From: Candidatus Anstonella stagnisolia
GTDB taxonomy: Archaea; Micrarchaeota; Micrarchaeia; Anstonellales; Anstonellaceae
Direction of reading: 5' to 3'
DNA: 64,000 nucleotides
Assembly: GCA_902384585.1 (NCBI GenBank)
Contig: CABMCJ010000004.1
Span: forward strand, 448,086-512,085
Under the pieces are notes generated by a model that worked only from the letters and a program-made list of their open reading frames with translations, was not told where the DNA came from and did no database searches. Both the position numbers and the translations under genes were made by a program. Below are positions 1 through 64,000 of this stretch, one piece after another. Numbering within the stretch: the stretch's first letter is position 1; the number at the start of each line of letters is the position of its first letter.

Positions 1-1
1 G

Positions 2-235
2 GAGGAAATACTTTCCATTTATGCGGAGTCCCCTGAATACAATGAGAACACTACGAAATACCAGCTTGAGTATCTTAAGAACAAGGAGTATTCCATGCCC
101 TCATGTGCTACTATGGACACGTACGGGCTTGCGCAGAACAATTGCCCGTGCCTTTATGGAGGGGCGAGAAAGGGAACGCCTGTTACAAATAGCAGGAGAA
201 GAACTGGAATTACCAGAATTGAGGAAAAGAAATAA
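2..235 (+). CDS. priL: DNA primase large subunit PriL, C-terminal fragment (5' truncated by window)
   Basis: Frame 2 reads EEILSIYAESPEYNENTTKYQLEYLKNKEYSMPSCATMDTYGLAQNNCPCLYGG...EEKK*; the MPSCATM-x-TYGL...C.C pattern is the Fe-S region of archaeal PriL, and priS follows directly. Confidence 0.8.
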   Translation, partial: EEILSIYAESPEYNENTTKYQLEYLKNKEYSMPSCATMDTYGLAQNNCPCLYGGARKGTPVTNSRRRTGITRIEEKK

Positions 236-253
236 GCATAAGCGGTTGTTTTG

Positions 254-1462
254 ATGAGCAAAGAACAGGAATATCTTGGAAAATGCTTTTCGCAGTATTA
301 TGCCAAATGGCAGCCCCCTATTTCGCATGTGGAGAGGCGGGAATTCGGGTTTGGGAACTGGCAGACGAAAATTGCGTTTAGGCACCTTTCTTTTCCGAAC
401 TCTGGGGCGCTTAGTGCGCGGCTTATGCGGGATGCGCCCCCTTATGTATCCTATTCTGCCGCATACTATGAGTTTCCCGATGCGCGCCCAATGCCGAACA
501 AGAACTGGAAGGGCGCGGATTTGATATTTGACCTTGATGCGCCTGCGCACACGTGCGGGAAATTCACGTGCGTGGAGTGCATGGGAAAAATAAGAGGGGA
601 AACGATTAGGTTAATTGAGGATTTCCTTGTGCCGGACTTTGGGATTTCAAAGGATGAGATGATTGTGAATTTCTCTGGGAGCCGCGGTTTTCATGTGCAC
701 GTAACAAGCGAGAGCGTGCACAATTTGAGAAGGGAGGAGCGAAGGGAAATTGTAGAATACATAAATGCTGCTTCTGTTTCCGTGAAAACTCTATTGCATG
801 ATGACAGCAGGTTCATAAAAGAAGATGAAACACGCAAAAAAGTGTACAAGTTTTACGGGCCGCTTGTAACTGACGGAGGATGGCGCGGGAAAATCGCAAA
901 GCGCTTTTTGCAGCTTGTGAGGGAGAAAAAGTTGCATGAGATTGGGATTCCAAAGAAAAAGGCGCAGGAATTGTATGATAATTATGGGGAAGTTGAGAAC
1001 ACTCTTAAGGCTCCTGTGAAACGCATGGACGGGGGAGTGTGGGCAAACTGGACAAGGATAGGGCTTTCAGGAGTGTATGGGAAAATGTTTGAGGCGCTTG
1101 TGGAGAACACGAAAGTCGCAATAAGCGCGGACATGGACTCAAACGTTACGTTTGATACTTCAAAATTGCTGCGGCTTCCTGACTCCATACATGGGGGAAG
1201 CGGATTTGCGGCTAGACTTTGCAATGATAAGGGGCACACACTTTTTGGAAAGCCCACTCCTAAAATTGAGGAATTTGAGCCGCATGTGCATGCGCCTGTG
1301 TTTTCGGATGAGCCCTTGAAAATGAAAATTATTGAGGAAGTGCCAAGCGTTCTTCTAAGAAGCGGGCAAATGAGCGAGAAATACGCGAAAGATGCGCTAA
1401 TAGAGGTGCCGCACTATTTTGGGATTTATTTAATGTGCAAGGGAGCGGCTATTCTTGCTTGA
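254..1462 (+). CDS. priS: DNA primase small (catalytic) subunit PriS
   Basis: ADLIFDLDAPAHTCGKFTCVECMGKI and IVNFSGSRGFHVHV motifs of archaeal PriS; ATG at 254. Confidence 0.95.
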   Translation: MSKEQEYLGKCFSQYYAKWQPPISHVERREFGFGNWQTKIAFRHLSFPNSGALSARLMRDAPPYVSYSAAYYEFPDARPMPNKNWKGADLIFDLDAPAHTCGKFTCVECMGKIRGETIRLIEDFLVPDFGISKDEMIVNFSGSRGFHVHVTSESVHNLRREERREIVEYINAASVSVKTLLHDDSRFIKEDETRKKVYKFYGPLVTDGGWRGKIAKRFLQLVREKKLHEIGIPKKKAQELYDNYGEVENTLKAPVKRMDGGVWANWTRIGLSGVYGKMFEALVENTKVAISADMDSNVTFDTSKLLRLPDSIHGGSGFAARLCNDKGHTLFGKPTPKIEEFEPHVHAPVFSDEPLKMKIIEEVPSVLLRSGQMSEKYAKDALIEVPHYFGIYLMCKGAAILA

Positions 1463-2063
1463 GGATGCCGAGCTCCTTGAGTGCCTCGTTGATGTTGTTT
1501 TGGACATTAAGCAGTTTTGAGAACCCCTTTCTTACAGTTGAAAATGCCCATGCTGCAGCCAATCCTATTAGTATAGGAGAGATGAGGGAGCGCAAAGAGA
1601 AACCCTGCGCAGCGGCATCTTTTAACGCCAGTACGCCCGCAATTCCTGTCAGAAAACCCAGAATAAAATTTCTTGTGCGATATAAAAGCGTGGATGCCTG
1701 TACTGATTCTTCCAAAAGCGGAGGTATTTGGGCAGTAGTTATGTGCTCGATTTCGTCTGCTGCCTGCGCCTTAAGCGAGACGAGCCCAAGCGGATTTGGG
1801 CCATTGTTTTCAAAATCAGCTTTCTTTTCTTGGTAGGAATCAACAGCAGCCATCAGTTTGAAAAAGAAGATGCGGTTGCCTGTATGTGTATTCAGTTGCA
1901 GCCTCTCTGTTCCGCCTTCTGGCTTTGCAACATCAAGATTCCAGCCATAAGGAGTTTTGTGCATACGCCTTATCGAAGATGCGGGTGCTGTGTGCTGCTC
2001 TTCGCCATTGCTGGTTTTGCGGAGATAAACTATGGATGAACTTTTTTCAGTAGGGAGAAACAT
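1449..2063 (-). CDS. Hypothetical protein with a C-terminal hydrophobic (1-2 TM) region
   Basis: 204-aa ORF, NFILGFLTGIAGVLAL...LISPILIGLAAAWAF hydrophobic segments; convergent with priS, 14-bp overlap. Confidence 0.6.
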   Translation of the reverse strand: MFLPTEKSSSIVYLRKTSNGEEQHTAPASSIRRMHKTPYGWNLDVAKPEGGTERLQLNTHTGNRIFFFKLMAAVDSYQEKKADFENNGPNPLGLVSLKAQAADEIEHITTAQIPPLLEESVQASTLLYRTRNFILGFLTGIAGVLALKDAAAQGFSLRSLISPILIGLAAAWAFSTVRKGFSKLLNVQNNINEALKELGILKQE

Positions 2064-2146
2064 GTGTTTATTTATGAAATAATGTATTAATAAGCTTTAT
2101 CCCTTTTTATGTTTTTCTTGTGTATATACAGTGGGAAGTGTGAATT

Positions 2147-2698
2147 ATGGAAGAGCTGTCTTATAGGCGCCTTAGGGAACTTCAGCGGATGGAAAAGGAA
2201 GCTGCGACGCTTGTGGCGCTCCCAAAGGACTATTATCCCACTTTGTGCGAATTTTTGAAGGAAAAGAAGGAAAAGGCGCTTAATGCAACCGAGATGGAAA
2301 GGCGCGAATTTGACAATATCATACGCATTGTGAAGGACATGAGCTCCTTAAGGAAGCAAAAGCTGCTCTTTAGGGCGGTAAGAAGCGGGCAAAAGCACGA
2401 GACAGAGGGCATGACGGCTGAGGAGCATGCGCTTTATGACAAGTTCTGCGGGCTTTTGGCTGAAGATGCGCAAATGCTTGAGAGCGTGTGCAACGGGGCG
2501 CTTTCAGCGCACATATCGCACGCTGACGAGGAAGGAAGCAGGGCAAGCATTAAAAAGGTGAAGCTGCTTAAAGAAATACCGGCATATAAGGGGTCGGACA
2601 ATTCGACTTACGGGCCGTTTAAGCCCGGCGATGAGGCACAAATGCCCCAAAGCGAGGCGGACTGGCTGGTAAAGGGCAAATTTGCAGAAGTGCTCTGA
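2147..2698 (+). CDS. GINS complex subunit-like protein (Gins51/Sld5-like)
   Basis: N-terminal helical region with KDYYPTLCEFL and C-terminal VKLLKEIPAYKGSDNSTYGPFKPGDEAQMPQSEADWLVKGKFAEVL (GINS B-domain-like); position between primase and L44e is typical. Confidence 0.8.
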   Translation: MEELSYRRLRELQRMEKEAATLVALPKDYYPTLCEFLKEKKEKALNATEMERREFDNIIRIVKDMSSLRKQKLLFRAVRSGQKHETEGMTAEEHALYDKFCGLLAEDAQMLESVCNGALSAHISHADEEGSRASIKKVKLLKEIPAYKGSDNSTYGPFKPGDEAQMPQSEADWLVKGKFAEVL

Positions 2699-2724
2699 GC
2701 CTAAGTAAAAAATAAGGTGATTAT

Positions 2725-3006
2725 GTGAAATATCCAAAGGAAGTAAGGGCATATTGCCCCAAGTGCAAGGCGCACACAGTGCAAAAGGTAAAGCTTGCAA
2801 GCAAGGGGAAAGCCCGCTCAATGGCTGCGGGCACCCGCAAGCACGACCGCAAGATGATGGGGCACGGCGGCAAGCGCGCGGGCGAGAAAACCGTCAAGAA
2901 GCAGGGGAAGAGGCAAAAGATAATACTTGAATGCCCGCAGTGCAAGAAGAAGCAGGAGCGGGTAATTGGCGGAAGGACTAAGAAAAAACTTGAGCTTGAG
3001 TCTTAG
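2725..3006 (+). CDS. rpl44e: 50S ribosomal protein L44e
   Basis: CPKCKAHTVQKV...CPQCKKKQ zinc-binding pairs; GTG start. Confidence 0.93.
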   Translation: MKYPKEVRAYCPKCKAHTVQKVKLASKGKARSMAAGTRKHDRKMMGHGGKRAGEKTVKKQGKRQKIILECPQCKKKQERVIGGRTKKKLELES

Positions 3007-3023
3007 AGGAATAGGTGTATAAT

Positions 3024-3191
3024 ATGAGCAAATTTCTAAAAGTAAAATGCGCGTGCGGAAATGAGCAGAACATTTTTTCAAACGCAAGCCTGCCTGTGAG
3101 TTGCCTTGTGTGCAACACGCAGCTTACGCAAAGCTCCGGCTCGCGCGTGCGCGTGCTTGAGGGAAAGGCAAAAGTGCTTGAGGTATTGTGA
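3024..3191 (+). CDS. rps27e: 30S ribosomal protein S27e
   Basis: Translated by hand: MSKFLKVKCACGNEQNIFSNASLPVSCLVCNTQLTQSSGSRVRVLEGKAKVLEVL*; not in the supplied ORF track (too short); sits between L44e and aIF2-alpha. Confidence 0.9.
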   Translation: MSKFLKVKCACGNEQNIFSNASLPVSCLVCNTQLTQSSGSRVRVLEGKAKVLEVL

Positions 3192-3967
3192 TGGGCAGCA
3201 TGCCAGAACAGGACGAGCTCGTACTTGCTACGGTAAAGAAGATTATGCCCTACGGCGCGTTTTGCACTTTAGATGAATATGGGAACCGCGAGGCATTTGT
3301 GCACATTTCCGAAGTTGCGCCCCGCTGGATAAAGAACATACACGAATTTTTGCATGAGGGGCAGCACGTTGTTGCGAAAATCTATCAGGTTATTGCTGAG
3401 AAGAACCAGGTTGACTTGTCCCTTAAAAGAGTAAGTGAGAGCGAGCGCAAGCTCAAGCTTGAGAGCGTGAAGAAAGAGAAGCGCGCTACCAAACTCTTTG
3501 AGGTTGCACTCAAACAGGCTAAGTCCACTGGGACTGAGGCTGCTGCTGCGAAAATGAAGCTTGAAGGGAAGTATGGAGACCTCATAGACTCGCTTGAGGA
3601 GATTTCCCTTAATGGGGAGAAAGCCCTTGAGGGAATGGGGATTGAGAAAGGGCTTGTAAAAGCTTTACTTGAGGTTTGCGTTAAGAACATCAAGAAGGCG
3701 AGTGCTCAATTGCATGGGGTGCTTACGCTTGTGAGTTACTCTCCTGAAGGGATTGAAGAGATAAAAGGCGTGCTTTCGCATGTGAAAGCTCCTGAGGGGA
3801 CTACTGCAACGCTTTCTTACCTTGGTGCGCCTCGTTACCAGCTTTCTGTTACTGCGCCTGATTTTAAGGCGTGCGAAAAGGCGATAGAGCACATGGTTGC
3901 GCAGGCAACAAGTGCGGCTAAAGGGAAGAGCACGACTGTTTCTTTTGAGATGGACGAGAAGGAATAG
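3191..3967 (+). CDS. eif2a: Translation initiation factor aIF2 subunit alpha
   Basis: S1 domain (VLATVKKIMPYGAFCTLDEYGNREAFVHISEVAPRWIKNI) plus typical aIF2-alpha C-terminus; start overlaps the S27e stop. Confidence 0.93.
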   Translation: MGSMPEQDELVLATVKKIMPYGAFCTLDEYGNREAFVHISEVAPRWIKNIHEFLHEGQHVVAKIYQVIAEKNQVDLSLKRVSESERKLKLESVKKEKRATKLFEVALKQAKSTGTEAAAAKMKLEGKYGDLIDSLEEISLNGEKALEGMGIEKGLVKALLEVCVKNIKKASAQLHGVLTLVSYSPEGIEEIKGVLSHVKAPEGTTATLSYLGAPRYQLSVTAPDFKACEKAIEHMVAQATSAAKGKSTTVSFEMDEKE

Positions 3968-4008
3968 ATACTTCTGTAATTGCATATTAAGATCAAAGCT
4001 CAATGCAA

Positions 4009-5391
4009 CTAATTCTGAGATTCAGATAACATATTTCGCGGAAATATCGAAGGTCTACAGTGGTAATATAAAATTTCTTTAGAACTATTTGCAATTTTAA
4101 TAGCTTGCGCATATGCCGTTTTATGCATAATTGCTGCATCTTTGGAAAGTTTCATATATTCTTGATAATTTCTGATTGTTTTTCTGCAACCGAACAAATA
4201 ATAAATTCTGAGATTACGGATATTCTGTTTAGCTTCAAGAAAAAAATGCATACCGTTAATAAAACCGTCCAAATAGGCTAGTCCTTCGTAATTTTTCTTT
4301 TTGGCTGCTTCTTTTCTGTGTTTATAAACATGCTTTAGAACATTAATTACGTAGCGTTTATCAGAGAATTTGCCACTTTTTTTCCCATTCCGTATCATAC
4401 CAAAAGAATGCAGCAAACCATCGCAATAGAAGGTGGTGAAGACAAGCGAAGGTGTCTGTTTAATATTGCTGGTGGAATTCAATTTATCTATTGCAGATTT
4501 TACTGCGGCATTTGCTTCTTGAATTACGGCAAATCGTTTCTCAGGGATTAGATTGCCTTTTGCAGTCTCAATTTTTTTTAGTTCTTCAAGAAAATATGAT
4601 GCATCAGTGATGATGGTTGTAAGATTCATGCCTTCAAATCTTTTTTTGGAGTCCTCGTCCGTGGTGACTATATACGCTTTTGGAGTTAGCCCTTTCATAT
4701 CAGACTTTAATAGTTTATAGATTCTATTGAAGTCTTCGTCTCCAAATGAATAACCAACAAATAAAATTGTCTTTGTAGCAAGCAGTGTTTTGAGATATCC
4801 GCCAATCACATTGCGCTGTAGATGCCGATAACATTTTTTATAATCTTCTTCGGTAGCTATGATAGAGCCATAGTTTGTAACTGAGCCGTGAAGTTTTAGT
4901 ACTCTTCTTGTTTCGCTATTCCAAAAAACAAAGTCTTCCGGACTTATAAATGGCACAGCCGCGCACTCGCGCTCAAATAAATCGTCCCAATTTGTAGTTA
5001 TTATTTCTTTTATATTATACAAAGTAGAGAGTTGGCGATGAAAACGAACGGCTTGAAGATAGCTCTCGGGGTACATTGCTATACTATCGAAATGTTCTCG
5101 TATGATATTCAGAAGTTTACGACGCCCTTCGTTTCGATTTCGATTGCAAAACATGCTCATTAATTTTGAAAAACTAATATTTTTATTTGAAGGTATTTTC
5201 AACTCGTATCGTACTTGGGCACATAATGAAAGCTGTGATAATCTTTCGGATTCGGTGCTTATGCCTGCTCCTGCAAATATTACTAATTCTTTGTTTTCTA
5301 GTGCATTAACTATATCTTGCGGCATCTTAAATCTGCGCCTGATTCTACACTCATCGCATCCGGGTTCTTCACATTTTTTATGTTCTATCAA
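4009..5391 (-). CDS. SIR2-like domain protein with an uncharacterised C-terminal domain (possible defence effector)
   Basis: ELVIFAGAGIS, EIITTNWDDLFER, VLKLHGSVTN and LFVGYSFGDEDF are SIR2-fold motifs; about 180-aa C-terminal region unrecognised. Confidence 0.85.
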   Translation of the reverse strand: MIEHKKCEEPGCDECRIRRRFKMPQDIVNALENKELVIFAGAGISTESERLSQLSLCAQVRYELKIPSNKNISFSKLMSMFCNRNRNEGRRKLLNIIREHFDSIAMYPESYLQAVRFHRQLSTLYNIKEIITTNWDDLFERECAAVPFISPEDFVFWNSETRRVLKLHGSVTNYGSIIATEEDYKKCYRHLQRNVIGGYLKTLLATKTILFVGYSFGDEDFNRIYKLLKSDMKGLTPKAYIVTTDEDSKKRFEGMNLTTIITDASYFLEELKKIETAKGNLIPEKRFAVIQEANAAVKSAIDKLNSTSNIKQTPSLVFTTFYCDGLLHSFGMIRNGKKSGKFSDKRYVINVLKHVYKHRKEAAKKKNYEGLAYLDGFINGMHFFLEAKQNIRNLRIYYLFGCRKTIRNYQEYMKLSKDAAIMHKTAYAQAIKIANSSKEILYYHCRPSIFPRNMLSESQN

Positions 5392-5518
5392 TTTAACACT
5401 TCATTATGAGATTACAAGATTGTTATTATTAATCTTTCCAATAGCCCGCTTTTCCTCATCTCGTTATACGCCGTATTTTTATACTTTTTTCGTGTATGCC
5501 TTTTAGAGAGGTGGGAAT

Positions 5519-6121
5519 ATGGCAGAACGCACAGTAAAACCATTGCAGTACAAGGAACTTGAAGGGCTGTCGGAAAAGCAGATTGCGCAGCACCATGATG
5601 TGCTGTACGCGGGGTACGTGAAGAAGACAAACGAGATTAGGGCAGCGCTTGCGGGAGTGGACCTGAGCACAACGAATGCGACTTTCTCCTCCTTGAGGGA
5701 ATTGAAGGTGGAGGAGACTTTTGCGCTCAACGGGGTAAAGCTGCACGAGAGCTATTTTGACAATTTGGGCGGGAAGGCGCAGGCGGAAGGCTCTGTGAAG
5801 GACTGGATTGCAAGGGACTTTGGGTCTTATGAGAAATGGGAGGCGGAATTTCGGGCGCTTGGGGTGGCATCAAGGGGCTGGGTTGTGCTTGCATTTGACC
5901 TGGAGGAGGGAAGGCTGTACAACTTCATTGCGGACATACACAACCAGGGGGGAATATGGGGCGCCGTGCCCGTGCTTGTGCTTGACGTGTACGAGCATGC
6001 GTATTTCATTGACTATGCAACGAATCGGAAGGCGTACATTGACGCATTCTTCAAGAACATAAAGTGGCAGGAGTGCAACGAAGTAATTAAAAGGTATAAG
6101 CTGGATAATTTTAGAAAGTAG
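5519..6121 (+). CDS. sod: Superoxide dismutase (Fe/Mn family)
   Basis: KPLQYKELEGLSEKQIAQHHDVLYAGYV ... VLVLDVYEHAYFIDYATNRKAYIDAFFKNIKW. Confidence 0.96.
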   Translation: MAERTVKPLQYKELEGLSEKQIAQHHDVLYAGYVKKTNEIRAALAGVDLSTTNATFSSLRELKVEETFALNGVKLHESYFDNLGGKAQAEGSVKDWIARDFGSYEKWEAEFRALGVASRGWVVLAFDLEEGRLYNFIADIHNQGGIWGAVPVLVLDVYEHAYFIDYATNRKAYIDAFFKNIKWQECNEVIKRYKLDNFRK

Positions 6122-6144
6122 ACTGCCAGTTTTAGGGGTAGGAG

Positions 6145-6534
6145 ATGCGAAAAGAGGAAGAGATACGCAAAAAATTGCAGGAAGTAATTGCTGCAAACGC
6201 GAAAAGGCGCCTGCCCTCCCCTGAAAGGATAGACATAATGAACGGGCTGTCTTTTCTTCTGCAGAAGGGGAAATACGAAACTCTTAGGGACTGGGAGCTG
6301 CGAAAAGCCGAAGTGAACAAGATTGCGGCTACTTTTGACAAGGAAGACTATAGGTACAGGTATTGCAGGCGGGGACTGCGCGGCGAGCGCATATACGATG
6401 AGAAATTTGAGTCCAATGGGTGGGTGCTGGCATCCTATGTGTGGGCATTGCAGATACAGGACCCTGCGGAAATGACGATTTTAGCGTATGAGCTGAATAG
6501 GAGAAAGAGGATGCTTAGGCTGGAAAACAAGTAG
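6145..6534 (+). CDS. Hypothetical protein, 129 aa
   Basis: Intact ORF with a purine-rich upstream region; no recognised domain. Confidence 0.6.
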   Translation: MRKEEEIRKKLQEVIAANAKRRLPSPERIDIMNGLSFLLQKGKYETLRDWELRKAEVNKIAATFDKEDYRYRYCRRGLRGERIYDEKFESNGWVLASYVWALQIQDPAEMTILAYELNRRKRMLRLENK

Positions 6535-6541
6535 AAACTTC

Positions 6542-7333
6542 TTATGCTTCTGGGTCTAGCTCGCTTGCCTTTACTGTTCCGGAGTATGCAAACTTTCGCG
6601 CATCTGTAAGGTATTGCTTTCGAAGGCGGAACCACTCTACGCGGAAAGGGTCTATTTCTGCCAAGTATGCGCCCTCTTTTTCGGGCGTGATGAGGATTTC
6701 TTTTCCATCGGGGTCAAAAATTGCGCTTTTTCCTGCAAAATCCCCTCCTGCGCGGTTTGTGCCAAAAGAGTACATTTGGTTTTCTGCTGCGCGCGCCTGC
6801 AGGAATGCGAGCCATTGGTGGGACTCGTCTTTTTTTACTGCGCCTTGGACAAAAAGGAAAAAGCCCCAGGAGAGGCCGAACTCGCGCGCTGCTTCTGGGA
6901 AGCGCAAGTCGTAGGAAAGAAGGTTTGTGGAGCGGAAAGTGAAAGTATCGAAATAAGGCATTTGGGAGCCTGCTGCAAAGAATTGGGTTTCTCCTGTAAT
7001 GGAACAGAGGTGTATTTGGCGGTATTTGCATATGAGCTTGGAATTGTTGTCAAATACAACTGCGGTCTTGTAAAGGGAAGAGCCTTCCTTTTCTATGTAG
7101 GAACCTATTGAGTAGGCTTTTTTTGAGCGGGAGAGCTCGTATAGGAAAGAGATTGTTGCGCCTTTTTCATCCTCTGCAAAGCGGGAGGCATCCTCTATGG
7201 GGCTGCCGATGGAAAAAAGTTCGGGAAAGAGGTAGAGTTCTGCATCTTGGGAAAATGCAAGCTCTTTTGCAGCCGCTATGTTGTTGGAAACATTGCCGTC
7301 TTGCACGGCTGTCTGAACAAGGCAGATTTTCAT
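6542..7333 (-). CDS. Carbon-nitrogen hydrolase (nitrilase) fold protein, probably catalytically altered
   Basis: MKICLVQTAVQDGNVSNN, LFPELFSIG, KYRQIHLC, LLSYDLRFPEAAREFG; fold clear, but catalytic Lys reads Gln and catalytic Cys reads Ser. Confidence 0.88.
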   Translation of the reverse strand: MKICLVQTAVQDGNVSNNIAAAKELAFSQDAELYLFPELFSIGSPIEDASRFAEDEKGATISFLYELSRSKKAYSIGSYIEKEGSSLYKTAVVFDNNSKLICKYRQIHLCSITGETQFFAAGSQMPYFDTFTFRSTNLLSYDLRFPEAAREFGLSWGFFLFVQGAVKKDESHQWLAFLQARAAENQMYSFGTNRAGGDFAGKSAIFDPDGKEILITPEKEGAYLAEIDPFRVEWFRLRKQYLTDARKFAYSGTVKASELDPEA

Positions 7334-7356
7334 AAAAATAAAAAAGAAAGACTTCT

Positions 7357-9549
7357 TTAAGCGTCAAGGAAGTCATTCGGGGTTGGCGGGTCGGGCTTTT
7401 CTCCCTTCCTCTCGCGGATTTGCCTGACTACTTTTGCAAGCAGGTCGCGCGGCATGGGCTCGTAGCCTGCATACTCTTGGTAGGGTATTGCACGGCCTTG
7501 AGTTGCGGAGCGCAAATCGTTTCCAAAGCCAAACATTTCTGCAACGGGGAGCTTCACAACGATTGTTGTTTGCTCGCCTTCCTGCTGCAAGTCAATCATT
7601 TGCCCTCTGCGTCCCTGCGTAAGAGTGATTACGTTGCCCATGTAGTCCTGCGGGACTAAGATAGTGACCTTTTGCTTGGGCTCCTGCATTGTAACGCCTG
7701 CATAAAGCATTGCTGCGTATATTGGGCGCTTTGTTGCTGGAATTATTTGTGCGGGTCCTCTGTGCACCGGGTCTTCGTGGATGATTGCGTCCGTGAGGCT
7801 TATTTTTACGCCCACGACCTTTTCTTTCGCAAGCGCGCCCTTGTCCATTGCCTCTTCAAAGCCCTGTATCATGAGCTCGGATATTTCGTTGAGGTACTGT
7901 ATTCCTCTTGTGTCGTTGATGAGGATGTTCTTGTTGTAGATGTCAAGCACGCTCTTTGCCTCGTCGCGCTCCATGCCTGCCTCTACAAGGGTTTCTACGA
8001 GAGATTTGCCCTTGGGGCGGCCGTCCGGAATCTTTCCATCAAGCATTGCCTGGTATACGGAGGGCTGGATGGGCTCAACAATGAATTTGAGCTTGGTGTG
8101 CTTGTTTGGGGACTTGCCTTCTATTGGGCCCGCTTTTCCTGTTATCATTTCGCGGTACACAACGATTGGAGGCGAGGTAACGATTGGGATTCCTCTTTCC
8201 TTTGTTATTTTGTACTCAATAATTTCCAGGTGAAGCTCTCCCATTCCGGAGATAAGGTGCTCGCCGGTCTCTTGGTTAATTTCAACCTTGAGAGTTGGGT
8301 CTTCCTTTGAGAGCGCGCGAAGCGCTATGATGAGCTTTGCAAGGTCTTTGGAGTCCTTTGCCTCTATGCTCTTTGTAACCACGGGCTCTGCGCTGTGCGC
8401 GATTTTTTCAAAGGGTTCTATCTGCCCTGCGCTTATTGTTTCGCCTACGTATACGTCGCGCAAGCCCACTATGCCTACAATGTTGCCTGCAATCACGTGG
8501 TCAATCATCACCCTGTCTGGTCCCATGTAAATTGCGCACTGCTGCACTTTTTCCTCTGTGAAGCGCGAAGCAAGGTAAAGCATGTCGGACTTTTTCACGC
8601 TGCCTGCGAAAAGGCGCACCATTGCGACCTCTCCTGCATGCTCGTCGTTCACGACACCGAAGCACACGCCGATTGTCCTTGCGGTTGAATCGCACATAAT
8701 CATGGACTTTCCTTCTGGGGAAGTCATGTCGCCCTTCCATATTACGGGGATACGGCTGGGCTGTGCCTGCAATGGGTTTGGAAGGCGGTCCACTATCATT
8801 TCAAGGAGAACCTCGTCAAGAGGGGATTTTTCAACAAGCGTCTTGTGGTCGCCTGCTTTGCAGTAGGTTACAAGGTCTTTGAAAGAGAGGTTGAAGCGCT
8901 TCATTGAGTTGTAGGAGAGCGCCCACTTATTGTAAGCTGAGCCGAATGTGATGTTGCCTTTGTTCACTGCAATGAACCAGTCGTCCTTTTTGTCTTCGGG
9001 CGCGTATTGCACGATAATTTTGTTGAGCCCGTTTATTATCTTGATGAAGCGCTGCTGCATTTGCTCGCCGTCAAGCTGCAATTCGTTGATGAGGCGGTCT
9101 ACCTTGTTTATGAAGATGGAGGGGTGCGCGCGCTCTTTTAGAGCCTGGCGAAGCACGGTTTCTGTCTGGGGCATAATGCCCTCTACCGCGTCTACCACGA
9201 GGACGATGCCGTCCACTGCGCGCATTGCGCGCGTTACGTGGCCTCCAAAGTCCACGTGCCCTGGGGTGTCAATGAGATTTACGAGGTAGTCTTGTCCCTT
9301 AAGTTCGAATGCAATTGAAATGTTCGCGGACTTGATGGTGATGCCTCTTGCCTGCTCCTGCTCGTCAAAGTCCATCACACGCTGGTCGCCTGCGCGCTCG
9401 CGGGAAATTAAGCCTGCGCGTGCGACAAGGGAATCTGTTAAGGTTGTCTTGCCGTGGTCCACGTGCGCGCATATTGCAACGTTTCGCACGTTCTTTGTGT
9501 TGGACATCAGCCTTGCAACTTCTTCTACGACGTATTCTTTTCGAACCAT
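7357..9549 (-). CDS. fusA: Translation elongation factor 2
   Basis: NVAICAHVDHGKTTLTDSL, DTPGHVDFGGHVTRAMRAVDG, DPVHRGPAQIIPATKR (diphthamide loop); ATG at 9549. Confidence 0.98.
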   Translation of the reverse strand: MVRKEYVVEEVARLMSNTKNVRNVAICAHVDHGKTTLTDSLVARAGLISRERAGDQRVMDFDEQEQARGITIKSANISIAFELKGQDYLVNLIDTPGHVDFGGHVTRAMRAVDGIVLVVDAVEGIMPQTETVLRQALKERAHPSIFINKVDRLINELQLDGEQMQQRFIKIINGLNKIIVQYAPEDKKDDWFIAVNKGNITFGSAYNKWALSYNSMKRFNLSFKDLVTYCKAGDHKTLVEKSPLDEVLLEMIVDRLPNPLQAQPSRIPVIWKGDMTSPEGKSMIMCDSTARTIGVCFGVVNDEHAGEVAMVRLFAGSVKKSDMLYLASRFTEEKVQQCAIYMGPDRVMIDHVIAGNIVGIVGLRDVYVGETISAGQIEPFEKIAHSAEPVVTKSIEAKDSKDLAKLIIALRALSKEDPTLKVEINQETGEHLISGMGELHLEIIEYKITKERGIPIVTSPPIVVYREMITGKAGPIEGKSPNKHTKLKFIVEPIQPSVYQAMLDGKIPDGRPKGKSLVETLVEAGMERDEAKSVLDIYNKNILINDTRGIQYLNEISELMIQGFEEAMDKGALAKEKVVGVKISLTDAIIHEDPVHRGPAQIIPATKRPIYAAMLYAGVTMQEPKQKVTILVPQDYMGNVITLTQGRRGQMIDLQQEGEQTTIVVKLPVAEMFGFGNDLRSATQGRAIPYQEYAGYEPMPRDLLAKVVRQIRERKGEKPDPPTPNDFLDA

Positions 9550-9719
9550 TTTAACACCGTTTTTTAGGGGCACAAGCCCGCCGTACCAAAAAATCTGGCG
9601 GGAATATGGCTTTACCTAAGTAGTTTAACGAGATAAGTTATGGCGGGAATGTTTAAAACGTTTGTGGCTTCGGGAGGGGGTTTTAAGAGGTGGGGCGGCT
9701 AAGTTGCGGCTGGGGGGCT

Positions 9720-11315
9720 TTATGGGTGCGGAGAGCCTATTGAGTAGATGTCGTATTTGAGGGACTTTTTCTTTTGGAGTTCATTTGTGAGCTGGGAGAG
9801 GATGCTGGACTTTATTGAGGAATATTTTTCCTTTGGAAGCGGTGCGTTCCCTATTGCGTTTCGCAAATTCTTTGAGTTGAAGCAGAACATGGAATCTGCT
9901 GTGCTCTCTACGTTGTGGCAAAAGAGGCTGTCTGAGCAATCCCTGCAGGAATCCATTTCAAGGCAGCGGTGGAGCTTGAGGGAATAGTAGGAATTGATGC
10001 AAAACTCGCTGTCAAACATCATTGCAGAGCCGAAAATGTGCTCGGAAGTGCGCGGCCAGAAAGAATATGCAATGAACTTGGAGAGGATATTGGGGTAAGA
10101 GCGGTAGCAGTTTGCGGATGAGGCGGTTGTGGGGCACTCTATTGTGTTTGTGTTTGTGCCCTGCTCGTATTCTGGGGGGCAGAAGGCGATATTTCCTAAG
10201 AATTCGTGCGCATTTTGTAGTGTAAGGCGGCTTGCATCTGAGTCGCTTATGTGGAAATTCTCGCCTATTTTGAGGGACTCGTCAAATTTCACAAGGCGGT
10301 TGCGCGGAAGCTCGAAAAAGGAAGAGTAGTCGCCTATTATGATGGGCTTGGAACTTACTGCGGATTTTCCGTATGCTTTTTCCCGTGAGTTTCTCTCCAG
10401 CCATTTTTGATAGTCGTCAAGGTGCCCAAGGGGCTTTCCGAAAATTACTTTTGAGGTTTGGTCAAATGCGTTTTGGATTGGGGCGAGGTCTGTGTGTGGG
10501 GAGGGAGAGTCGAATTTGAGATGGGAAAATTCGCTTGTGTCTGTGCTGCATTTTGCGAGCAAATCTACAAGGGAATAGATGCGCTTTTGTTTTGTGAGTT
10601 CAGATGCCATTTGGGAGAGGAGCGCCTTTTTTATTGCAGCATATTTTTCTTGCGGGAGCGCTAAATTTCCAATTGTGAATCTCTTGTTCTTTATGTTGAA
10701 AGAGTACATGCAGTCTGAGCAGCTTGCGAGGTTGTAGGAGTAATAGCAATCGGAACAATTTTCGCTTCTCCAAAGTTCAAAGCTGCGCACATCCCTGTAT
10801 GTTTCGTAGCATTTGAGGCAGAATTTGGACTCGCCTATCCCATTGCAGCCAAAGCAGTCTTCGCATAAGCGCCCAAGAGTGGAGTGTGCAATGTATTTTG
10901 AGTCCCCAAGCTTTGCGCAGTTGAGCATGTAATAGCTGTCGTTTATGTTTGTGCTTTCGTACACGTATTGGGAATTCCCTAGGATAATGTTGCCTGTGTA
11001 AAAAATGCGCTCCTGCACTGCGGACACTATGGAATCAATGTCTTTTACGTCGTTTATGGACAGCGGTTGAAACTTTTTGTTGAAATCAACCTCGTCAAAG
11101 CTTATCCATTTGGAATTCTCGCGGAATTTTGCATCTACGTAAGAGACAGGTTTTCCACTTAGGCTTGAATTTCTTCGCATAACTTCTTCGTTGAAATTGC
11201 AAAGCCAGTTTTTGTATTCTTCGAGTGGACCAAGCTCCGCTCCGAAAAGGATTTTTGTTGCGCCTTTCCACCTTTTTTCAAGGGTTTGGTGGCAGGAAAG
11301 CTCTTGGGGGTCCAT
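9720..11315 (-). CDS. Cys-rich, internally duplicated repeat protein (paralog 1 of 3)
   Basis: Two halves, each with an LFG.xLGxLxxYxxWL-type module, SDCxYSFN-type strand repeats and a (K)N(K)RxxIGNxxLPxEKY motif; likely ATG at 11315 (ORF extends to 11372). Confidence 0.8.
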   Translation of the reverse strand: MDPQELSCHQTLEKRWKGATKILFGAELGPLEEYKNWLCNFNEEVMRRNSSLSGKPVSYVDAKFRENSKWISFDEVDFNKKFQPLSINDVKDIDSIVSAVQERIFYTGNIILGNSQYVYESTNINDSYYMLNCAKLGDSKYIAHSTLGRLCEDCFGCNGIGESKFCLKCYETYRDVRSFELWRSENCSDCYYSYNLASCSDCMYSFNIKNKRFTIGNLALPQEKYAAIKKALLSQMASELTKQKRIYSLVDLLAKCSTDTSEFSHLKFDSPSPHTDLAPIQNAFDQTSKVIFGKPLGHLDDYQKWLERNSREKAYGKSAVSSKPIIIGDYSSFFELPRNRLVKFDESLKIGENFHISDSDASRLTLQNAHEFLGNIAFCPPEYEQGTNTNTIECPTTASSANCYRSYPNILSKFIAYSFWPRTSEHIFGSAMMFDSEFCINSYYSLKLHRCLEMDSCRDCSDSLFCHNVESTADSMFCFNSKNLRNAIGNAPLPKEKYSSIKSSILSQLTNELQKKKSLKYDIYSIGSPHP

Positions 11316-11404
11316 ATAGGAATTATGCAAAGAGTCCTGTATTAGATTAACTTGGACATACGTCCAATCCAAGGGGAGGGGTCAGGAAATCAAGGAAAAA
11401 CTGG

Positions 11405-11423
11405 GGGAGGGCGGAGCCCTCCC
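11405..11423 (-). terminator. Intrinsic terminator-like hairpin downstream of the HTH gene
   Basis: GGGAGGGC-GGA-GCCCTCCC perfect 8-bp stem, 3-nt loop, followed on the minus strand by a T-rich run (ccagtttttcc). Confidence 0.6.
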
Positions 11424-11433
11424 GCGGTTTGTC

Positions 11434-12129
11434 TTAGAAGTGCTTTTTCAAAAATTCGCGTGCTGCGTAAGGAATTAGCTTGGATTCTGCACGTCTTAGT
11501 CTCTCCTGCAAGCTTCTGCGCGAAATGCCTGCGGTTTTTGCAAGGTCGTCAAGCTTGGAGCTGCGCGGCCAGGTGTAGTAGTCGCTTTTGAGCGCGATGT
11601 CGAGCGCCTCTGCCTGCTTTGTTGTGATACCAAGCTCTGCGCGCAATCCTTTGAAGGAACCGATGTTTGCGACTTTTATGTCGCCGATTTCAGAGAGCTC
11701 GTTGAGCGCTTTGTTTATGCCGTGCGGGTCTATTGCGACTATGGGGTGTATCTCGTAGCCTGCACGCGTTATGCAGGGTCCTGTGTACACAACGCCGCTT
11801 TGGAGAATGCGCTCGTAGCTGGAGGAGGGGGAATTTGCAGAGTGGAAAATGAGCGCGGAATTCTTTCCCTTGTCTATTACGCGCATCTGGCGGGTTTTTG
11901 CATGGTGCTTGAGGTACGTTAGATATTCGTTGAGTTCGGAAGGTGAATCCGCCTGCACGTTCCAGAGAAGCTTGTATGCGACGCTCTTGGGCTTGTGCGC
12001 GAATGCGATTACTGGGGAAACCTGCTCGAGGGTGATGCCTGGGTGCTTCTCGGAGCTTAGGGAATTCGGGCAGCCGTGGTGGTAGAGTTTTATGGTGGCT
12101 GCCTTTACTTTTAGCGGCTTTTCTTGCAT
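11434..12129 (-). CDS. HTH transcriptional regulator (Bat/HTH_10-like)
   Basis: C-terminus YYTWPRSSKLDDLAKTAGISRRSLQERLRRAESKLIPYAAREFL resembles the HTH_10 domain. Confidence 0.8.
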   Translation of the reverse strand: MQEKPLKVKAATIKLYHHGCPNSLSSEKHPGITLEQVSPVIAFAHKPKSVAYKLLWNVQADSPSELNEYLTYLKHHAKTRQMRVIDKGKNSALIFHSANSPSSSYERILQSGVVYTGPCITRAGYEIHPIVAIDPHGINKALNELSEIGDIKVANIGSFKGLRAELGITTKQAEALDIALKSDYYTWPRSSKLDDLAKTAGISRRSLQERLRRAESKLIPYAAREFLKKHF

Positions 12130-12177
12130 GGTAAAATTCTGGCTTTCGCTATTTAAGTAATTTTGCTTAAGTGCAAA

Positions 12178-13677
12178 CTAACGCGCACTTCTTGCCATGC
12201 TTTCTAGAATAACCTTCCCAGTACGTTGAATGTCTTCGTTATCAGGCCATAGTTCAAGTGATTTGTTGATAAATTTGAGAGCTGATTTATCCTTGCCCAA
12301 GAAATGTAAACCCTGTGCTGTGATAAGGTATGCTGCTGCTTCGGTGTTGGATGGATCTGTTGCCTTGTCATAGAAAATTGCTGCTTTTTCTTTCTGCCCT
12401 AGAAGATTAAAAGCTGAATGCTGATCCTTGAATTTTTGTTGCTGTTCTTTGAAAAGTTTTATTCCTTTGTGAATTAATGAGAAGCACTCTCTGAATCTGC
12501 CTGAGCATCCTGCAATCATTCCTTTTACAAAGTATAAACGTGGATAATTGGGATGTTCCTCGAGTAGTTTGTCAATAAGAAAAGAGCATTCTTCCAATTT
12601 CCTTGCCCGTTCTAGTGGTTCCTCCGGCAATTGATCCAGCAGTATTTCTAGTTTGCCTATGTGGCAATCGACATAAGATGGGCACAATTCGAGTGCTTTA
12701 TCAAAGAAAAGCAGGGCTTTGTTGAGATTGCCCGACCTAAGATGGACGATTCCTGCAGACGAGTACGAGATTGAGGATAATTCGTCTGGATTGTTTGTTA
12801 TTTTGAAAACAACTGGATAATGCGAATATAGCTCTTCTCTTATACCTATATAACCTATTGTTGTTTCAAAAAAGTAATTATTTGTTAGAATGAAGACATG
12901 CTCTGGAACAATGGCGAACTCCAACTTTAGCCCAAGCACTTTTGCAACGTCAAAAACCAAAAATGAGGAGTTGTCGCAGTCCCACACATTACTTTCTAAT
13001 GATTCTGAAATGAAGCCGGATTTATTTGGACCAAACCTGAGGGCAAGGTTGGAGCGCATTATGCCCCATATGGAGGTTATGAACTCCACTTGCCCGGTGA
13101 GGGAATAGCCGTTTGCAGTGTTTATTCCTTGCTCTTTTAGAATGCCAGCCATGTCTTCGACAAGTGCCGCGTACCTTGCAGCGCATCCTGCAGCTTTTTT
13201 GGGGTCTTCGCCAAGCTCTTCGCTAAGCTCTATGAAAATTCTCCTACAACCTTCATACTTTGCAGTTTCCAGTTGGATGCTGCTCCTGTCAGTCGTTGAT
13301 TTTGCAGGCAATGAATCAACAGCGCTGGACATTCTTGAAAATGGGGCTTTTCTTGCATGGCCTCCGCCGTCTCCCTCGGAGTGCGGAGAATAGTGGATTT
13401 GGGGCTTCTGGAAGGAAGAAAATGCGGAGATTGTGAGCCTTTCTATCTTTTTTGCCTGCGCTTTTGGGATTTTTGCGTCTTGGGTTTTGGAGAGGGACCA
13501 GAGGAGGTGGAGGCTGGAATGGAAATCCTCTGCAATAAAATCAGATTCGCTTGAGAGGAGGAATTTTGAGGAGAGTTCCTGTATTTCGCTTATGCGTTCG
13601 GGCGCGAGAGGGGGCTTGAACTGCTTGAACAGTTCCCAGTCCTGCGTGGATGGCTTGAAGGAAGGGGGTTTTGCCAT
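12178..13677 (-). CDS. TPR protein with a transglutaminase-like N-terminal domain
   Basis: NVWDCDNSSFLVFDVAKVLGLKLEFAIVPEHVFI (Cys/His of a transglutaminase-like fold) followed by TPR-like repeats (AGIVHLRSGNLNKALLFFDKALELCPSYVDC). Confidence 0.65.
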   Translation of the reverse strand: MAKPPSFKPSTQDWELFKQFKPPLAPERISEIQELSSKFLLSSESDFIAEDFHSSLHLLWSLSKTQDAKIPKAQAKKIERLTISAFSSFQKPQIHYSPHSEGDGGGHARKAPFSRMSSAVDSLPAKSTTDRSSIQLETAKYEGCRRIFIELSEELGEDPKKAAGCAARYAALVEDMAGILKEQGINTANGYSLTGQVEFITSIWGIMRSNLALRFGPNKSGFISESLESNVWDCDNSSFLVFDVAKVLGLKLEFAIVPEHVFILTNNYFFETTIGYIGIREELYSHYPVVFKITNNPDELSSISYSSAGIVHLRSGNLNKALLFFDKALELCPSYVDCHIGKLEILLDQLPEEPLERARKLEECSFLIDKLLEEHPNYPRLYFVKGMIAGCSGRFRECFSLIHKGIKLFKEQQQKFKDQHSAFNLLGQKEKAAIFYDKATDPSNTEAAAYLITAQGLHFLGKDKSALKFINKSLELWPDNEDIQRTGKVILESMARSAR

Positions 13678-13758
13678 GCTGTTATTATGGCGAAAGGGCT
13701 TTTTATACCTAAGTTTGCTTCGCTAGTTAAGAGAAGAAAAATAAAAAGGAGAAAAAAT

Positions 13759-14364
13759 TTACCTTGCGCTTCTTGCCATGCGTTCAGTTTCGTCACGCTT
13801 CTTTATTGCGTACGAGGCATTCACGTCGCCGCGCGCTGCGGACTCTATTTCCGCTGCAAGCGCTTCTGCCATTGTCCTCTTGTTGCCAAAGGATTGCATT
13901 ATAGCGGCGAGAGAAAGGTTGCGAAGAGCCATGTCAAGCCTTCTTTGCGCGGAAACGTCAACTGCAACCTGGTAGGAAACGCCGCCAAAAGAGACGCGCG
14001 TAAAGTCCTCGCGGGGTGCTGCGTTCTGCACGGCATCTACGAGAAGCTGAATCGGGTTTTTCTTTGTCTTTGCCTCGAGAAGCACGAATGCGTCCTGCAC
14101 AATGCGGATTGCCTTTGTTTTCTTTCCCTGCATGCCGCCGTGCGTGCGGATGACCTTGCCGGAGGTTTTTTCTCCTGTGCCTCCCCTCATGAGCTTGTTG
14201 ATAAGGCGTTCTACGATGTTTACGTTGCGCTTGCCAAAGGGGTGTTTTGCATGCCTTCCGTGCGAGTGGGGCATTGCAACCGGAGCAAGGCTCACGTAGT
14301 TGCGAAGGCTCGGGTCGCTTATCGTCACTGATTCAAGTTCGTATTTTCCAAATAATTTTTCCAT
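13759..14364 (-). CDS. rps7: 30S ribosomal protein S7
   Basis: PVAMPHSHGRHAKHPFGKRNVNIVERLINKLM...MARSAR*. Confidence 0.97.
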   Translation of the reverse strand: MEKLFGKYELESVTISDPSLRNYVSLAPVAMPHSHGRHAKHPFGKRNVNIVERLINKLMRGGTGEKTSGKVIRTHGGMQGKKTKAIRIVQDAFVLLEAKTKKNPIQLLVDAVQNAAPREDFTRVSFGGVSYQVAVDVSAQRRLDMALRNLSLAAIMQSFGNKRTMAEALAAEIESAARGDVNASYAIKKRDETERMARSAR

Positions 14365-14473
14365 TCAATCACTCTGTGTGTTTATTTTAGTTATATAAGC
14401 ATAATAAATGTGATGCTTGGGATGGATGCGTGAGAAATGCTGGGATAAAGAAAAAAATAAAAATAAAATAAAT

Positions 14474-14698
14474 TTACTTTCTCTTTTTTCCGGCTACTTT
14501 CTTCTCGCCAAGGCGCAAAAGCTGTGCCTCGTGCTTTAGGCTCATGCCAAGCAGGAATACAACGACCACCATGACCATTTCGGTCGTCTGGATGGAGCGC
14601 GTGCCTGTTGCTGCAGCCGCGGCAAGTGCCGCTGCGGAGAGAACTCCGACTGCAAGGACAATCTTCCAGCTTGATTCGGCCAAGTCAGCATATCCCAT
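14474..14698 (-). CDS. Small membrane protein, 74 aa
   Basis: Two hydrophobic stretches (IVLAVGVLSAAALAAAAATG and MVMVVVVFLLGMSL); lies between rps7 and rps12. Confidence 0.6.
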   Translation of the reverse strand: MGYADLAESSWKIVLAVGVLSAAALAAAAATGTRSIQTTEMVMVVVVFLLGMSLKHEAQLLRLGEKKVAGKKRK

Positions 14699-14733
14699 TT
14701 TTTCACCCCAATTTTTTCTCTCTTTATGTCTCT

Positions 14734-15162
14734 TTACCTCTTTGGCTTTTCTTTCCTCTTTTGCACCAGCATTTGCAGGTCAACGCCATTCACGGCGTCC
14801 ACCTTGTAGCGCACTCCGGGAATGGAGCCCATTTGCCCGCGCTGCGAGCCGCCCAGCCCCGATATTGTAACTTCATCATGCTCATCTATATAATTGATTG
14901 CACCGGAGCGTGGCGCGAATGCGGTTACGAGCTTTCCGTTCTTTATAAGCTGTATTTTCACGCACTTTATCAGTCCCGAGTGGGGCTGCTTTTGCTCGAG
15001 CGCTTTCTTCTCGATAACAATGCCCTTTGCCTGTGGGGAACCCTCGAGCGGGTCGTATTTCTCCTTTAGGTGGAGCTTTTTGCGTTTCCACGGCTTCTTG
15101 AGCCAGCGTTGCCTTTTTCGTTTCCTTTCTAGGTCCCTTCCTGAAAATTCTCCTCGTGCCAT
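14734..15162 (-). CDS. rps12: 30S ribosomal protein S12
   Basis: [59 protein letters not shown]. Confidence 0.97.
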
Positions 15163-15177
15163 AGTATTACCTACCCA

Positions 15178-15600
15178 TTAATGTGTTGCAAGACGAAGGT
15201 CGCAATTGAACTTGCGCTGCACCAGCGTGCGCGCGAGCTTTATGCGGTTTCCCCCTTTACCAATAGCGGTTCCGCGGTCGCGCTCATCGACGTGCACGTA
15301 AATCGTCTTGGAATCCATTTTGTCATGAACGTTTATATTCGTTACGGCGATTGGGGCAAAAAGGCTGCGCACAAACTTCTCCATTTGCTCGCTGTCCTCG
15401 AATACGAGCACTTGCCTTCCGAATGCTTGGCGTACGCGGGTTATGTTCGCTCCTTTTTTTCCAATTGCTTTTCCCAAGTCGCCCTCTGCGACTATGAATG
15501 TTATTGCGTCCTCGGCGATTATGCAATCGCGCACGGATGCGCCTGTGAGTTCCTCGAAGGTTGAAATGCACTTCAAGTCGTCATTCGTGAGTTCAACCAT
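15178..15600 (-). CDS. nusA: NusA-like KH-domain transcription factor
   Basis: LGKAIGKKGANITRVRQAFGR and GTAIGKGGNRIKLARTLVQRKF KH motifs; located between L30e and S12. Confidence 0.92.
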   Translation of the reverse strand: MVELTNDDLKCISTFEELTGASVRDCIIAEDAITFIVAEGDLGKAIGKKGANITRVRQAFGRQVLVFEDSEQMEKFVRSLFAPIAVTNINVHDKMDSKTIYVHVDERDRGTAIGKGGNRIKLARTLVQRKFNCDLRLATH

Positions 15601-15616
15601 CAAATCACTGAGGCAT

Positions 15617-15955
15617 TTACTGCGTCTTCTTTGCGAATGAGAGGATGGTGGAGTTGCCTGCCTCGTTTATGCACAGCGCAGAAACCGGGAAGGGCTTTCC
15701 GCACACAGAGCCGAGCTCAAGCGAGCTTCCGTCAAAATCCAGAATCGGGACTGAGGAGAGCTTGCAGAACTTCTCTATGCTGTTTTTCGTGAGAGAGGGG
15801 CAGTTTGAGGAAAGCACAATGAGCTTGCTCTTTCCAAGAAGCGAGCGCTTTACTGCTGCGCGGCTGCCGAACTCCACCTTTCCGGAGTCCACTGCCATCC
15901 TTATTGCTTTTGAAAGCGTCAGTGATTCTGATTCTGCTGTTTTTTTCTTTGCCAT
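15617..15955 (-). CDS. rpl30e: 50S ribosomal protein L30e
   Basis: L7Ae/L30e-type sequence between RpoA'' and NusA, the usual archaeal order. Confidence 0.85.
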   Translation of the reverse strand: MAKKKTAESESLTLSKAIRMAVDSGKVEFGSRAAVKRSLLGKSKLIVLSSNCPSLTKNSIEKFCKLSSVPILDFDGSSLELGSVCGKPFPVSALCINEAGNSTILSFAKKTQ

Positions 15956-15975
15956 TCCAATCTACCTCAATAATA

Positions 15976-16977
<1,002 letters not shown>

Positions 16978-16991
16978 CTATCTTTCCATGC

Positions 16992-19556
16992 TTATACGTC
17001 GTTCTCTGCAGGCTTCTGGGCGTCTGAAACCTCGTGCACAATGTTCTTTGCGCCGCTCTTCATGGGCTCTACGCAGTCGCCTCCGTATGCGAACTGCACC
17101 ACTATGCCGCGCGAATCGCGCACAGAGTAGTCGTTGCGCACTGTCATGTCCTGGAGCGCGTTAATGAGACGGCGCTGCATGTAACCGGAGCGTGCTGTGC
17201 GGATAGCAGTGTTAACGAGCGACTCCCTGCCTCCCATCGAATGCAGGAAGAACTCTGTTGGGAGCAATCCTTTTGAGAAGGAATTGAACACAAAGCCGCG
17301 CGAGGCTGCGCCAACGTCGCCGCGCTTGAAGTGTATGAGCGTGCGTCCGCGGTACCCTCTCTTCACCCTCTTCGCGCGCACTGCCTGCTGCCCTACCATT
17401 GCTGCCATTTGGATTGCGTTCAGGAGGGAGCCGCGGGCCCCGATTTTCGCCATAAGTATTGAAGTGTTTGTGAAGCCAAAGTAATTCTCTATCACCTTGC
17501 CGGAATTGTCACGGGTCTTTGAGGTAATGGACATTATGCGGTCTTCGAGGGACTCGCGCAACGAGCGCCCTGCAGTGCGCTCAAGCGTGCCGTTCTTGTA
17601 CTGCATAATTGCGGTATCTATTTCGCGCCTCATTGTGTCCTGGAGCTCGGAAACCTTTGAGCCCACTTCGGGCGGAAGCGAATAGTTGCGAAGGGATACT
17701 GAAAGCCCTTGCCTTGTTACGACGTTAAGCGCCATGCGCGTTGCGGCATCAATGAACTTGAGCGCGGCATCGCTGCCCTTGAGGTGCACTATCTTCTCTA
17801 GAATTTCATTCTCGAAAGACTTGCTCTCAAGCGCGCCTGAGAGAAGGATGCCGTCCTTTATCACGATATTTGCGTCCGGGTCAGGGTCAACCTCGTGAAG
17901 CGGCTTCTTTGAAAGGCGCGAGCGCATCTGCAAGTTCAGCTCCTTTGGAAGAAGCATGGAGAATATGAGCTTGCCTGAGAACTTGTCGCCCTTGTCGGGT
18001 GCCGGAAGGTCTGTGATGTTTGCGATTGCAAGAAGCTGGCATGCCTCTCCCTTTGTGAAGAGCGCGTCGCTTCTTGTCATAAAGTACGCGCCGGAAACGT
18101 AGTCCTCCTGGGGCTTTATTATTGCGTGCCCGTGGCGGGGGGAGATAATCTGGCGGTGCACTTTCATGAGAAGCTGCGCCTCTACCCTTGCTTCCTCATT
18201 CTGGATAACGTGCATGTTCATTTCGTCCCCGTCAAAGTCTGCGTTGTATGGGGGGCAAACTGTGGGGTTGAGCCGAAGCGTGCGCCCGGGCATTACCATT
18301 ACGGAATGCGCCATTATGGAAATGCGGTGCAATGAAGGCTGCCTGTTGAAAAGCACAATGTCGCCGTTTATGAGCTGCCTTTCCACTGTGCATCCGATTG
18401 AAAGCGTATCTGCGCACTCCTGGCGCGTTGCCTCGTTCACTATGTTGCGCTTGCCGTCGGGCTTTATCACATAGAGCGCGCGGGGGTGAACTGCTGAAAG
18501 CACGTACTTCTTGAGCTCGTCCATGTTCCAGGTTGTTACCTTTATGGGGACTGTGAGGTCCTCTGCGATTTCAAGCGGCACGCCCACCTGGTCAATTGAG
18601 AGGTTGGGGTCGGGTGAAATTACTGTGCGGGCTGAGAAGTTCACGCGCTTTCCGGACAAGTTGTACCTGAAGCGGCCCTCTTTTCCCTTTAAGCGCTGTG
18701 AAATTGTCTTAAGAGGCCTGCCTGAGCGGTGCCTTGCGGGCGGAATGTTGGACGTGTCATTGTTGAAATAGGTCGTGACGTGATACTGGAGCAGCTCCCA
18801 AAGGTCCTCTATTATGAGCTGGGGCGCGCCTGCATTTATGTTTGCCTCAAGCCTCTGGTTTATGCGCATAATGTCCACAAGCTTGTGCGTGAGGTCGTCC
18901 TCTGAGCGCTCTCCTGTCTCCAGTGTAATAGAGGGGCGGACGGATACGGGCGGGACAAGGAGGGCTGTGAGCACCATCCATTCCGGGCGCGCGTACACTG
19001 GGTCGAATCCCAAAATCTTGAGGTCCTTGTCGGACACCTGCGCAAGCCAGTCGCGTATTTCGCTTGGAAGCATATTCTGCTTCCCTTTTGAGAAGCCGGT
19101 TGGCTTGAGAAGCTTTACCTCTTCAAGCGCAGTGTGGCAGTGCGGGCATTTTGCAAGCTTCTTTGTCTTGCTCTTCATTTCAAACTCAATGTCCGCCTCT
19201 ATTTGCTGCGAGAGGTCGTCTATCTGCTTTTCAGAAAGCAGCAGGCGCTTGCAGGAATGACATGTGCTCTTGAGGACAAAGTAAATCATCTTTGAGAACT
19301 CTGGGTGGATTACCGGGCGCACAAGTTCTATGTGCGCAAAGTGCCCTGGGCAGGAGCGAAGCTTGCCTCCGCAGGTTTTGCACTTTAAGCCCGGGTCAAT
19401 AACGCCCATCTTCTGGTCTACGAGGCCGCCGTCAATTGGGTAAGAGTCATCGTTGTACGTGTCCGGCACTGTTATCTTTGCTGCTGAAAGCTTGCGTATG
19501 CTCTCCGGTGAGAATATGGAGAACTTAACCCTGTCAATCATTTTTGATACGTACAT
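16992..19556 (-). CDS. rpoA1: DNA-directed RNA polymerase subunit A'
   Basis: NRQPSLHRISIMAHSVMV and YNADFDGDEMNMHV active-site motif. Confidence 0.99.
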   Translation of the reverse strand: MYVSKMIDRVKFSIFSPESIRKLSAAKITVPDTYNDDSYPIDGGLVDQKMGVIDPGLKCKTCGGKLRSCPGHFAHIELVRPVIHPEFSKMIYFVLKSTCHSCKRLLLSEKQIDDLSQQIEADIEFEMKSKTKKLAKCPHCHTALEEVKLLKPTGFSKGKQNMLPSEIRDWLAQVSDKDLKILGFDPVYARPEWMVLTALLVPPVSVRPSITLETGERSEDDLTHKLVDIMRINQRLEANINAGAPQLIIEDLWELLQYHVTTYFNNDTSNIPPARHRSGRPLKTISQRLKGKEGRFRYNLSGKRVNFSARTVISPDPNLSIDQVGVPLEIAEDLTVPIKVTTWNMDELKKYVLSAVHPRALYVIKPDGKRNIVNEATRQECADTLSIGCTVERQLINGDIVLFNRQPSLHRISIMAHSVMVMPGRTLRLNPTVCPPYNADFDGDEMNMHVIQNEEARVEAQLLMKVHRQIISPRHGHAIIKPQEDYVSGAYFMTRSDALFTKGEACQLLAIANITDLPAPDKGDKFSGKLIFSMLLPKELNLQMRSRLSKKPLHEVDPDPDANIVIKDGILLSGALESKSFENEILEKIVHLKGSDAALKFIDAATRMALNVVTRQGLSVSLRNYSLPPEVGSKVSELQDTMRREIDTAIMQYKNGTLERTAGRSLRESLEDRIMSITSKTRDNSGKVIENYFGFTNTSILMAKIGARGSLLNAIQMAAMVGQQAVRAKRVKRGYRGRTLIHFKRGDVGAASRGFVFNSFSKGLLPTEFFLHSMGGRESLVNTAIRTARSGYMQRRLINALQDMTVRNDYSVRDSRGIVVQFAYGGDCVEPMKSGAKNIVHEVSDAQKPAENDV

Positions 19557-19581
19557 TTTTTCACCAATTTTTTCCCCAAGC

Positions 19582-21441
19582 TTAAGCCTTGTCCTTTAGC
19601 AGCAGGCGCGGGAATATGTGCAGCGCCTTTATTTCGTCGAGCAGGAGCTTGAATGCGTAGCTCATTTCCACCTGGTGCAATTCCGTGGACTCGCACACAG
19701 GGCAGTACTCGCGGTTCTTCACGTGGTCCTTTATTGCGATTGAGCCGCACTTTGCGCACACGAGCTCGAATGTGCGGTCGGACTCCTCAAGCAATCTCTC
19801 GCGAAGCAGCATTGAGGCACCATAGCCTATGAGGCAGTCGCGTTCCATTTCTCCAAAACGAAGACCGCCTTCCCTTGCACGTCCTTCTGTGGGCTGGTGC
19901 GTGAGAAGCTGCACTGGGCCGCGTGAACGCACGTGCATCTTGTTGGATACAAGGTGGTGCAGTTTCTGATAATATATTACGCCTACGAAAATCTTGCTCT
20001 TGATGAGCTCGCCGGAAACGCCGTCGTACAGGAACTCCTCGCCGTACTCCTCAAAGCCGTTCTCCTTGAGGGCCTTTATGTAATCGTCAGCCTTGTCGCC
20101 GTTGAATGCGCTGCAGTCGCCGAACTTCCCTGAGAAGCATACGCTCTTGCCGCCCAACATTTCAAGCAAGTGCCCTGAAGTCATACGAGAGGGGATTGCG
20201 TGCGGGTTAATTATGAGGTCGGGCACAATGCCGTCCTTTGTGAAGGGCATATCTTCCTGCGGGAGGAGCAGGCCTACCACTCCCTTTTGCCCATGGCGCG
20301 ATGCGAACTTGTCGCCAAGCTCAGGGACCTTTACGCAGCGCATGCGCACTTTCACGAGCTTGTTCCCTGAAAGGGAATCTGTGAGCATTACGGAATCAAC
20401 AACGCCGTCATCGCCGCTCTTTATTGCAAGCGAATTCTCGCGCTTCTTTTCCTCTGAGACGCCGAACACTGTCATTTCCTCAAGGAAACGGGGCGGGGAG
20501 GTCTTTCCAACTATCACGTCGCGGGAATTCACTGTGCTTTCGGGGACTACGATGCCGTCTTCTCCGAGGTGCCTGTACGCCTTTTCCTCGCGGTATCCGC
20601 TTGTTGTTGCGGGCGGGATTTCAAACTTGTCCTTTTGGCCGCCGGGGTATTTGCGTTCCTCGGACTCATGCGTCTTGTAGAAAACTGAGCGACCGAGGCC
20701 GCGCTGCACTGAATTGCGGTTCATCACAAGCGCGTCTGAGAGGTTGTATCCGTGCATTGAGGTAATCGCAACAACGAAATTCTGCCCTGCTGCGCGCTCT
20801 GAGAATTTGAGTATGGAATATGGGCGCGTTTGCACGAGCGGCTGCTGCGGGTAAAGCATAATGTGCGCGCGCGAATCCGTGCGGAGATTGAAATTTGTAG
20901 AGTATGTGCCCAGGGACTGCTTTGCCATTGCGCATGCCATTGTGACACGGGGCGAGGAGTTGTATTCGGGGTATGGGAGAACTGAGACTGTAACGCCCAT
21001 TATGGATACGGGGTCTATCTCAAGGTGCGTGTGCTCTGGAGTGAGGTCTTCCTCCTTGAGCGCTACAAGCGCGCTCTCTTCCTCTTCTGCGTCCAAATAT
21101 TCTATTACGCCGAGTTTTACGAGCTTGCCCCACGTTGTCTCGCCGCCTTTAAGCTGCGAGAGGAGCGCGGTTGTGAGCTTGGACTGGCCGTTCTCCACTA
21201 CTATGTAGGGGCGGCGCGCCCTGCCTGAATCCGTGTTAATGTACACGTCGTCTGTCTGGGAATTGTAGTAGAAGTTTGCTTCCGGGGAGAGGACTCCGCT
21301 GCGGCGCTTTTCCTTAAGCTCGGATACAAGGGCCGAGCCTGACTCGCAGAAGCCGATGAAGCGGCCGTTAATGTACACGCTGCACTTCTGCTGGCCTACC
21401 GGCTTTGACATTTTTTTCTTTTTCCTTTTTATCTTTGCCAT
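19582..21441 (-). CDS. rpoB1: DNA-directed RNA polymerase subunit B'
   Basis: EIDPVSIMGVTVSVLPYPEYNSSPRVTMACAMAKQSLG; GDKFASRHGQKGVVG. Confidence 0.98.
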   Translation of the reverse strand: MAKIKRKKKKMSKPVGQQKCSVYINGRFIGFCESGSALVSELKEKRRSGVLSPEANFYYNSQTDDVYINTDSGRARRPYIVVENGQSKLTTALLSQLKGGETTWGKLVKLGVIEYLDAEEEESALVALKEEDLTPEHTHLEIDPVSIMGVTVSVLPYPEYNSSPRVTMACAMAKQSLGTYSTNFNLRTDSRAHIMLYPQQPLVQTRPYSILKFSERAAGQNFVVAITSMHGYNLSDALVMNRNSVQRGLGRSVFYKTHESEERKYPGGQKDKFEIPPATTSGYREEKAYRHLGEDGIVVPESTVNSRDVIVGKTSPPRFLEEMTVFGVSEEKKRENSLAIKSGDDGVVDSVMLTDSLSGNKLVKVRMRCVKVPELGDKFASRHGQKGVVGLLLPQEDMPFTKDGIVPDLIINPHAIPSRMTSGHLLEMLGGKSVCFSGKFGDCSAFNGDKADDYIKALKENGFEEYGEEFLYDGVSGELIKSKIFVGVIYYQKLHHLVSNKMHVRSRGPVQLLTHQPTEGRAREGGLRFGEMERDCLIGYGASMLLRERLLEESDRTFELVCAKCGSIAIKDHVKNREYCPVCESTELHQVEMSYAFKLLLDEIKALHIFPRLLLKDKA

Positions 21442-21453
21442 AAATATCACTGC

Positions 21454-22917
21454 TTAAAGCTTTACGTTCATGCGAAGGAGTATTTGCTCCACGTTCTCTT
21501 CCTTTTCACCAATCGATACTTCGCACAAGAGGGACAAGTTTTTCACGAGAGCGCACGAAGGGCCTTCCGGAGACTCGTTGGGGCAGAGCTTTCCCCAGTG
21601 CGTCCCGTGCAAGTCCCTTGCCTTGAAGTGCGGGTGCTTTCTTGAAAGCGGGGAAATAATGCGGCGCAAGTGCGAGGTTGTTGCAAGGAAGCTTGTTCTG
21701 TCAAGGAGTTGTGAAACTCCGGTCTGCCCTGCAATCCAGTTTCCTGTTGCCATTGAGTATCTTATCCTGTCGGAAAGTGCGTCCGGGCGAACAAGGGTTT
21801 GCACTGCGAGGCGGCGGCCTCTTGCATCTGCCCTGCCTGCCTGGTATGAAACGTCCTTTACGAGGAATTGGAATGCGTAGCGGAAGAGCTCTTCCATGAG
21901 GTCGCCTGCAAGCTTTATGCGCTTGTTTGCATAGTGGTCCTTGTCATCCTGCTTTATGTCGTGGTATGCAACGCGTATTGAGCGCTCTGCCATTTTGCAC
22001 AGGTAGTATGCTTTCTTTATGCGGTCCTCCGCGGTTGTGCCGATGTGCGGAAGGAGGTAAGTGTCGAGAAGGACTTCTGCGCGCTTTATGCGGTACTCTG
22101 TTGCCTGGCCGGGTGCTGCCTTCTTTCCAAGGTAGTCCATTGCATCGTCTTTATTTGAAGATTGGTCTGCCTCCAGATTGAGAAGGATGTCGGAAACAAC
22201 GTGCTTGTCAGTTGAGAATGCTGCGAGCATTTCCTCTTTCTTGTCAAGCCCGAGTGCGCGAACTACTGAGATAAATGAGAGGTCTTTTGGTGCTGCCGGG
22301 AAAACTACTCTGAGCATTCCCTCTCCTACTCTTTCCACTACTGAGCGTGCGCGGAATCCGTTGCGAGTGGAGAAAACTTTTGCTGTCACTATTGAATTGT
22401 CTTTTTCGCGGGTGCACATAATGCGGTTTGGCGCGAGGTCCTCTATTGAGGTGAGCACGCGCTCGCTTCCGTTTATTATGAAATAGCCGCCAGGGTCTGC
22501 GCCGTCCTCGCCGGACTCTATGAGTTCCTCTTCGGACATGTTTGAAAGATAGCAGAGCTTGCTCTTCACCATTACCGGGAGCTCGCCAATGAAAACTTCG
22601 GAGAAAGTGCGTTTTTCAACGCCGTTAAAAACAGGGATTATCTCAAGGAAAATGGGTGCGGAATAAGTAAGGTTTCTCAAGCGCGCTTCGTACGGGGTGA
22701 TTGCGCGCTGCGCGCCGTCTGCCTCGATAATTTTTGGCTTGTCAAGGCGGATTTTTCCAAAGTGGAGCTCGAATCCCTCGATGGAGGGCTGTATTACGCC
22801 CACGCGGTCAACGATTTCCTGGATGCCGATGTCAACAAACTTGTTGTAAGAATCAAGGTGCTGTTTCACAAGGCTGTTTTCGCGGAAATATGCTGGCAGC
22901 AATTCCTTTGTAATCAT
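21454..22917 (-). CDS. rpoB2: DNA-directed RNA polymerase subunit B''
   Basis: GYFIINGSERVLTSIEDLAPNRIM; HFKARDLHGTHWGKLCPNESPEGPSCALVKNLSL. Confidence 0.98.
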   Translation of the reverse strand: MITKELLPAYFRENSLVKQHLDSYNKFVDIGIQEIVDRVGVIQPSIEGFELHFGKIRLDKPKIIEADGAQRAITPYEARLRNLTYSAPIFLEIIPVFNGVEKRTFSEVFIGELPVMVKSKLCYLSNMSEEELIESGEDGADPGGYFIINGSERVLTSIEDLAPNRIMCTREKDNSIVTAKVFSTRNGFRARSVVERVGEGMLRVVFPAAPKDLSFISVVRALGLDKKEEMLAAFSTDKHVVSDILLNLEADQSSNKDDAMDYLGKKAAPGQATEYRIKRAEVLLDTYLLPHIGTTAEDRIKKAYYLCKMAERSIRVAYHDIKQDDKDHYANKRIKLAGDLMEELFRYAFQFLVKDVSYQAGRADARGRRLAVQTLVRPDALSDRIRYSMATGNWIAGQTGVSQLLDRTSFLATTSHLRRIISPLSRKHPHFKARDLHGTHWGKLCPNESPEGPSCALVKNLSLLCEVSIGEKEENVEQILLRMNVKL

Positions 22918-22951
22918 GCATAACACCCTTGTGCGTTTCTTTTTTCTTCCC

Positions 22952-23212
22952 TTACTTTACGACTGCGCGGTAGTACGTGTATTCTATCGTGTCTGCTTTT
23001 GCGTCGTGCCTTGTAATTTTTATTATGTCGCCGATTTCCGCGCCGAGTGTTGCGATTGCCGGGTCGGTCTTGTGGATGCGCGGGATGAGCTGCAGGCTCA
23101 CGTTTAGCGTTGCGAGGAGGGCCTCCTTCTCTTTTTTAGGCAGTATCTCGTGCCGGGGGACAAATTCGTGTGAAAAAGACTCGGCTTTAGTCAAAGCAAC
23201 ACCACTAACCAA
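22952..23212 (-). CDS. rpoH: DNA-directed RNA polymerase subunit H
   Basis: HEFVPRHEILPKKEKEALLATLNVSLQLIPRIHKTDPAIATLGAEIGDIIKITRH; upstream of rpoB2. Confidence 0.95.
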   Translation of the reverse strand: MVSGVALTKAESFSHEFVPRHEILPKKEKEALLATLNVSLQLIPRIHKTDPAIATLGAEIGDIIKITRHDAKADTIEYTYYRAVVK

Positions 23213-23283
23213 ACGCAGTTAGGGTATTATGCGGCAAAATGTTTATAAAGGTTGTTTAAAAAGGAGCGAATTTTGGAAGCTTT

Positions 23284-23339
23284 GCACCTAAAAAGGCGGC
23301 TTTCGTGGACTTTAGGTGCAAGAATCACACTTTAGGTGC
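23284..23339. repeat. GCACCTAAA direct/inverted repeat triplet around a stop codon
   Basis: GCACCTAAA at 23284-23292 and its reverse complement TTTAGGTGC at 23311-23319 and 23331-23339; the last copy is the coding end (A-P-K-V-stop) of the 23325-24431 gene. Confidence 0.75.
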
Positions 23340-24431
23340 AACGAGGGATTTAAGTGCAAAGCCAATTTTGGAGAAAAGCGAGGTTATTGCATTTAAGCGC
23401 GGCACAGGGAGTTCTTGAGCCGGAGGGGAAGTTGCGGCTTCCTCGGGTATGCGCACTTGCGGCATGCTTTGACCTGCATTTAAGCGCGGCGCAAGGAGTT
23501 CTTGAGCCGGAGGGGAATTTATGAATGCCTCCAGCACGCGCATTTGAGGCCTGTTTGGATCTAGGTATTCGCGCACAGTGGCAAGCGAAGAGGAGATGAG
23601 CTGGGGCAGAAGCTCTGCAGTTGGGAGGAAGGTGGGACGCCTAGTCTGGCGCTGGCATATTGTATAATGTGAGCTTTCCTTGCTTGGGTCGAATATGAAA
23701 ACCCCGAGCTTGTTTTTTAATATTTTTGGCTTAGCGCCCGTGCTGATTGTTTGTATGAAGCTGTATAGGTTTGCAAATGGCACTTGAAAGGACTCATACG
23801 TGGATAGCCGCACTCTGGTGTCGGTTGATCTAACATTTACTTTTGCATACATCTCCACTGCGGCTTGTTTGAACGCTTCGAGCGCTTCTTCAGGGGTTGG
23901 GGCAGGCCGCTGCGCTTCCTGAAAGCCTTGGCCTATTATGGAGTTTACGAATGCTTCCACTGTTTTGAAGTCTGCGGTTTCGCCATAGTCTTCCCTGTAG
24001 CGTTCAAGGGCGGCTCGAGCATCTGTGATGAGATGCGGGGGTATTTCGCCTGCTTGGTTTCTTGTTGAAGCGAGCTGTATTAGATTTGATAGTGGCGCTG
24101 CATCATTAAGCTGGGCAATCTTGTGAAAATTAGAGAGTTCTTCGGCGAACGGAAATCCTGTGCCAAGCTCTGTTTGCATAGCAACATTATACGTTATATA
24201 CAGCCGATTGAACGCATCATCTGCGGTTTTCGCTGCTGAGGGGTTGGGAGAGGCTGTGGGATTGACGGGTGCAGTTGGACCGGTGCTACTTGTGGCTTTC
24301 TTATTAGATCCATGCACATCTTCCGTTATGCAAAGTTTGTGACAAAGAGTGAGCCTTGGCTCTGCAGCTACGGCATTGCCGCCTGTGTTGGTTTTTGCTG
24401 GACTGATGTCTCGTCTTTGGCTCTGGTTCAT
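23325..24431 (-). CDS. Hypothetical protein, tandem lineage-specific family member 1
   Basis: Shares LPQLISSSLATVREY, GVFIFDPS and FKTVEAFVNS with neighbouring ORFs. Confidence 0.7.
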   Translation of the reverse strand: MNQSQRRDISPAKTNTGGNAVAAEPRLTLCHKLCITEDVHGSNKKATSSTGPTAPVNPTASPNPSAAKTADDAFNRLYITYNVAMQTELGTGFPFAEELSNFHKIAQLNDAAPLSNLIQLASTRNQAGEIPPHLITDARAALERYREDYGETADFKTVEAFVNSIIGQGFQEAQRPAPTPEEALEAFKQAAVEMYAKVNVRSTDTRVRLSTYESFQVPFANLYSFIQTISTGAKPKILKNKLGVFIFDPSKESSHYTICQRQTRRPTFLPTAELLPQLISSSLATVREYLDPNRPQMRVLEAFINSPPAQELLAPRLNAGQSMPQVRIPEEAATSPPAQELPVPRLNAITSLFSKIGFALKSLVAPKV

Positions 24432-24577
24432 TATATTCCCTCGTAAGTGTTGTATTTTTTATGGCGCCTAATGTTTATAAATGTGTGTATAAGGGGAAGA
24501 AAATGCATAAGTGTGCGCATTAGGTGAAAACATAGCTTTTTAATAGCAGTATGCAATAATAATGATGGTGAAAATAT

Positions 24578-24844
24578 ATGAATCTCACAGTAAGGTTTGA
24601 GGGGCACGTTGAGGACGTGATAGAACGCCTTGTGAAGCTGGGCATTGCGTCCACGAAAAGCGAGGCATTGCGCTTGGGCGTCCTGAGGCTTGAGCAGGAA
24701 TATTTGCGGGGCGGGGAGCAGGAGGCGCTTTTTGATGCATGGGCGCAGAAAGAGGCGCAGAGGCAGGATGAACTTATAGGCAGGGGAAAGATGACAGTTT
24801 ATTCGCAAAAGGAATTTGAGAAGAGAGTTGGGAAGAAGAAATAA
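24578..24844 (+). CDS. Ribbon-helix-helix-like small protein (possible antitoxin-type regulator)
   Basis: MNLTVRFEGHVEDVIERLVKLGIASTKSEALRLGVLRLEQEYL: N-terminal strand followed by two helices typical of RHH. Confidence 0.6.
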   Translation: MNLTVRFEGHVEDVIERLVKLGIASTKSEALRLGVLRLEQEYLRGGEQEALFDAWAQKEAQRQDELIGRGKMTVYSQKEFEKRVGKKK

Positions 24845-24905
24845 GAGGGACATTATATATAAGGAGATTAATGCGCTGGAGTTATGAGAGGGTTGTGTTG
24901 GTTCT

Positions 24906-25565
24906 TTACTGCACTTTTGTGGAGTGCACGAATTTCTCCACTGTTTCAAAATCAGGGTCTCTGCCTGCGAGGTGCCTGAGGACTTCAAGCCCTGCGTTTG
25001 CCTTTGCAACAAGCTGCTGCGGCACGTCGGATGCCTGGCCCGCTCTTGATGCGGAGCTTATCAGTGAATATATGCTTTTGTCTGCATTGCCAATGAGCTG
25101 CTCCAAATACCCGCGATAGGTTGGATTGTCCATTGGCCCGTCTTTTATGCTTGCAATTGTTTCTTGGGTGGCCGCATCGCACAGCCTGCCAAGCGCCGCT
25201 GCGGCAAAAAGGGAAGGGACATAAAACAGTGGCATTTCAACTCCGCTTTTTGCGAGCAACAGCTTCACGTTGGACGCAGTCCAGGGCAGCTTGTGCTCAA
25301 TTAGAAAAGTGAGTGCATCACTAATGGCTGACCTTTGGGCTTCAGACATTGGATTTGTGAGCGCATCCCTTGATGAGGGAGCATTGCGTGCAGGTTGTGT
25401 GAGTGCCTCGTGTATCTGTTTGTCGGATGGGATAGTTTTTGCATCGCGTATTGCCGCAACAGTGCGCTCAGCAAGAACTGAGTCCTTTATGCCGATTGCC
25501 ATGCGGGGGACAGCTGTTCTTGCATCTGCGCATCCGGCAGGGTCCGCATGTTTTCGAGCGTTCAT
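24906..25565 (-). CDS. Hypothetical protein, tandem family member 2
   Basis: C-terminal GLEVLRHLAGRDPDFETVEKFVHS matches the motif of members 1 and 3. Confidence 0.65.
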   Translation of the reverse strand: MNARKHADPAGCADARTAVPRMAIGIKDSVLAERTVAAIRDAKTIPSDKQIHEALTQPARNAPSSRDALTNPMSEAQRSAISDALTFLIEHKLPWTASNVKLLLAKSGVEMPLFYVPSLFAAAALGRLCDAATQETIASIKDGPMDNPTYRGYLEQLIGNADKSIYSLISSASRAGQASDVPQQLVAKANAGLEVLRHLAGRDPDFETVEKFVHSTKVQ

Positions 25566-25586
25566 ACTATCGCCTTAATGGCTGGA

Positions 25587-26465
25587 TTAGGGATTCGTGC
25601 TTGCATTGGCGGATTTTAGGTATCTCTGCGCTTGCTCAGAGCTTATGAATTCCTCAAGAATTTTCAAATTGGCATTGTCCGTCTTAGTATATTTGCGCAC
25701 TGTTGCCAAAGATGAGGAGATTAGCTGTGCCAGGGTTTTGGGGTCTATAAGAAGCTCGGAAGAAACGGACTGGGCCTGGTGCGTGGAAATAGAAAGGGGC
25801 GCCTGCGGGCTTGGATTGAACACAAAACTGCCATGCTCGTTTGTGAAAATGTGCGGGATGTAGCTCGTCTGGACTGATTGGATAAAGCCGAGCAGGTTTA
25901 TTGCCGCGCTGTCGGTTTCAAACGATTGCGCTGAAAAATCAGCAGCGCTTCCTTCTGTTTCAATGGCTACATTGCGTTGCATTTCAAAGGTGAGCCTCGT
26001 TAGCGCTTCCTGCACGTTTTGCGCGGGTGCCAGGGAAGCAGGCCCCGTTGCGGAATTTATGAATTCTTCCAATGTTGCGAATTCAGGAAGAACCACTGCG
26101 TGCGGCCTGAGGGTTTCAAGCCCTTTTAGGGCATTTGTAACTACCCCAAAGGGCAACTTGGATGCATGGTCCAGCTTTGACGCATCTTCTATCAGATATC
26201 CGATGTCCCTTATTGCGTATCCGATGTTTCTTTGCGATTCCCCAACGCCAGAAGGCATATGCCTGCGCACACTCTCGAGCGCGTCTCGCGCTGTTTGCGA
26301 GGCTGCAGCAAAACGGGGAGGTTCGGATTGCAATCTGAGCAGGCTCTCCCTGAGAGTTGCCCTTGCGGATTCGGTAAGAACAGTCCCATTCCGCCCAGTG
26401 CCAGTCTGGATGCCTGTCCGGTTAGCGCCAGCATGATTTGTTGCGGTTGCAGTACTAGTGTCCAT
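25587..26465 (-). CDS. Hypothetical protein, tandem family member 3
   Basis: LAQLISSSLATVRKY, GSFVFNPS, FATLEEFINS shared with member 1. Confidence 0.7.
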   Translation of the reverse strand: MDTSTATATNHAGANRTGIQTGTGRNGTVLTESARATLRESLLRLQSEPPRFAAASQTARDALESVRRHMPSGVGESQRNIGYAIRDIGYLIEDASKLDHASKLPFGVVTNALKGLETLRPHAVVLPEFATLEEFINSATGPASLAPAQNVQEALTRLTFEMQRNVAIETEGSAADFSAQSFETDSAAINLLGFIQSVQTSYIPHIFTNEHGSFVFNPSPQAPLSISTHQAQSVSSELLIDPKTLAQLISSSLATVRKYTKTDNANLKILEEFISSEQAQRYLKSANASTNP

Positions 26466-26530
26466 AATAGTCCCCCCATAAGTAGTATTGATATAACACT
26501 TAATATTTATAAATGTGTATATTTATGGGT

Positions 26531-27457
26531 TTAAGAGAGGGTTGCGCCCATGCGCGAAATTGCGCGAGCTGCAAGCTTTGTGCCAAAAGAGCCGCATTCT
26601 TCCAGATTTTTCTTCTTGCACATCCCGTACAGGAAGCCGGAAGCGAAAAAGTCCCCTGCGCCGGTTGTGTCGACTACTTTCACTTTCTTGGCAGGAACAT
26701 TGATGCACTTGCCATCAGCAAAAACAGTTGCGCCGCGCGAGCCTTTTTTGAGGACAACTATTTTTGCGAGCGAGAGGAATTTCTTTGCTGAAATATCGAG
26801 GGAAGCGAATTCCTCCTCGTTTGCGAAAAGTATTTCGGGCGGGAATTTTTTCAGGAGGGAGAGCAGCTCTTTCCTTCTTTGCTTTACCATTGGGGGGCTT
26901 TCAAGGGAAAATGCAAGAGGGACTTTGAGGGACTTTGCGCGTTGCATAAGTTTTGCGGTTGTTTTGCCAAGAGTCTGGTGCGAAAGGGCGGTTATGGACG
27001 TCAGGAAGAGATATTTTGAATTTTTCAAGGAGGCAAGCTCTAGTTTAGAATATTTCTCAGAGTTTCCCAAACTCACTGCGAAAGTGCGCTGCTTGTCGGG
27101 AGTTATGAGCGCGAGGATTTTGCCGCTTGTTCCGCTTGTGAACTGGAGGCAGCTTGCAATTTTGTGCTTATGCAAGCTCGCTGAAAATATTTTCCCCTCT
27201 TTGTCGGCTGCAAGGGAGCCTGCGTATGCGCACTTTCCGCCCAGATAGGAAACCCCTTCGCAAACATTTCGGGCATTGTCGCCTGCGTTTATGCGGGAAA
27301 TTTTAAGCGAAGAGCAGATTTTCTCAAGGGATTTTCGGTCCATGAAATTTGAGCCGCCTTTTTTGAGCCGCAATGCATTGAGTTGCGCATCCTTTGCTGA
27401 TGCGAAATAGTCTACTACGGGGGTGCCGGCTGCAAAAACGTCAAAACAAAAACCCAT
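26531..27457 (-). CDS. PfkB-family carbohydrate/nucleoside kinase
   Basis: GGSNFMD..., GDNARNVCEGVSYLGGKCAYAGSL, VVDTTGAGDFFASGFLYG. Confidence 0.9.
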   Translation of the reverse strand: MGFCFDVFAAGTPVVDYFASAKDAQLNALRLKKGGSNFMDRKSLEKICSSLKISRINAGDNARNVCEGVSYLGGKCAYAGSLAADKEGKIFSASLHKHKIASCLQFTSGTSGKILALITPDKQRTFAVSLGNSEKYSKLELASLKNSKYLFLTSITALSHQTLGKTTAKLMQRAKSLKVPLAFSLESPPMVKQRRKELLSLLKKFPPEILFANEEEFASLDISAKKFLSLAKIVVLKKGSRGATVFADGKCINVPAKKVKVVDTTGAGDFFASGFLYGMCKKKNLEECGSFGTKLAARAISRMGATLS

Positions 27458-27502
27458 GTGCGCATTTCACAACTGAGATTAATAAATGTTGCAAGGTGGC
27501 CT

Positions 27503-28534
27503 TTATTTCCTGTTTTTTTGGGTTGCTGATGCAAGTTCCTGGCGCGGGGTGAGGTCTATGGTTTCAATCTTGACGCCGTCTGCCCGGATTACCGCTGCCT
27601 TTGATTCAAAGTCAATGTCCATGCGGTACGTTTCCTCTTTCCCTTCGGGGTTTTGAACTGTCAGGAGTATCCAATTTTCCCCAAAGGAGATATTGGAGGT
27701 AAGTTTCCCTTTTATCCTTATTCCGTTTTCAACAAGGCTTATTTCTCCCTTTGGTATATATCTTTCAAAGGCGCCCAGTGCGGTTGGAATGTCAATTTGA
27801 ATTGCGGTGCTTCCGTTCATTTGCAGCAAAAGCGCACTGTTTTCTTTGTCGTGCATAAAAGTGGCGCCCTTCAGAAGGTAATTTGCACCACGGTTGAGCA
27901 GATCCAATATTTTATCTGCACCCATCTCTCCAACTACTGCCCCGTCCTTTTTCTTGAATAGCACTTTTCCAGACTCTGCATTGTATTCTATCCTTTCTCC
28001 CTGTTCAAGATTCCTTTTGGCGTCCCTGAAGCTTGGGAGAATGCCCAGTACCTGATTAAAAAAGAACCGTGCGGCTGCAGGGACTTCCAGCCCGCCTTGC
28101 TGGGCGGATTTGCCAGGCAGCTTAAAATTAACATAGCTGATGAAACCTTCTGTTGTCCCGATTGCAGCCAAAAAGCGTTCGCTTTCGAGAAGCCTGCCAT
28201 TGCCCAATATGCCGATGAGGTCTTTCTTTACACGGTCTATTGCTTCGCCTGCCTTCGCTTGGCCGGATTCTAAAGTGAGCTTGATAAAAATAGGCGTAAG
28301 TTTTTCCTTTATTTCGCCCAATTGCTCTTTTGTGAATTGGATTCCTTTTCCGATTTCACCTGCCAGGAATTCGTCCGCTTTTTTGCGTGCAAAGCTGCCT
28401 TTTTGCACTAATTCGTTGATAGAGGCAGATACTATTTGTTTCTTGCGGCTGTCCGAATTATTATTGGTATCAACCTGTAATTTGGCCTCTGGAAAGGGAT
28501 TTTTGACTGCTGGTTCGACGTTTTTTTGAGTCAT
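27503..28534 (-). CDS. Hypothetical protein, 343 aa
   Basis: Long intact ORF; no recognised domain. Confidence 0.65.
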   Translation of the reverse strand: MTQKNVEPAVKNPFPEAKLQVDTNNNSDSRKKQIVSASINELVQKGSFARKKADEFLAGEIGKGIQFTKEQLGEIKEKLTPIFIKLTLESGQAKAGEAIDRVKKDLIGILGNGRLLESERFLAAIGTTEGFISYVNFKLPGKSAQQGGLEVPAAARFFFNQVLGILPSFRDAKRNLEQGERIEYNAESGKVLFKKKDGAVVGEMGADKILDLLNRGANYLLKGATFMHDKENSALLLQMNGSTAIQIDIPTALGAFERYIPKGEISLVENGIRIKGKLTSNISFGENWILLTVQNPEGKEETYRMDIDFESKAAVIRADGVKIETIDLTPRQELASATQKNRK

Positions 28535-28682
28535 GTGTTATATACCGATATTTTTATGGCGGCTAAAATTATTAATAATGCTGATTTGCACAATCAACAA
28601 ATACCTCTGATGCACAAACTTTTTATAGTATGCACGAATAGGCTGCAATGCGGCAAAAAAAGCGGGAATGGGGTGCGTGCAA

Positions 28683-29978
28683 ATGGCAAAAGTGGAATGG
28701 TACACGGATTTTGTGGATGAAAGGTACACGCCTGCAAAAGACGAGCTTGTTGTGCTCTTTTATTTTGAGCCTGCGGCTGGGATAAGCAAAAAAGAGGCTG
28801 TTGGGAGAATTGCGTCCGAGAGCTCTACTGGAACGTGGACTACGCTTTTCACAATGCCTGCGCGCATGAAGAGATTGATGGCAACCGCTTTTGAGATTGA
28901 GGGGAATTTTGTGAAGGTTGCATATCCATTGGACTTGTGGGAGGAGGGGAATGCGCCCCAGCTTTTGAGCGGGATTGCGGGGAACATTTTCGGCATGAAG
29001 GCAATCAAGAACTTGAGGTTGGTGGATGCGGCTCTTCCAAAGGAATATGTGAGGCACTTTAGGGGACCGGGACAAGGAATGGAAGGAATACGCAAGCTCA
29101 TGAAAGTGAAAAAGAGGCCGCTCACGGGCGCGGTTCCAAAGCCAAAAGTGGGATTTTCCGCGGCAGAGCATGCGCACATAGGATATGAGACATGGATGGG
29201 CGGCTTTGACCTTGTAAAGGACGATGAGAATTTGACGTCTACAAATTTCAACCGCTTTGATGAGCGCGTAAAGCTGATGACAAAATTAAGGGACAAGGCG
29301 GAAAAAGAAACAGGGGAATGCAAAGATGCGCTGCTGAACATTACGGCTCCTGTTTTGGAAATGGAAAAGCGGGCGACGCTCTTGTACGAGAACGGATGGA
29401 GGTTTGCGATGATAGACGTTGTTGTTGCGGGCACGTCTGCAGTGCAGCACATGCGAGACATTCTCGCGGACTATGATATGGCGATACATGCGCACAGGGC
29501 GATGCATGCTGCATTTGACCGGAATCCAAAACATGGGTTGAGCATGCAATTCCTTGCGAAACTGAATAGGCTTATCGGGGTGGACCAGCTGCACGCTGGA
29601 ACTGCGGTTGGGAAACTCGTTGGGGACAAACACGAAGTGCAAAGCGTTGCAAATGTATTGAGGGAGAAAGTTACGAAAGCGGACGGGAACACGTTAATGA
29701 GGCAGGAATGGGGAGGCATAAAGGGCGCGTTCCCTGTTTCTTCGGGAGGGCTGCACCCCGCGCTCGTGCCCGATGTCATGGACATTTTCGGGAATGAATG
29801 CGTAATATTAGTGAGCGGCGGGATACACGGGCATCCCAAAGGGACACGCGCGGGAGCAAAAGCATCAATGGATGCTATGCAGGCGAAAATGGACGGGAAA
29901 ACCCTTGAGGAAGCTGCGAAAAAAAGCGTGGAATTAAGGCAGGCACTTGAGAAATGGGGATACCTTAAGCCGAAGTAA
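28683..29978 (+). CDS. rbcL: Ribulose-1,5-bisphosphate carboxylase large subunit, archaeal form III-like
   Basis: ESSTGTWTT, VPKPKVG, GGFDLVKDDEN (carbamylated Lys), IHAHRAMHAAF, LHAGTAVGKLVGD (loop 6 Lys), PVSSGGLHPALVP; active-site motifs conserved. Confidence 0.95.
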   Translation: MAKVEWYTDFVDERYTPAKDELVVLFYFEPAAGISKKEAVGRIASESSTGTWTTLFTMPARMKRLMATAFEIEGNFVKVAYPLDLWEEGNAPQLLSGIAGNIFGMKAIKNLRLVDAALPKEYVRHFRGPGQGMEGIRKLMKVKKRPLTGAVPKPKVGFSAAEHAHIGYETWMGGFDLVKDDENLTSTNFNRFDERVKLMTKLRDKAEKETGECKDALLNITAPVLEMEKRATLLYENGWRFAMIDVVVAGTSAVQHMRDILADYDMAIHAHRAMHAAFDRNPKHGLSMQFLAKLNRLIGVDQLHAGTAVGKLVGDKHEVQSVANVLREKVTKADGNTLMRQEWGGIKGAFPVSSGGLHPALVPDVMDIFGNECVILVSGGIHGHPKGTRAGAKASMDAMQAKMDGKTLEEAAKKSVELRQALEKWGYLKPK

Positions 29979-30100
29979 GGCGGGCGCTTGGGAAATGGGT
30001 GCCTGAAGCCGAAATAAGAAGCGCTGGGCTTGGGAAGCCGCGTATTGCTTGAAGCAGAAGTGAGCGCGGTTTTAGGGAAATTGGGTTGCTTAGGCAGCAT
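29943..30100 (+). repeat. Degenerate tandem copies of the rbcL 3' end running past its stop codon
   Basis: GCACTTGAGAAATGGGGATACCTTAAGCCGAAGTAA (29943-29978), GCGCTTGGGAAATGGGTGCCTGAAGCCGAAATAA (29984-30017), a third from about 30021 and a weaker fourth from about 30064. Confidence 0.75.
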
Positions 30101-31652
30101 TGGTTGCCCTGAACGGAAGCGGCTGCTGCTCACCTGAAACATGGGGCGCGCCGTTTGCGGGTTTCTTGCCATTTCCGTTTTTGCCGTTTCCATTGGGGCG
30201 GACAACGAGCTTAAGGTCCTCTTTTGTAAGGTCTTTCACAGGGCACATCAGGAGGGACTGCTCCTTGCCCTCGCCAAACATAGGGTCGCGCTCCGCAGCC
30301 TCGGGGAATGTTTTTTGGTATTTTTTAAACAGGGCGATGGGGTTGCGGTGGCGGAAAAGCAGCAGGTCGTCAAGCAGGTGGATTTTTTTCTCAAGGGCTG
30401 CTACTTCTGCCTGCAAGGCAGGGTCGTCCTTTGCGTTAAGCCTTGCTTCCAATGCGGCTTTTTCCCCGGCCAGTTTTGCAGTGCGCGGGACAAGGTGGAA
30501 GTGGGAAATCAGGCGCGCATCCAGGTCGGCAAGCATTTTGGAAATCGGGTCGTTGTTTTCAAGGAAATGGCGCAGCCCTTTTGCCAATTTATGCTGTAGG
30601 CGGTAAAACAGGGGCACCTTGGCTTTTCCTGCAGAAAGCGCCTCCTGCATTTTCCTGCTTGCCCGCTTTTCCACAAAGAAAGCGCGGGCTTCTATATTAT
30701 AGAGCATGTTCCTCAGCCATTTGCTGTGCACTGTGTAAAACACCATGTCAATAAGGGCGGGGTTGCCAAGCAGCATTGGGGAAACGTTTGAATCCCCAAG
30801 GTAGATGTCCTTTATTGTTATGCTGCCGTCTCCGCGCAGCAATGCAACGTCCCGCTTTTCCGGAACGTATTTTTTCACCAGGAACTTGGGGACTTCGCGC
30901 TTGAGTATCTTGTGGCATGTGAAGAAAATTATGGACTCGAACATGTTCATCCTCGCAGCCCCGATAATTGGTATGCCCTTTTCGCTGGCACGCTGGGCTT
31001 CAAGCCCTGCCCCAAGCGAGGGGAAGCTGAATTCGCCCACAAGGAAATTGGACCAGTCCACGCTGCGTATGTCAAAGTGGTAGCATGCATGCTCCGGGTC
31101 CTTCAGGGACTTGGTGAGCTTCGAATCCGTATCAAGGAGTGCGGTTGAAAAATTCAGCTCGTAGCGGAATTGCAGCAGCCTGCCCATTGCGCTCATCACG
31201 CGCAGGTGCGTGGAAAATTCGGTTTTCGGGACGTTTGTTATTGCGCCTATAAGGAAGCAGTTGTGCCAGAAGCGCCCCAGGCTGTCTTGCCTTGGGGTCT
31301 TGAGTATTATGGGCGGGCTGTAATGGCCTTGCTCGTCCCGTTCGCCTTCCCTTAGCAGCATGTAGCCCCCGGGCAGTTCTATTGCAGGGGTGTAAACGCG
31401 GCGCTCATTTTTTACTTCATTTTGGGGCGGGCGCACAACAAGGGGCGGGGAAGAGCTGCCATCCGGACCGGCTATTTCACCCCTCATGAGGATGGAGCCG
31501 TCAGGGAGGGTTATCGCAGGGTCGTAAAAGCCGGACGTATCAACAGGTGCGTTTGGGGGAGGGGAAAAGCCTTCGGGCAGGCTGCCGGCATATATGGCTT
31601 CTGCAATTGGCAGGTGCGAGTGGCTGATGCGGGCTGGTGTTCTGGGTGCCAT
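30090..31652 (-). CDS. Hypothetical protein with a possible nucleoside 2-deoxyribosyltransferase-like central segment
   Basis: YDPAITLPDGSILMR / YTPAIELPGGYMLLR N-terminal repeat; central CYHFDIRSVDWSNFLVGEFSFPSLGAGLEAQRASEKGIPIIG. Confidence 0.6.
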   Translation of the reverse strand: MAPRTPARISHSHLPIAEAIYAGSLPEGFSPPPNAPVDTSGFYDPAITLPDGSILMRGEIAGPDGSSSPPLVVRPPQNEVKNERRVYTPAIELPGGYMLLREGERDEQGHYSPPIILKTPRQDSLGRFWHNCFLIGAITNVPKTEFSTHLRVMSAMGRLLQFRYELNFSTALLDTDSKLTKSLKDPEHACYHFDIRSVDWSNFLVGEFSFPSLGAGLEAQRASEKGIPIIGAARMNMFESIIFFTCHKILKREVPKFLVKKYVPEKRDVALLRGDGSITIKDIYLGDSNVSPMLLGNPALIDMVFYTVHSKWLRNMLYNIEARAFFVEKRASRKMQEALSAGKAKVPLFYRLQHKLAKGLRHFLENNDPISKMLADLDARLISHFHLVPRTAKLAGEKAALEARLNAKDDPALQAEVAALEKKIHLLDDLLLFRHRNPIALFKKYQKTFPEAAERDPMFGEGKEQSLLMCPVKDLTKEDLKLVVRPNGNGKNGNGKKPANGAPHVSGEQQPLPFRATNAA

Positions 31653-31814
31653 TAAATCCCCTGGATATTGGAATGCACTAAAACGCAGGAAATGTTGCCA
31701 AACAAGCAGTGCATAAGATGTATATTAGTATGGGGAAACGTTATTAACGGTTTCTGAGAAAAAGTGGTGTTTAATGAAAGTATTGCAGGGAGCAACGGAG
31801 GCTTGCATTGCAAC

Positions 31815-31852
31815 GGGCTGCGGCGGGCTGCAATGGGCTGCGATAGGGCTGC
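31815..31852. repeat. Short tandem repeat, GGGCTGC-based 10-11-bp unit, 4 copies
   Basis: gggctgcggc gggctgcaat gggctgcgata gggctgca. Confidence 0.8.
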
Positions 31853-31858
31853 AGAAAC

Positions 31859-32383
31859 TCATTGTTTGATTGTTTCGTATTTGGAGCCGGCTGTGGAAAG
31901 CGCACTTTTCTTGAGCACGAACTTCTTTGCAATGAAGGGGCCGAAATCAAATGCGGAATATTTTTGCGCAAAACCTGAAATATTTGCGCCGCCCTTTACT
32001 CTTGCAAGCGTAACGTGCGCATGGAATTCCTTTTCCTCTTTCTGGACAGGGACTTTTGATTTTTCCACTGCGGAATTTATGCCTTGCACAAGTTGCGCAA
32101 GCTGCGCGCACCCTGCATTTGCAAAAACCACGTTTGGGAATTTCAAATTGGGGAATGCGCCTACTCCGCGCATTGAAATTTCAAGAGGGTGAAATTCGAC
32201 TGCGGAAAGTGCGGCCTGGAGCTTTTTTACATCCTTTTCGCCCACTTCGCCAAAAAAAGAAAGCGTGATGTGCAGGTTTTCCTTTTCAACAAGCTTTATG
32301 CCCGGCTGCACAAGCTCAGATTGCGCTGCTGCTAGTTTTTCCTTTATTTCCTGGGGCAGCTCGATTGCGCAAAAAAGCCTCAT
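31859..32383 (-). CDS. thpR: RNA 2',3'-cyclic phosphodiesterase (2H/LigT family)
   Basis: MRLFCAIELPQEIKEKL, HITLSFFG and HAHVTLARV (two HxT motifs). Confidence 0.93.
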   Translation of the reverse strand: MRLFCAIELPQEIKEKLAAAQSELVQPGIKLVEKENLHITLSFFGEVGEKDVKKLQAALSAVEFHPLEISMRGVGAFPNLKFPNVVFANAGCAQLAQLVQGINSAVEKSKVPVQKEEKEFHAHVTLARVKGGANISGFAQKYSAFDFGPFIAKKFVLKKSALSTAGSKYETIKQ

Positions 32384-32499
32384 TAGGATGTAACGCATGC
32401 GGGAAATAAAAAACGAATGGGCAGGGCATAGGGTAGCTTGCGCGTGCCACTGCTGCGCGAGTATAAAAATATTCCGTTATAAGTATTTGCGGTGGTCTC

Positions 32500-34056
32500 A
32501 TGAAATCCCTGTGGGTTGCTGTCGTATTTGTTGCTGCTATTTTTGCCTTTGGCTGCGTCTCGCAGCAGGGGCAGATGGTGGGCAACGACAGGGATGCGCA
32601 CGGGTGCATTGCAAGCGCGGGGTACAGCTGGTGCGAAGTGAAACAGGCGTGCATACGCCCATGGGAAGAAAACTGCACTGCGATAAAATTCAGGGTGCTC
32701 ACCGAGGAATTCCCGCCTTACAATTACAAGGATGCGAACGGGAACGTGATGGGGCAGTCCACTGAAACAGTAAGGGAAATCATGAAGAGGGTGAATGCGA
32801 GCGCGGACATCGGGCTTTTGGAGTGGACGGATGCGTACAACCTTGCGCTTGCAGGGCCGAACGTTGTATTGTATTCTACTGGGAGGACATCGCTTCGGGA
32901 AAGCCTGTTCAAATGGGTGGGCCCGATTGCAAGCTGGGACTTCACTTTCTATGCGCCAAAGGATTCAAAGATAATGCTCTTTGGCTCGGAAGATGCGAAA
33001 AAAGCCGGGAAGATATGCGTTGCAAAGGACGATGCGCGCGAGCAGTTCCTGCTTGAAAAGAAATTCACCAACATTGATGCGGTTGCGCTTGACAGCGACT
33101 GCCCAAAAAGGCTCGTGGATGGCAAGGATGACTTGTGGCTGGGAAGCAGCTCAAGCTTTGATGGCATAATGGAGGACGCGGGGATGCAAAAAGGGGACGT
33201 GCAGGAAATTTACCAGGTGAAGAAGAATTTGATGTACGTTGCATTCAGCAAGGACGTGCCGGATGGGATAGTGGAAAAATGGCAGGCTGCGCTTGGGAGC
33301 ATGAAACAGGATGGGACGTTTGACAAGATAGCTGCAAAATATGCGAACGCGAAAAGGGGCGGGGCTCTTCCGAGCATGCCCGCCCTTGATGGGGCGGACA
33401 GGGATTCGCACGGATGCATCGGGAGCGCGGGATACGTGTGGTGCGATGCATCAGGAAAATGCATACGCCCATGGGAAGAGGACTGCGCAAAAACTATTAT
33501 GCCAGGCTCGGACAGGGATGAGAACGGGTGCATAGGTTCTGCGGGGTACACATGGTGCGCTGCGTCGCAGAAATGCATAAGGGCGTGGGAAGAAAACTGC
33601 ACTGCGATGATGCCCGGCTCTGACAGGGACGCAAACGGGTGCATTGCAAGCGCTGGGTACACGTGGTGCGCTTCATCAGGCAAATGCATACGCCCATGGG
33701 AGGAAAACTGCACTTCGCCAATGATGGGCTCGGACCGCGATGCGAATGGGTGCATTGCAAGCGCCGGATATAGTTGGTGCGCTGTGAAAAACAAGTGCAT
33801 ACGCACGTGGGAAGAAGATTGCGCGAGCCCTGTGCAGAAGGAGGCAAAGAAATTCTGCAACAAGACAAACGTTGCAAGCGTGTACACGTGCGGGCAGTAC
33901 GTGCGCGTGGTGAGTTCGCTTATCGGGGGAGGCTCGGCATTCTACACTAACGGGAGCATGGTGGCGCAGTGCCCGCTTGTTTCGCCCGATTACATAAGCG
34001 CGCAGTGCAACCTTTTGCTGTTTGGCAACAACTGCATTGAACAGCAGGTGTGCTAA
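32500..34056 (+). CDS. Lipoprotein with a periplasmic substrate-binding-like (SBP_bac_3-type) domain and Cys-rich DRDxxGCI repeats
   Basis: Lipobox-like signal (VFVAAIFAFGC), FRVLTEEFPPYNYKDANGNVMG...TVREIMKR SBP-like core, five copies of DRDxxGCIxSAGYxWCxxxxKCIRxWEExC. Confidence 0.8.
   Translation: MKSLWVAVVFVAAIFAFGCVSQQGQMVGNDRDAHGCIASAGYSWCEVKQACIRPWEENCTAIKFRVLTEEFPPYNYKDANGNVMGQSTETVREIMKRVNASADIGLLEWTDAYNLALAGPNVVLYSTGRTSLRESLFKWVGPIASWDFTFYAPKDSKIMLFGSEDAKKAGKICVAKDDAREQFLLEKKFTNIDAVALDSDCPKRLVDGKDDLWLGSSSSFDGIMEDAGMQKGDVQEIYQVKKNLMYVAFSKDVPDGIVEKWQAALGSMKQDGTFDKIAAKYANAKRGGALPSMPALDGADRDSHGCIGSAGYVWCDASGKCIRPWEEDCAKTIMPGSDRDENGCIGSAGYTWCAASQKCIRAWEENCTAMMPGSDRDANGCIASAGYTWCASSGKCIRPWEENCTSPMMGSDRDANGCIASAGYSWCAVKNKCIRTWEEDCASPVQKEAKKFCNKTNVASVYTCGQYVRVVSSLIGGGSAFYTNGSMVAQCPLVSPDYISAQCNLLLFGNNCIEQQVC
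33397..33840 (+). repeat. Four tandem in-frame 111-114-bp repeats encoding a 4-Cys module
   Basis: Units start at 33397, 33511, 33622 and 33733; a fifth isolated unit starts at 32587, before the SBP domain. Confidence 0.85.
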
Positions 34057-34087
34057 GTATTTAAGCATTGGAAAGCAAGTGTTGCGC

Positions 34088-35530
34088 ATGCGGATTCCGA
34101 AAATAGGCAGGATTGGGGGGAGCAGGCTGGCAAGGGACGCACAGGGGCAAATTGGCAGCATTGCACAAGGGGAGATTGGGAAAAACGCGAAAGTGTGGGC
34201 TGCGGTTCTCTTTTTTGCGCTTGCGCTGCTGCTTTTCCTTTCAGTGCTGCGCTCAAGCGTTTTCGGGGAAATAAGCGAGGAAAAGAAAATCTGGTTTGAG
34301 CTTTCGTTCCTCCTTCTTGCCGCGATAATTGCGGAAATGCTCATGCACTACCTTAAGCAGCCCTTTGTGATGGTGCTGCTCCTTGTTGGGGTGCTTATTT
34401 CACCTTCTGCGAGCGGGATGATTTATGCGGCGCTATCGGGAGTTATGAATTCTTTTTTTGCATTTTTGGGGATTGCTTTTTCAATGCCGGCCGGGGCGCC
34501 AAGCCTTGTGCAGTCAGGGGGGATTGTGGAGGTATTTGCAAAGCTGGGCGCGATATTCCTGCTCTTTAAGATAGGGCTGCACTGCGAAGTAAAGGGCATA
34601 TTCAATGTGAAGAACTTCGTGATTGCGCTGCTGGGGGTGGTTGTGCCTTTTGCGGCAGGGTATTTGTTTGCAATTTGGGGCGGGCACTCGTTTTTCTATG
34701 CGCTGTTCTTGGGCGCTGCGCTCACTGCGACAAGCGTGGGGGTAACCGTTGCGGTGCTTGAGGAGATGAAACTGCTGCACACGCAAATGGCGCAGGCGAT
34801 TCTTGGGGCTGCTGTAATAGACGACGTGCTTGCGCTCCTTGTGCTCTCTTTTGTGCAGGGTGCGCCTGCAGGGGGGGCTGGGATGCTGGGGGGCGTATTT
34901 TCGCTTCTTGCAAGCACGCTTGTGTTCATAGTGGGCGGGATAGTGCTTGGAAGGTTCATTGTAGCGAATTATTTTGATGCGCTTGTTACGGATGAGAAAA
35001 TGCCAAAGAAAGGGTTCCTTGCAATGCTCATGTACCTTCTTTTCTATGCGTACGTTGCGGAGTTTATCGGGTTGTCTGCTATTGTGGGCGCATTTGTTGC
35101 GGGGATTACAATGAGCTATAGCAGAAAGACTGGGCGGCTGCTTGACATGTTTTACCCGCTTGAGGCGCTTTTTGTGCCAGTATTTTTCATTTCGCTTGGA
35201 TTGCTTGTGGACGTGGATGCGCTTGCGCAAAATATCGTGCCAGTGCTTTTGATAAGCATGATTGCAATATTGGCAAAAATAGTTGGATGCGGCGCAGGGG
35301 CGGCCCTTAGCGGCAGCAAATTTAAAGAGAGCATTGCGATTGGGGTTGGTATGGTGCCAAGGGGGGAAATCGCGCTCATAATAGGGCTGTACGGGCTCAG
35401 TGCAATCGGGGCGGATGGGAAAACTGTGCTAAGCGCTGCGGAATATTCAATCATAGCCTCGATGGCGTTCCTTACCACTATTGTGTCTCCGCTTCTTTTG
35501 CAGGTTGCGGCAAGGAATCAGGCCCCGTAG
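34088..35530 (+). CDS. Sodium/proton antiporter (CPA2 / Kef-type)
   Basis: Polytopic; FLLFKIGLHCEVKGIF, ALTATSVGVTVAVLEEM, AAVIDDVLALLVLSFV, MVPRGEIALIIGLYGL. Confidence 0.9.
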   Translation: MRIPKIGRIGGSRLARDAQGQIGSIAQGEIGKNAKVWAAVLFFALALLLFLSVLRSSVFGEISEEKKIWFELSFLLLAAIIAEMLMHYLKQPFVMVLLLVGVLISPSASGMIYAALSGVMNSFFAFLGIAFSMPAGAPSLVQSGGIVEVFAKLGAIFLLFKIGLHCEVKGIFNVKNFVIALLGVVVPFAAGYLFAIWGGHSFFYALFLGAALTATSVGVTVAVLEEMKLLHTQMAQAILGAAVIDDVLALLVLSFVQGAPAGGAGMLGGVFSLLASTLVFIVGGIVLGRFIVANYFDALVTDEKMPKKGFLAMLMYLLFYAYVAEFIGLSAIVGAFVAGITMSYSRKTGRLLDMFYPLEALFVPVFFISLGLLVDVDALAQNIVPVLLISMIAILAKIVGCGAGAALSGSKFKESIAIGVGMVPRGEIALIIGLYGLSAIGADGKTVLSAAEYSIIASMAFLTTIVSPLLLQVAARNQAP

Positions 35531-36096
35531 ATGAGCTTTGACTTTTTCAGCATGGGGTAGAAGAGCTTTATGAGGACTGGCCCAAGCACCAGAGAAGGCA
35601 GGAAATTGTTCAGCGCAATGAATGCAAAGAGCAGGGGCATCGGGGTCCCTGGGGCATAGTCAAGCCTTGAGACTGCGGGCGCGATTATGAGGGCGCACGC
35701 CACGCTTGCAAGGAAAGCCGCAAGCCAGAAAACCCCAAGCTGCCTTTGCGTGAGGGTTATTTTTTCATTCTTTGTGTAGTGGTGCCATATTTTGTAGGCA
35801 ACATATGCGAAAATGAAATTCCCGATAAAGCCGAATATGCTCGCATCCGTGAGCGTGCCGAAAAGGTCCCCTATGAGGTTCCCAAACGCGGCGCCCCATG
35901 CTGCTGCGGGCCCGAAGAAAATTGCGAATACGACGGGGACGAAATTCGCAATGCGTATTTCAGTTATGCCCGGGATTAGGGGGAAGGGCTTGAGCGGGAT
36001 TAGGAATGCGGCATACACGAGTGCGGTGAAAACTGCAAGCAGCATTTGCCTGCGGCCGTAAAAAATAGAGAATATTTCTTTTATCGTTTCCTTCAT
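35518..36096 (-). CDS. ECF-type S-component-like integral membrane protein
   Basis: AALVYAAFLIPLKPFPLIPGITEIRIANFVPVVFAIFFGPAAAWGAAFGNLIGDLFG. Confidence 0.7.
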   Translation of the reverse strand: MKETIKEIFSIFYGRRQMLLAVFTALVYAAFLIPLKPFPLIPGITEIRIANFVPVVFAIFFGPAAAWGAAFGNLIGDLFGTLTDASIFGFIGNFIFAYVAYKIWHHYTKNEKITLTQRQLGVFWLAAFLASVACALIIAPAVSRLDYAPGTPMPLLFAFIALNNFLPSLVLGPVLIKLFYPMLKKSKLIYGA

Positions 36097-36158
36097 CCGC
36101 ACCACCGCTTGGAACTTCGAAGCAAAGGTTGAAATAAGTTGCCAAAGCGTTATGTAAC

Positions 36159-36707
36159 ATGAGGAATGTCCTTATAGTGCACGGGGTGGGCGGGTATCCG
36201 GAAGAAAACTGGTTCCCGTGGATGAAAAGGGAGCTTGGAAAGCTGGGCTGCAAAGTTCTTGTGCCGCAGTTCCCTACGCCAGGGAACCAAACGCTTGGGG
36301 AATGGATGGGAGTTTTTGAGGCAGAGCGCGGGGAGCTTGGGGAAGATGCGATTTTGGTGGGGCATTCCCTTGGCGCGCCTTTTGTGCTCAATGTGCTTGA
36401 GAAATGCCCTGCGCATGCCGCTTTCCTTGTTGCAAGCTTTGTGGGAAAGGCGGGAAACGAATATGACGAGGGCATGAAAAGCTTTGCGCAGCGGGATTTC
36501 AATTGGGAGAAGATACGGAAAAACTGCGGGAAATTTTATGTATTCCATTCTGACAACGACCCGTACATAAAACTTGAGAAGGGGGAAGAGGTTGCGCAGA
36601 AACTGGGCACTGAACTTATTTTGGTGAAGGATGCTGGGCATTTCAACGCAAAGGCAGGGTATTTGGAATTCGGGCTGCTGCTTGAGAAAATAAAGAAGGA
36701 ACTTTGA
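36159..36707 (+). CDS. Alpha/beta hydrolase, RBBP9/YdeN family
   Basis: MRNVLIVHGVGGYPEENWFPWMKREL...ILVGHSLGAPFVLNVLEK. Confidence 0.88.
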   Translation: MRNVLIVHGVGGYPEENWFPWMKRELGKLGCKVLVPQFPTPGNQTLGEWMGVFEAERGELGEDAILVGHSLGAPFVLNVLEKCPAHAAFLVASFVGKAGNEYDEGMKSFAQRDFNWEKIRKNCGKFYVFHSDNDPYIKLEKGEEVAQKLGTELILVKDAGHFNAKAGYLEFGLLLEKIKKEL

Positions 36708-36753
36708 GCGCGCGGCTGCGCCGCTTCTTGGGAAAATAAAGAAGGGAATTTGA
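36681..36753 (+). repeat. Duplicated 3' end of the RBBP9-like gene after its stop codon
   Basis: CTTGAGAAAATAAAGAAGGAACTTTGA (36681-36707) vs CTTGGGAAAATAAAGAAGGGAATTTGA (36727-36753), 24/27 identical. Confidence 0.85.
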
Positions 36754-36763
36754 CTCGCATTGT

Positions 36764-37234
36764 TTAGTCTGCGCGTATGTCTGCGGTTTTTGCATTGTTT
36801 GCGCGAAGAAGCTCTTTGGGGGAAATTTTCACAAGCGAATGCCCGCTTCCGCCGCCGGTGAGCATGTATTGTTTTTCCATCACGCGCAAATCCACAAGGA
36901 AAGTTGCGCGATAGCCAAAAGAGGGCGTGCCGCCTGCTGGGTAGCCGGTTTTTTCAAGCATTTCCTGCGAAGTCGCAAGCCGCGGTTTTGGGATTTTGAG
37001 GAGGGCTGCGATTTTTTCCCCACTTGCCTTGTCCTCGCCTTTTACGATGCACACGATTATGCTCCCGGCTGCGTCCAGCATGCACACGTTCTTTACGAAA
37101 TCGCCTTCGCTTGCGTGCGCTGCAGCCGCCGCCTCCTTCACGGAATGGCAGGATTGGGAAAAATGCATGTGCTGCGCGGCAATCCCGTGCCCCTGCATGT
37201 AAGCCTTGAGCTTTTCCTCAAAATTTTCTTGCAT
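36764..37234 (-). CDS. YbaK/EbsC-type aminoacyl-tRNA deacylase
   Basis: SVKEAAAAAHASEGDFVKNVCMLDAAGSIIVCIVKGEDKAS...GYPAGGTPSFGYRATFLVDLRVM. Confidence 0.88.
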   Translation of the reverse strand: MQENFEEKLKAYMQGHGIAAQHMHFSQSCHSVKEAAAAAHASEGDFVKNVCMLDAAGSIIVCIVKGEDKASGEKIAALLKIPKPRLATSQEMLEKTGYPAGGTPSFGYRATFLVDLRVMEKQYMLTGGGSGHSLVKISPKELLRANNAKTADIRAD

Positions 37235-37300
37235 GGGATGGAATGGGGAGGGCAAATAGAAAAAGGCTTGTCACGATTGAAGCTTTCCTGGAAGAAGGAG

Positions 37301-37969
37301 CTAGAAAAAGAAATGCGAGCGGTAGAGGAAATACGCCCCGAATGCGAGCATTATGAGGCTTACAAGGTAGTTGCCGTATTTTTCCATGAGGGCGCGCACC
37401 GGCTTGAGCATTTTTTCAGCCTTTTTGGGGTATGCGATTGCAACGAGTATGGGAAGGAGCGCGGGAAGCAGGAAAAAGAGCGCGCCAAGCGCGCTTAGGA
37501 GGAGTTTGGACAGGAAAAGCGCGCTGCTGTTTGCGATTTCCTTTACTTCGGTAAAGTAAAGCAGCACTGCATCAAAATTCGTGATTGTTGCAACAAAGCC
37601 GACCAAAAACCACCTGCCAAGATGCTGCGAGGGGGCGGCTGCTTCCTTTATCTGCGAGGCGCTTGCGTCCTTGCCTTTCCATACCCATGGGAGGATTGCG
37701 AAAAGCAGGAAAAGCGCGCCTATTGCAAGGTCAATGTATGCGGACGTTTGGGAATCCCTGCTTGCGGACGTAAATGCGAAAAGCCCTGCGCCTGCAGCTG
37801 CGATTATGAGCACGGTTGGGAGCATGCCTGCGAGGAATGCGAGCGAGCGCTTCATGGGATAGTGCTTTCCTGAAAGCAGCGCAAGGGCGATTGCGAGTAT
37901 GCCCGGGGAAAGCGTGGAGGCTATCCCAAGTGCGGTTACTGTGAAAAGCAAATCAGGTGCAGGCGCCAT
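37301..37969 (-). CDS. GAP/LysE-like integral membrane protein
   Basis: Six hydrophobic segments, LGIASTLSPGILAIALALLSG...GFVATITNFDAVLLYFT. Confidence 0.65.
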   Translation of the reverse strand: MAPAPDLLFTVTALGIASTLSPGILAIALALLSGKHYPMKRSLAFLAGMLPTVLIIAAAGAGLFAFTSASRDSQTSAYIDLAIGALFLLFAILPWVWKGKDASASQIKEAAAPSQHLGRWFLVGFVATITNFDAVLLYFTEVKEIANSSALFLSKLLLSALGALFFLLPALLPILVAIAYPKKAEKMLKPVRALMEKYGNYLVSLIMLAFGAYFLYRSHFFF

Positions 37970-38033
37970 GGGTGTATTGGAACTATATAACGTTTAAAAG
38001 GTTTGCCTTTGAACTCACGTCGGTGATGTTGGT

Positions 38034-38570
38034 ATGGCTGCGAAAAATGCCAATGAATTGAAAGTTCTAAGCGGATGGCTGCTTGCGCTTGGGATACTCT
38101 TCGTCCTTTTTGGGTTTGTGATGATGGTGTTCCCTGTTGCTGGAACGTTCTCGCTTGAAGTCCTTATGGGGCTGCTGCTGCTTGTGCTTGGAATTGTTGA
38201 AGTTGCACTCTCCTTTACTGCGCGCAAATGGGGCGGGTTCCTCTTCACGTTCGTGGGCGGTGCTCTCTCCGCAATACTTGGGCTTGTGCTCCTGGTATAT
38301 CCGGTAGGCGCAGTGCTTGCGCTCACAATGCTGCTTGGAGCTTACCTGCTTGTGCAGGGCATAATAAGGATTGCGATGGCTTTCAAATTCAAGCCAACGC
38401 ACAACTGGAAATGGCTGCTCTTTGACGGCGCGATAACCATGCTGCTTGGGATTCTGATAATAACGGCATGGCCCCTTGACGCGGTCTGGGTGATGGGGCT
38501 TCTCTTTGGGATAAGCCTGTTCTTCAGCGGCATCTCTTTCCTGATGCTGTCCTCAGTTGTAAGGGAATAG
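38034..38570 (+). CDS. HdeD-family (DUF308) membrane protein
   Basis: Repeated hydrophobic segments, GWLLALGILFVLFGFVMMVFPVAG...GAYLLVQGIIRIAMAFKF. Confidence 0.82.
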   Translation: MAAKNANELKVLSGWLLALGILFVLFGFVMMVFPVAGTFSLEVLMGLLLLVLGIVEVALSFTARKWGGFLFTFVGGALSAILGLVLLVYPVGAVLALTMLLGAYLLVQGIIRIAMAFKFKPTHNWKWLLFDGAITMLLGILIITAWPLDAVWVMGLLFGISLFFSGISFLMLSSVVRE

Positions 38571-38595
38571 GCACATTCCCTTATCTTTTTTTCTT
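38561..38595 (+). terminator. Intrinsic terminator overlapping the HdeD stop codon
   Basis: AAGGGAAT-aggcac-ATTCCCTT stem (38561-38582) followed by atctttttttc; stop codon TAG starts at the stem/loop junction. Confidence 0.7.
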
Positions 38596-38622
38596 TTCTT
38601 ACACTTGTGGGGAGGGGATACC

Positions 38623-39021
38623 ATGAAAGGATTTGAAATTGAACTTGAGAAAGAGACGAAAAAGAACATGGATTTTCGGAGGGTGCTTTATACCGGAAAA
38701 AACTCGCAGCTTGTCTTGATGTGCCTGAAAGCGGGCGAGGAAATCGGGGAGGAAACGCATCCGGATCGGGACCAGTTCTTCCGCTTTGAAAGCGGTGAAG
38801 GGAAAGTATACATTGACAAGAAAGAGCACCGCGTGAAGGATGGGAGCGGCATAATAGTGCCTGCCGGGGCGCTGCACAATGTCGTGAATACGTCCAGGAA
38901 GGAAGACCTAAAATTGTACACCATATACTCGCCGCCTGAGCACATGGACAAGGTCGTGAGGCACACAAAAGCGGATGCGCTTGCGCAGCCTGAAGAGTAC
39001 GACGGGAAAAGCACAGAATAA
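38623..39021 (+). CDS. Cupin domain protein
   Basis: LMCLKAGEEIGEETHPDRDQFFRFESGEGKVYIDKKEHRVKDGSGIIVPAGALHNVVN. Confidence 0.9.
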   Translation: MKGFEIELEKETKKNMDFRRVLYTGKNSQLVLMCLKAGEEIGEETHPDRDQFFRFESGEGKVYIDKKEHRVKDGSGIIVPAGALHNVVNTSRKEDLKLYTIYSPPEHMDKVVRHTKADALAQPEEYDGKSTE

Positions 39022-39024
39022 GTT

Positions 39025-40620
39025 TTAGTCACTGCAACCGGCTTCGAAAATGCTTAGCGGGACTTCTTTTTTCTTTTCAAGGTTTTCGTTTGCCCAATTG
39101 AGGAGCATTTCCTTTGTTTTTTTGAATTGCGCTTCCCCTACAACCGTGTTCCCCACTGCATAAGAGAGGTTCTTTGCATTGAAGCAAAACATTGAGTTGC
39201 GCACGTTCTCGCAGTTGTGCAGGTAATAGGAATCCGAGCAGGATTTTGAGCTGTCTGCCTCAAAGCAGCGGTTGAGGTTTTCACAGTAGTAGCAGTTTAT
39301 GCAATAGAAAGACTCGAATGCCATTGAGGAGCCGAAAATGCACTCCGCATTCCTTGGCCAGAAAGAGTACGCAGTATTTTTTGAGAAAGAGGTGCCTGGG
39401 GAGCGGTATGCGTTCAAGGATTCGTATTGGGTGGAGCACTCTATTGCGTTTTCGTTGTGCCCCACAAAATATTCAGGGGAGAGGTATGCTATTTTTGAAA
39501 TCCCTTCGGAAATATTCTGGAAGGAAAGCTTGCTTGCTTCTTTCTCATCAAGGTGCAGGTTCTTCCCGATGTGCTCTGCCTCAAGCAGGGTGACAAGCCT
39601 GCTGCGGGGGTAAAGAAGGTAGTTTGAATAGTCTGCCAAAAGCATGGGCTTTGAGCTTATGATGGACTTGCCAACTTCCATTTTGAGCACGTGCGCGCGC
39701 AGCCATTTTGAGTAAGTGTCTATTCCGGTGAGTTTTTTGCCAAAGAGAAGATTGGACGTGGTTTCAAAAACGGAATTTATTTTTGAGAGATTCGGCTTTT
39801 CGATTTTTTCAAGGGACTTGAGTTCTGCGAGCAGGGGGGAATAGGAATGCCCCTTGCACTCCCCTACTATTTGCGCAAGGGAGGGCAGAGAGTGCGCACT
39901 TGAAAGCTTGTGCGCAATTTCGGATACGAGCTTTTCCTTCAGTGGGAGGTATTTTTCGCGCGAAAGCTCCAAATTACCGATTGCGTTGCGCTTGTTTTGC
40001 ACGTTGAAGCAGAAGAGGCAGTCCGAGGAGTTCATCACGCCGTTTATGTAAAAGCAGTCTGCGCAGGACTGGGATTTCCAAGCCTCAAGGCAGCGCACGT
40101 TTTTGTAAGATTCGCAGCATTTCACAAGGAATTTGCTTTCGCCGATTGCATCAGAGCCGAAAAGGAACTCGCTTTGCTTTGCGCGGCTGGAATTGCACAC
40201 GTATTTTGAGTCGCTTATGACGCCGGAGTCAAGCACGTAGTAGGAGTCGTTGCAGTTTGAGCTGCCCGCTATGAAATTCGAATTGCCCAGTATTATGTTG
40301 CCCGTGTAATATGCGCGCTCCTGCACCGCAGAGAGCAGGGAATCAATGTCCTTTATTTCGTTTATTGAGATGGGCGGGAATTTCTTGAGCTTCCAAATCT
40401 CGTCCAGCGATGCGCGCTTTGAGCCTGCGCAATAATCTTCAATGGAATACGTGATTTCCTTTCCTGTGAGGGAAGAAGGGGCATGCGCAAGGGCAGGCGT
40501 GTTTAGGGAGAGCCATTTTTGGAAAGGTTTCAGCTCCCCAATCTCCTTGCCAAAAAGAACCCTGCACGTGGATTTCCAGCATTTGTCAAGCTGTGAGTAC
40601 ACGGAAAGTGCAGGTTCCAC
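39025..40620 (-). CDS. Cys-rich, internally duplicated repeat protein (paralog 2 of 3)
   Basis: WKSTCRVLFGKEIGELKPFQKWL, NSSDCLFCFNVQNKRNAIGNLELSREKY, and second half LLFGKKLTGIDTYSKWL, NSMFCFNAKNLSYAVGN. Confidence 0.8.
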   Translation of the reverse strand: MEPALSVYSQLDKCWKSTCRVLFGKEIGELKPFQKWLSLNTPALAHAPSSLTGKEITYSIEDYCAGSKRASLDEIWKLKKFPPISINEIKDIDSLLSAVQERAYYTGNIILGNSNFIAGSSNCNDSYYVLDSGVISDSKYVCNSSRAKQSEFLFGSDAIGESKFLVKCCESYKNVRCLEAWKSQSCADCFYINGVMNSSDCLFCFNVQNKRNAIGNLELSREKYLPLKEKLVSEIAHKLSSAHSLPSLAQIVGECKGHSYSPLLAELKSLEKIEKPNLSKINSVFETTSNLLFGKKLTGIDTYSKWLRAHVLKMEVGKSIISSKPMLLADYSNYLLYPRSRLVTLLEAEHIGKNLHLDEKEASKLSFQNISEGISKIAYLSPEYFVGHNENAIECSTQYESLNAYRSPGTSFSKNTAYSFWPRNAECIFGSSMAFESFYCINCYYCENLNRCFEADSSKSCSDSYYLHNCENVRNSMFCFNAKNLSYAVGNTVVGEAQFKKTKEMLLNWANENLEKKKEVPLSIFEAGCSD

Positions 40621-40711
40621 GCATGGAATTGGGAAGAAAATACTTTAATTGCTGCCTGCGTTTTGGCGTGCAGGGGAAGAGCGTTATAAACCTTTTCAAA
40701 GAAAAAAAGCC

Positions 40712-41134
40712 ATGAAAAACATAATATTCTCTCTTGCAATTGCATTTGTGCTGCTTTTTGGCTGCACTGGAAACAATGCCGGCTCTTACAGGTACAAGGG
40801 CACGGACGTGCCTGTGAATTACATCCCTGCTGCGTGCGGGGGGAAAACGGACTGCGCGCTTTTTGCATGCATGTCAAACGGCTGCTGGTGCAAGCCGACT
40901 GCGGGCAACGGCATAGTATTTGAGGGGGGGAACATGCGCCTTGTGGGCACAAGCGAGGTTGCGGCATACACGCAGGCATACCTTGACGGGAAGGGAGTGA
41001 AATACACGAAAGTGAGGGCGGTTGCGCTCAACAACATGTTCTACAATGTCTTCTTCCAGCTTGAGGGGGACGGCGAGCAGATGCTCACAGTAGGGATTGA
41101 CGGCACAATAATGGAAACAGTGTGCGGCGTTTAA
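40712..41134 (+). CDS. Small Cys-containing lipoprotein
   Basis: MKNIIFSLAIAFVLLFGCTGN lipobox-like signal; Cys-rich CGGKTDCALFACMSNGCWC. Confidence 0.7.
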   Translation: MKNIIFSLAIAFVLLFGCTGNNAGSYRYKGTDVPVNYIPAACGGKTDCALFACMSNGCWCKPTAGNGIVFEGGNMRLVGTSEVAAYTQAYLDGKGVKYTKVRAVALNNMFYNVFFQLEGDGEQMLTVGIDGTIMETVCGV

Positions 41135-41268
41135 AGGGAATTCGCTTTTTATTTTTCTGCTTTTAGCGCAAGCGCGGGCGGTGCAAATGCGCGCGGGGCA
41201 ACGGGAGCCCTGAGCAGTGAAACGCCAAGTTCGCGAGGTTTTTTAAACCGCGCAGCATAACATAATGC

Positions 41269-42294
41269 ATGGCAGCGGAATCCGGAAAGAGCTTCGGGGC
41301 AAAGGGGATTGTCGCAGGGCTTCTTACGCTTTTCCTCATTATTGCCGTAGGGTCTGTGCTCTGGAAATTTGCGGGCGCGCTTTTCATTGCTGTTGCGGGG
41401 TACATTTTCCTTAAGCCGCTTTACAATAGGTTCCGCAAAAAGGGATTTGGGAAAACAACTTCCGGGTGCGCAACGCTTGCGATTGCGGCTATTTTGATAG
41501 GCATACCGTGCCTGCTAATGCTGCAGCTTCTTGCGGGCGAGGCGATACAGCTTCTCACCCCGCAAACGGTTTCAGCAGGCATTAACAACATGGGGGCGCA
41601 GCTTTCAAAGCTCGGGGTGAACATACCCTGGGTGGATGAGAACGGGAAGCTCACGCCGGAATTCAGCGACATTGCGATGCAGGGCGCGGGGTTCGTGAAA
41701 AACCTTGTGCTTGGCGGGCTGCAAAGCACAGGGGAAATTGCGCTTGATGCGCTCATTGCGGTTTTCGCATTTTACTACCTGCTTGTTTCGGAAGGCTCGA
41801 TTTACAAGGCAAGGGAATACATACCATTCTCAAGGAAAAACATTGACGCGTTTTCGCACGAGTTCCAGACTGTGACGTATTCGGGGATTGTGAGCACGTT
41901 CCTGATGGCGATATTGCAGGCGCTTCCAATAACGCTTGTGTTCATATTTTTCAATGTGCCAGGCGCAGTCCTGCTTGGGCTTGTTGCGGCAGTGCTCACG
42001 TGCATACCTTTCACGGGCATTCCGTTTGTGTGGATTCCGGTTGCGGTCTTTGAGGCGCTTTCGGGGAACTATCCTGCTGCAATCGGGATAACGATTGTGG
42101 GCATAGTGATTGCGGTGCTTGAGAACTTCAGGCCCATGCTGCAGGGAAAGCTCGGGCAGATGCACCCCATGGTTTCGCTCCTTGGGGTTGTTGTGGGAAT
42201 CCCGTATTTCGGGCTGCTTGGGGTGTTCATAGGGCCCATACTCGTGAGCTATGCGCTTCTTTCAGTGAAGATGTTCAAGAAGGAATACCTGTAG
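41269..42294 (+). CDS. AI-2E family transporter (PerM/UPF0118)
   Basis: Polytopic; FTGIPFVWIPVAVFEALSGNYPAAIGITIVGIVIAVLENFRPMLQGK. Confidence 0.88.
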   Translation: MAAESGKSFGAKGIVAGLLTLFLIIAVGSVLWKFAGALFIAVAGYIFLKPLYNRFRKKGFGKTTSGCATLAIAAILIGIPCLLMLQLLAGEAIQLLTPQTVSAGINNMGAQLSKLGVNIPWVDENGKLTPEFSDIAMQGAGFVKNLVLGGLQSTGEIALDALIAVFAFYYLLVSEGSIYKAREYIPFSRKNIDAFSHEFQTVTYSGIVSTFLMAILQALPITLVFIFFNVPGAVLLGLVAAVLTCIPFTGIPFVWIPVAVFEALSGNYPAAIGITIVGIVIAVLENFRPMLQGKLGQMHPMVSLLGVVVGIPYFGLLGVFIGPILVSYALLSVKMFKKEYL

Positions 42295-42332
42295 GCTGGC
42301 AGAACATAACAATTATTATAGGTTGCACCTGA

Positions 42333-43829
42333 ATGGAAGGCATGCGCGGGCTGAATCCTGCAGTGCACATCCTCTGTTTCCTGCTGCTGGCAGCATTGTT
42401 GTTCGCAGGCTGCTGCGGTTATGCGGATGCCGTGAATGAAAAGGCGAACGAAGCAAACCAGGCAGCTGCGCAGAATTCCGGCACAAGCGCACAGGCTGCG
42501 CAAAGCGTTGCGCAGCAAACAAACAGGGCGCCGGTGGTGCGCCTGAGCATCCTGAATGACAGCAGCGGGCCTGCGCCGTTTTACGTGCATTATTCCTACA
42601 ACTGCTATGACCCGGATAACGACCTCGTGTCCTGCGAGATGAAAATTGACGGCAGGGCGTTTGCAAAGGGCTCAAACATGAGCACGCTTTTCGGCAAGAA
42701 TTTCACTTATCCGCAATTTTATTGGGCTGCGCAAAAGGAAATGGGAAAGCACACGCTGGAAATGTACGCAGTGGATGCAACGGGCATGAACTCCTCAAAA
42801 GTCGTGGAATTCGAAGTCCTCAAGCCCCTGCCGATTAGCAAGCCAGGGTGGTACAGGTGCAACGGGCTGCCAAACACCGAGCCTTGCGACACAATGCTTG
42901 AGGCATATTGCAGCAAATTCACACCTACTGACTTGTCGGTGCGCCAGGCTGCAGCGCAGGCAATCTCAAAACACCCAGGCCAGTTCTCCATAAACCAGCT
43001 CCTTGACATTTATGACTGGGTGCATTCCAATGTGTTCTACCATAATGTGCCGCTGGACATGTACCCGCCTTACAACCCGAATGAAACCCTTGCAACAAAA
43101 TCAGGGGACTGCAAGAACCAGGCGGTTCTCATAGCATCCATGGTGGAAGCAGTAGGGGGCTCTTCGCGCGTGCTTCTCATACCGGACTGCCACCATGCGT
43201 TTGCGGAAGTGTACCTTGGGACAGACGACCAGACAAAGGACCTCACGGACGCGATATGGGCGCACTATTCCACGCAGGGGCAGAAGCTTAACTGGCATCT
43301 TTCCAAGGGGGCGGACAACAAGACGCAGAACTGGTTCATATTTGACACTGCGGGCGGCTCTTTCCCGGGCAACACGATAGATGAGTGCATAAAGCCCAAT
43401 TACACTTTTGAAATACGCGACTGCAGCAGGGATGCGGAAGAGCTCAATGCTCCCATAAGCGCTGGAACCGCATACGATGAGCGCGTGAGGATGAACGAAA
43501 CGCAGGCGATATACGCTGGCTGGACGTATAATTACTGGTGGGACCCGACGCCCGTAATACCCACGCCATACAAATGGTGCCATTACAAGCTTGACATAAA
43601 ATCGCTTTCGCCAGGCGTGTTCAGCTGGTACGTTACCGATGAGGAAGGGTACAAAAACCATGATGCGGGGAGGAGCTTTAGTTTCTACAAGAGCGGGGAG
43701 AACGTGCACGAGCAAAGCGCTGAGTTTGACTGGGACAAGCACCAGAAATTCTACATCCTCATAAAGAACACTGGAGAGGCCTCAATAACTGCCAACATGC
43801 AGCTTGCTGAAACGTGCTACAAGGGGTAG
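42333..43829 (+). CDS. Lipoprotein with a transglutaminase-like domain
   Basis: Signal LLLAALLFAGC; KSGDCKNQAVLIASMVEAVGGSSRVLLIPDCHHAFAEVYLG (Cys/His core). Confidence 0.8.
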   Translation: MEGMRGLNPAVHILCFLLLAALLFAGCCGYADAVNEKANEANQAAAQNSGTSAQAAQSVAQQTNRAPVVRLSILNDSSGPAPFYVHYSYNCYDPDNDLVSCEMKIDGRAFAKGSNMSTLFGKNFTYPQFYWAAQKEMGKHTLEMYAVDATGMNSSKVVEFEVLKPLPISKPGWYRCNGLPNTEPCDTMLEAYCSKFTPTDLSVRQAAAQAISKHPGQFSINQLLDIYDWVHSNVFYHNVPLDMYPPYNPNETLATKSGDCKNQAVLIASMVEAVGGSSRVLLIPDCHHAFAEVYLGTDDQTKDLTDAIWAHYSTQGQKLNWHLSKGADNKTQNWFIFDTAGGSFPGNTIDECIKPNYTFEIRDCSRDAEELNAPISAGTAYDERVRMNETQAIYAGWTYNYWWDPTPVIPTPYKWCHYKLDIKSLSPGVFSWYVTDEEGYKNHDAGRSFSFYKSGENVHEQSAEFDWDKHQKFYILIKNTGEASITANMQLAETCYKG

Positions 43830-43851
43830 CGCAGGAAAAACGCATGTTTAC

Positions 43852-45732
43852 TTAATCTGAAATTGCGCCCTCAAGCTTTTTCCTAAGTATTTCCAGGAAG
43901 CCTTTCCAGAGGACATCGTGGTGCTGGAAATTCGAGATGAAAGGGTTGAGCATGCACACCCTTAGCACGCGCACCTTCCCTACGCGCTTCCATTCCTTTT
44001 CGGGTATTCCAAGGCGTTTTACGAAATCTTTTGGGGCGTCCCCGTAGTCCTCCTTGGACAGCTCTGTGTTGGAAGTCACCCAGTCGTTTTTGTAAACCGG
44101 GCCGCTCACGTATGAGGACTCTGCATAGAGCTTGGAATTAAGCGCGTTCATTTTCTCCAAATTCGCATTGCCTTTTTCATTGAAAGCCATGCATATTATG
44201 TTGAAGTCCGGAGTCCAGACAAGCGGCTGCACAAGGAACTCCTTTCCTTTTGCCTTCAGGCTTTTTGTTGCTTCGAGTTCGCGGGTGAACATCTGCGCGG
44301 CTTCTATGCTCCTGCCGATTATTTCGCCGTATCCCGTAATGTTGAGGGGCACTGTGCGGTGCGCTGCCCATACGCCTGCTGCTGTTGCGCCTGCCTTTGA
44401 GCCCTCCATTATGTAGGAGCCAAGGAGCGTTGGGGAATCTTTTCCCTCCTCAAATACGTATGCTGCAAAGTAGGAAATAAGGTCCAGTATGCGCCTGTCC
44501 TTTATTGCGATTCCGCCTGCTGCGTATGGCACGTAGCCCATCTTGTGCGGGTCTATTGTGATGGAATCCGCCTGCGGGATTGCCTTGTAGGACTCGTATA
44601 TTTCACGCGAAGGGTAGCTGTGGTTGCCTACAAACACCTTGTCGGAGAAGAGGCGTTTCTTTAGCACATTGTATTCCAAAAAGCGGCTTTTTTCGTCCAG
44701 GAAGAGCGCGCGGGAATACCCGCCGTATGCCGCATCAACGTGGAAGTAAAAGGAGATTCCCTTTTTCTCATATGCTGCGCGAAGCTTTGCAATTTCAGCT
44801 ATCCTGTCTATTGCACCTTCCTCTGTTGTGCCAACTACGCCTACCACTGCGATAATTGGGATTTTCTTTGCAATGTGGGCGTCTATTGTTTTCTTCAGAA
44901 CGGAGATGTCCATGCGGAAATGCCCGTCCACCTGCACCTCAATGAAATTCTTGTTCCCTATCCCAAGAACGTCCGCTGCCTTTACCCAGGAATAGTGCTT
45001 GGATTGGGGGACGAGGACTACTCCGAGCGTTCCCTTTCCGACGCCTGTGCCGCGCACGGTTTCGCTGCGCACTGCATCAAAGCAGCCTGCTTTCTTTGCT
45101 TTTCCAACAAGGCCAAGGACCTTTTGCACGGGCATGTTGAGAAGCTGCCAGTCAGACATGCCTTTTACGAGCGAGGGCTTCACTTTTTTTACTGCCAGGG
45201 GGAAAGACTTGAGGTTGCGCGCCATCCAAAGCCCCTCGTAGTTTGCGATTGTGCCGTCAGTTGTGATGTGCCCCCATGAGGTTTTGGGATTGAAACCAAG
45301 CATTGTTGCAAGGTCTTTCCCGGCCTCTATTTCCATCGGGGTTGTTGCCGTGGAAGCCTCGTATGCGACGTTGTTGGGGTTGTAGAGCATTGCCGCCATG
45401 TAGGCGAGGTTTGCGACCATCAGGGTATCGGAATTCATGTGCCCCAGATAGCGCGCGGAAAACCACGGCATTGAGGTTGCCTTGAGTTTTGCGGAAAGCT
45501 GGGAGAGCACTTCGGAGGTCCTGTCCAATGTTTTTTGGTAGTTTTTGCTGCGCACTTCATCAATTGAAAAAATTTCCCTGTCTTCGGGGTGGAAGTCGCG
45601 CCTCCAGTGCATGTGCTCATCCATGAGGAAGTTTAGGGTGTTCTTGAAATATTCCCTGTTTTCGGACTTGGGGCCAAGGAAAAGCGCCTTTACTGTGACG
45701 TCCTTTGGATTGCCTTTGTTTTGTTTTGCCAT
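43852..45732 (-). CDS. tdc: Group II PLP-dependent decarboxylase, tyrosine decarboxylase type
   Basis: RYLGHMNSDTLM, NNVAYEASTATTPMEIEAGKDLATMLGF, VVGVVGTTEEGAIDRI, FHVDAAYGGYSRALFLDE, SITIDPHKMGYVPYAAGGI; closely resembles the bacterial (Enterococcus) TDC sequence as I recall it. Confidence 0.88.
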   Translation of the reverse strand: MAKQNKGNPKDVTVKALFLGPKSENREYFKNTLNFLMDEHMHWRRDFHPEDREIFSIDEVRSKNYQKTLDRTSEVLSQLSAKLKATSMPWFSARYLGHMNSDTLMVANLAYMAAMLYNPNNVAYEASTATTPMEIEAGKDLATMLGFNPKTSWGHITTDGTIANYEGLWMARNLKSFPLAVKKVKPSLVKGMSDWQLLNMPVQKVLGLVGKAKKAGCFDAVRSETVRGTGVGKGTLGVVLVPQSKHYSWVKAADVLGIGNKNFIEVQVDGHFRMDISVLKKTIDAHIAKKIPIIAVVGVVGTTEEGAIDRIAEIAKLRAAYEKKGISFYFHVDAAYGGYSRALFLDEKSRFLEYNVLKKRLFSDKVFVGNHSYPSREIYESYKAIPQADSITIDPHKMGYVPYAAGGIAIKDRRILDLISYFAAYVFEEGKDSPTLLGSYIMEGSKAGATAAGVWAAHRTVPLNITGYGEIIGRSIEAAQMFTRELEATKSLKAKGKEFLVQPLVWTPDFNIICMAFNEKGNANLEKMNALNSKLYAESSYVSGPVYKNDWVTSNTELSKEDYGDAPKDFVKRLGIPEKEWKRVGKVRVLRVCMLNPFISNFQHHDVLWKGFLEILRKKLEGAISD

Positions 45733-45743
45733 GTGCTCACCCT

Positions 45744-45882
45744 GCTAGCGTTTTCGCGCTTTTTCCCTTTTCCATTTGATTGCTGTCCCGCGGGCTTTTT
45801 CATTTGAGCCCATTGTGCGGTTTTTGCATAAGCTTGTGCCAAGGCATCCGTTTAGCGTTTGCGGGCTTTCTTCGGTTTTTTT
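45744..45882 (-). repeat. Echo of the antiporter 3' end downstream of its stop codon
   Basis: Gene end on minus strand ...AAGAAAGCCCGCAAACGCTAA (KKARKR*) and downstream GAAAAAGCGCGAAAACGCTAG (EKARKR*), about 100 bp apart. Confidence 0.55.
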
Positions 45883-47327
45883 GGCTTTGGCTTTTTTGCA
45901 GCAGGCGGCTTTTCTTCGGTTTCACTTGATGCAAGCTTCCACTCGGGCTTTTTGAAGTGGTAGATGATAAGCGGCACCGCAACTACAACAAGGGTCCCTA
46001 TGAGCATGAACGTGAGGTAGTTGCTGCTTTCCTTAATCTGGCTTGGCGGCATGAGGGCGAGGATGAAAAGGAAAGCCATTGAGAGGAAGCCAAAGCCCGC
46101 GACAATCCACATCCCAAGCTTCCCCCCTGGGATTGAGAAGGGGCGGGGAACATTGGGCTGGGAGTACCGAAGGCGGATTGCGGCTGCATACATGAGGAAA
46201 TACATTACGATGTACACCGCGGTTGTGAGCGCGAAAAGCATCCAGAAAGAGCTGTTCACGCCCCCTGGGAGGAGCACGTACACTGCGCCCCAGAAGGTTA
46301 TCATGAGCGCCTGGAGGATGAGCATGTTTGTTGGGATGCCATTCTCATTCTTCTTCTGGAGGATGGGAGGGAGCGTGCCCTCGCGCGCAGTTGCGAACAA
46401 GCCGCGCACAGGGCCCAATATCCATGTGGACACCTGCCCCATTGCGCCTATCACTATCAGGAGCGCGAAAACTTTCACAAGCCATGCAAGCCCCACGCCC
46501 TGGAAAATCACCTGGAATGTCTGCATTATGCCTGCGAGCAAATTAAGGTGCGCTGCCGGCACAAGCATTGCGACTATGAGCGCGCCTATCACGCCCACTA
46601 TTGTAGTGAGGATGCCCACTATGAGGATGCCCAGGGGATAGTTCTTTTGCACGTCCTTTATTTCATTCGCGTGCGTTGCAGTCATTTCAATGCCGATAAA
46701 CACGAACACGAAAGTTACGAGCAGCACTAAATTGGAGAGGGAAGAGAAATCAGGCAGCAAATCCGCGAGAGTGGGGGTGAGGGTGAGCTGCACGGGATTT
46801 CCTGATGAGATGTACCAGAGCCCTCCCAAAATGAGGACGGCTGCTGGTATGAAAGTGCCTATTATTACGGAAATGGAACTTATCTTTGAATACATTTTGA
46901 GGCCCTTGAAATTCAGGAAAGTGAAGCCCCACCACACAAGCACTATAATGAGGAATTCGAAAAGCTTGTTGCTTGCGAGTGCGGGGTCGATTAGGTATGC
47001 AAGCGTTGCCGCGATAAATGTGAGTATGCTTATGAAGCCGATTGTCATTTGGAACCATTGGAGCCAGATTGCGGTAAAGCCCCATTTTTGCCCGAATGCA
47101 TTTTTCACCCATACGTACACTCCTCCTTCCTGCGGCCAGCCCGTTGCAAGCTCTGCGGATACGAGGGATGCGGGGATGAGGTAGATTATCACTGCGATAA
47201 TGCAAAATGCAATTGCCTGCCAGCCAACAACGCCCTGGGTCGGGACAGTCCTTATGCTCATAAGCGCCGCGCACGTGAGAAGCACGAATGCAAAAAGGCT
47301 TAGCTTGAACGCATTTTTAGACTCCAT
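45852..47327 (-). CDS. Amino-acid permease / antiporter (APC superfamily, GadC/TyrP-like)
   Basis: 12-TM pattern; SAELATGWPQEGGVYVWVKNAFGQKWGFTAIWLQW. Confidence 0.88.
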   Translation of the reverse strand: MESKNAFKLSLFAFVLLTCAALMSIRTVPTQGVVGWQAIAFCIIAVIIYLIPASLVSAELATGWPQEGGVYVWVKNAFGQKWGFTAIWLQWFQMTIGFISILTFIAATLAYLIDPALASNKLFEFLIIVLVWWGFTFLNFKGLKMYSKISSISVIIGTFIPAAVLILGGLWYISSGNPVQLTLTPTLADLLPDFSSLSNLVLLVTFVFVFIGIEMTATHANEIKDVQKNYPLGILIVGILTTIVGVIGALIVAMLVPAAHLNLLAGIMQTFQVIFQGVGLAWLVKVFALLIVIGAMGQVSTWILGPVRGLFATAREGTLPPILQKKNENGIPTNMLILQALMITFWGAVYVLLPGGVNSSFWMLFALTTAVYIVMYFLMYAAAIRLRYSQPNVPRPFSIPGGKLGMWIVAGFGFLSMAFLFILALMPPSQIKESSNYLTFMLIGTLVVVAVPLIIYHFKKPEWKLASSETEEKPPAAKKPKPKKPKKARKR

Positions 47328-47426
47328 TTTTTCCACCCCTCCTAGAATACGCATGCACTTTCATAACAAATTCAACAAGTGCTAGGTTTTTATTACTAAT
47401 TATGTTATCCTGCCCTCAGCCCGCAT

Positions 47427-48851
47427 TCAGCCCATCGCTGCTGCGCCGCCTCTTTTTGTGCGAAGCGGTATTTCCTTTATTGTGAGCATTAGGAATACGC
47501 ATATCAGGGAGAGCGCAAAGGAGAGCATGAAAGCGGTTTGAAGGCCGTGCACGTATGCAACGCGGTCTGCCTCGCTTGTTATTGTTGTCACGTTCCCTAC
47601 GAAATTTATCACTGCGCCGATTAGGGTAACGCCAAGTGCTGAGCCTAAGTTCCTAAAGAACGTTACACCGGAAGTTGCAATGCCTATTTGGGCGGATGCG
47701 AATGCATTTTGCACTATGAGGGTGTAGAGATAAGTGGGCGGGCCTAAGCCTATTCCAAGAACAGTGAGCGCGATAAGCACATCATTGTAGGAAGAGCCGA
47801 CCTGAAGGCTTGAGAGCATGTATATCCCAATGCACGCGATTGCAACTGAAACTATCCCAACGAGCTTGTATTTTCCTGTGCGCGAGGTTATTTGCCCCAC
47901 AAGCACCATGGAGAGCACTGCGGAGAGGAGAAGGGGCGTGAGGGCTTTTCCGGCATCCAGGGGACCGCCGCCCAAAATTGTTTCTATGTATTGGGGCACA
48001 AAGGAAATTACGCCAAAGAGCGCTGCATTGAGCACAAAGGCGCATATTATGGAGGTTATGAAAATGGGGTTCTTGAAGAGAAAGGGAGGCAGTATTGCTT
48101 CAGGGGCTTTTGCTTCTTGGCGTGCGAAAAAGAAGAGCGCGACAAGCATTAGGAGGAAGCTCGCAGCCATTTTTGCGCTAAGGGGCCAGATGCCCATCTG
48201 CGCATACGCCATGAAGGAAATTATGAAAACTGTGAAGAGGATGCAGCCTGCAAAATCAGGCTTGCCTTTTTCAAGCGCAGCCTGCTTGTATTGTGTGCGG
48301 CGCATCAGGAAGACCGTGAGTACCCCGATAGGGACGTTCACGTAGAAAACCCATCTCCAGTCCCATGCCTGCGTTATTGCTGCGCCTATCATGGGGCCGA
48401 ATATTGAGGCAAGCCCGTATATTGCGGCGATGAGGCTTATCCATTTCCCGCGTTCGCGCGGGGTGAACAAGTCGCCCATCATTGCCATTGAGAGCACCAT
48501 CACCATGCCTGCGCCTGCGCCCTGCATTGCGCGGAAAGTTATGAGCATGTCCATGTTCTGGGAAAAGCCGCACAGGAATGAGCCGATTGTGAAAAGCGCA
48601 ATCCCATATACGTAAAGCTTTTTCCTCCCGAACATGTCGCCGAGCTTTCCGCTTATTGTTACGGTTATCAGGGATGCGGTCATGTAGGCTGCAAAAACCA
48701 GGCTTAGCTTGTCCAAGCCGCCCAAATCTTTTACGATGGTGGGCATTGCGGTTGCGACCACGGTTTGGTCGAGCGAGGCGATTAGGACTGTGAGCATTAT
48801 CACTATGAGTATGCCCCAGCGGTTTGCGTCAAGCCCGAAAAATTTTTTCAT
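47427..48851 (-). CDS. MFS drug transporter, DHA2/EmrB-QacA type
   Basis: LTVLIASLDQTVVATAMPTIVKDLGG; SGKLGDMFGRKKLYVYGI; AAITQAWDWRWVFYVNVPIG. Confidence 0.93.
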   Translation of the reverse strand: MKKFFGLDANRWGILIVIMLTVLIASLDQTVVATAMPTIVKDLGGLDKLSLVFAAYMTASLITVTISGKLGDMFGRKKLYVYGIALFTIGSFLCGFSQNMDMLITFRAMQGAGAGMVMVLSMAMMGDLFTPRERGKWISLIAAIYGLASIFGPMIGAAITQAWDWRWVFYVNVPIGVLTVFLMRRTQYKQAALEKGKPDFAGCILFTVFIISFMAYAQMGIWPLSAKMAASFLLMLVALFFFARQEAKAPEAILPPFLFKNPIFITSIICAFVLNAALFGVISFVPQYIETILGGGPLDAGKALTPLLLSAVLSMVLVGQITSRTGKYKLVGIVSVAIACIGIYMLSSLQVGSSYNDVLIALTVLGIGLGPPTYLYTLIVQNAFASAQIGIATSGVTFFRNLGSALGVTLIGAVINFVGNVTTITSEADRVAYVHGLQTAFMLSFALSLICVFLMLTIKEIPLRTKRGGAAAMG

Positions 48852-48967
48852 CAGGAGTATAACAATGAATAGCGTTTAAAATGTGATTATCTGCATGGAA
48901 GCCTGCGCCGCTTTTATAATTCTTTTGAACGAGTATGATGCACATTTGCATGTTTGGGGTGGTTGGC

Positions 48968-50113
48968 ATGGGAAAAGGTCTTCTTGTAATATTTGCGGCA
49001 ATCCTGCTTTTGTTTGCGGGATGCACGCAGCAATCGCCAGCCCAGCCTGCAGCGCAGCCAACAGTTTCGCCTTCCGTTCCGCCTTCAAATGCGCAGCCCG
49101 CGGCAACGCCGCCTGCAAATGCGCCAACAGCAGCCGTTCCGCCTGCAGCAGGCACGCCTTCAATCGCACAGCCGGCGCCTTCAACTGCTGTGATGGTTTC
49201 GCAGAACGCGCAGCTTGGAAGCATACTTACGGATGGGAAGGGGATGACGCTTTACGTTTTCACGCGTGACAGCGTTGGGAAAACAAACTGCTATAATACG
49301 TGCGCAGACCTCTGGCCGCCCCTTATTTCGCCTGACGGGGGCGTTGGCGGCTCGCTTTCAGGGAAGCTTGGGACAATCGTGAGGGCTGACGGCTCAAGGC
49401 AGATAACATACAACGGGATGCCACTTTATTATTGGAAAGGGGACGCGATTCCCGGCGACATAAACGGGCAGGGATACGGGGGAGTATGGTTTGTTGCACA
49501 GCCTGATGCCACGGGTTTCCCAAGCGACATGGGCGAATCGCAGGCAAGGGAGATAGCGGCGGGCACAAAGGAATGCACAGATGCGGGAATGCTCACAAGC
49601 GACTCCATGTACAACAACAATAGCAAGACGTGGTGGATAGGCATAAACTCAACAAAGCCTGGATGCTCGCCTGCATGCGTCGTATCGGCGAACAAGAGCG
49701 CACAAGTGAACTGGAGATGCACGGGCCTGGTGGCGCCGCAGGTGCTTATTGTGAAAACATACCCGACATCTGCATTTGGGGAAATACTCACCGACAGCAA
49801 CGGGATGGCGCTTTATGTGCGCACAACCGACGCAACGAACAAGTTCAGCTGCACTGGAAGCTGCGCAATGAGCTGGCCTGCGCTTGTTGTTTCCTCGGGA
49901 TACACGACGGACGTAAGCGGCCTGAGTGGAACAATTGGCACGCTTGCAAGGCCCGACGGGACGATGCAGGCCACATATAACGGGATGCTGCTTTACACGT
50001 ACGCGTACGACAAGGCGCCCGGGCAGGTAAACGGGAACGGGCTTGGGGACGTGTGGTACGTTGCCAAGACGAGCATGACAACCTACCCGCAACAGTACAG
50101 CGGCGGGTACTGA
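48968..50113 (+). CDS. Lipoprotein with two COG4315-like secreted repeat domains
   Basis: Lipobox-like LLLFAGC, Pro/Ala-rich linker, two copies of (G)xILTDxxGMxLYVxTxD...C...C...WPxL...YNGMxLY...VWxVA. Confidence 0.85.
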   Translation: MGKGLLVIFAAILLLFAGCTQQSPAQPAAQPTVSPSVPPSNAQPAATPPANAPTAAVPPAAGTPSIAQPAPSTAVMVSQNAQLGSILTDGKGMTLYVFTRDSVGKTNCYNTCADLWPPLISPDGGVGGSLSGKLGTIVRADGSRQITYNGMPLYYWKGDAIPGDINGQGYGGVWFVAQPDATGFPSDMGESQAREIAAGTKECTDAGMLTSDSMYNNNSKTWWIGINSTKPGCSPACVVSANKSAQVNWRCTGLVAPQVLIVKTYPTSAFGEILTDSNGMALYVRTTDATNKFSCTGSCAMSWPALVVSSGYTTDVSGLSGTIGTLARPDGTMQATYNGMLLYTYAYDKAPGQVNGNGLGDVWYVAKTSMTTYPQQYSGGY

Positions 50114-50229
50114 GAATCACCGGGCAGGCTTTCCAGGCAGCGTGCGCGAGCGCAGGGGAGTGCTTTTTTTGCATGCAGGTTGCCTAAAATTTATAAATAT
50201 AGCGGCGTTATATATGCAAGGGTGATGGC

Positions 50230-50628
50230 ATGAAAACAAATCCGGTCGTGCATTTTGAGATGTCTGCTGAAGACAGGGGAAGGATGAGGAAATTCTATGA
50301 GGGCGCGTTTGGGTGGAAAACGCACCAGCTTGGAAAAGATATGGGCATGTACGTCCTGGTTACCACCACGGACACTGATGAGAAGCAAATGGTAACAAAG
50401 CCCGGCACAATCAACGGCGGGTTTTACCAGAGGATGAAAGGCCCGGAATCAAATGCGCCTTCAGTAGTAATAGAGGTTGAGGACATCAGGGAAAGCATGA
50501 GGAAAGTGGAAAAGGCGGGCGGAAAAATCATTGGGAAGCCAATGGAAATACCGGGCGTTGGGACTTATGTTTCCTTTTTTGATACAGAGGGCAATCGGGC
50601 AAGCATGATGCAGCCAAATAGAAAATAA
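50230..50628 (+). CDS. VOC/glyoxalase-fold protein
   Basis: VVHFEMSAEDRGRMRKFYEGAFGWK...GGKIIGKPMEIPGVGTYVSFFDTEGNRASMMQP. Confidence 0.9.
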   Translation: MKTNPVVHFEMSAEDRGRMRKFYEGAFGWKTHQLGKDMGMYVLVTTTDTDEKQMVTKPGTINGGFYQRMKGPESNAPSVVIEVEDIRESMRKVEKAGGKIIGKPMEIPGVGTYVSFFDTEGNRASMMQPNRK

Positions 50629-50637
50629 GGTGGGCTT

Positions 50638-51057
50638 ATGAAAAAGGGCGGCGTTGGGAAAGCAGAATCTGCACCTTTGCTCATAGATGCGAGGATACAG
50701 GAGCTTGGGGACTGGCGGGGGGAGATGCTTTCCCGCCTGCGCGCATTGGTAAAGCAGGCGGACCCGAAAGTAGTGGAGGAATGGAAATGGGGCGTGCCTG
50801 TGTGGTCCCGCAACGGGCTGATATGCACCGGCGAGGCGTATAAGAATACGGTAAAGATGACATTTGCAAGGGGCGCCTCTTTGGAGGACCCCGCAGGACT
50901 TTTCAATTCAAGCCTTGAGGGCAAAGTTAGGCGCGCGATTGACTTTCGCGAAGGGGAAAAGGTTGATGGGAAGGCACTGAAAAACCTTATCCGCGCAGCC
51001 GTTGCCCTGAACAAGTCCTTGGATAAGCGGTTGCATGGGCGCTTTGGCAACAAATAG
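50638..51057 (+). CDS. DUF1801/YdhG-like protein
   Basis: LRALVKQADPKVVEEWKWGVPVWSRNGLICTGEAYKNTVKMTFARGASLEDP. Confidence 0.85.
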   Translation: MKKGGVGKAESAPLLIDARIQELGDWRGEMLSRLRALVKQADPKVVEEWKWGVPVWSRNGLICTGEAYKNTVKMTFARGASLEDPAGLFNSSLEGKVRRAIDFREGEKVDGKALKNLIRAAVALNKSLDKRLHGRFGNK

Positions 51058-51090
51058 GCATGGAAAAGCCGCAAATGCGCCCTAGGAAGG

Positions 51091-51387
51091 CTACTTGCCC
51101 TCTTCTTTTACCGCGTACTTTACGATTAAGAAGACCACGAATGCGATTATCGCAAAATCTATCAGTGCGCCTGCGAAATCGCCTATGAGAAGTTTTATCG
51201 GGCCTATTTGCAGAACCGCGCTGCGCCAGTCCCCTCCTGGGATTAGGACTGCGATTATGGGCATTATGATGTCCGCGACAAGCGCGCTCACAAGCTTTGC
51301 TGCGGCGGCGCCGATTATGAACGCCACTGCAAGCCCGATTACCTTGTGCTTGTTAAGGAATGCCATGAAGTCGTCCACAAAGCCCAT
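51091..51387 (-). CDS. mscL: Large-conductance mechanosensitive channel
   Basis: MGFVDDFMAFLNKHKVIGLAVAFIIGAAAAKLVSALVADIIMPIIAVLIPGGDW. Confidence 0.9.
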   Translation of the reverse strand: MGFVDDFMAFLNKHKVIGLAVAFIIGAAAAKLVSALVADIIMPIIAVLIPGGDWRSAVLQIGPIKLLIGDFAGALIDFAIIAFVVFLIVKYAVKEEGK

Positions 51388-51467
51388 TGCACCACCGGAA
51401 GGATAATCCGCGCAAGGGATATAATTGTGCCTGTGGAGGGTTGGGCGGGCACCCAACTTGCCATTTC

Positions 51468-51488
51468 ATGCTAATTCATCATTAGCAT
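51468..51488. repeat. Perfect hairpin upstream of 77-bp repeat copy A
   Basis: ATGCTAAT-tcatc-ATTAGCAT. Confidence 0.85.
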
Positions 51489-51491
51489 AAG

Positions 51492-51568
51492 TCAGACCGT
51501 CCGCTAGGGGGACAACACTTGGTCAGACGGTCAAAAGAGAGGTCGTTTCCTAGGAAATGAGGGGTGCT
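51492..51568 (+). repeat. 77-bp dispersed repeat, copy A
   Basis: tcagaccgtccgctagggggacaacacttggtcagacggtcaaaagagaggtcgtttcctaggaaatgaggggtgct; 2 mismatches to copy D by eye; contains GACCGTC/GACGGTC inverted repeat and TTTCCTAGGAAA palindrome. Confidence 0.95.
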
Positions 51569-51609
51569 GGCTTGCTCTTTTTGTCAGATGCAGTTTTATT
51601 AGTGGCTGG

Positions 51610-52989
51610 ATGAACGATACCTATTTAAACACTAAAATACACAATAATGGCATGCAAACTGTCCCTATACAGAGAATAGCCGCATCTTCCCTAACGGCAG
51701 TGAGGGATACCGCAAAGAGGGCAAGATTTTTCTCAAGGGCATTCGACGCAGAAGTTCCTGAAAGAATAGAGCTGAACATTGCTAGAGAGTATCGGTCTTT
51801 TCTGAAGCAACAGAACGAGCCCTTGAGCCATCTTGAAGGTGGAACCAGAAAAGCCATAACTTCCAAGCTTAAGGAGCGGCTTAGGGAATGCGCCAGATTT
51901 GAGGAGCAAGAATCGCAAAGACAACTATCTTACATAAGACAATCTTACGAGGAATCCCGTCTCCTTTCCAAAATAGTGAAAATAGCGGCACCTGCGTTTG
52001 CCGTTTACGCTGTTTTTACTGCAAGCAGTCCACTATTTGCCTTCATAGGAGTGGGGCTTGGAATCGGGATAGGGGCGTATGCCATTTCAAAGATTTGGAA
52101 GAATTATGTAACAAACAGAAATGAAAAACTTGCTTGTGTTTCCTTATCTTCTGAACAGTATAAAGCCAGAAGGTTTGAAATCTTTGGGCTTGCGGATGAA
52201 AAGATAAAAACTCGCTCTGAACACCAAAAAGAGGTTCAAAGATTAGATGATGCGGTTGAATTCGCCCTTACGTCATCAAAGCGGGAGGAAATTTTTGCCA
52301 GCATGCGCTGGCATGAACTTGAAGGATTAACTACCCAAGAAAGGCAGGCAAGGTTAAGCTTCATCATTTCTCAAGTAAAGGAGCAGATTCTGGCTCTTGT
52401 TCGCAAGTCAGTAAGTGCAGGAGCGGAAAGAGGAGGTTATGTTGTTTCTGGCGATGGCGGTTCTTCCGGTTTCATTGAAGCTAGAAATCTTATCCAGTCT
52501 GTTTTGCCATCTCCCGCTGATTTTTCTGACGCCTTGTCCGGACTTGTGAGGGATGGAAAAATTGACGATGTTGCAAGGTGTTTAACAAACCTCACTTTTG
52601 GCGCCGCTAACGAAACTGAAATTGCCACTCATATAAAACGACTGGTAGATGAAAAAACGGGCATATTGGAAAATGCGCTTGCGGAATTTTGGAAGCAGAT
52701 GCTTGCCCCTGCTGCAGCTTTTATTTATGCTGGCTCGCTGTTACCATTGCTGCAAGCAAAAGAACAGTCTGAAGCTTCTGGAAGCACGGATATAAGGCAA
52801 CTAAGGCTGCACACCCACCCAATCGCCCCTGACTCGGAAGAACAGGCACTGCTTCATATGGAAGGCGACATAACACACGCAAAAAGCTTCGGACCCCATC
52901 TAATGGCATGCCCCGTGAATGACGGGTTCCGACTATATTACATACACTCTGAAGGGATTGAAAAAATAGGTGACTTTCCCGCAAATTAA
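51610..52989 (+). CDS. Hypothetical protein with a central hydrophobic hairpin
   Basis: 459-aa ORF; IVKIAAPAFAVYAVFTASSPLFAFIGVGLGIGIGAYAI. Confidence 0.65.
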   Translation: MNDTYLNTKIHNNGMQTVPIQRIAASSLTAVRDTAKRARFFSRAFDAEVPERIELNIAREYRSFLKQQNEPLSHLEGGTRKAITSKLKERLRECARFEEQESQRQLSYIRQSYEESRLLSKIVKIAAPAFAVYAVFTASSPLFAFIGVGLGIGIGAYAISKIWKNYVTNRNEKLACVSLSSEQYKARRFEIFGLADEKIKTRSEHQKEVQRLDDAVEFALTSSKREEIFASMRWHELEGLTTQERQARLSFIISQVKEQILALVRKSVSAGAERGGYVVSGDGGSSGFIEARNLIQSVLPSPADFSDALSGLVRDGKIDDVARCLTNLTFGAANETEIATHIKRLVDEKTGILENALAEFWKQMLAPAAAFIYAGSLLPLLQAKEQSEASGSTDIRQLRLHTHPIAPDSEEQALLHMEGDITHAKSFGPHLMACPVNDGFRLYYIHSEGIEKIGDFPAN

Positions 52990-53058
52990 AGTATAGGTAC
53001 TTTCGTCGCAATCCTAAATTGGGTTAGGCAATACCCTAACTTCTCGTCCGTCTAACCA

Positions 53059-53087
53059 AGTAATGTGTATCAGACCGTCCGCTAGGG
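53059..53087 (+). repeat. 77-bp repeat, partial copy B
   Basis: agtaatgtgtatcagaccgtccgctaggg, 29 bp identical to the start of copy D with its upstream flank. Confidence 0.85.
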
Positions 53088-53425
53088 CTGAATTCGTCTG
53101 CCTGAGCTACGAGGTAAAATTGGCAATTAAATTGTTTTCAAAAGAACAGATTGGCAATAAAAGGACTAGGTGTTTTGGGGCTTTTTCTGCGGCTTGTTTC
53201 CGCGCAAATTCTGCGAGGAAACCTAGGAAATTCTTTTGACAGGCGTGGAGTGATGACAGATGCGCACTCTAATGAGAATTCGTTAATCGGGGAGATATAT
53301 CCTATTTAAATTTTACCGTTCATAAAAAGGTAATATAAGTAAATTTGTGGTGAATCTGGCACTGGTCTGACCGATTAGGCAACTGCCAGATAAGCTTCGA
53401 TATTACGTATTTGAGATTGCAAAAG

Positions 53426-55087
53426 ATGCGGGGGAAGGAAATGAGTGGGCTAAAAATCTTAAGAGGGTCAGCCGGCTTTGATGATTTCGCAAAAATTGTC
53501 AGATTGACTCCAGTGGAAAAAACAACGCGGGCTGCTCTGCTGCAGCGATCTTTCATGCCATTCCAGGTCCCAGAGAGTTATGCCCGAACTATAGCCTCAC
53601 TCCCGGAACCAAGCCGAACTCAGATGCTCAATATTGTCTTGCCACCGGAAGGAGAAAGGTTCTTCACCGGAAGATTTGACCCTTATGGGAATAAATTATG
53701 CCGACAGGAAGACCACGCGTTCCTACAACACAAGTATGAAAATACTCTGCTATTTCACGTCGATGATTTTTGCATCGGTAATTGCCAGTTTTGTTTCAAA
53801 GTGAATGAAATACGAACGGAGATCACCTCTAATCTGGATTTAAACCGGAAAATGCGGATTACGCTTGAGTATCTGACAACCAATCCGGGTATCAATAATG
53901 TGTTGGCTACTGGCGGGGACCCTGTGGCATTTCGGAACACCCGGGATTTGATAAAGCTCATTGATCCGTTAATATCCCATCCAAATATACGAGTCGTCAG
54001 ACTAGCAACAAAGGGCTTGGCTTACGCTCCAGAACGGTTCGAGGACGGAGAACTGCTGCAATATCTCAAAGAAGTCAATCGCAGGCCTGGAAAACAGATT
54101 ACCGTGATTGCCCAAATGAATCATCCGGCTGAGTTTACTGAATCAGCAAAAAGTGCCATACGCGCACTACAAGAAGCAGGGGTTCAAATACGGGGGCAGC
54201 CTGCGATTGTTAAGGGAGTAAACGACTCGGTAGAAACTCTGATTGAGCTTCAGAGGGCTTTCGTTGACAACCAAATCGTTTCTTATTATTTGACGGTTTT
54301 CATGCCGGTAAAGGGAGTTGAACAGTACGGATTGCCCTTGGATTGCATCTTTAGAAATGTCGCAGAATCGAAAAGGCACTTGAGTGGGTTGGAAAAGAAG
54401 GGGATTTTGCTAGCATCACATGATTTTGGGAAGCTGGAAATCTGCGGATTCTATCCGTCCCCTGAGCGACCTGAAAAGATTATCCTCAAATGGCATCAGA
54501 TTGAGATGGAACCGTACTTACCGAAGAGCCTTAAAGATAGGGTGCCGACAAGGCCAGAGGATTTGATGATACTTGATTATCGTAAGGGTGAGATGTACTG
54601 CATAGACCATGTGTTCAAAGCAAACAAGCTGCCATATTTTGACTCGGCCGGAAACTTGGTCGAGCCGGAACCGGAAGGGCATATTTCGGGGAATACGCAA
54701 AATATGCAGCCGGAGAGAACGATAAGACAGTATCTGAATGCACTGGAGAGCGGGAGTTACCGCACCATGATTCAGCTGTTCTCATCGGACGCAATTGTTC
54801 ATTCGCCATTGTATGGCGATGTAAACGCAAACGAATACTATTCTGGTCTGTTCAATGACACCACAAGTTCCAAAATCAGCTTTCTCAATATTTTTACTAG
54901 CCAAAATCCATCAAGGGCAGCTGGGCATTTCCGTTACGACTGGACCCTAAAGAATGGGGGCAAAATCTCTTTCCAGTGCGTAGATGTATTTCAGTTTGAT
55001 GAAACTGGTAAAATTAAGGACTTGACAATTATTTATGATACTGCGCCTATCCGGTCTTCTTTCCAGGAAATGAAACAACGCGATTGA
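53426..55087 (+). CDS. KamA-like radical SAM protein with C-terminal SnoaL/NTF2-like domain
   Basis: NTLLFHVDDFCIGNCQFCF (CxxxCxxC), NNVLATGGDPVAF; C-terminus TIRQYLNALESGSYRTMIQLFSSDAIVHSPLYGDVNANEYYSGLF...DVFQFDETGKI. Confidence 0.82.
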   Translation: MRGKEMSGLKILRGSAGFDDFAKIVRLTPVEKTTRAALLQRSFMPFQVPESYARTIASLPEPSRTQMLNIVLPPEGERFFTGRFDPYGNKLCRQEDHAFLQHKYENTLLFHVDDFCIGNCQFCFKVNEIRTEITSNLDLNRKMRITLEYLTTNPGINNVLATGGDPVAFRNTRDLIKLIDPLISHPNIRVVRLATKGLAYAPERFEDGELLQYLKEVNRRPGKQITVIAQMNHPAEFTESAKSAIRALQEAGVQIRGQPAIVKGVNDSVETLIELQRAFVDNQIVSYYLTVFMPVKGVEQYGLPLDCIFRNVAESKRHLSGLEKKGILLASHDFGKLEICGFYPSPERPEKIILKWHQIEMEPYLPKSLKDRVPTRPEDLMILDYRKGEMYCIDHVFKANKLPYFDSAGNLVEPEPEGHISGNTQNMQPERTIRQYLNALESGSYRTMIQLFSSDAIVHSPLYGDVNANEYYSGLFNDTTSSKISFLNIFTSQNPSRAAGHFRYDWTLKNGGKISFQCVDVFQFDETGKIKDLTIIYDTAPIRSSFQEMKQRD

Positions 55088-55114
55088 TGCACTTGCTAAG
55101 CATGGCACAATAAT

Positions 55115-55190
55115 GCCACGCGGAAACATCCGAAAACTTCGTTTTCGTGTTTCCAAAATGCCCGCGCATTTTGTAAATGCGCTGTCTCTA
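55115..55190. repeat. Nested hairpins upstream of repeat copy C
   Basis: GGAAACA-tc-CGAAAAC-ttc-GTTTTCG-TGTTTCC and GCGCATTT-tgt-AAATGCGC. Confidence 0.8.
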
Positions 55191-55224
55191 CCTTTTTCAT
55201 GTCACTCTGAGGTAGTAATTCACA

Positions 55225-55301
55225 TCAGACCGTCCGCTAGGGGGGCAACACTTGGTCAGACGGTCAAAACACAGGTCGTTTCCTAGGAAATGAGTGGTAT
55301 G
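55225..55301 (+). repeat. 77-bp dispersed repeat, copy C
   Basis: Same length as A and D with about 5 mismatches to D; abuts the stop codon of the 55303-56853 gene. Confidence 0.95.
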
Positions 55302-55302
55302 C

Positions 55303-56853
55303 CTAGTGCCGCAAATCAAATATGCTGAACCCAAGGGATTTTTTCCTTGCAATCTCCCCTTCAATCTGCGCAAGAAGGGCGTCTTTAATCAAGGAATATT
55401 TGCCTCGCTCCAGTTGCGTATTGCCTATGCTGTTTCTAGCACCTTTGAGGTTGAAGCAAAACATGCAGTCTGTGAGGGATTCTGAATTGTGGCAAAAGTA
55501 AGAATCCGAGCACTTGTTGCACGAGTCTAATTCAAGGCACCTGTTGAGATAGAGTGAATTGTAGCATTTCATAGCAAACTGCGATTCCAGTATCCGGTGG
55601 CAGCCATAGACGTATTTTGAATTGAGCGCCATGGAGCAGACGCCAACGTTCTCGCAGTTGACCCCGTCAAAACCATTGTATGAGTTCACTGCGTTAAAGG
55701 CATGGGGGAATCGGATAAGGTTGGAGTTTTGGCCGCCCATAAGCTCAATGGTGAAAAACGCCAGCGGACTTGCAGCCTCAAGCAAGCCATTCAAATTCCC
55801 GCGAATCTCGGCATGTTTCTTTCCCGCTTCAAACGATTCGTAGGACGAAACCAGCCTGGATTTTGGAAAATCCTGCATCAACGGGATGTTTTTTGGGAGA
55901 AATGTAATGGCGCCAAACGGGCTTTTGACTTCCTGCAAGGAAACAGTATGCATCGCAAGCCAGCGTTCGTAATCATTGATGTTTGAAGGAGTTGATTTCA
56001 ACAATATCCTGTGCGTTGCTGCAAAGCCTTTTTCGATGGCATCCATGCTTATGCCTGCCGCAGGAAGTCGCGCAGCAATTCCGGTCTGCGTTCCCATAGG
56101 GGGCGCATTGAAAAGCTCGGAGATGGATGGGAGCCTCTTCTTTCTTTCAAGCTCTTCTGCCACTTCCTCAAGCAGCTTTGCCTTCAATTTCCGATAATCC
56201 TCCGGAGGAAGCGGGGTGTTGGCTATGCACCGGCTTTTATTTTGCTGCCCGAAGCAGAACAGCATCTCGTGGCATCCGATGATGTTGTTGCAGAAATAGC
56301 AGTCGCTGCAATAGTCCGTTACTGAACATTCAAAGCCGCGCTTATGCCCGAAAGTTGCAACGCTTTTAACCAGGAATTCGGCTTGACCAGACGCCCCAGA
56401 GCCAAAAACATACTGGCTGTTCTTGCGTATCATGAATGAGGAGTCAACGTATCTGGATTCCTCTATGTTTGTTGAATTCCTTACGTAATGCGAATCCATC
56501 ACTATGTCAGATTGCTCTACAAACGTGCTGTTCCCAAGATATCTGTTGCCCGTGTATTCGCATTTTTCCCTTATTGCATTTATTATTGAGTCTATGTCCT
56601 TCAGCTGGTTTATTCCCAAACCGTAATCTTTGTTTCCCTGCGATTCGTCCGCGCGCACGAAAGCCGCATCCTTTCCATACGCATCCATCGCTATTAGAAC
56701 ATCCTTTCCTGATACGCAGGATTTCCTAAGCGCCCGCTCAGGCAGCGACAGCGCCATCCATTTTTCATATTCCTTCAAATCGCCTATCTCTTTGCCGAAC
56801 AGAATCTTGCATGTTTTTTTCCATGCCCCATCTAGTTTTTCGTCAAGTTCCAC
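55303..56853 (-). CDS. Cys-rich, internally duplicated repeat protein (paralog 3 of 3)
   Basis: LDGAWKKTCKILFGKEIGDLKEYEKWM, CHEMLFCFGQQNKSRCIANTPLPPEDY, LTDCMFCFNLKGARNSIGNTQLERGKY; GTG start. Confidence 0.8.
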   Translation of the reverse strand: MELDEKLDGAWKKTCKILFGKEIGDLKEYEKWMALSLPERALRKSCVSGKDVLIAMDAYGKDAAFVRADESQGNKDYGLGINQLKDIDSIINAIREKCEYTGNRYLGNSTFVEQSDIVMDSHYVRNSTNIEESRYVDSSFMIRKNSQYVFGSGASGQAEFLVKSVATFGHKRGFECSVTDYCSDCYFCNNIIGCHEMLFCFGQQNKSRCIANTPLPPEDYRKLKAKLLEEVAEELERKKRLPSISELFNAPPMGTQTGIAARLPAAGISMDAIEKGFAATHRILLKSTPSNINDYERWLAMHTVSLQEVKSPFGAITFLPKNIPLMQDFPKSRLVSSYESFEAGKKHAEIRGNLNGLLEAASPLAFFTIELMGGQNSNLIRFPHAFNAVNSYNGFDGVNCENVGVCSMALNSKYVYGCHRILESQFAMKCYNSLYLNRCLELDSCNKCSDSYFCHNSESLTDCMFCFNLKGARNSIGNTQLERGKYSLIKDALLAQIEGEIARKKSLGFSIFDLRH

Positions 56854-56904
56854 GGAATTGCCTTCTTGATATTCCCAGAAAGCTTATTTATAGATTGCGA
56901 ATGA

Positions 56905-56925
56905 CGACAGACGTCCAGTCTGTCG
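56905..56925. repeat. Perfect hairpin upstream of repeat copy D
   Basis: CGACAGAC-gtcca-GTCTGTCG. Confidence 0.85.
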
Positions 56926-56959
56926 CCATCCTTACGTGAGTCTGTCGCAGTAATGTGTA

Positions 56960-57036
56960 TCAGACCGTCCGCTAGGGGGGCAACACTTGGTCAGACGGTC
57001 AAAAGACAGGTCGTTTCCTAGGAAATGAGGGGTGCT
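56960..57036 (+). repeat. 77-bp dispersed repeat, copy D
   Basis: tcagaccgtccgctaggggggcaacacttggtcagacggtcaaaagacaggtcgtttcctaggaaatgaggggtgct; runs into the stop codon of the 57035-58489 gene. Confidence 0.95.
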
Positions 57037-58489
57037 AAGGTGATAAAGGTCGCATTGGGCGCTTTTTGAAGATGCCTACTTTTGGTCCTAAGTGCCCGAC
57101 TACAGTATTCGGATATTTGAGCAGAGTAATAAATTTCCATATATCAAATCCTGCATCAGAAAAGTTTACTCCCAATGCTAATACAAACAGATAATCTATG
57201 GAAGGCATAATTGTGGCAAGCAAAATTGCTAGAATTGATATCAAAATCACAGGGGATATTGTTATTAGTGCGCTCTGGTTTCTCGGGTAAATGCCGGTAT
57301 CTTCTACGCCAAATGGCGGAAACGATTTTAAAAGGCGAAATCTTGGTTTACCACCAAAAACACAAAACATTACGTAATGCGTTGCTTCGTGTATCGGGTA
57401 GATTAACAAACCAAATAGTAGAAGTGATGCGGACGGACTAAAGGGCAGGCTCAATATTTTGCTTAGAATTGTTGGGCAGACAAAAAAAGAGATAATGAGG
57501 AATACAGATACTGGGCTAAGATACCATGCAATCTGATGCATCCAAGATAATTCTTTTGTAGCGTCTATCCCACGAATAAAATCATGTGGGTCTCGGATTC
57601 TTTCAAACCATCCTGCTGAACTGTCTATCGTTTCAATTTTTTCTTTATATGGTAAAAGTTTTTCTTTGAGATATTTGTCATTGCTGTCTTTTTTCATTAC
57701 GCTACTTCCTATTATTATAATTTTATCGCTACTTCTGACTGCGTTCATAAATACGTCCCAGATGGATTTATACGGTTCTTGAGAAACTTGCTGTTCTTTA
57801 GTGGTGCCAGGATAAACTATTGCGTTTGAAAATTCAGATTGGGAAGTAAAACGAGGATAGGCTTCTATCTCTAGATTCGGTGGTCTTGGAAAGCCAATTA
57901 AACCAGGCTTGTGCCAACCAAAAGAGCCATGCAGTTTTAGTAATTCTGGAGAGCCCGGATTAATTGAAAGGGTTTCCATACCCATGATTCTTGTTGCAGG
58001 CAAACCATAATTTATGCTGCTATACTGTTGCAAGATTGAGCGGTCCAATAGTATATCATAGTTCAAAGACGCCATCACATCTCCTTTCTTCCAAACATGC
58101 TGCAAGAAAAAATTGTGTCGCCTTGGCTCTATAATTTCTGATTTTTTCAAAAGTCCATATAGACCGACAAGTATTGCATCGCGTTCGTGATTGTTAATTG
58201 GAACTACGAGACATTTTTTTGCCTGTGTTGCGCAATCGTATATTTCCTCAAAATTATTCGGGTTGGAAAAATCGTTTTTATTAGCTGAGATAAAGTCGTG
58301 AAGGAAATCTAGACTTGGTTCATAATTATGCAGTATTGCGCCGGGGTTTTTTAGTTCCTCTAGTCTTTCAATGGATGTTATGTCGGACGTTTTTAGAAGT
58401 AAGATTCTTTGTAGCACTTGCGAACCTAATGGAAGCTCATGGCACTCGGCATAGCTTGCACCACTGCCAAATATGTAAAGTGTTGTCAA
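57035..58489 (-). CDS. SIR2-like domain fused to a membrane zincin (DUF3267-like)
   Basis: N-terminus LYIFGSGASYAECHELPLGSQVLQRIL, ASLNYDILLDRSI, LLKLHGSFGW; C-terminus LIYPIHEATHYVMFCVFGGKPRF (HExxH in a hydrophobic region) with YPRNQSALITISPVILISILAIL and NFSDAGFDIWKFITLL. Confidence 0.82.
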   Translation of the reverse strand: MTTLYIFGSGASYAECHELPLGSQVLQRILLLKTSDITSIERLEELKNPGAILHNYEPSLDFLHDFISANKNDFSNPNNFEEIYDCATQAKKCLVVPINNHERDAILVGLYGLLKKSEIIEPRRHNFFLQHVWKKGDVMASLNYDILLDRSILQQYSSINYGLPATRIMGMETLSINPGSPELLKLHGSFGWHKPGLIGFPRPPNLEIEAYPRFTSQSEFSNAIVYPGTTKEQQVSQEPYKSIWDVFMNAVRSSDKIIIIGSSVMKKDSNDKYLKEKLLPYKEKIETIDSSAGWFERIRDPHDFIRGIDATKELSWMHQIAWYLSPVSVFLIISFFVCPTILSKILSLPFSPSASLLLFGLLIYPIHEATHYVMFCVFGGKPRFRLLKSFPPFGVEDTGIYPRNQSALITISPVILISILAILLATIMPSIDYLFVLALGVNFSDAGFDIWKFITLLKYPNTVVGHLGPKVGIFKKRPMRPLSP

Positions 58490-58509
58490 GATATCACTGC
58501 GACCAGGAT

Positions 58510-59811
58510 TTAATTATCATAAGAACCGTTTTTACGTTTTAGTATGAACCAGACGCACACAATTAAGATTATAGCAACTAGCCATAGCACGATGTCAAGT
58601 ATTATTCCGAGTATTCCCCATTGTTTCCAATCATTGTATTTTATCATTGCGTCAGAATAATCTCGGTTAGAACTCAGATAGAGCCCACTCTTGAATTCGT
58701 TTTCGGCTTGAAAGTATGTGCCCACGGATTGGAAAAAGAGGGGTAATTTATGAACTCTGAATAAAACGGTTCCGAGTGTCCCTAGCGAGTTATAATCTGA
58801 AAATGCTGATGTTCCGCGCTGGCGTGTTTCCTCAGCAGTTTGTTTTATTGGCATGATAAACGACAGATAAGTTGAAGCCTGAGTTTCGCCTGATTGAGTG
58901 CCATAAGAAATTGATGAAGAAAGAGCATCCAATGGCTGCGAATATTTAGGCTCTGAAAATGTTAGTGGGCATCTGTTTGAATCGGATAAACCTGAAGTAA
59001 CGGCGTTCCAAGTCATTCCGAGCGAATCTGTATCTTTAATATTTTTGAAATCTGATATTAAACGGATAAGCGCGGTGCCGGAGCCATTATAAAAAGTGCC
59101 CTGTTGCATTTCAGATAAAAGACGCGTTCCGACTGCCGAATAGTCATAAATTCTGCCTCCAAGATTAGACAGTGAGCAGGAATAAGTATCAATTACCTGA
59201 TATGCTTCACCTATAGGTACACCGCCTTTTAGTTCATTGACCGCAGAGAGAAAGACCTTGCCAGATTTTACCATAGTAACCTCATAACCTGCTGGCGCCA
59301 TGGCGCGCACAACATTCAAAGTGGCTTTATCGTTCTCTGCGGCTAGTTCAACTGCATGATTATCAAGTATGGAATTAATTGCTGTTGTAACGCCACATGC
59401 TTCGTGAGCGCCAACTGATTGGGCATTGCAATAACAGGCATCTTTGAAGATAACTGGATTGACATAGTTAAGGCTTTGATATATCTTGGCGGAACGGATA
59501 GCTTTTGTGGCTTCTTCCGCGTCCACTACTAAGCTGCAATCAGAATCCCTAATGGGCAAAGTTTGGCTCCCTACACTAACGGCTCTATAGGATATTTCAT
59601 TATATCTAACGTCAGTACTGGTGCCTTGAGAAGTATTGAAATATTCTTTGGTAAATTTTGAAACGTCGCACCACTTGGAGGGTGAATCCGGATGCGGAGA
59701 GGGTATGTCGCTGCAAATCTGCTGACCGCGAATTTGAGATAAAACTATGAATACTATTAACGCAAGGAGAGCTATGCCTCCGATAATATTATTGGTGCTC
59801 TGCCCCTTCAT
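58510..59811 (-). CDS. Double-anchored membrane protein with a large Cys-containing central domain
   Basis: N-terminal TM (IIGGIALLALIVFIVLS) and C-terminal TM (WGILGIILDIVLWLVAIILIVCVWFILKRK); about 20 bp upstream of the SIR2-zincin gene on the same strand. Confidence 0.7.
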   Translation of the reverse strand: MKGQSTNNIIGGIALLALIVFIVLSQIRGQQICSDIPSPHPDSPSKWCDVSKFTKEYFNTSQGTSTDVRYNEISYRAVSVGSQTLPIRDSDCSLVVDAEEATKAIRSAKIYQSLNYVNPVIFKDACYCNAQSVGAHEACGVTTAINSILDNHAVELAAENDKATLNVVRAMAPAGYEVTMVKSGKVFLSAVNELKGGVPIGEAYQVIDTYSCSLSNLGGRIYDYSAVGTRLLSEMQQGTFYNGSGTALIRLISDFKNIKDTDSLGMTWNAVTSGLSDSNRCPLTFSEPKYSQPLDALSSSISYGTQSGETQASTYLSFIMPIKQTAEETRQRGTSAFSDYNSLGTLGTVLFRVHKLPLFFQSVGTYFQAENEFKSGLYLSSNRDYSDAMIKYNDWKQWGILGIILDIVLWLVAIILIVCVWFILKRKNGSYDN

Positions 59812-59880
59812 AATCCCACTAAGTTGAGATTTTATCAGAAGAAGAATAAAACCTTTTGTTATTGTGGGGAAACTGGAGAA

Positions 59881-59913
59881 CACCCCTCATTTCCGCAGGA
59901 TATAGACACTTTC
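59881..59913 (-). repeat. Inverted, divergent end of the dispersed repeat, copy E
   Basis: cacccctcatttccgcaggatatagacactttc; 31/33 identical to copy F. Confidence 0.85.
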
Positions 59914-59966
59914 CTAAGAAGCTGCCTCAAATCATGAAGACAGACGTATATAACGTGAATTTTGCA

Positions 59967-61373
59967 CTATTTTATCCTAAACAGCTCTTCCTGCCGTTTG
60001 GTAAGATTATACTCCGTGTCAATGTCAGATATCTTCTCCGTGAACTTTGCTTTGGCTTTTGAGAGTAGCAAATACGCATCATCAAATTCTCCAAGAGCAG
60101 CGTGTATTTCTGCTGCAAGAAGATAAGCAGGGTATATTTCGTCGCTAATCCTTAAGGCACGCAAGGCATAAGTTTTGCTTTCGCGCACGAATCCGGCTTC
60201 GTATAGGTGTCTTGCCGCTTCATATGAGTCCATGAAAGAATCCGCGCCTTTCTCCCCTGCTGAAACATAGAAATTGAACGCTTCATTGCGCAGTTCGTAT
60301 GCTTCGCCGATTTCTCCCATTGATAGCAAAACGCTTGGTTCGTTTGGATCCAGCTCATAAGCTTTTGTAATCATTTTTACAGCCTCAGGCACCTTGAGCC
60401 ATGATTTTACATCACGTGCAGCATTTTTGCCGATGCCTTGAGGTATTCCATCTTTCCTTCGTTCATAGACGAGTTTATCAAAATCCGACCTTCCTACTGT
60501 ATCCTTTTCTGAAAATATGTTATTTGCAAGCTCATTGCGCATGCTTGTTTCTATTTCCGTCATGGATTGTTCAACCTGCTCTTTCGTGCATTTGAATGTC
60601 CACGCCTTGCCGTTTGGAAATTCAAATTTTGTAAATATGTTGGCGCCATTGCTTGTTACAATGCACGTTACAATTTCCATCAGCTTGTCTTTTGATATGT
60701 CTTCGGTCCGATGGGCTTCTACCCACAATTTCACTGGTGTTTCCCCATTATCCAAGTAATCCCTGTATGGCGCAGCGAGGGTTCCGATAAATGGAACTGC
60801 CACGATTATTTTGCTTTCCGTAAGTGCCGCGGCAAGTCCGCCTATTTGGTCGTTTTTGATTTTAGGGCTTAGGCATAACATTGGCTCTGCAAGCAGAGTG
60901 TCGCCATTTTCAAGAAGTTGGGTTCCTGTTACGAACGCGCCTATCTTTCCCCTGCCTTGGTCGCTAAGCACCAATAAGCCCCTTGCTCCCGGAATTGCAA
61001 AATACCACATGGTTGCCTCAAGGAACTCTCCTGCCAGATGCCGTATTTCTTTAGGTCCATCGGTTGCCCCCAATTTAGCTTTAACCGTATCCGGCAGATT
61101 ATACGTGAATATGCCATCCATGCCAAAAGGTTGGATATGCAGCATATACTTGTCCGGATAAGACGTTGTCCATATTTTTGAAATTTTAAGTGAATTAAAA
61201 AAAGAATCCGCTTTAGCGCCTTGTTCTTGACGGAGCTGGATTATCATTGAGTCATTCGGTGCAATCCATTCCCCTATCTCCCTCACTCCTTGTGCGTGCG
61301 CTCTAAAAAATGGGCTTATTGCAAGTCCCAATGCTAATGCAGCAGGTGCAAGTTTTTTTAACTGTAGATTCAT
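59967..61373 (-). CDS. Secreted/membrane-anchored TPR-like protein
   Basis: Signal-like N-terminus (LAPAALALGLAISPFFRAHAQG); C-terminal repeats AVKMITKAYELDPNEPSVLLSMGEIGEAYELRNEAFNFYVSAGEKG. Confidence 0.7.
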   Translation of the reverse strand: MNLQLKKLAPAALALGLAISPFFRAHAQGVREIGEWIAPNDSMIIQLRQEQGAKADSFFNSLKISKIWTTSYPDKYMLHIQPFGMDGIFTYNLPDTVKAKLGATDGPKEIRHLAGEFLEATMWYFAIPGARGLLVLSDQGRGKIGAFVTGTQLLENGDTLLAEPMLCLSPKIKNDQIGGLAAALTESKIIVAVPFIGTLAAPYRDYLDNGETPVKLWVEAHRTEDISKDKLMEIVTCIVTSNGANIFTKFEFPNGKAWTFKCTKEQVEQSMTEIETSMRNELANNIFSEKDTVGRSDFDKLVYERRKDGIPQGIGKNAARDVKSWLKVPEAVKMITKAYELDPNEPSVLLSMGEIGEAYELRNEAFNFYVSAGEKGADSFMDSYEAARHLYEAGFVRESKTYALRALRISDEIYPAYLLAAEIHAALGEFDDAYLLLSKAKAKFTEKISDIDTEYNLTKRQEELFRIK

Positions 61374-61592
61374 GAGACCACAAATTTTTCTAAATGTTAC
61401 GCTGGAGTATCTATGAGGCAGGTAATTTGTTTTGCTCTAAATGTTAATATTGGCAACAAATAATTAAACTGTTTCGGTGTAGATGGCGAGGGCGTGGTTA
61501 CTCAAAATATTGACACCCCGAAGAAATTCAAAACTTCTTCTACTGATGCCAAGATGGGCACGGAAACTTTTACGGTCAACAATAAGCCTTAA

Positions 61593-61625
61593 CGCCCCTC
61601 ATTTCCGCAGAATATAGACACTTTC
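61593..61625 (-). repeat. Inverted, divergent end of the dispersed repeat, copy F
   Basis: cgcccctcatttccgcagaatatagacactttc; with flank ccttaacgcccctcatttcc it matches the reverse complement of the copy D end (ccttagcacccctcatttcc). Confidence 0.85.
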
Positions 61626-61677
61626 GTGCCCATATCCGCACCAATCAATAAATCCACTCCATAGCGCAGCCTAGCTT

Positions 61678-62532
61678 ATGGAAACGAAATATTCTGTTGT
61701 AATTGGGGATGCGCGCAACATGGCGGAGCTGCCGGATGAAAGCGTGCAGCTTGTCGTAACAAGCCCGCCCTACTTTAATGTAAAAGACTACGGGGACGAT
61801 GACGCGAACATTGGCGCAATAGACGACTATGTTTCCTATCTTGGCGCGGTTGAGGCTGTTTTTAGGGAATGCTACCGCGTGCTGGAGGATGGAAGGTACT
61901 GCTGCGTGAATATTTCTGACGTAATTTCAGGAGGCAGGAAATATCCGATTCCCTTCCACTATGTTTTCATGCTTGAGCGCTCCGGCTTCATTTACAGGGA
62001 CAATATAATTTGGAAAAAGCCGGACGGAATAGGGCAGAATGCAAGGAGCGGGGCTGCAAAGCGCTTCGGGGTGCTAATGCAAAACCCCTATCCAATGTAT
62101 TATTACCCAAACAACATTTACGAGCACATCCTCATTTTCAGAAAAGGCGTTTTCAATTTCAGGAAGCCGACCATGCAGCAGAAAGTAGGGGCAATGCTGG
62201 ACATAGAGCAGGCAAAGAAGCGCTGGAATACCGATATTTGGACAATGGCTGCGGCAACCGTGAACCAGTACACTAAAGTGCATCCGGCAATGTTCCCTGA
62301 GGAATTGCCTGAGGGCTTAATCCGGCTTTACACTTTCAAGGGCGAGACCGTTCTGGACCCTTTTCTTGGCAGCGGCACAACGCTAAAGGTAGCTCGGGCG
62401 CTATCGCGCGGCTGCATAGGCTACGAGATAAACCCGGACTATCTGCCACTGATTAGGAAAAAGGCGGGCTTTGACTTGGAAGGAAAACTGGATGTAAAAT
62501 ACCAAGGAGGTGGTAGGAATGAAAGGGGCTAG
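61678..62532 (+). CDS. DNA methyltransferase (N4-cytosine/N6-adenine, beta-type motif order)
   Basis: LVVTSPPYFNVKDYGD (motif IV) and ETVLDPFLGSGTTLKVA (motif I) near the C-terminus. Confidence 0.92.
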   Translation: METKYSVVIGDARNMAELPDESVQLVVTSPPYFNVKDYGDDDANIGAIDDYVSYLGAVEAVFRECYRVLEDGRYCCVNISDVISGGRKYPIPFHYVFMLERSGFIYRDNIIWKKPDGIGQNARSGAAKRFGVLMQNPYPMYYYPNNIYEHILIFRKGVFNFRKPTMQQKVGAMLDIEQAKKRWNTDIWTMAAATVNQYTKVHPAMFPEELPEGLIRLYTFKGETVLDPFLGSGTTLKVARALSRGCIGYEINPDYLPLIRKKAGFDLEGKLDVKYQGGGRNERG

Positions 62533-62836
62533 GGCAAAACAAATCCTAGCCCCGCTCATGCTTTTTGCATTGGCGGGGTTAGCGAGTGCCGAGCTTGTTA
62601 TTCCGGCAGACCAGCCTGTTTGCAGGCTGTACGGGATAATACAGGTGCTTGGCACGGTGGCGGGAGTCCTGATAGCCGCCTATGCAGGGTTCATCCTTGC
62701 GAGCAGCAACGACATAAACGAGCGCAATACGGCAAAGCAGCTTTTGGGAGGGGTAGTCCTCGGGCTGATAATAATCTGGATTGCGCCGCTGCTTGTGAAG
62801 AGCCTTGTTGGGGTTGCTGACGTGTGTGGGTGGTAG
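62519..62836 (+). CDS. VirB2/TrbC-like small membrane protein
   Basis: Signal-like N-terminus then VCRLYGIIQVLGTVAGVLIAAYAGFILASS...AKQLLGGVVLGLIIIWIAPLLVKSLV. Confidence 0.65.
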   Translation: MKGARAKQILAPLMLFALAGLASAELVIPADQPVCRLYGIIQVLGTVAGVLIAAYAGFILASSNDINERNTAKQLLGGVVLGLIIIWIAPLLVKSLVGVADVCGW

Positions 62837-63057
62837 GCTTGGACTTGGTTGGGATAGCCGATGCCATACGAGCCATTGCGGTTTTCTTTGCCGTGATGGT
62901 TTGCGCATACGCGGGGCTGGTGCTCATGACGAGCAGGAACCCGCTGCAGAGGGCGGAGTGGAAGGAGATAGTCATAGGGGTTTTCGTGGGGCTATCAGTG
63001 ATTTTCATTGCGCCTATCATATCCGCGCTACTGAGCGGAGGGAATTATTGCAGGTGA
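62824..63057 (+). CDS. Second VirB2/TrbC-like small membrane protein
   Basis: IRAIAVFFAVMVCAYAGLVLMTSRNPLQRAEWKEIVIGVFVGLSVIFIAPIISALL; same two-TM plan as the previous ORF. Confidence 0.6.
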   Translation: MWVVGLDLVGIADAIRAIAVFFAVMVCAYAGLVLMTSRNPLQRAEWKEIVIGVFVGLSVIFIAPIISALLSGGNYCR

Positions 63058-63063
63058 GAAGAT

Positions 63064-64000
63064 ATGAGATTTGAAATTTACATTTTGCTTTTGATTGGGA
63101 TTGCTTACGCTATCCCAGTGTGCCCGCAGTATCCGCACAACGATTTTGTGTGGGGAACTGATTATCGGCAGCCTGTGAGGCCTGGAGACTCACTTGTTGA
63201 CAATTGCAGGAACCTTGCCTTGGCGGATAGGGGCGTTTGCGAGCATCTTGGGAATTTGAGCAATGAGCAGAAGAAAATGCTCATAATGGATAATCTGGTG
63301 CAGAATAGCAGCTCGCCAGCTTTGGGGGAGTCACGGAATTGGAATTATGCGCTGCAATTCACAAAATATCCTCCTGACAATTCTTCCACTGCAAGCTCCG
63401 GCAGCATTCGGGATGCATGGGTGCGCGTTCTTTCCTTGCAGCCCTCGGTTATTTTGAACTCCACCGGACAGCTTTTCATAAACGGAACCGGAGAGCTTTA
63501 TTCGCAGGCAGGGTTTAGCTTTGTTGTGACTAAGCAGAATTTTGGAGGTGATTGCAGGACGGATTATGCAGTGTGCGGCTATAATTATGCCATTCAGAAT
63601 TACGACAATGGGCAGGGTATAGGGAGCGGCACAAAAGCGAATTTTAGCGTTTTGCAGGTGCATAATTCAAGCAATGTTTTCCAGTCACGCCTCAGCGTGA
63701 ACTCCGAGTATTTCATCCACCACTACCATCTTGTTAGGCACTGTGTTGGGAGATTCTGCTTTACAACGTGCGACTATTACCGCAGCGATGATGTGCGGAA
63801 TTCGCTAAGCGCAACGGACAACAAGACAGCTTACTATTATGGCTTCAATCACACGGAAAAATCAATTGTTGATTCCTTTGAGAACGGGCTTTTGGACGGC
63901 TGGCTTGCGGTTAATTTGAGCAAGGACTTTGGAAACCTCAAATTCAGCGTGGGCAATTCCTGGCTGAGAATTCAGAGCATGCAATATCAGATTACTTACA
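63064..64000 (+). CDS. Secreted protein, N-terminal part (continues past window)
   Basis: Open frame from ATG 63064 to the window edge; MRFEIYILLLIGIAYAIPVCPQYPHNDF... signal-like start; no stop seen. Confidence 0.7.
   Translation, partial: MRFEIYILLLIGIAYAIPVCPQYPHNDFVWGTDYRQPVRPGDSLVDNCRNLALADRGVCEHLGNLSNEQKKMLIMDNLVQNSSSPALGESRNWNYALQFTKYPPDNSSTASSGSIRDAWVRVLSLQPSVILNSTGQLFINGTGELYSQAGFSFVVTKQNFGGDCRTDYAVCGYNYAIQNYDNGQGIGSGTKANFSVLQVHNSSNVFQSRLSVNSEYFIHHYHLVRHCVGRFCFTTCDYYRSDDVRNSLSATDNKTAYYYGFNHTEKSIVDSFENGLLDGWLAVNLSKDFGNLKFSVGNSWLRIQSMQYQITY

What the first reader, a model, noticed from the sequence alone, without database searches (positions are those of the whole stretch)
51492..61625. 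Island with a cassette-like organisation set by a 77-bp dispersed repeat
Copies A (51492), C (55225) and D (56960) are all exactly 77 bp with few mismatches; B (53059) is a 29-bp piece; E (59881) and F (61593) are related ends in inverted orientation. Each sits in an intergenic boundary, giving A-[ORF]-B-[radical SAM]-C-[paralog 3]-D-[SIR2-zincin pair]-E-[TPR]-F. Each copy has a GACCGTC/GACGGTC inverted repeat and A, C and D have a perfect TTTCCTAGGAAA palindrome. This suggests a recombination or mobilisation signal that moves single genes.
Basis: partly seen in the sequence, partly recalled or inferred. Interest (0 to 1): 0.82.

Follow-up and report, generated by a model that had tools for sequence, protein, structure and literature searches.

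The report
Archaeal gene-cassette array anchored on guide-RNA gene
In this archaeon and its relatives, single genes (many resembling antiviral or toxin genes) appear to be inserted one after another at the end of a small guide-RNA gene by a dedicated recombinase, much as bacterial integrons collect gene cassettes but with different parts.

Summary
The repeat is real. A, C and D are 77-bp direct repeats. B is only the first 18 bp. E and F share only the last ~13 bp, on the other strand. In the 1.33-Mb genome the 17-bp left motif occurs only here.
The 77-mer has two parts. (1) TCAGACCGTCCG is the reverse complement of the 3' end (guide + D box) of a box C/D sRNA-like gene, found about once per genome across the archaeal order. 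It lies in the same orientation 26-31 kb away, beside the genome's only PF00589 tyrosine recombinase. (2) TTTCCTAGGAAATGAGGGG resembles an archaeal origin recognition box; it precedes 7/7 element-type cdc6 genes and 0/30 others.
The sRNA-core explanation predicted lineage-specific cores at cassette ends, and these were found: 9 direct and 0 inverted extra copies 3' of the sRNA in 341 kb. A G058/G068 comparison gives an empty/filled site: a 1182-bp cassette with one TIR gene inserted exactly at the core. The recombinase clade is monophyletic; 10 of 15 members sit at a near-complete sRNA.
Verdict: an integron-like cassette array built by a non-IntI recombinase at a guide-RNA gene. Excision and integration chemistry are inferred. 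E-F are origin-box repeats, not cassettes.

The parts
51492..51568 (+). Site A: core TCAGACCGTCCG (51492-51503) + CTAGG + ORB-like TTTCCTAGGAAATGAGGGGTG; no recombinase-type arm on its left: inferred distal junction of the island with the chromosome
51504..53081 (.). Cassette A-B (1578 bp between core starts), one gene
51610..52989 (+). ORF1, 459 aa, no Pfam match
53044..53087 (+). Site B: arm GTCTAAC + spacer + core 53070-53081 + CTAGGG, no full ORB
53082..53370 (+). Leader after B, homologous to the region upstream of the G005 integrase (L091); ends in a TATA-like box before the rSAM gene
53411..55087 (+). Cassette B-C gene: radical SAM + SnoaL-like protein, 558 aa
55225..55301 (+). Site C (core + CTAGG + ORB-like)
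55303..56853 (-). Cassette C-D gene ('paralog 3'), 516 aa; paralogs at window 9738-11288 and 39043-40593 (~33% identity)
56960..57036 (+). Site D (core + CTAGG + ORB-like): inferred left end of the ~26-kb integrase-bearing element that runs to the sRNA at C4:531103-531163
57035..58489 (-). SIR2-like + DUF3267 zincin fusion protein, 484 aa
58510..59883 (-). ORF457, no confident family
59879..59913 (-). E: ORB-like GGAAATGAGGGGTG with 19-bp arm shared with F
59967..61373 (-). TPR protein, 468 aa, between E and F
61591..61625 (-). F: ORB-like repeat, 94% to E
61678..62532 (+). N6/N4 DNA methyltransferase, first gene of the conjugation/replication/restriction part of the element (continues past the window: VirB4-like, Cdc6, R-M, integrase at C4:529893-531044)
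62510..62836 (+). TrbC/VirB2-type pilin-like protein

Best explanation
The island is a cassette array accreted at the 3' end of a conserved box C/D-type sRNA gene. A clade of XerA-like tyrosine recombinases (C-terminal zinc ribbon) recombines a short core, the last 12-13 nt of the sRNA (guide 2 half + D box; TCAGACCGTCCG on the other strand), with the same core on circular cassettes. Each insertion leaves the sRNA 3' end intact and pushes earlier cassettes away, giving cassettes of one or two genes in tandem between direct core repeats. In this genome B, C and D are internal junctions, A is the distal junction with the chromosome, and the sRNA-integrase junction (C4:531103) is the proximal one; D-to-sRNA is a 26-kb conjugative-type element with Cdc6, restriction-modification and the recombinase. 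In this family many cassette ends also carry an ORB-like site for the element's own Cdc6, so excised circles might replicate. SHOWN: cores, direct orientation, lineage-specific match to the sRNA, an exact empty/filled site, the recombinase clade and its linkage, the ORB-cdc6 association. INFERRED: catalysis, circular intermediates, replication, guide-RNA activity, defence role of cargo.
For: Order-wide sRNA: its C box + guide 1 pattern matches in 59/84 genomes, reversed-pattern controls near zero; C, D', C' and D boxes; best Rfam hits are archaeal C/D RNAs sR2 and sR1, E 0.005 and 0.0009, below gathering. Recombinase clade monophyletic, 98/97; 10 of 15 members have a near-complete sRNA directly upstream, including three of the four members found only afterwards in other families (f12-f14); the others sit at cassette sites or, once, at a truncated sRNA. 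None of the other tyrosine recombinases checked has sites within 3 kb. The core varies by lineage (GTCCG, GCACG, TCAGTCC-type) and cassette-end copies follow the sRNA of their own genome. 9 direct / 0 inverted extra cores in 341 kb 3' of the sRNA. Empty/filled: the sequence following the sRNA core in G068 follows the distal core in G058, 1182 bp away; the insert holds one TIR gene and lies proximal. Most core-bounded intervals listed hold a single main gene. A, alone of the four sites, lacks the left arm. ORB motif: upstream of 7/7 element-type cdc6, 0/30 others, p~1e-7.
Against: No excision circle, integration assay or strain-level mobility was seen; all genomes are one-per-species, mostly draft assemblies. 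The insert-polarity argument rests on one clean species pair. G058, which has the best filled site, has no recombinase of this clade in its assembly. The chromosomal flank of A could not be compared with an empty site in a close relative; the only same-genus genome has the recombinase but no L-motif array. ORB-like motifs are full in 9 of 26 f1 sites (half dyad in 11 more), so they are not essential, and were not evident in f7 cassette ends. C/D sRNA identity is by sequence features only.
Confidence: 0.8

Rival explanations
1. Ordinary tandem accretion of integrative elements at an RNA gene, as known for tRNA and tmRNA genes: A, B and C are decayed ends of formerly complete integrase-bearing elements, not compact cassettes.
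For: The D-to-sRNA part is a complete integrase- and conjugation-bearing element; archaeal elements integrated in tandem at one locus are known (PMC8371274).
Against: Small units (520-2150 bp) of one or two genes without integrase recur in f1, f7 and f11. A clean filled site holds one gene from core to core with no integrase remnant. f7 cassette ends share a motif across unrelated cargo.
Confidence: 0.13
2. True integron (IntI + attC) as reported in some archaea.
For: Cassette array, proximal insertion, tyrosine recombinase; GTCTAAC near site B looks like an R'' box.
Against: Integron-integrase model TIGR02249 scores 48 against a cut-off of 265; no constant GTTRRRY/RYYYAAC pair; folding no better than shuffles; the core is an sRNA fragment.
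Confidence: 0.02
3. The repeats are only Cdc6/ORB replication or operator sites; gene boundaries are incidental.
For: The 3' half is ORB-like and precedes 7/7 element-type cdc6 genes.
Against: Does not explain the L half, its identity to the sRNA end, the direct orientation, or core-bounded inserts without an evident ORB in f7.
Confidence: 0.04
4. Conserved ncRNA or terminator in syntenic positions.
For: The core is shared with an sRNA gene.
Against: Array copies lack C and D'/C' boxes; content between copies is not syntenic; no Rfam hit in the window; no folding signal.
Confidence: 0.01

Closest known systems
Integrons, incl. archaeal integrons (PMC9668308)
   Same: Tandem gene cassettes between short recombination sites, apparent insertion at a fixed anchor, tyrosine recombinase, defence/toxin-like cargo
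   Different: Recombinase is XerA-like with a zinc ribbon and not IntI; the anchor is a C/D-type sRNA 3' end, not attI; sites are lineage-specific sRNA cores without attC boxes or folding signal; cassettes occur in both gene orientations
dif modules of Acinetobacter plasmids (PMC6449649, PMC13141974)
   Same: Small gene modules bounded by tyrosine-recombinase sites, no IntI
   Different: Those use host XerC/D and pdif sites on plasmids; here direct core repeats lie at a chromosomal RNA gene with a dedicated recombinase clade
Genomic islands at tRNA/tmRNA genes and tandem accretion (Islander, PMC4383910; archaeal recombinase review, PMC8371274)
   Same: Tyrosine recombinase, insertion at the 3' end of an RNA gene that stays intact, direct repeats, tandem accretion
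   Different: Target is a C/D-type guide RNA gene; many units are single-gene cassettes without a recombinase
Archaeal ORB elements (Ori-Finder 2 common motif, PMC4164010)
   Same: Dyad + G-run next to cdc6: TTTCC[TA/GC]GGAAATGAGGGG vs TCCA[CG]T[TG]GAAA[TC][GA]AAGGGGT
   Different: Specific to element-type cdc6; also placed at cassette ends

Membership tests
Integron | IntI-type integrase | tested here: not met
   TIGR02249 48 bits vs cut-off 265; best model archaeal XerA NF040815 at 110.8 vs 220
Integron | attC sites with R'/R'' core and folding | tested here: not met
   Core is sRNA-derived and lineage-specific; DNA folding z -0.4 to -1.1
Integron | Array of cassettes without their own integrase | tested here: met
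Integron | New cassettes inserted at the anchor-proximal end | tested here: inconclusive
   Met in the one clean pair, G058 vs G068
RNA-gene genomic island / tandem accretion | Tyrosine integrase next to the 3' end of an RNA gene, direct core repeat at the other end | tested here: met
   Own genome sRNA C4:531103-531163 and sites A-D; nine further genomes have a near-complete sRNA upstream of the recombinase, but their distal ends were not mapped
Box C/D sRNA | C/D' and C'/D boxes with 12-nt guide spacers | tested here: met
   spacer lengths were partly fixed by the search pattern; Rfam sR1/sR2 best hits below gathering
Box C/D sRNA | Expressed and guides 2'-O-methylation | not testable with these tools
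   No RNA data; complementarity of the guides to 16S rRNA (ACCGCCCGUC; GAUCACC) is from general knowledge
Archaeal ORB | Consensus dyad + G-run beside orc1/cdc6 | tested here: met
   7/7 vs 0/30, Fisher p 1e-7
dif module | Xer dif-like sites flanking plasmid modules | tested here: not met
   Sites are direct repeats of an sRNA core on the chromosome

The most novel reading that the evidence does not exclude
A second, independently evolved integron-like gene-capture system in archaea: a dedicated recombinase stockpiles single defence-type genes at a guide-RNA gene, the cassette end must match the RNA's guide + D box so the RNA survives each insertion, and some cassettes carry an origin box that would let excised circles replicate with the element's Cdc6.
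Probability: 0.5. Interest if true: 0.9.

Novelty: new variant of a known kind. Interest (0 to 1): 0.82.

Why it matters
Integrons are the textbook single-gene capture platform. This would be a parallel solution in small-genome archaea with a different recombinase, different sites and a guide-RNA gene as anchor. It gives a search recipe (sRNA 3' core + direct repeats) for finding candidate defence genes, and suggests that functional constraint on a guide RNA keeps host and cassette sites compatible. A box C/D sRNA gene as an integration target was not mentioned in the archaeal recombinase review searched (PMC8371274), and one paper search for it found nothing.

Tried and rejected
Reading the R half as the recombination core: it was first taken as a palindromic tyrosine-recombinase core, then rejected because it precedes only element-type cdc6 genes and fits the ORB consensus (vs 44, 61). 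attC-like or ncRNA folding: no signal. Transposon ends or IS: no transposase between the sites among the ORFs annotated. Exact-motif scan of genome contigs: most of the 31 hits are bacterial and look like chance; one archaeal contig (L053) looks real. Viral contigs: motif hits lack the downstream motif and look like chance, and no recombinase relative was found. MscL-side synteny as an empty-site test: no hit in the same-genus genome, only loose proximity in G003 and G012.

Full report
Observation. A (51492), C (55225) and D (56960) are near-identical 77-bp direct repeats in intergenic boundaries; B (53070) keeps only the first 18 bp; E (59879) and F (61591) share only the final ~13 bp, on the minus strand, plus a common 19-bp arm. 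The motif is far above chance in the window. In the 1.33-Mb genome TCAGACCGTCCGCTRGG occurs only at A-D. In the family, 11 of 20 genomes have matches at up to 2 mismatches.

The 77-mer is composite. Left part: core TCAGACCGTCCG followed by CTAGG; in many copies an inverted arm lies ~20 bp to the left (for example GTCTGAC...GCATCAGACC). Right part: TTTCC[TA/GC]GGAAATGAGG[GT]GTG. The right part, searched alone, lies 70-100 bp upstream of the start of cdc6 in the closest relatives of the element's Cdc6 (in this genome it overlaps the annotated start, which is probably called too early): 7 of 7, against none of 30 other cdc6 genes (p~1e-7). It fits the common archaeal ORB motif (PMC4164010). E and F are this ORB-like element only.

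The left core comes from an RNA gene. Upstream of the genome's only PF00589 hit (C4:529893-531044) lies GTGATGA...CTGA-type box C/D sequence ending in GACGGACGGTCTGATG, whose reverse complement contains the core (sRNA C4:531103-531163). Its C box + guide-1 pattern occurs about once per genome in 59 of 84 genomes of the order, controls near zero. Best Rfam hits are archaeal C/D sRNAs sR2 and sR1, below gathering.

Recombinase clade. In the family the closest relatives of this recombinase are the ones found near L/R sites; none of the other tyrosine recombinases checked has such sites within 3 kb. A phylum-wide search found four more close members; three (families f12, f13, f14) sit at the same sRNA and the fourth at an L site. 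The clade is monophyletic (98/97). Of 15 members counted (14 in the tree plus the contig-end fragment in G001), 10 have a near-complete sRNA upstream (G000, G001, G006, G013, G016 second copy, G018:C51, G063, G085, G090, G095); G005, G016 first copy, G018:C67 and G292 have a cassette-type site and G019 has a truncated sRNA end. The protein is not IntI and carries a C-terminal zinc ribbon.

Prediction test. If the sRNA 3' end is the target, lineages with a different guide should have cassette ends with the matching different core. They do: family f7 (core TCAGACCGCACG) and genus g3 (TCAGTCCGTCCG) have extra, directly repeated copies. G061, with a variant core inside f7, has an exact matching copy, and f11 (G034) has one with a single mismatch. 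In 341 kb of DNA 3' of the sRNA there are 9 direct and 0 inverted extra cores at <=1 mismatch. Most f7 cassette ends share GAGCGCAATCC.TC.CAAAACCTTG before the core, whatever the cargo; a profile search finds more in G038, G062, G066 and G069.

Empty/filled site. G068: sRNA core + CATTTCAT... + membrane/HTH gene pair. G058: sRNA core + a 1182-bp unit with one 355-aa TIR-domain gene + core + CATTTCAT... + the same gene pair. The insertion is exact at the core and lies between the anchor and the older unit. In this pair the direction of change (insertion in G058 rather than loss in G068) is inferred.

Cargo. Of the core-bounded intervals listed, most hold a single main gene: TIR, Fic (three), AAA/DUF4143, HTH, PEMT-like, OmdA-like and several without Pfam match; a ParE-like toxin (with a small partner and a 340-aa gene) and a DUF6036 nucleotidyltransferase + wHTH pair are multi-gene units. 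PADLOC gives TIR (PDC-S66, ThsB), Fic (PDC-S04), AAA (PDC-S01) and weak SIR2 matches. Genes lie in both orientations.

The window. Reading the minus strand from the sRNA: the integrase-bearing element (wHTH-like gene, restriction-modification, Cdc6, VirB4-like, pilin) ends at D; gene3 is D-C, radical SAM C-B, ORF1 B-A. B, C and D have a left arm, A does not and is followed by a hairpin-like sequence before mscL, as expected for the distal junction. The leader after B is homologous to the region upstream of the G005 recombinase. D-to-sRNA is 26,058 bp, A-to-sRNA 31,526 bp.

ORBs at cassette ends. Of 26 f1 sites, 9 have a full ORB-like motif within 150 bp (background 2.7%) and 11 more a half dyad. 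Whether circles replicate is a hypothesis.

Limits. No catalysis, circles or strain variation were observed; most genomes are drafts; the clean insertion-order case is a single pair; G058 has no clade recombinase in its assembly. C/D sRNA function is inferred from boxes.

Noticed in passing
L275-L295 (f7 genomes), sRNA locus: In family f7 the D'-C' interval of the C/D-type sRNA carries a conserved ~70-130-nt insert (CCCTAAGCCAGYG...GTCAA...CAGGGGCAACCCGGCCACGG), unusual for an archaeal C/D sRNA.
   Followed up: no
sRNA, e.g. G000:C4:531103-531163: Guide 2 (GACGGACGGU / GACGUGCGGU) is complementary with one mismatch to the universal 16S ACCGCCCGUC (D+5 would be C1402), and guide 1 (GGUGAUC) to the 16S 3' end; from general knowledge, not tested here.
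   Followed up: no
L381 (G064) sRNA: The sRNA 3' core is ACGAGCGGTCTGA while the displaced distal copy has the usual ACGTGCGGTCTGA, as if the cassette had donated a new guide end.
   Followed up: partly
window 9738-11288, 39043-40593, 55303-56853: Three ~33%-identical paralogs of a ~516-aa protein without Pfam match; relatives occur near sites in other genomes.
   Followed up: partly
G013, G018, G016 and others (L164, L165, L169 ...): A second related group of tyrosine recombinases (about 44% identical to the query) is multiplied (several copies in G013) with no L/R sites nearby; targets unknown.
   Followed up: no
L090, L381, L378 cassettes: Fic-domain proteins recur as single-gene cassettes in two families with lineage-matched cores.
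   Followed up: partly
L012:1644-1664 and G001, G006, G016, G018 equivalents: A small conserved gene that looks like a winged-helix DNA-binding protein follows the recombinase, with ORB-like dyads in between.
   Followed up: no
window 59879-61625: TPR gene flanked by two 35-bp direct repeats (94% identical), each an ORB-like element with the same 19-bp arm; origin unexplained.
   Followed up: partly

Follow-up and report, generated by a model that had tools for sequence, protein, structure and literature searches.

The archaeal genome analysed here encodes, in a single open reading frame, a 484-residue protein that joins a SIR2-like domain to a four-helix intramembrane metalloprotease domain of the DUF3267 family. 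The SIR2-membrane protease architecture is without precedent in everything searched, and rests on one sequence. Its gene lies in a window of 64,000 nt (the whole stretch of DNA analysed), on a 921-kb contig of a 1.33-Mb genome in six contigs, whose archaeal nature is indicated by split RNA polymerase subunits, aIF2-alpha, a RuBisCO large chain and an archaeal SSU rRNA. We tentatively favour a reading of the protein as a SIR2 effector stationed at the membrane, where an intramembrane protease is coupled to it.

One reading frame with two catalytic sets

The genes and domains concerned are as follows.

57035..58489, minus strand: SIR2-DUF3267 fusion gene, 484 aa, TTG start, single open reading frame
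57560..58489, minus strand: SIR2-like domain, residues ~1-310, with GSGAS (8), N143, H187 and GSS (261)
57035..57559, minus strand: DUF3267 four-TM metalloprotease domain of the S2P clan, residues ~311-484, with H367EATH371, D449 and P460
58510..59811 (or to 59883), minus strand: two-TM protein of 433 aa with a ~370-aa ectodomain, possible partner

A preliminary description of this DNA had placed SIR2 motifs and a HEATH motif in one 484-aa frame, and this proved correct at the motifs it quoted: GSGAS starts at residue 8, LNYD at 142, KLHGS at 185 and HEATH at 367. Both catalytic sets are present, N143 and H187 for SIR2 and H367EATH371, D449 and P460 for S2P/DUF3267. The frame contains no internal stop, and the linker of ~40 residues is open throughout. 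The two halves of the gene have the same composition (GC/GC3 of 38.4/32.9% and 38.9/34.3%); the core genes of the genome have 51-54% GC, and the block from 56.9 to 59.9 kb has 38-44%. Since the halves are equal in GC and differ from the core genes, the fusion gene was probably acquired and is probably a single unit.

These observations bear on the alternative that the fusion is accidental, that is, a chance or recent event without selected joint function, or an assembly or consensus error joining two genes. The open linker, the equal GC and GC3 of the halves and the length of the contig all speak against it, as does the fact that the linker meets TM1 exactly where a stand-alone DUF3267 protein (from genome G085) starts its own TM1. 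An accident would be in keeping with the singleton status of the fusion, no second example of which appeared in any search, and with the edge of the gene lying on a repeat, a rearrangement-prone setting. We consider it improbable.

Affiliation of the two halves

The N-terminal half (residues ~1-300) can be assigned securely, on sequence grounds, to the SIR2-like domains; its kin are the NADases that form the SIR2 component in SIR2-HerA (Nezha) systems. The Pfam SIR2_2 match of the protein taken alone is sub-threshold (E 0.037). The assignment is secure in spite of this because the PADLOC SIR2 models match the protein at E 6.6e-7; because N143, H187, G261 and S263 are invariant in an alignment with eight SIR2 relatives, found by tblastn and a scan of GTDB genomes; because the profile of this eight-relative family matches SIR2 chains of SIR2-HerA (8yhx, E 8e-12; 8w9l, 2e-10; 8j4u, 2e-7); and because the best 18 Foldseek matches are all SIR2-HerA entries, the query being a low-confidence AlphaFold2 model (pLDDT 49.7, with a Rossmann core better than the rest). 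The SIR2-type N-terminal half proposed in the preliminary description is thus upheld. When equated by motif, N143 and H187 occupy the positions of N168 and H227 in Vibrio cholerae Nezha, where N168A and H227A abolish immunity (PMC11559045). The domain is probably an NAD+-cleaving enzyme of the SIR2-HerA class.

The stand-alone SIR2 relatives, including L044, L046, L047 and the Rhizobium protein WP_130788551.1, show ~22-28% identity over the SIR2 core. They share with the fusion the invariant N, H and GxS; the eight from genomes have neither a TM segment nor an HExxH, whereas the fusion has both. The nearest archaeal SIR2 relative belongs to a class-level relative (G280), where it sits in a restriction-modification locus: a DUF262-type protein (NsnA-model), a DNA methyltransferase and Vsr-like genes adjoin it (Vsr and DUF262 being partly recognised by eye).

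The C-terminal half (residues ~310-484) is, judging from its sequence, a four-helix DUF3267 intramembrane metalloprotease of the S2P clan, with predicted proteolytic activity. It matches PF11667 ('Putative zincin peptidase') at residues 360-462 with 53.5 bits, compared to a curated cut-off of 27.1 (E 3.4e-14), and four hydrophobic segments, located by hydropathy only, lie at ~319, 345, 404 and 423; the suggestion of a DUF3267-like membrane zincin is borne out by this match, the HExxH and these segments. The stand-alone relative from G085 is 28% identical, and its spacing from H to D (H63 to D145) is the same as in the fusion, 82 residues. H367EATH371, D449 and P460 are kept in an alignment with G085 and bacterial DUF3267 members; the distal Asp was unevenly placed by MAFFT, and D449 was assigned because the conserved Pro follows it at a constant interval, 11-12 residues in L003, L056, L058, L059 and the fusion. 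A 2026 preprint describes TmcP, a DUF3267 protein, as an S2P-clan intramembrane protease that requires H68 and D158 and loses processing altogether when its His and distal Asp are mutated together; four TM helices are present in 88% of family members, and cleavage is promoted by TmcE, a partner protein with two TMHs (PMC13252029).

Three other readings of the protein were weighed. In the first, the protease is the output and the SIR2-like domain is an NAD+/ADP-ribose-binding sensor that gates proteolysis of a membrane signal protein. The full set of S2P/DUF3267 catalytic residues and the two-TM ectodomain protein encoded directly upstream would fit such a scheme; a pure sensor, however, needs neither the catalytic Asn nor the catalytic His of SIR2, and both are kept, so that this reading appears unlikely. 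In the second, the DUF3267 part is a mere membrane anchor for the SIR2 NADase. Other effectors do use TM helices in this way, as in TM-macro ThsA, where they are an anchor or a membrane-acting part (PMC11204291); yet decay would be expected of an unused active site, and HExxH, the distal Asp and the Pro are intact, which makes the absence of any proteolytic role quite unlikely. The third departs from defence altogether, and takes the protein for a maturation enzyme of surface proteins or peptides with an NAD-dependent regulatory domain. It has a model in TmcP, a DUF3267 protease characterised in the literature, which processes a membrane RiPP precursor in TMcin synthesis (PMC13252029), but no transporter or disulfide enzyme was recognised in the annotated flanks, and we regard this last reading as very unlikely.

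Compared with known systems, the fusion shares with SIR2-HerA its SIR2 subclass, the catalytic Asn and His, and the best fold and profile match. It differs in that its C-terminal half is a membrane protease and that HerA does not adjoin it: the DUF87 match closest to it, at a distance of ~9 kb, is an ATPase of the TraG/VirB4 type, and the nearest proteins of HerA size lie ~145-150 kb from the gene, the ~512-aa archaeal HerA, at ~150 kb, having counterparts in relatives. Thoeris ThsA (SIR2-SLOG or TM-macro) is likewise a SIR2 NADase or a membrane-borne NAD-linked effector, but the fusion has no SLOG or macro domain, DUF3267 forming its C-terminal half, and no TIR/ThsB gene was present among its annotated flanks. 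With TmcP and the DUF3267 proteases it has in common the four TM helices, the HExxH, the distal Asp and the Pro. Set beside the TmcP/TmcE pair of TMcin, the picture is mixed: the neighbouring protein has two TMHs but also a ~370-aa ectodomain, and no DUF3267 was detected in G025 and G088, which encode relatives of it. No known defence partner (HerA, TIR/ThsB, pAgo) adjoins the gene. Because the partner genes are absent, the fusion falls outside both SIR2-HerA and Thoeris; it may work like them.

A second SIR2 protein is encoded in the window at 4009-5391 (minus strand, 35% GC), alone between the genes for aIF2-alpha and superoxide dismutase. It matches SIR2_2 at E 5e-25 and the PADLOC ThsA model at E 8e-25, and its C-terminal ~180 aa have no Pfam match. 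BLASTP detected no homology between it and the fusion.

Distribution, neighbour and accessory surroundings

A second SIR2-DUF3267 fusion was sought in several collections. None was found in 59 relatives with the whole protein as query, nor across 301 genomes of the phylum with the DUF3267 or the SIR2 domain as query; of the weak DUF3267 matches in the phylum, those whose frames measure ~370 aa mostly resemble site-2 proteases, as judged by length and score. None was found either in GTDB genome contigs, viral contigs, or plasmid or phage collections; the GTDB-contig scan used short peptide patterns, which detect close relatives only, so distant fusions could escape it. In 399 bacterial genomes from the phylum of L051, a Thermoanaerobacteraceae MAG, the frames with a DUF3267 match over the cut-off never exceeded 301 aa, too short for an additional SIR2 domain. 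No literature joining 'SIR2' and 'DUF3267' was found. The novelty suspected in the preliminary description has thus held, no second fusion, described or sequenced, being present in the collections searched. It had also considered that homologs might reveal two separate genes: stand-alone relatives of each half do exist, but they come from separate genomes and in no case adjoin each other, which does not imply an artefactual fusion.

The fusion gene begins 20 nt behind the stop of its co-directional neighbour, an operon-like arrangement. The neighbour protein has no Pfam family over the cut-off, no match in viral contigs or plasmids, and a structure model of low confidence. Among 300 other genomes in the phylum, only three encode a relative of it, and one of these matches is weak. 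Two of the carriers, G025 and G088, have no detected DUF3267, and the neighbour is therefore not an obligate partner of the protease. In G025 the gene after the relative has a sub-threshold match to NERD (nuclease-related), and a phage-type integrase is near; at this locus (L060, G025:C37, 1577-5734) the relative overlaps the 542-aa protein carrying the NERD match, whose N-terminus resembles a zinc ribbon. Adjoining genes are a PadR-like regulator and an ORF resembling PemK/MazF (recognised by eye). In G088 the relative adjoins HerA. A link to HerA by this route was rejected, since that protein matches the ~512-aa HerA of G000, G001 and G025 and is probably a housekeeping one.

A locus-restricted repeat flanks the two-gene unit, with copies at the following places.

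51490-51569, plus strand: repeat copy
53069-53093, plus strand: partial repeat copy
55223-55302, plus strand: repeat copy
56958-57040 (or 56959..57037), plus strand: ~80-nt copy bordering the fusion gene on its 3' side, the stop codon of the gene lying on the repeat edge
59879..59913, minus strand: short copy (GGAAATGAGGGG half) just upstream of the two-gene unit, in inverted orientation
61591-61625, minus strand: repeat copy
C4:523552 of the genome: repeat copy

The repeat has the form TCAGACCGTCCGCTAGG ... CGTTTCCTAGGAAATGAGGGG, and its right half is palindromic; it is intergenic, and across 24 kb each gene unit has roughly one copy. The 1.33-Mb genome contains five exact copies of the 12-mer GGAAATGAGGGG, common to the ~80-nt repeat and the shorter form, and every one of them lies within 24 kb of the fusion region; the reversed control pattern has 0. 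Genomes of genus g2 carry related copies. Such copies are present in G009, G013, G016, G018 and G019, and the one in G013 (C49) lies near a gene that by eye resembles a tyrosine recombinase. The repeat has no Rfam match. Integron attC sites carry the conserved boxes RYYYAAC/GTTRRRY. Identity with attC was rejected, the boxes of the repeat being unlike these and its single-strand folding being no better than that of shuffles. Site-specific recombination or a cassette array in archaea is possible, and the repeat-flanked region looks like an accessory stretch built by some site-related process.

Other genes of the surroundings deserve mention. Encoded at 53411-55087 (plus strand) is a Radical-SAM-like protein that carries a SnoaL_2 domain at its C-terminus, an unusual pairing; its Radical_SAM match is below the curated cut-off. 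A 516-aa protein without Pfam match is encoded at 55303-56853 (minus strand), and its family has several partial DNA matches in the genome and in relatives. T4SS pilin genes begin ~3 kb beyond the neighbour (62510-63057), and past the end of the window lie a TraG-like ATPase, Orc1/Cdc6 and a type III R-M system. Taken together, the T4SS pilin-like genes, TraG/VirB4-type ATPase, Orc1/Cdc6 and type III R-M genes (window 61678-63057 and genome C4:510000-529000, L063) probably represent an integrated element of conjugative type, here in an archaeon with a small genome.

Proposed mode of action and significance

The loop between TM2 and TM3 and the C-terminal tail of the fusion are rich in Lys/Arg. 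By a positive-inside reading, this would put the SIR2 domain on the cytoplasmic side, the side on which NAD+ is found. The DUF3267 protease would anchor it there and would most likely serve as sensor or trigger, cutting or binding a membrane-protein substrate, with the two-TM ectodomain neighbour as a candidate gate or substrate. Perturbation of the envelope, by infection or by a mobile element, would switch on or release the SIR2 domain, and the resulting NAD+ depletion would halt the cell.

By analogy, a role as antiviral suicide or defence effector is plausible, given the anti-phage NADase subclass, the atypical GC, the accessory stretch with its mobile-element and R-M genes, and the R-M locus of G280. 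A bolder proposal is that the fusion is the first of a new effector class, archaeal and carried in a site-flanked accessory array, which unites an S2P-clan protease and a SIR2 NADase in one molecule and in which proteolysis of an envelope sensor gates NAD+ depletion; we hold this to be rather unlikely.

SIR2 NADases are established abortive-infection effectors. Their known triggers are, to our knowledge, all cytosolic: phage proteins, nucleotides, HerA and guides. Were SIR2 activity coupled to the intramembrane protease through their covalent link, sensing of the envelope would suggest itself as a trigger. Each active site offers a clean pair of residues, so that mutants can test the coupling of SIR2 and protease directly. 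As far as we know, defence in small-genome archaea is poorly described, and the fusion would extend SIR2-based defence to these organisms.
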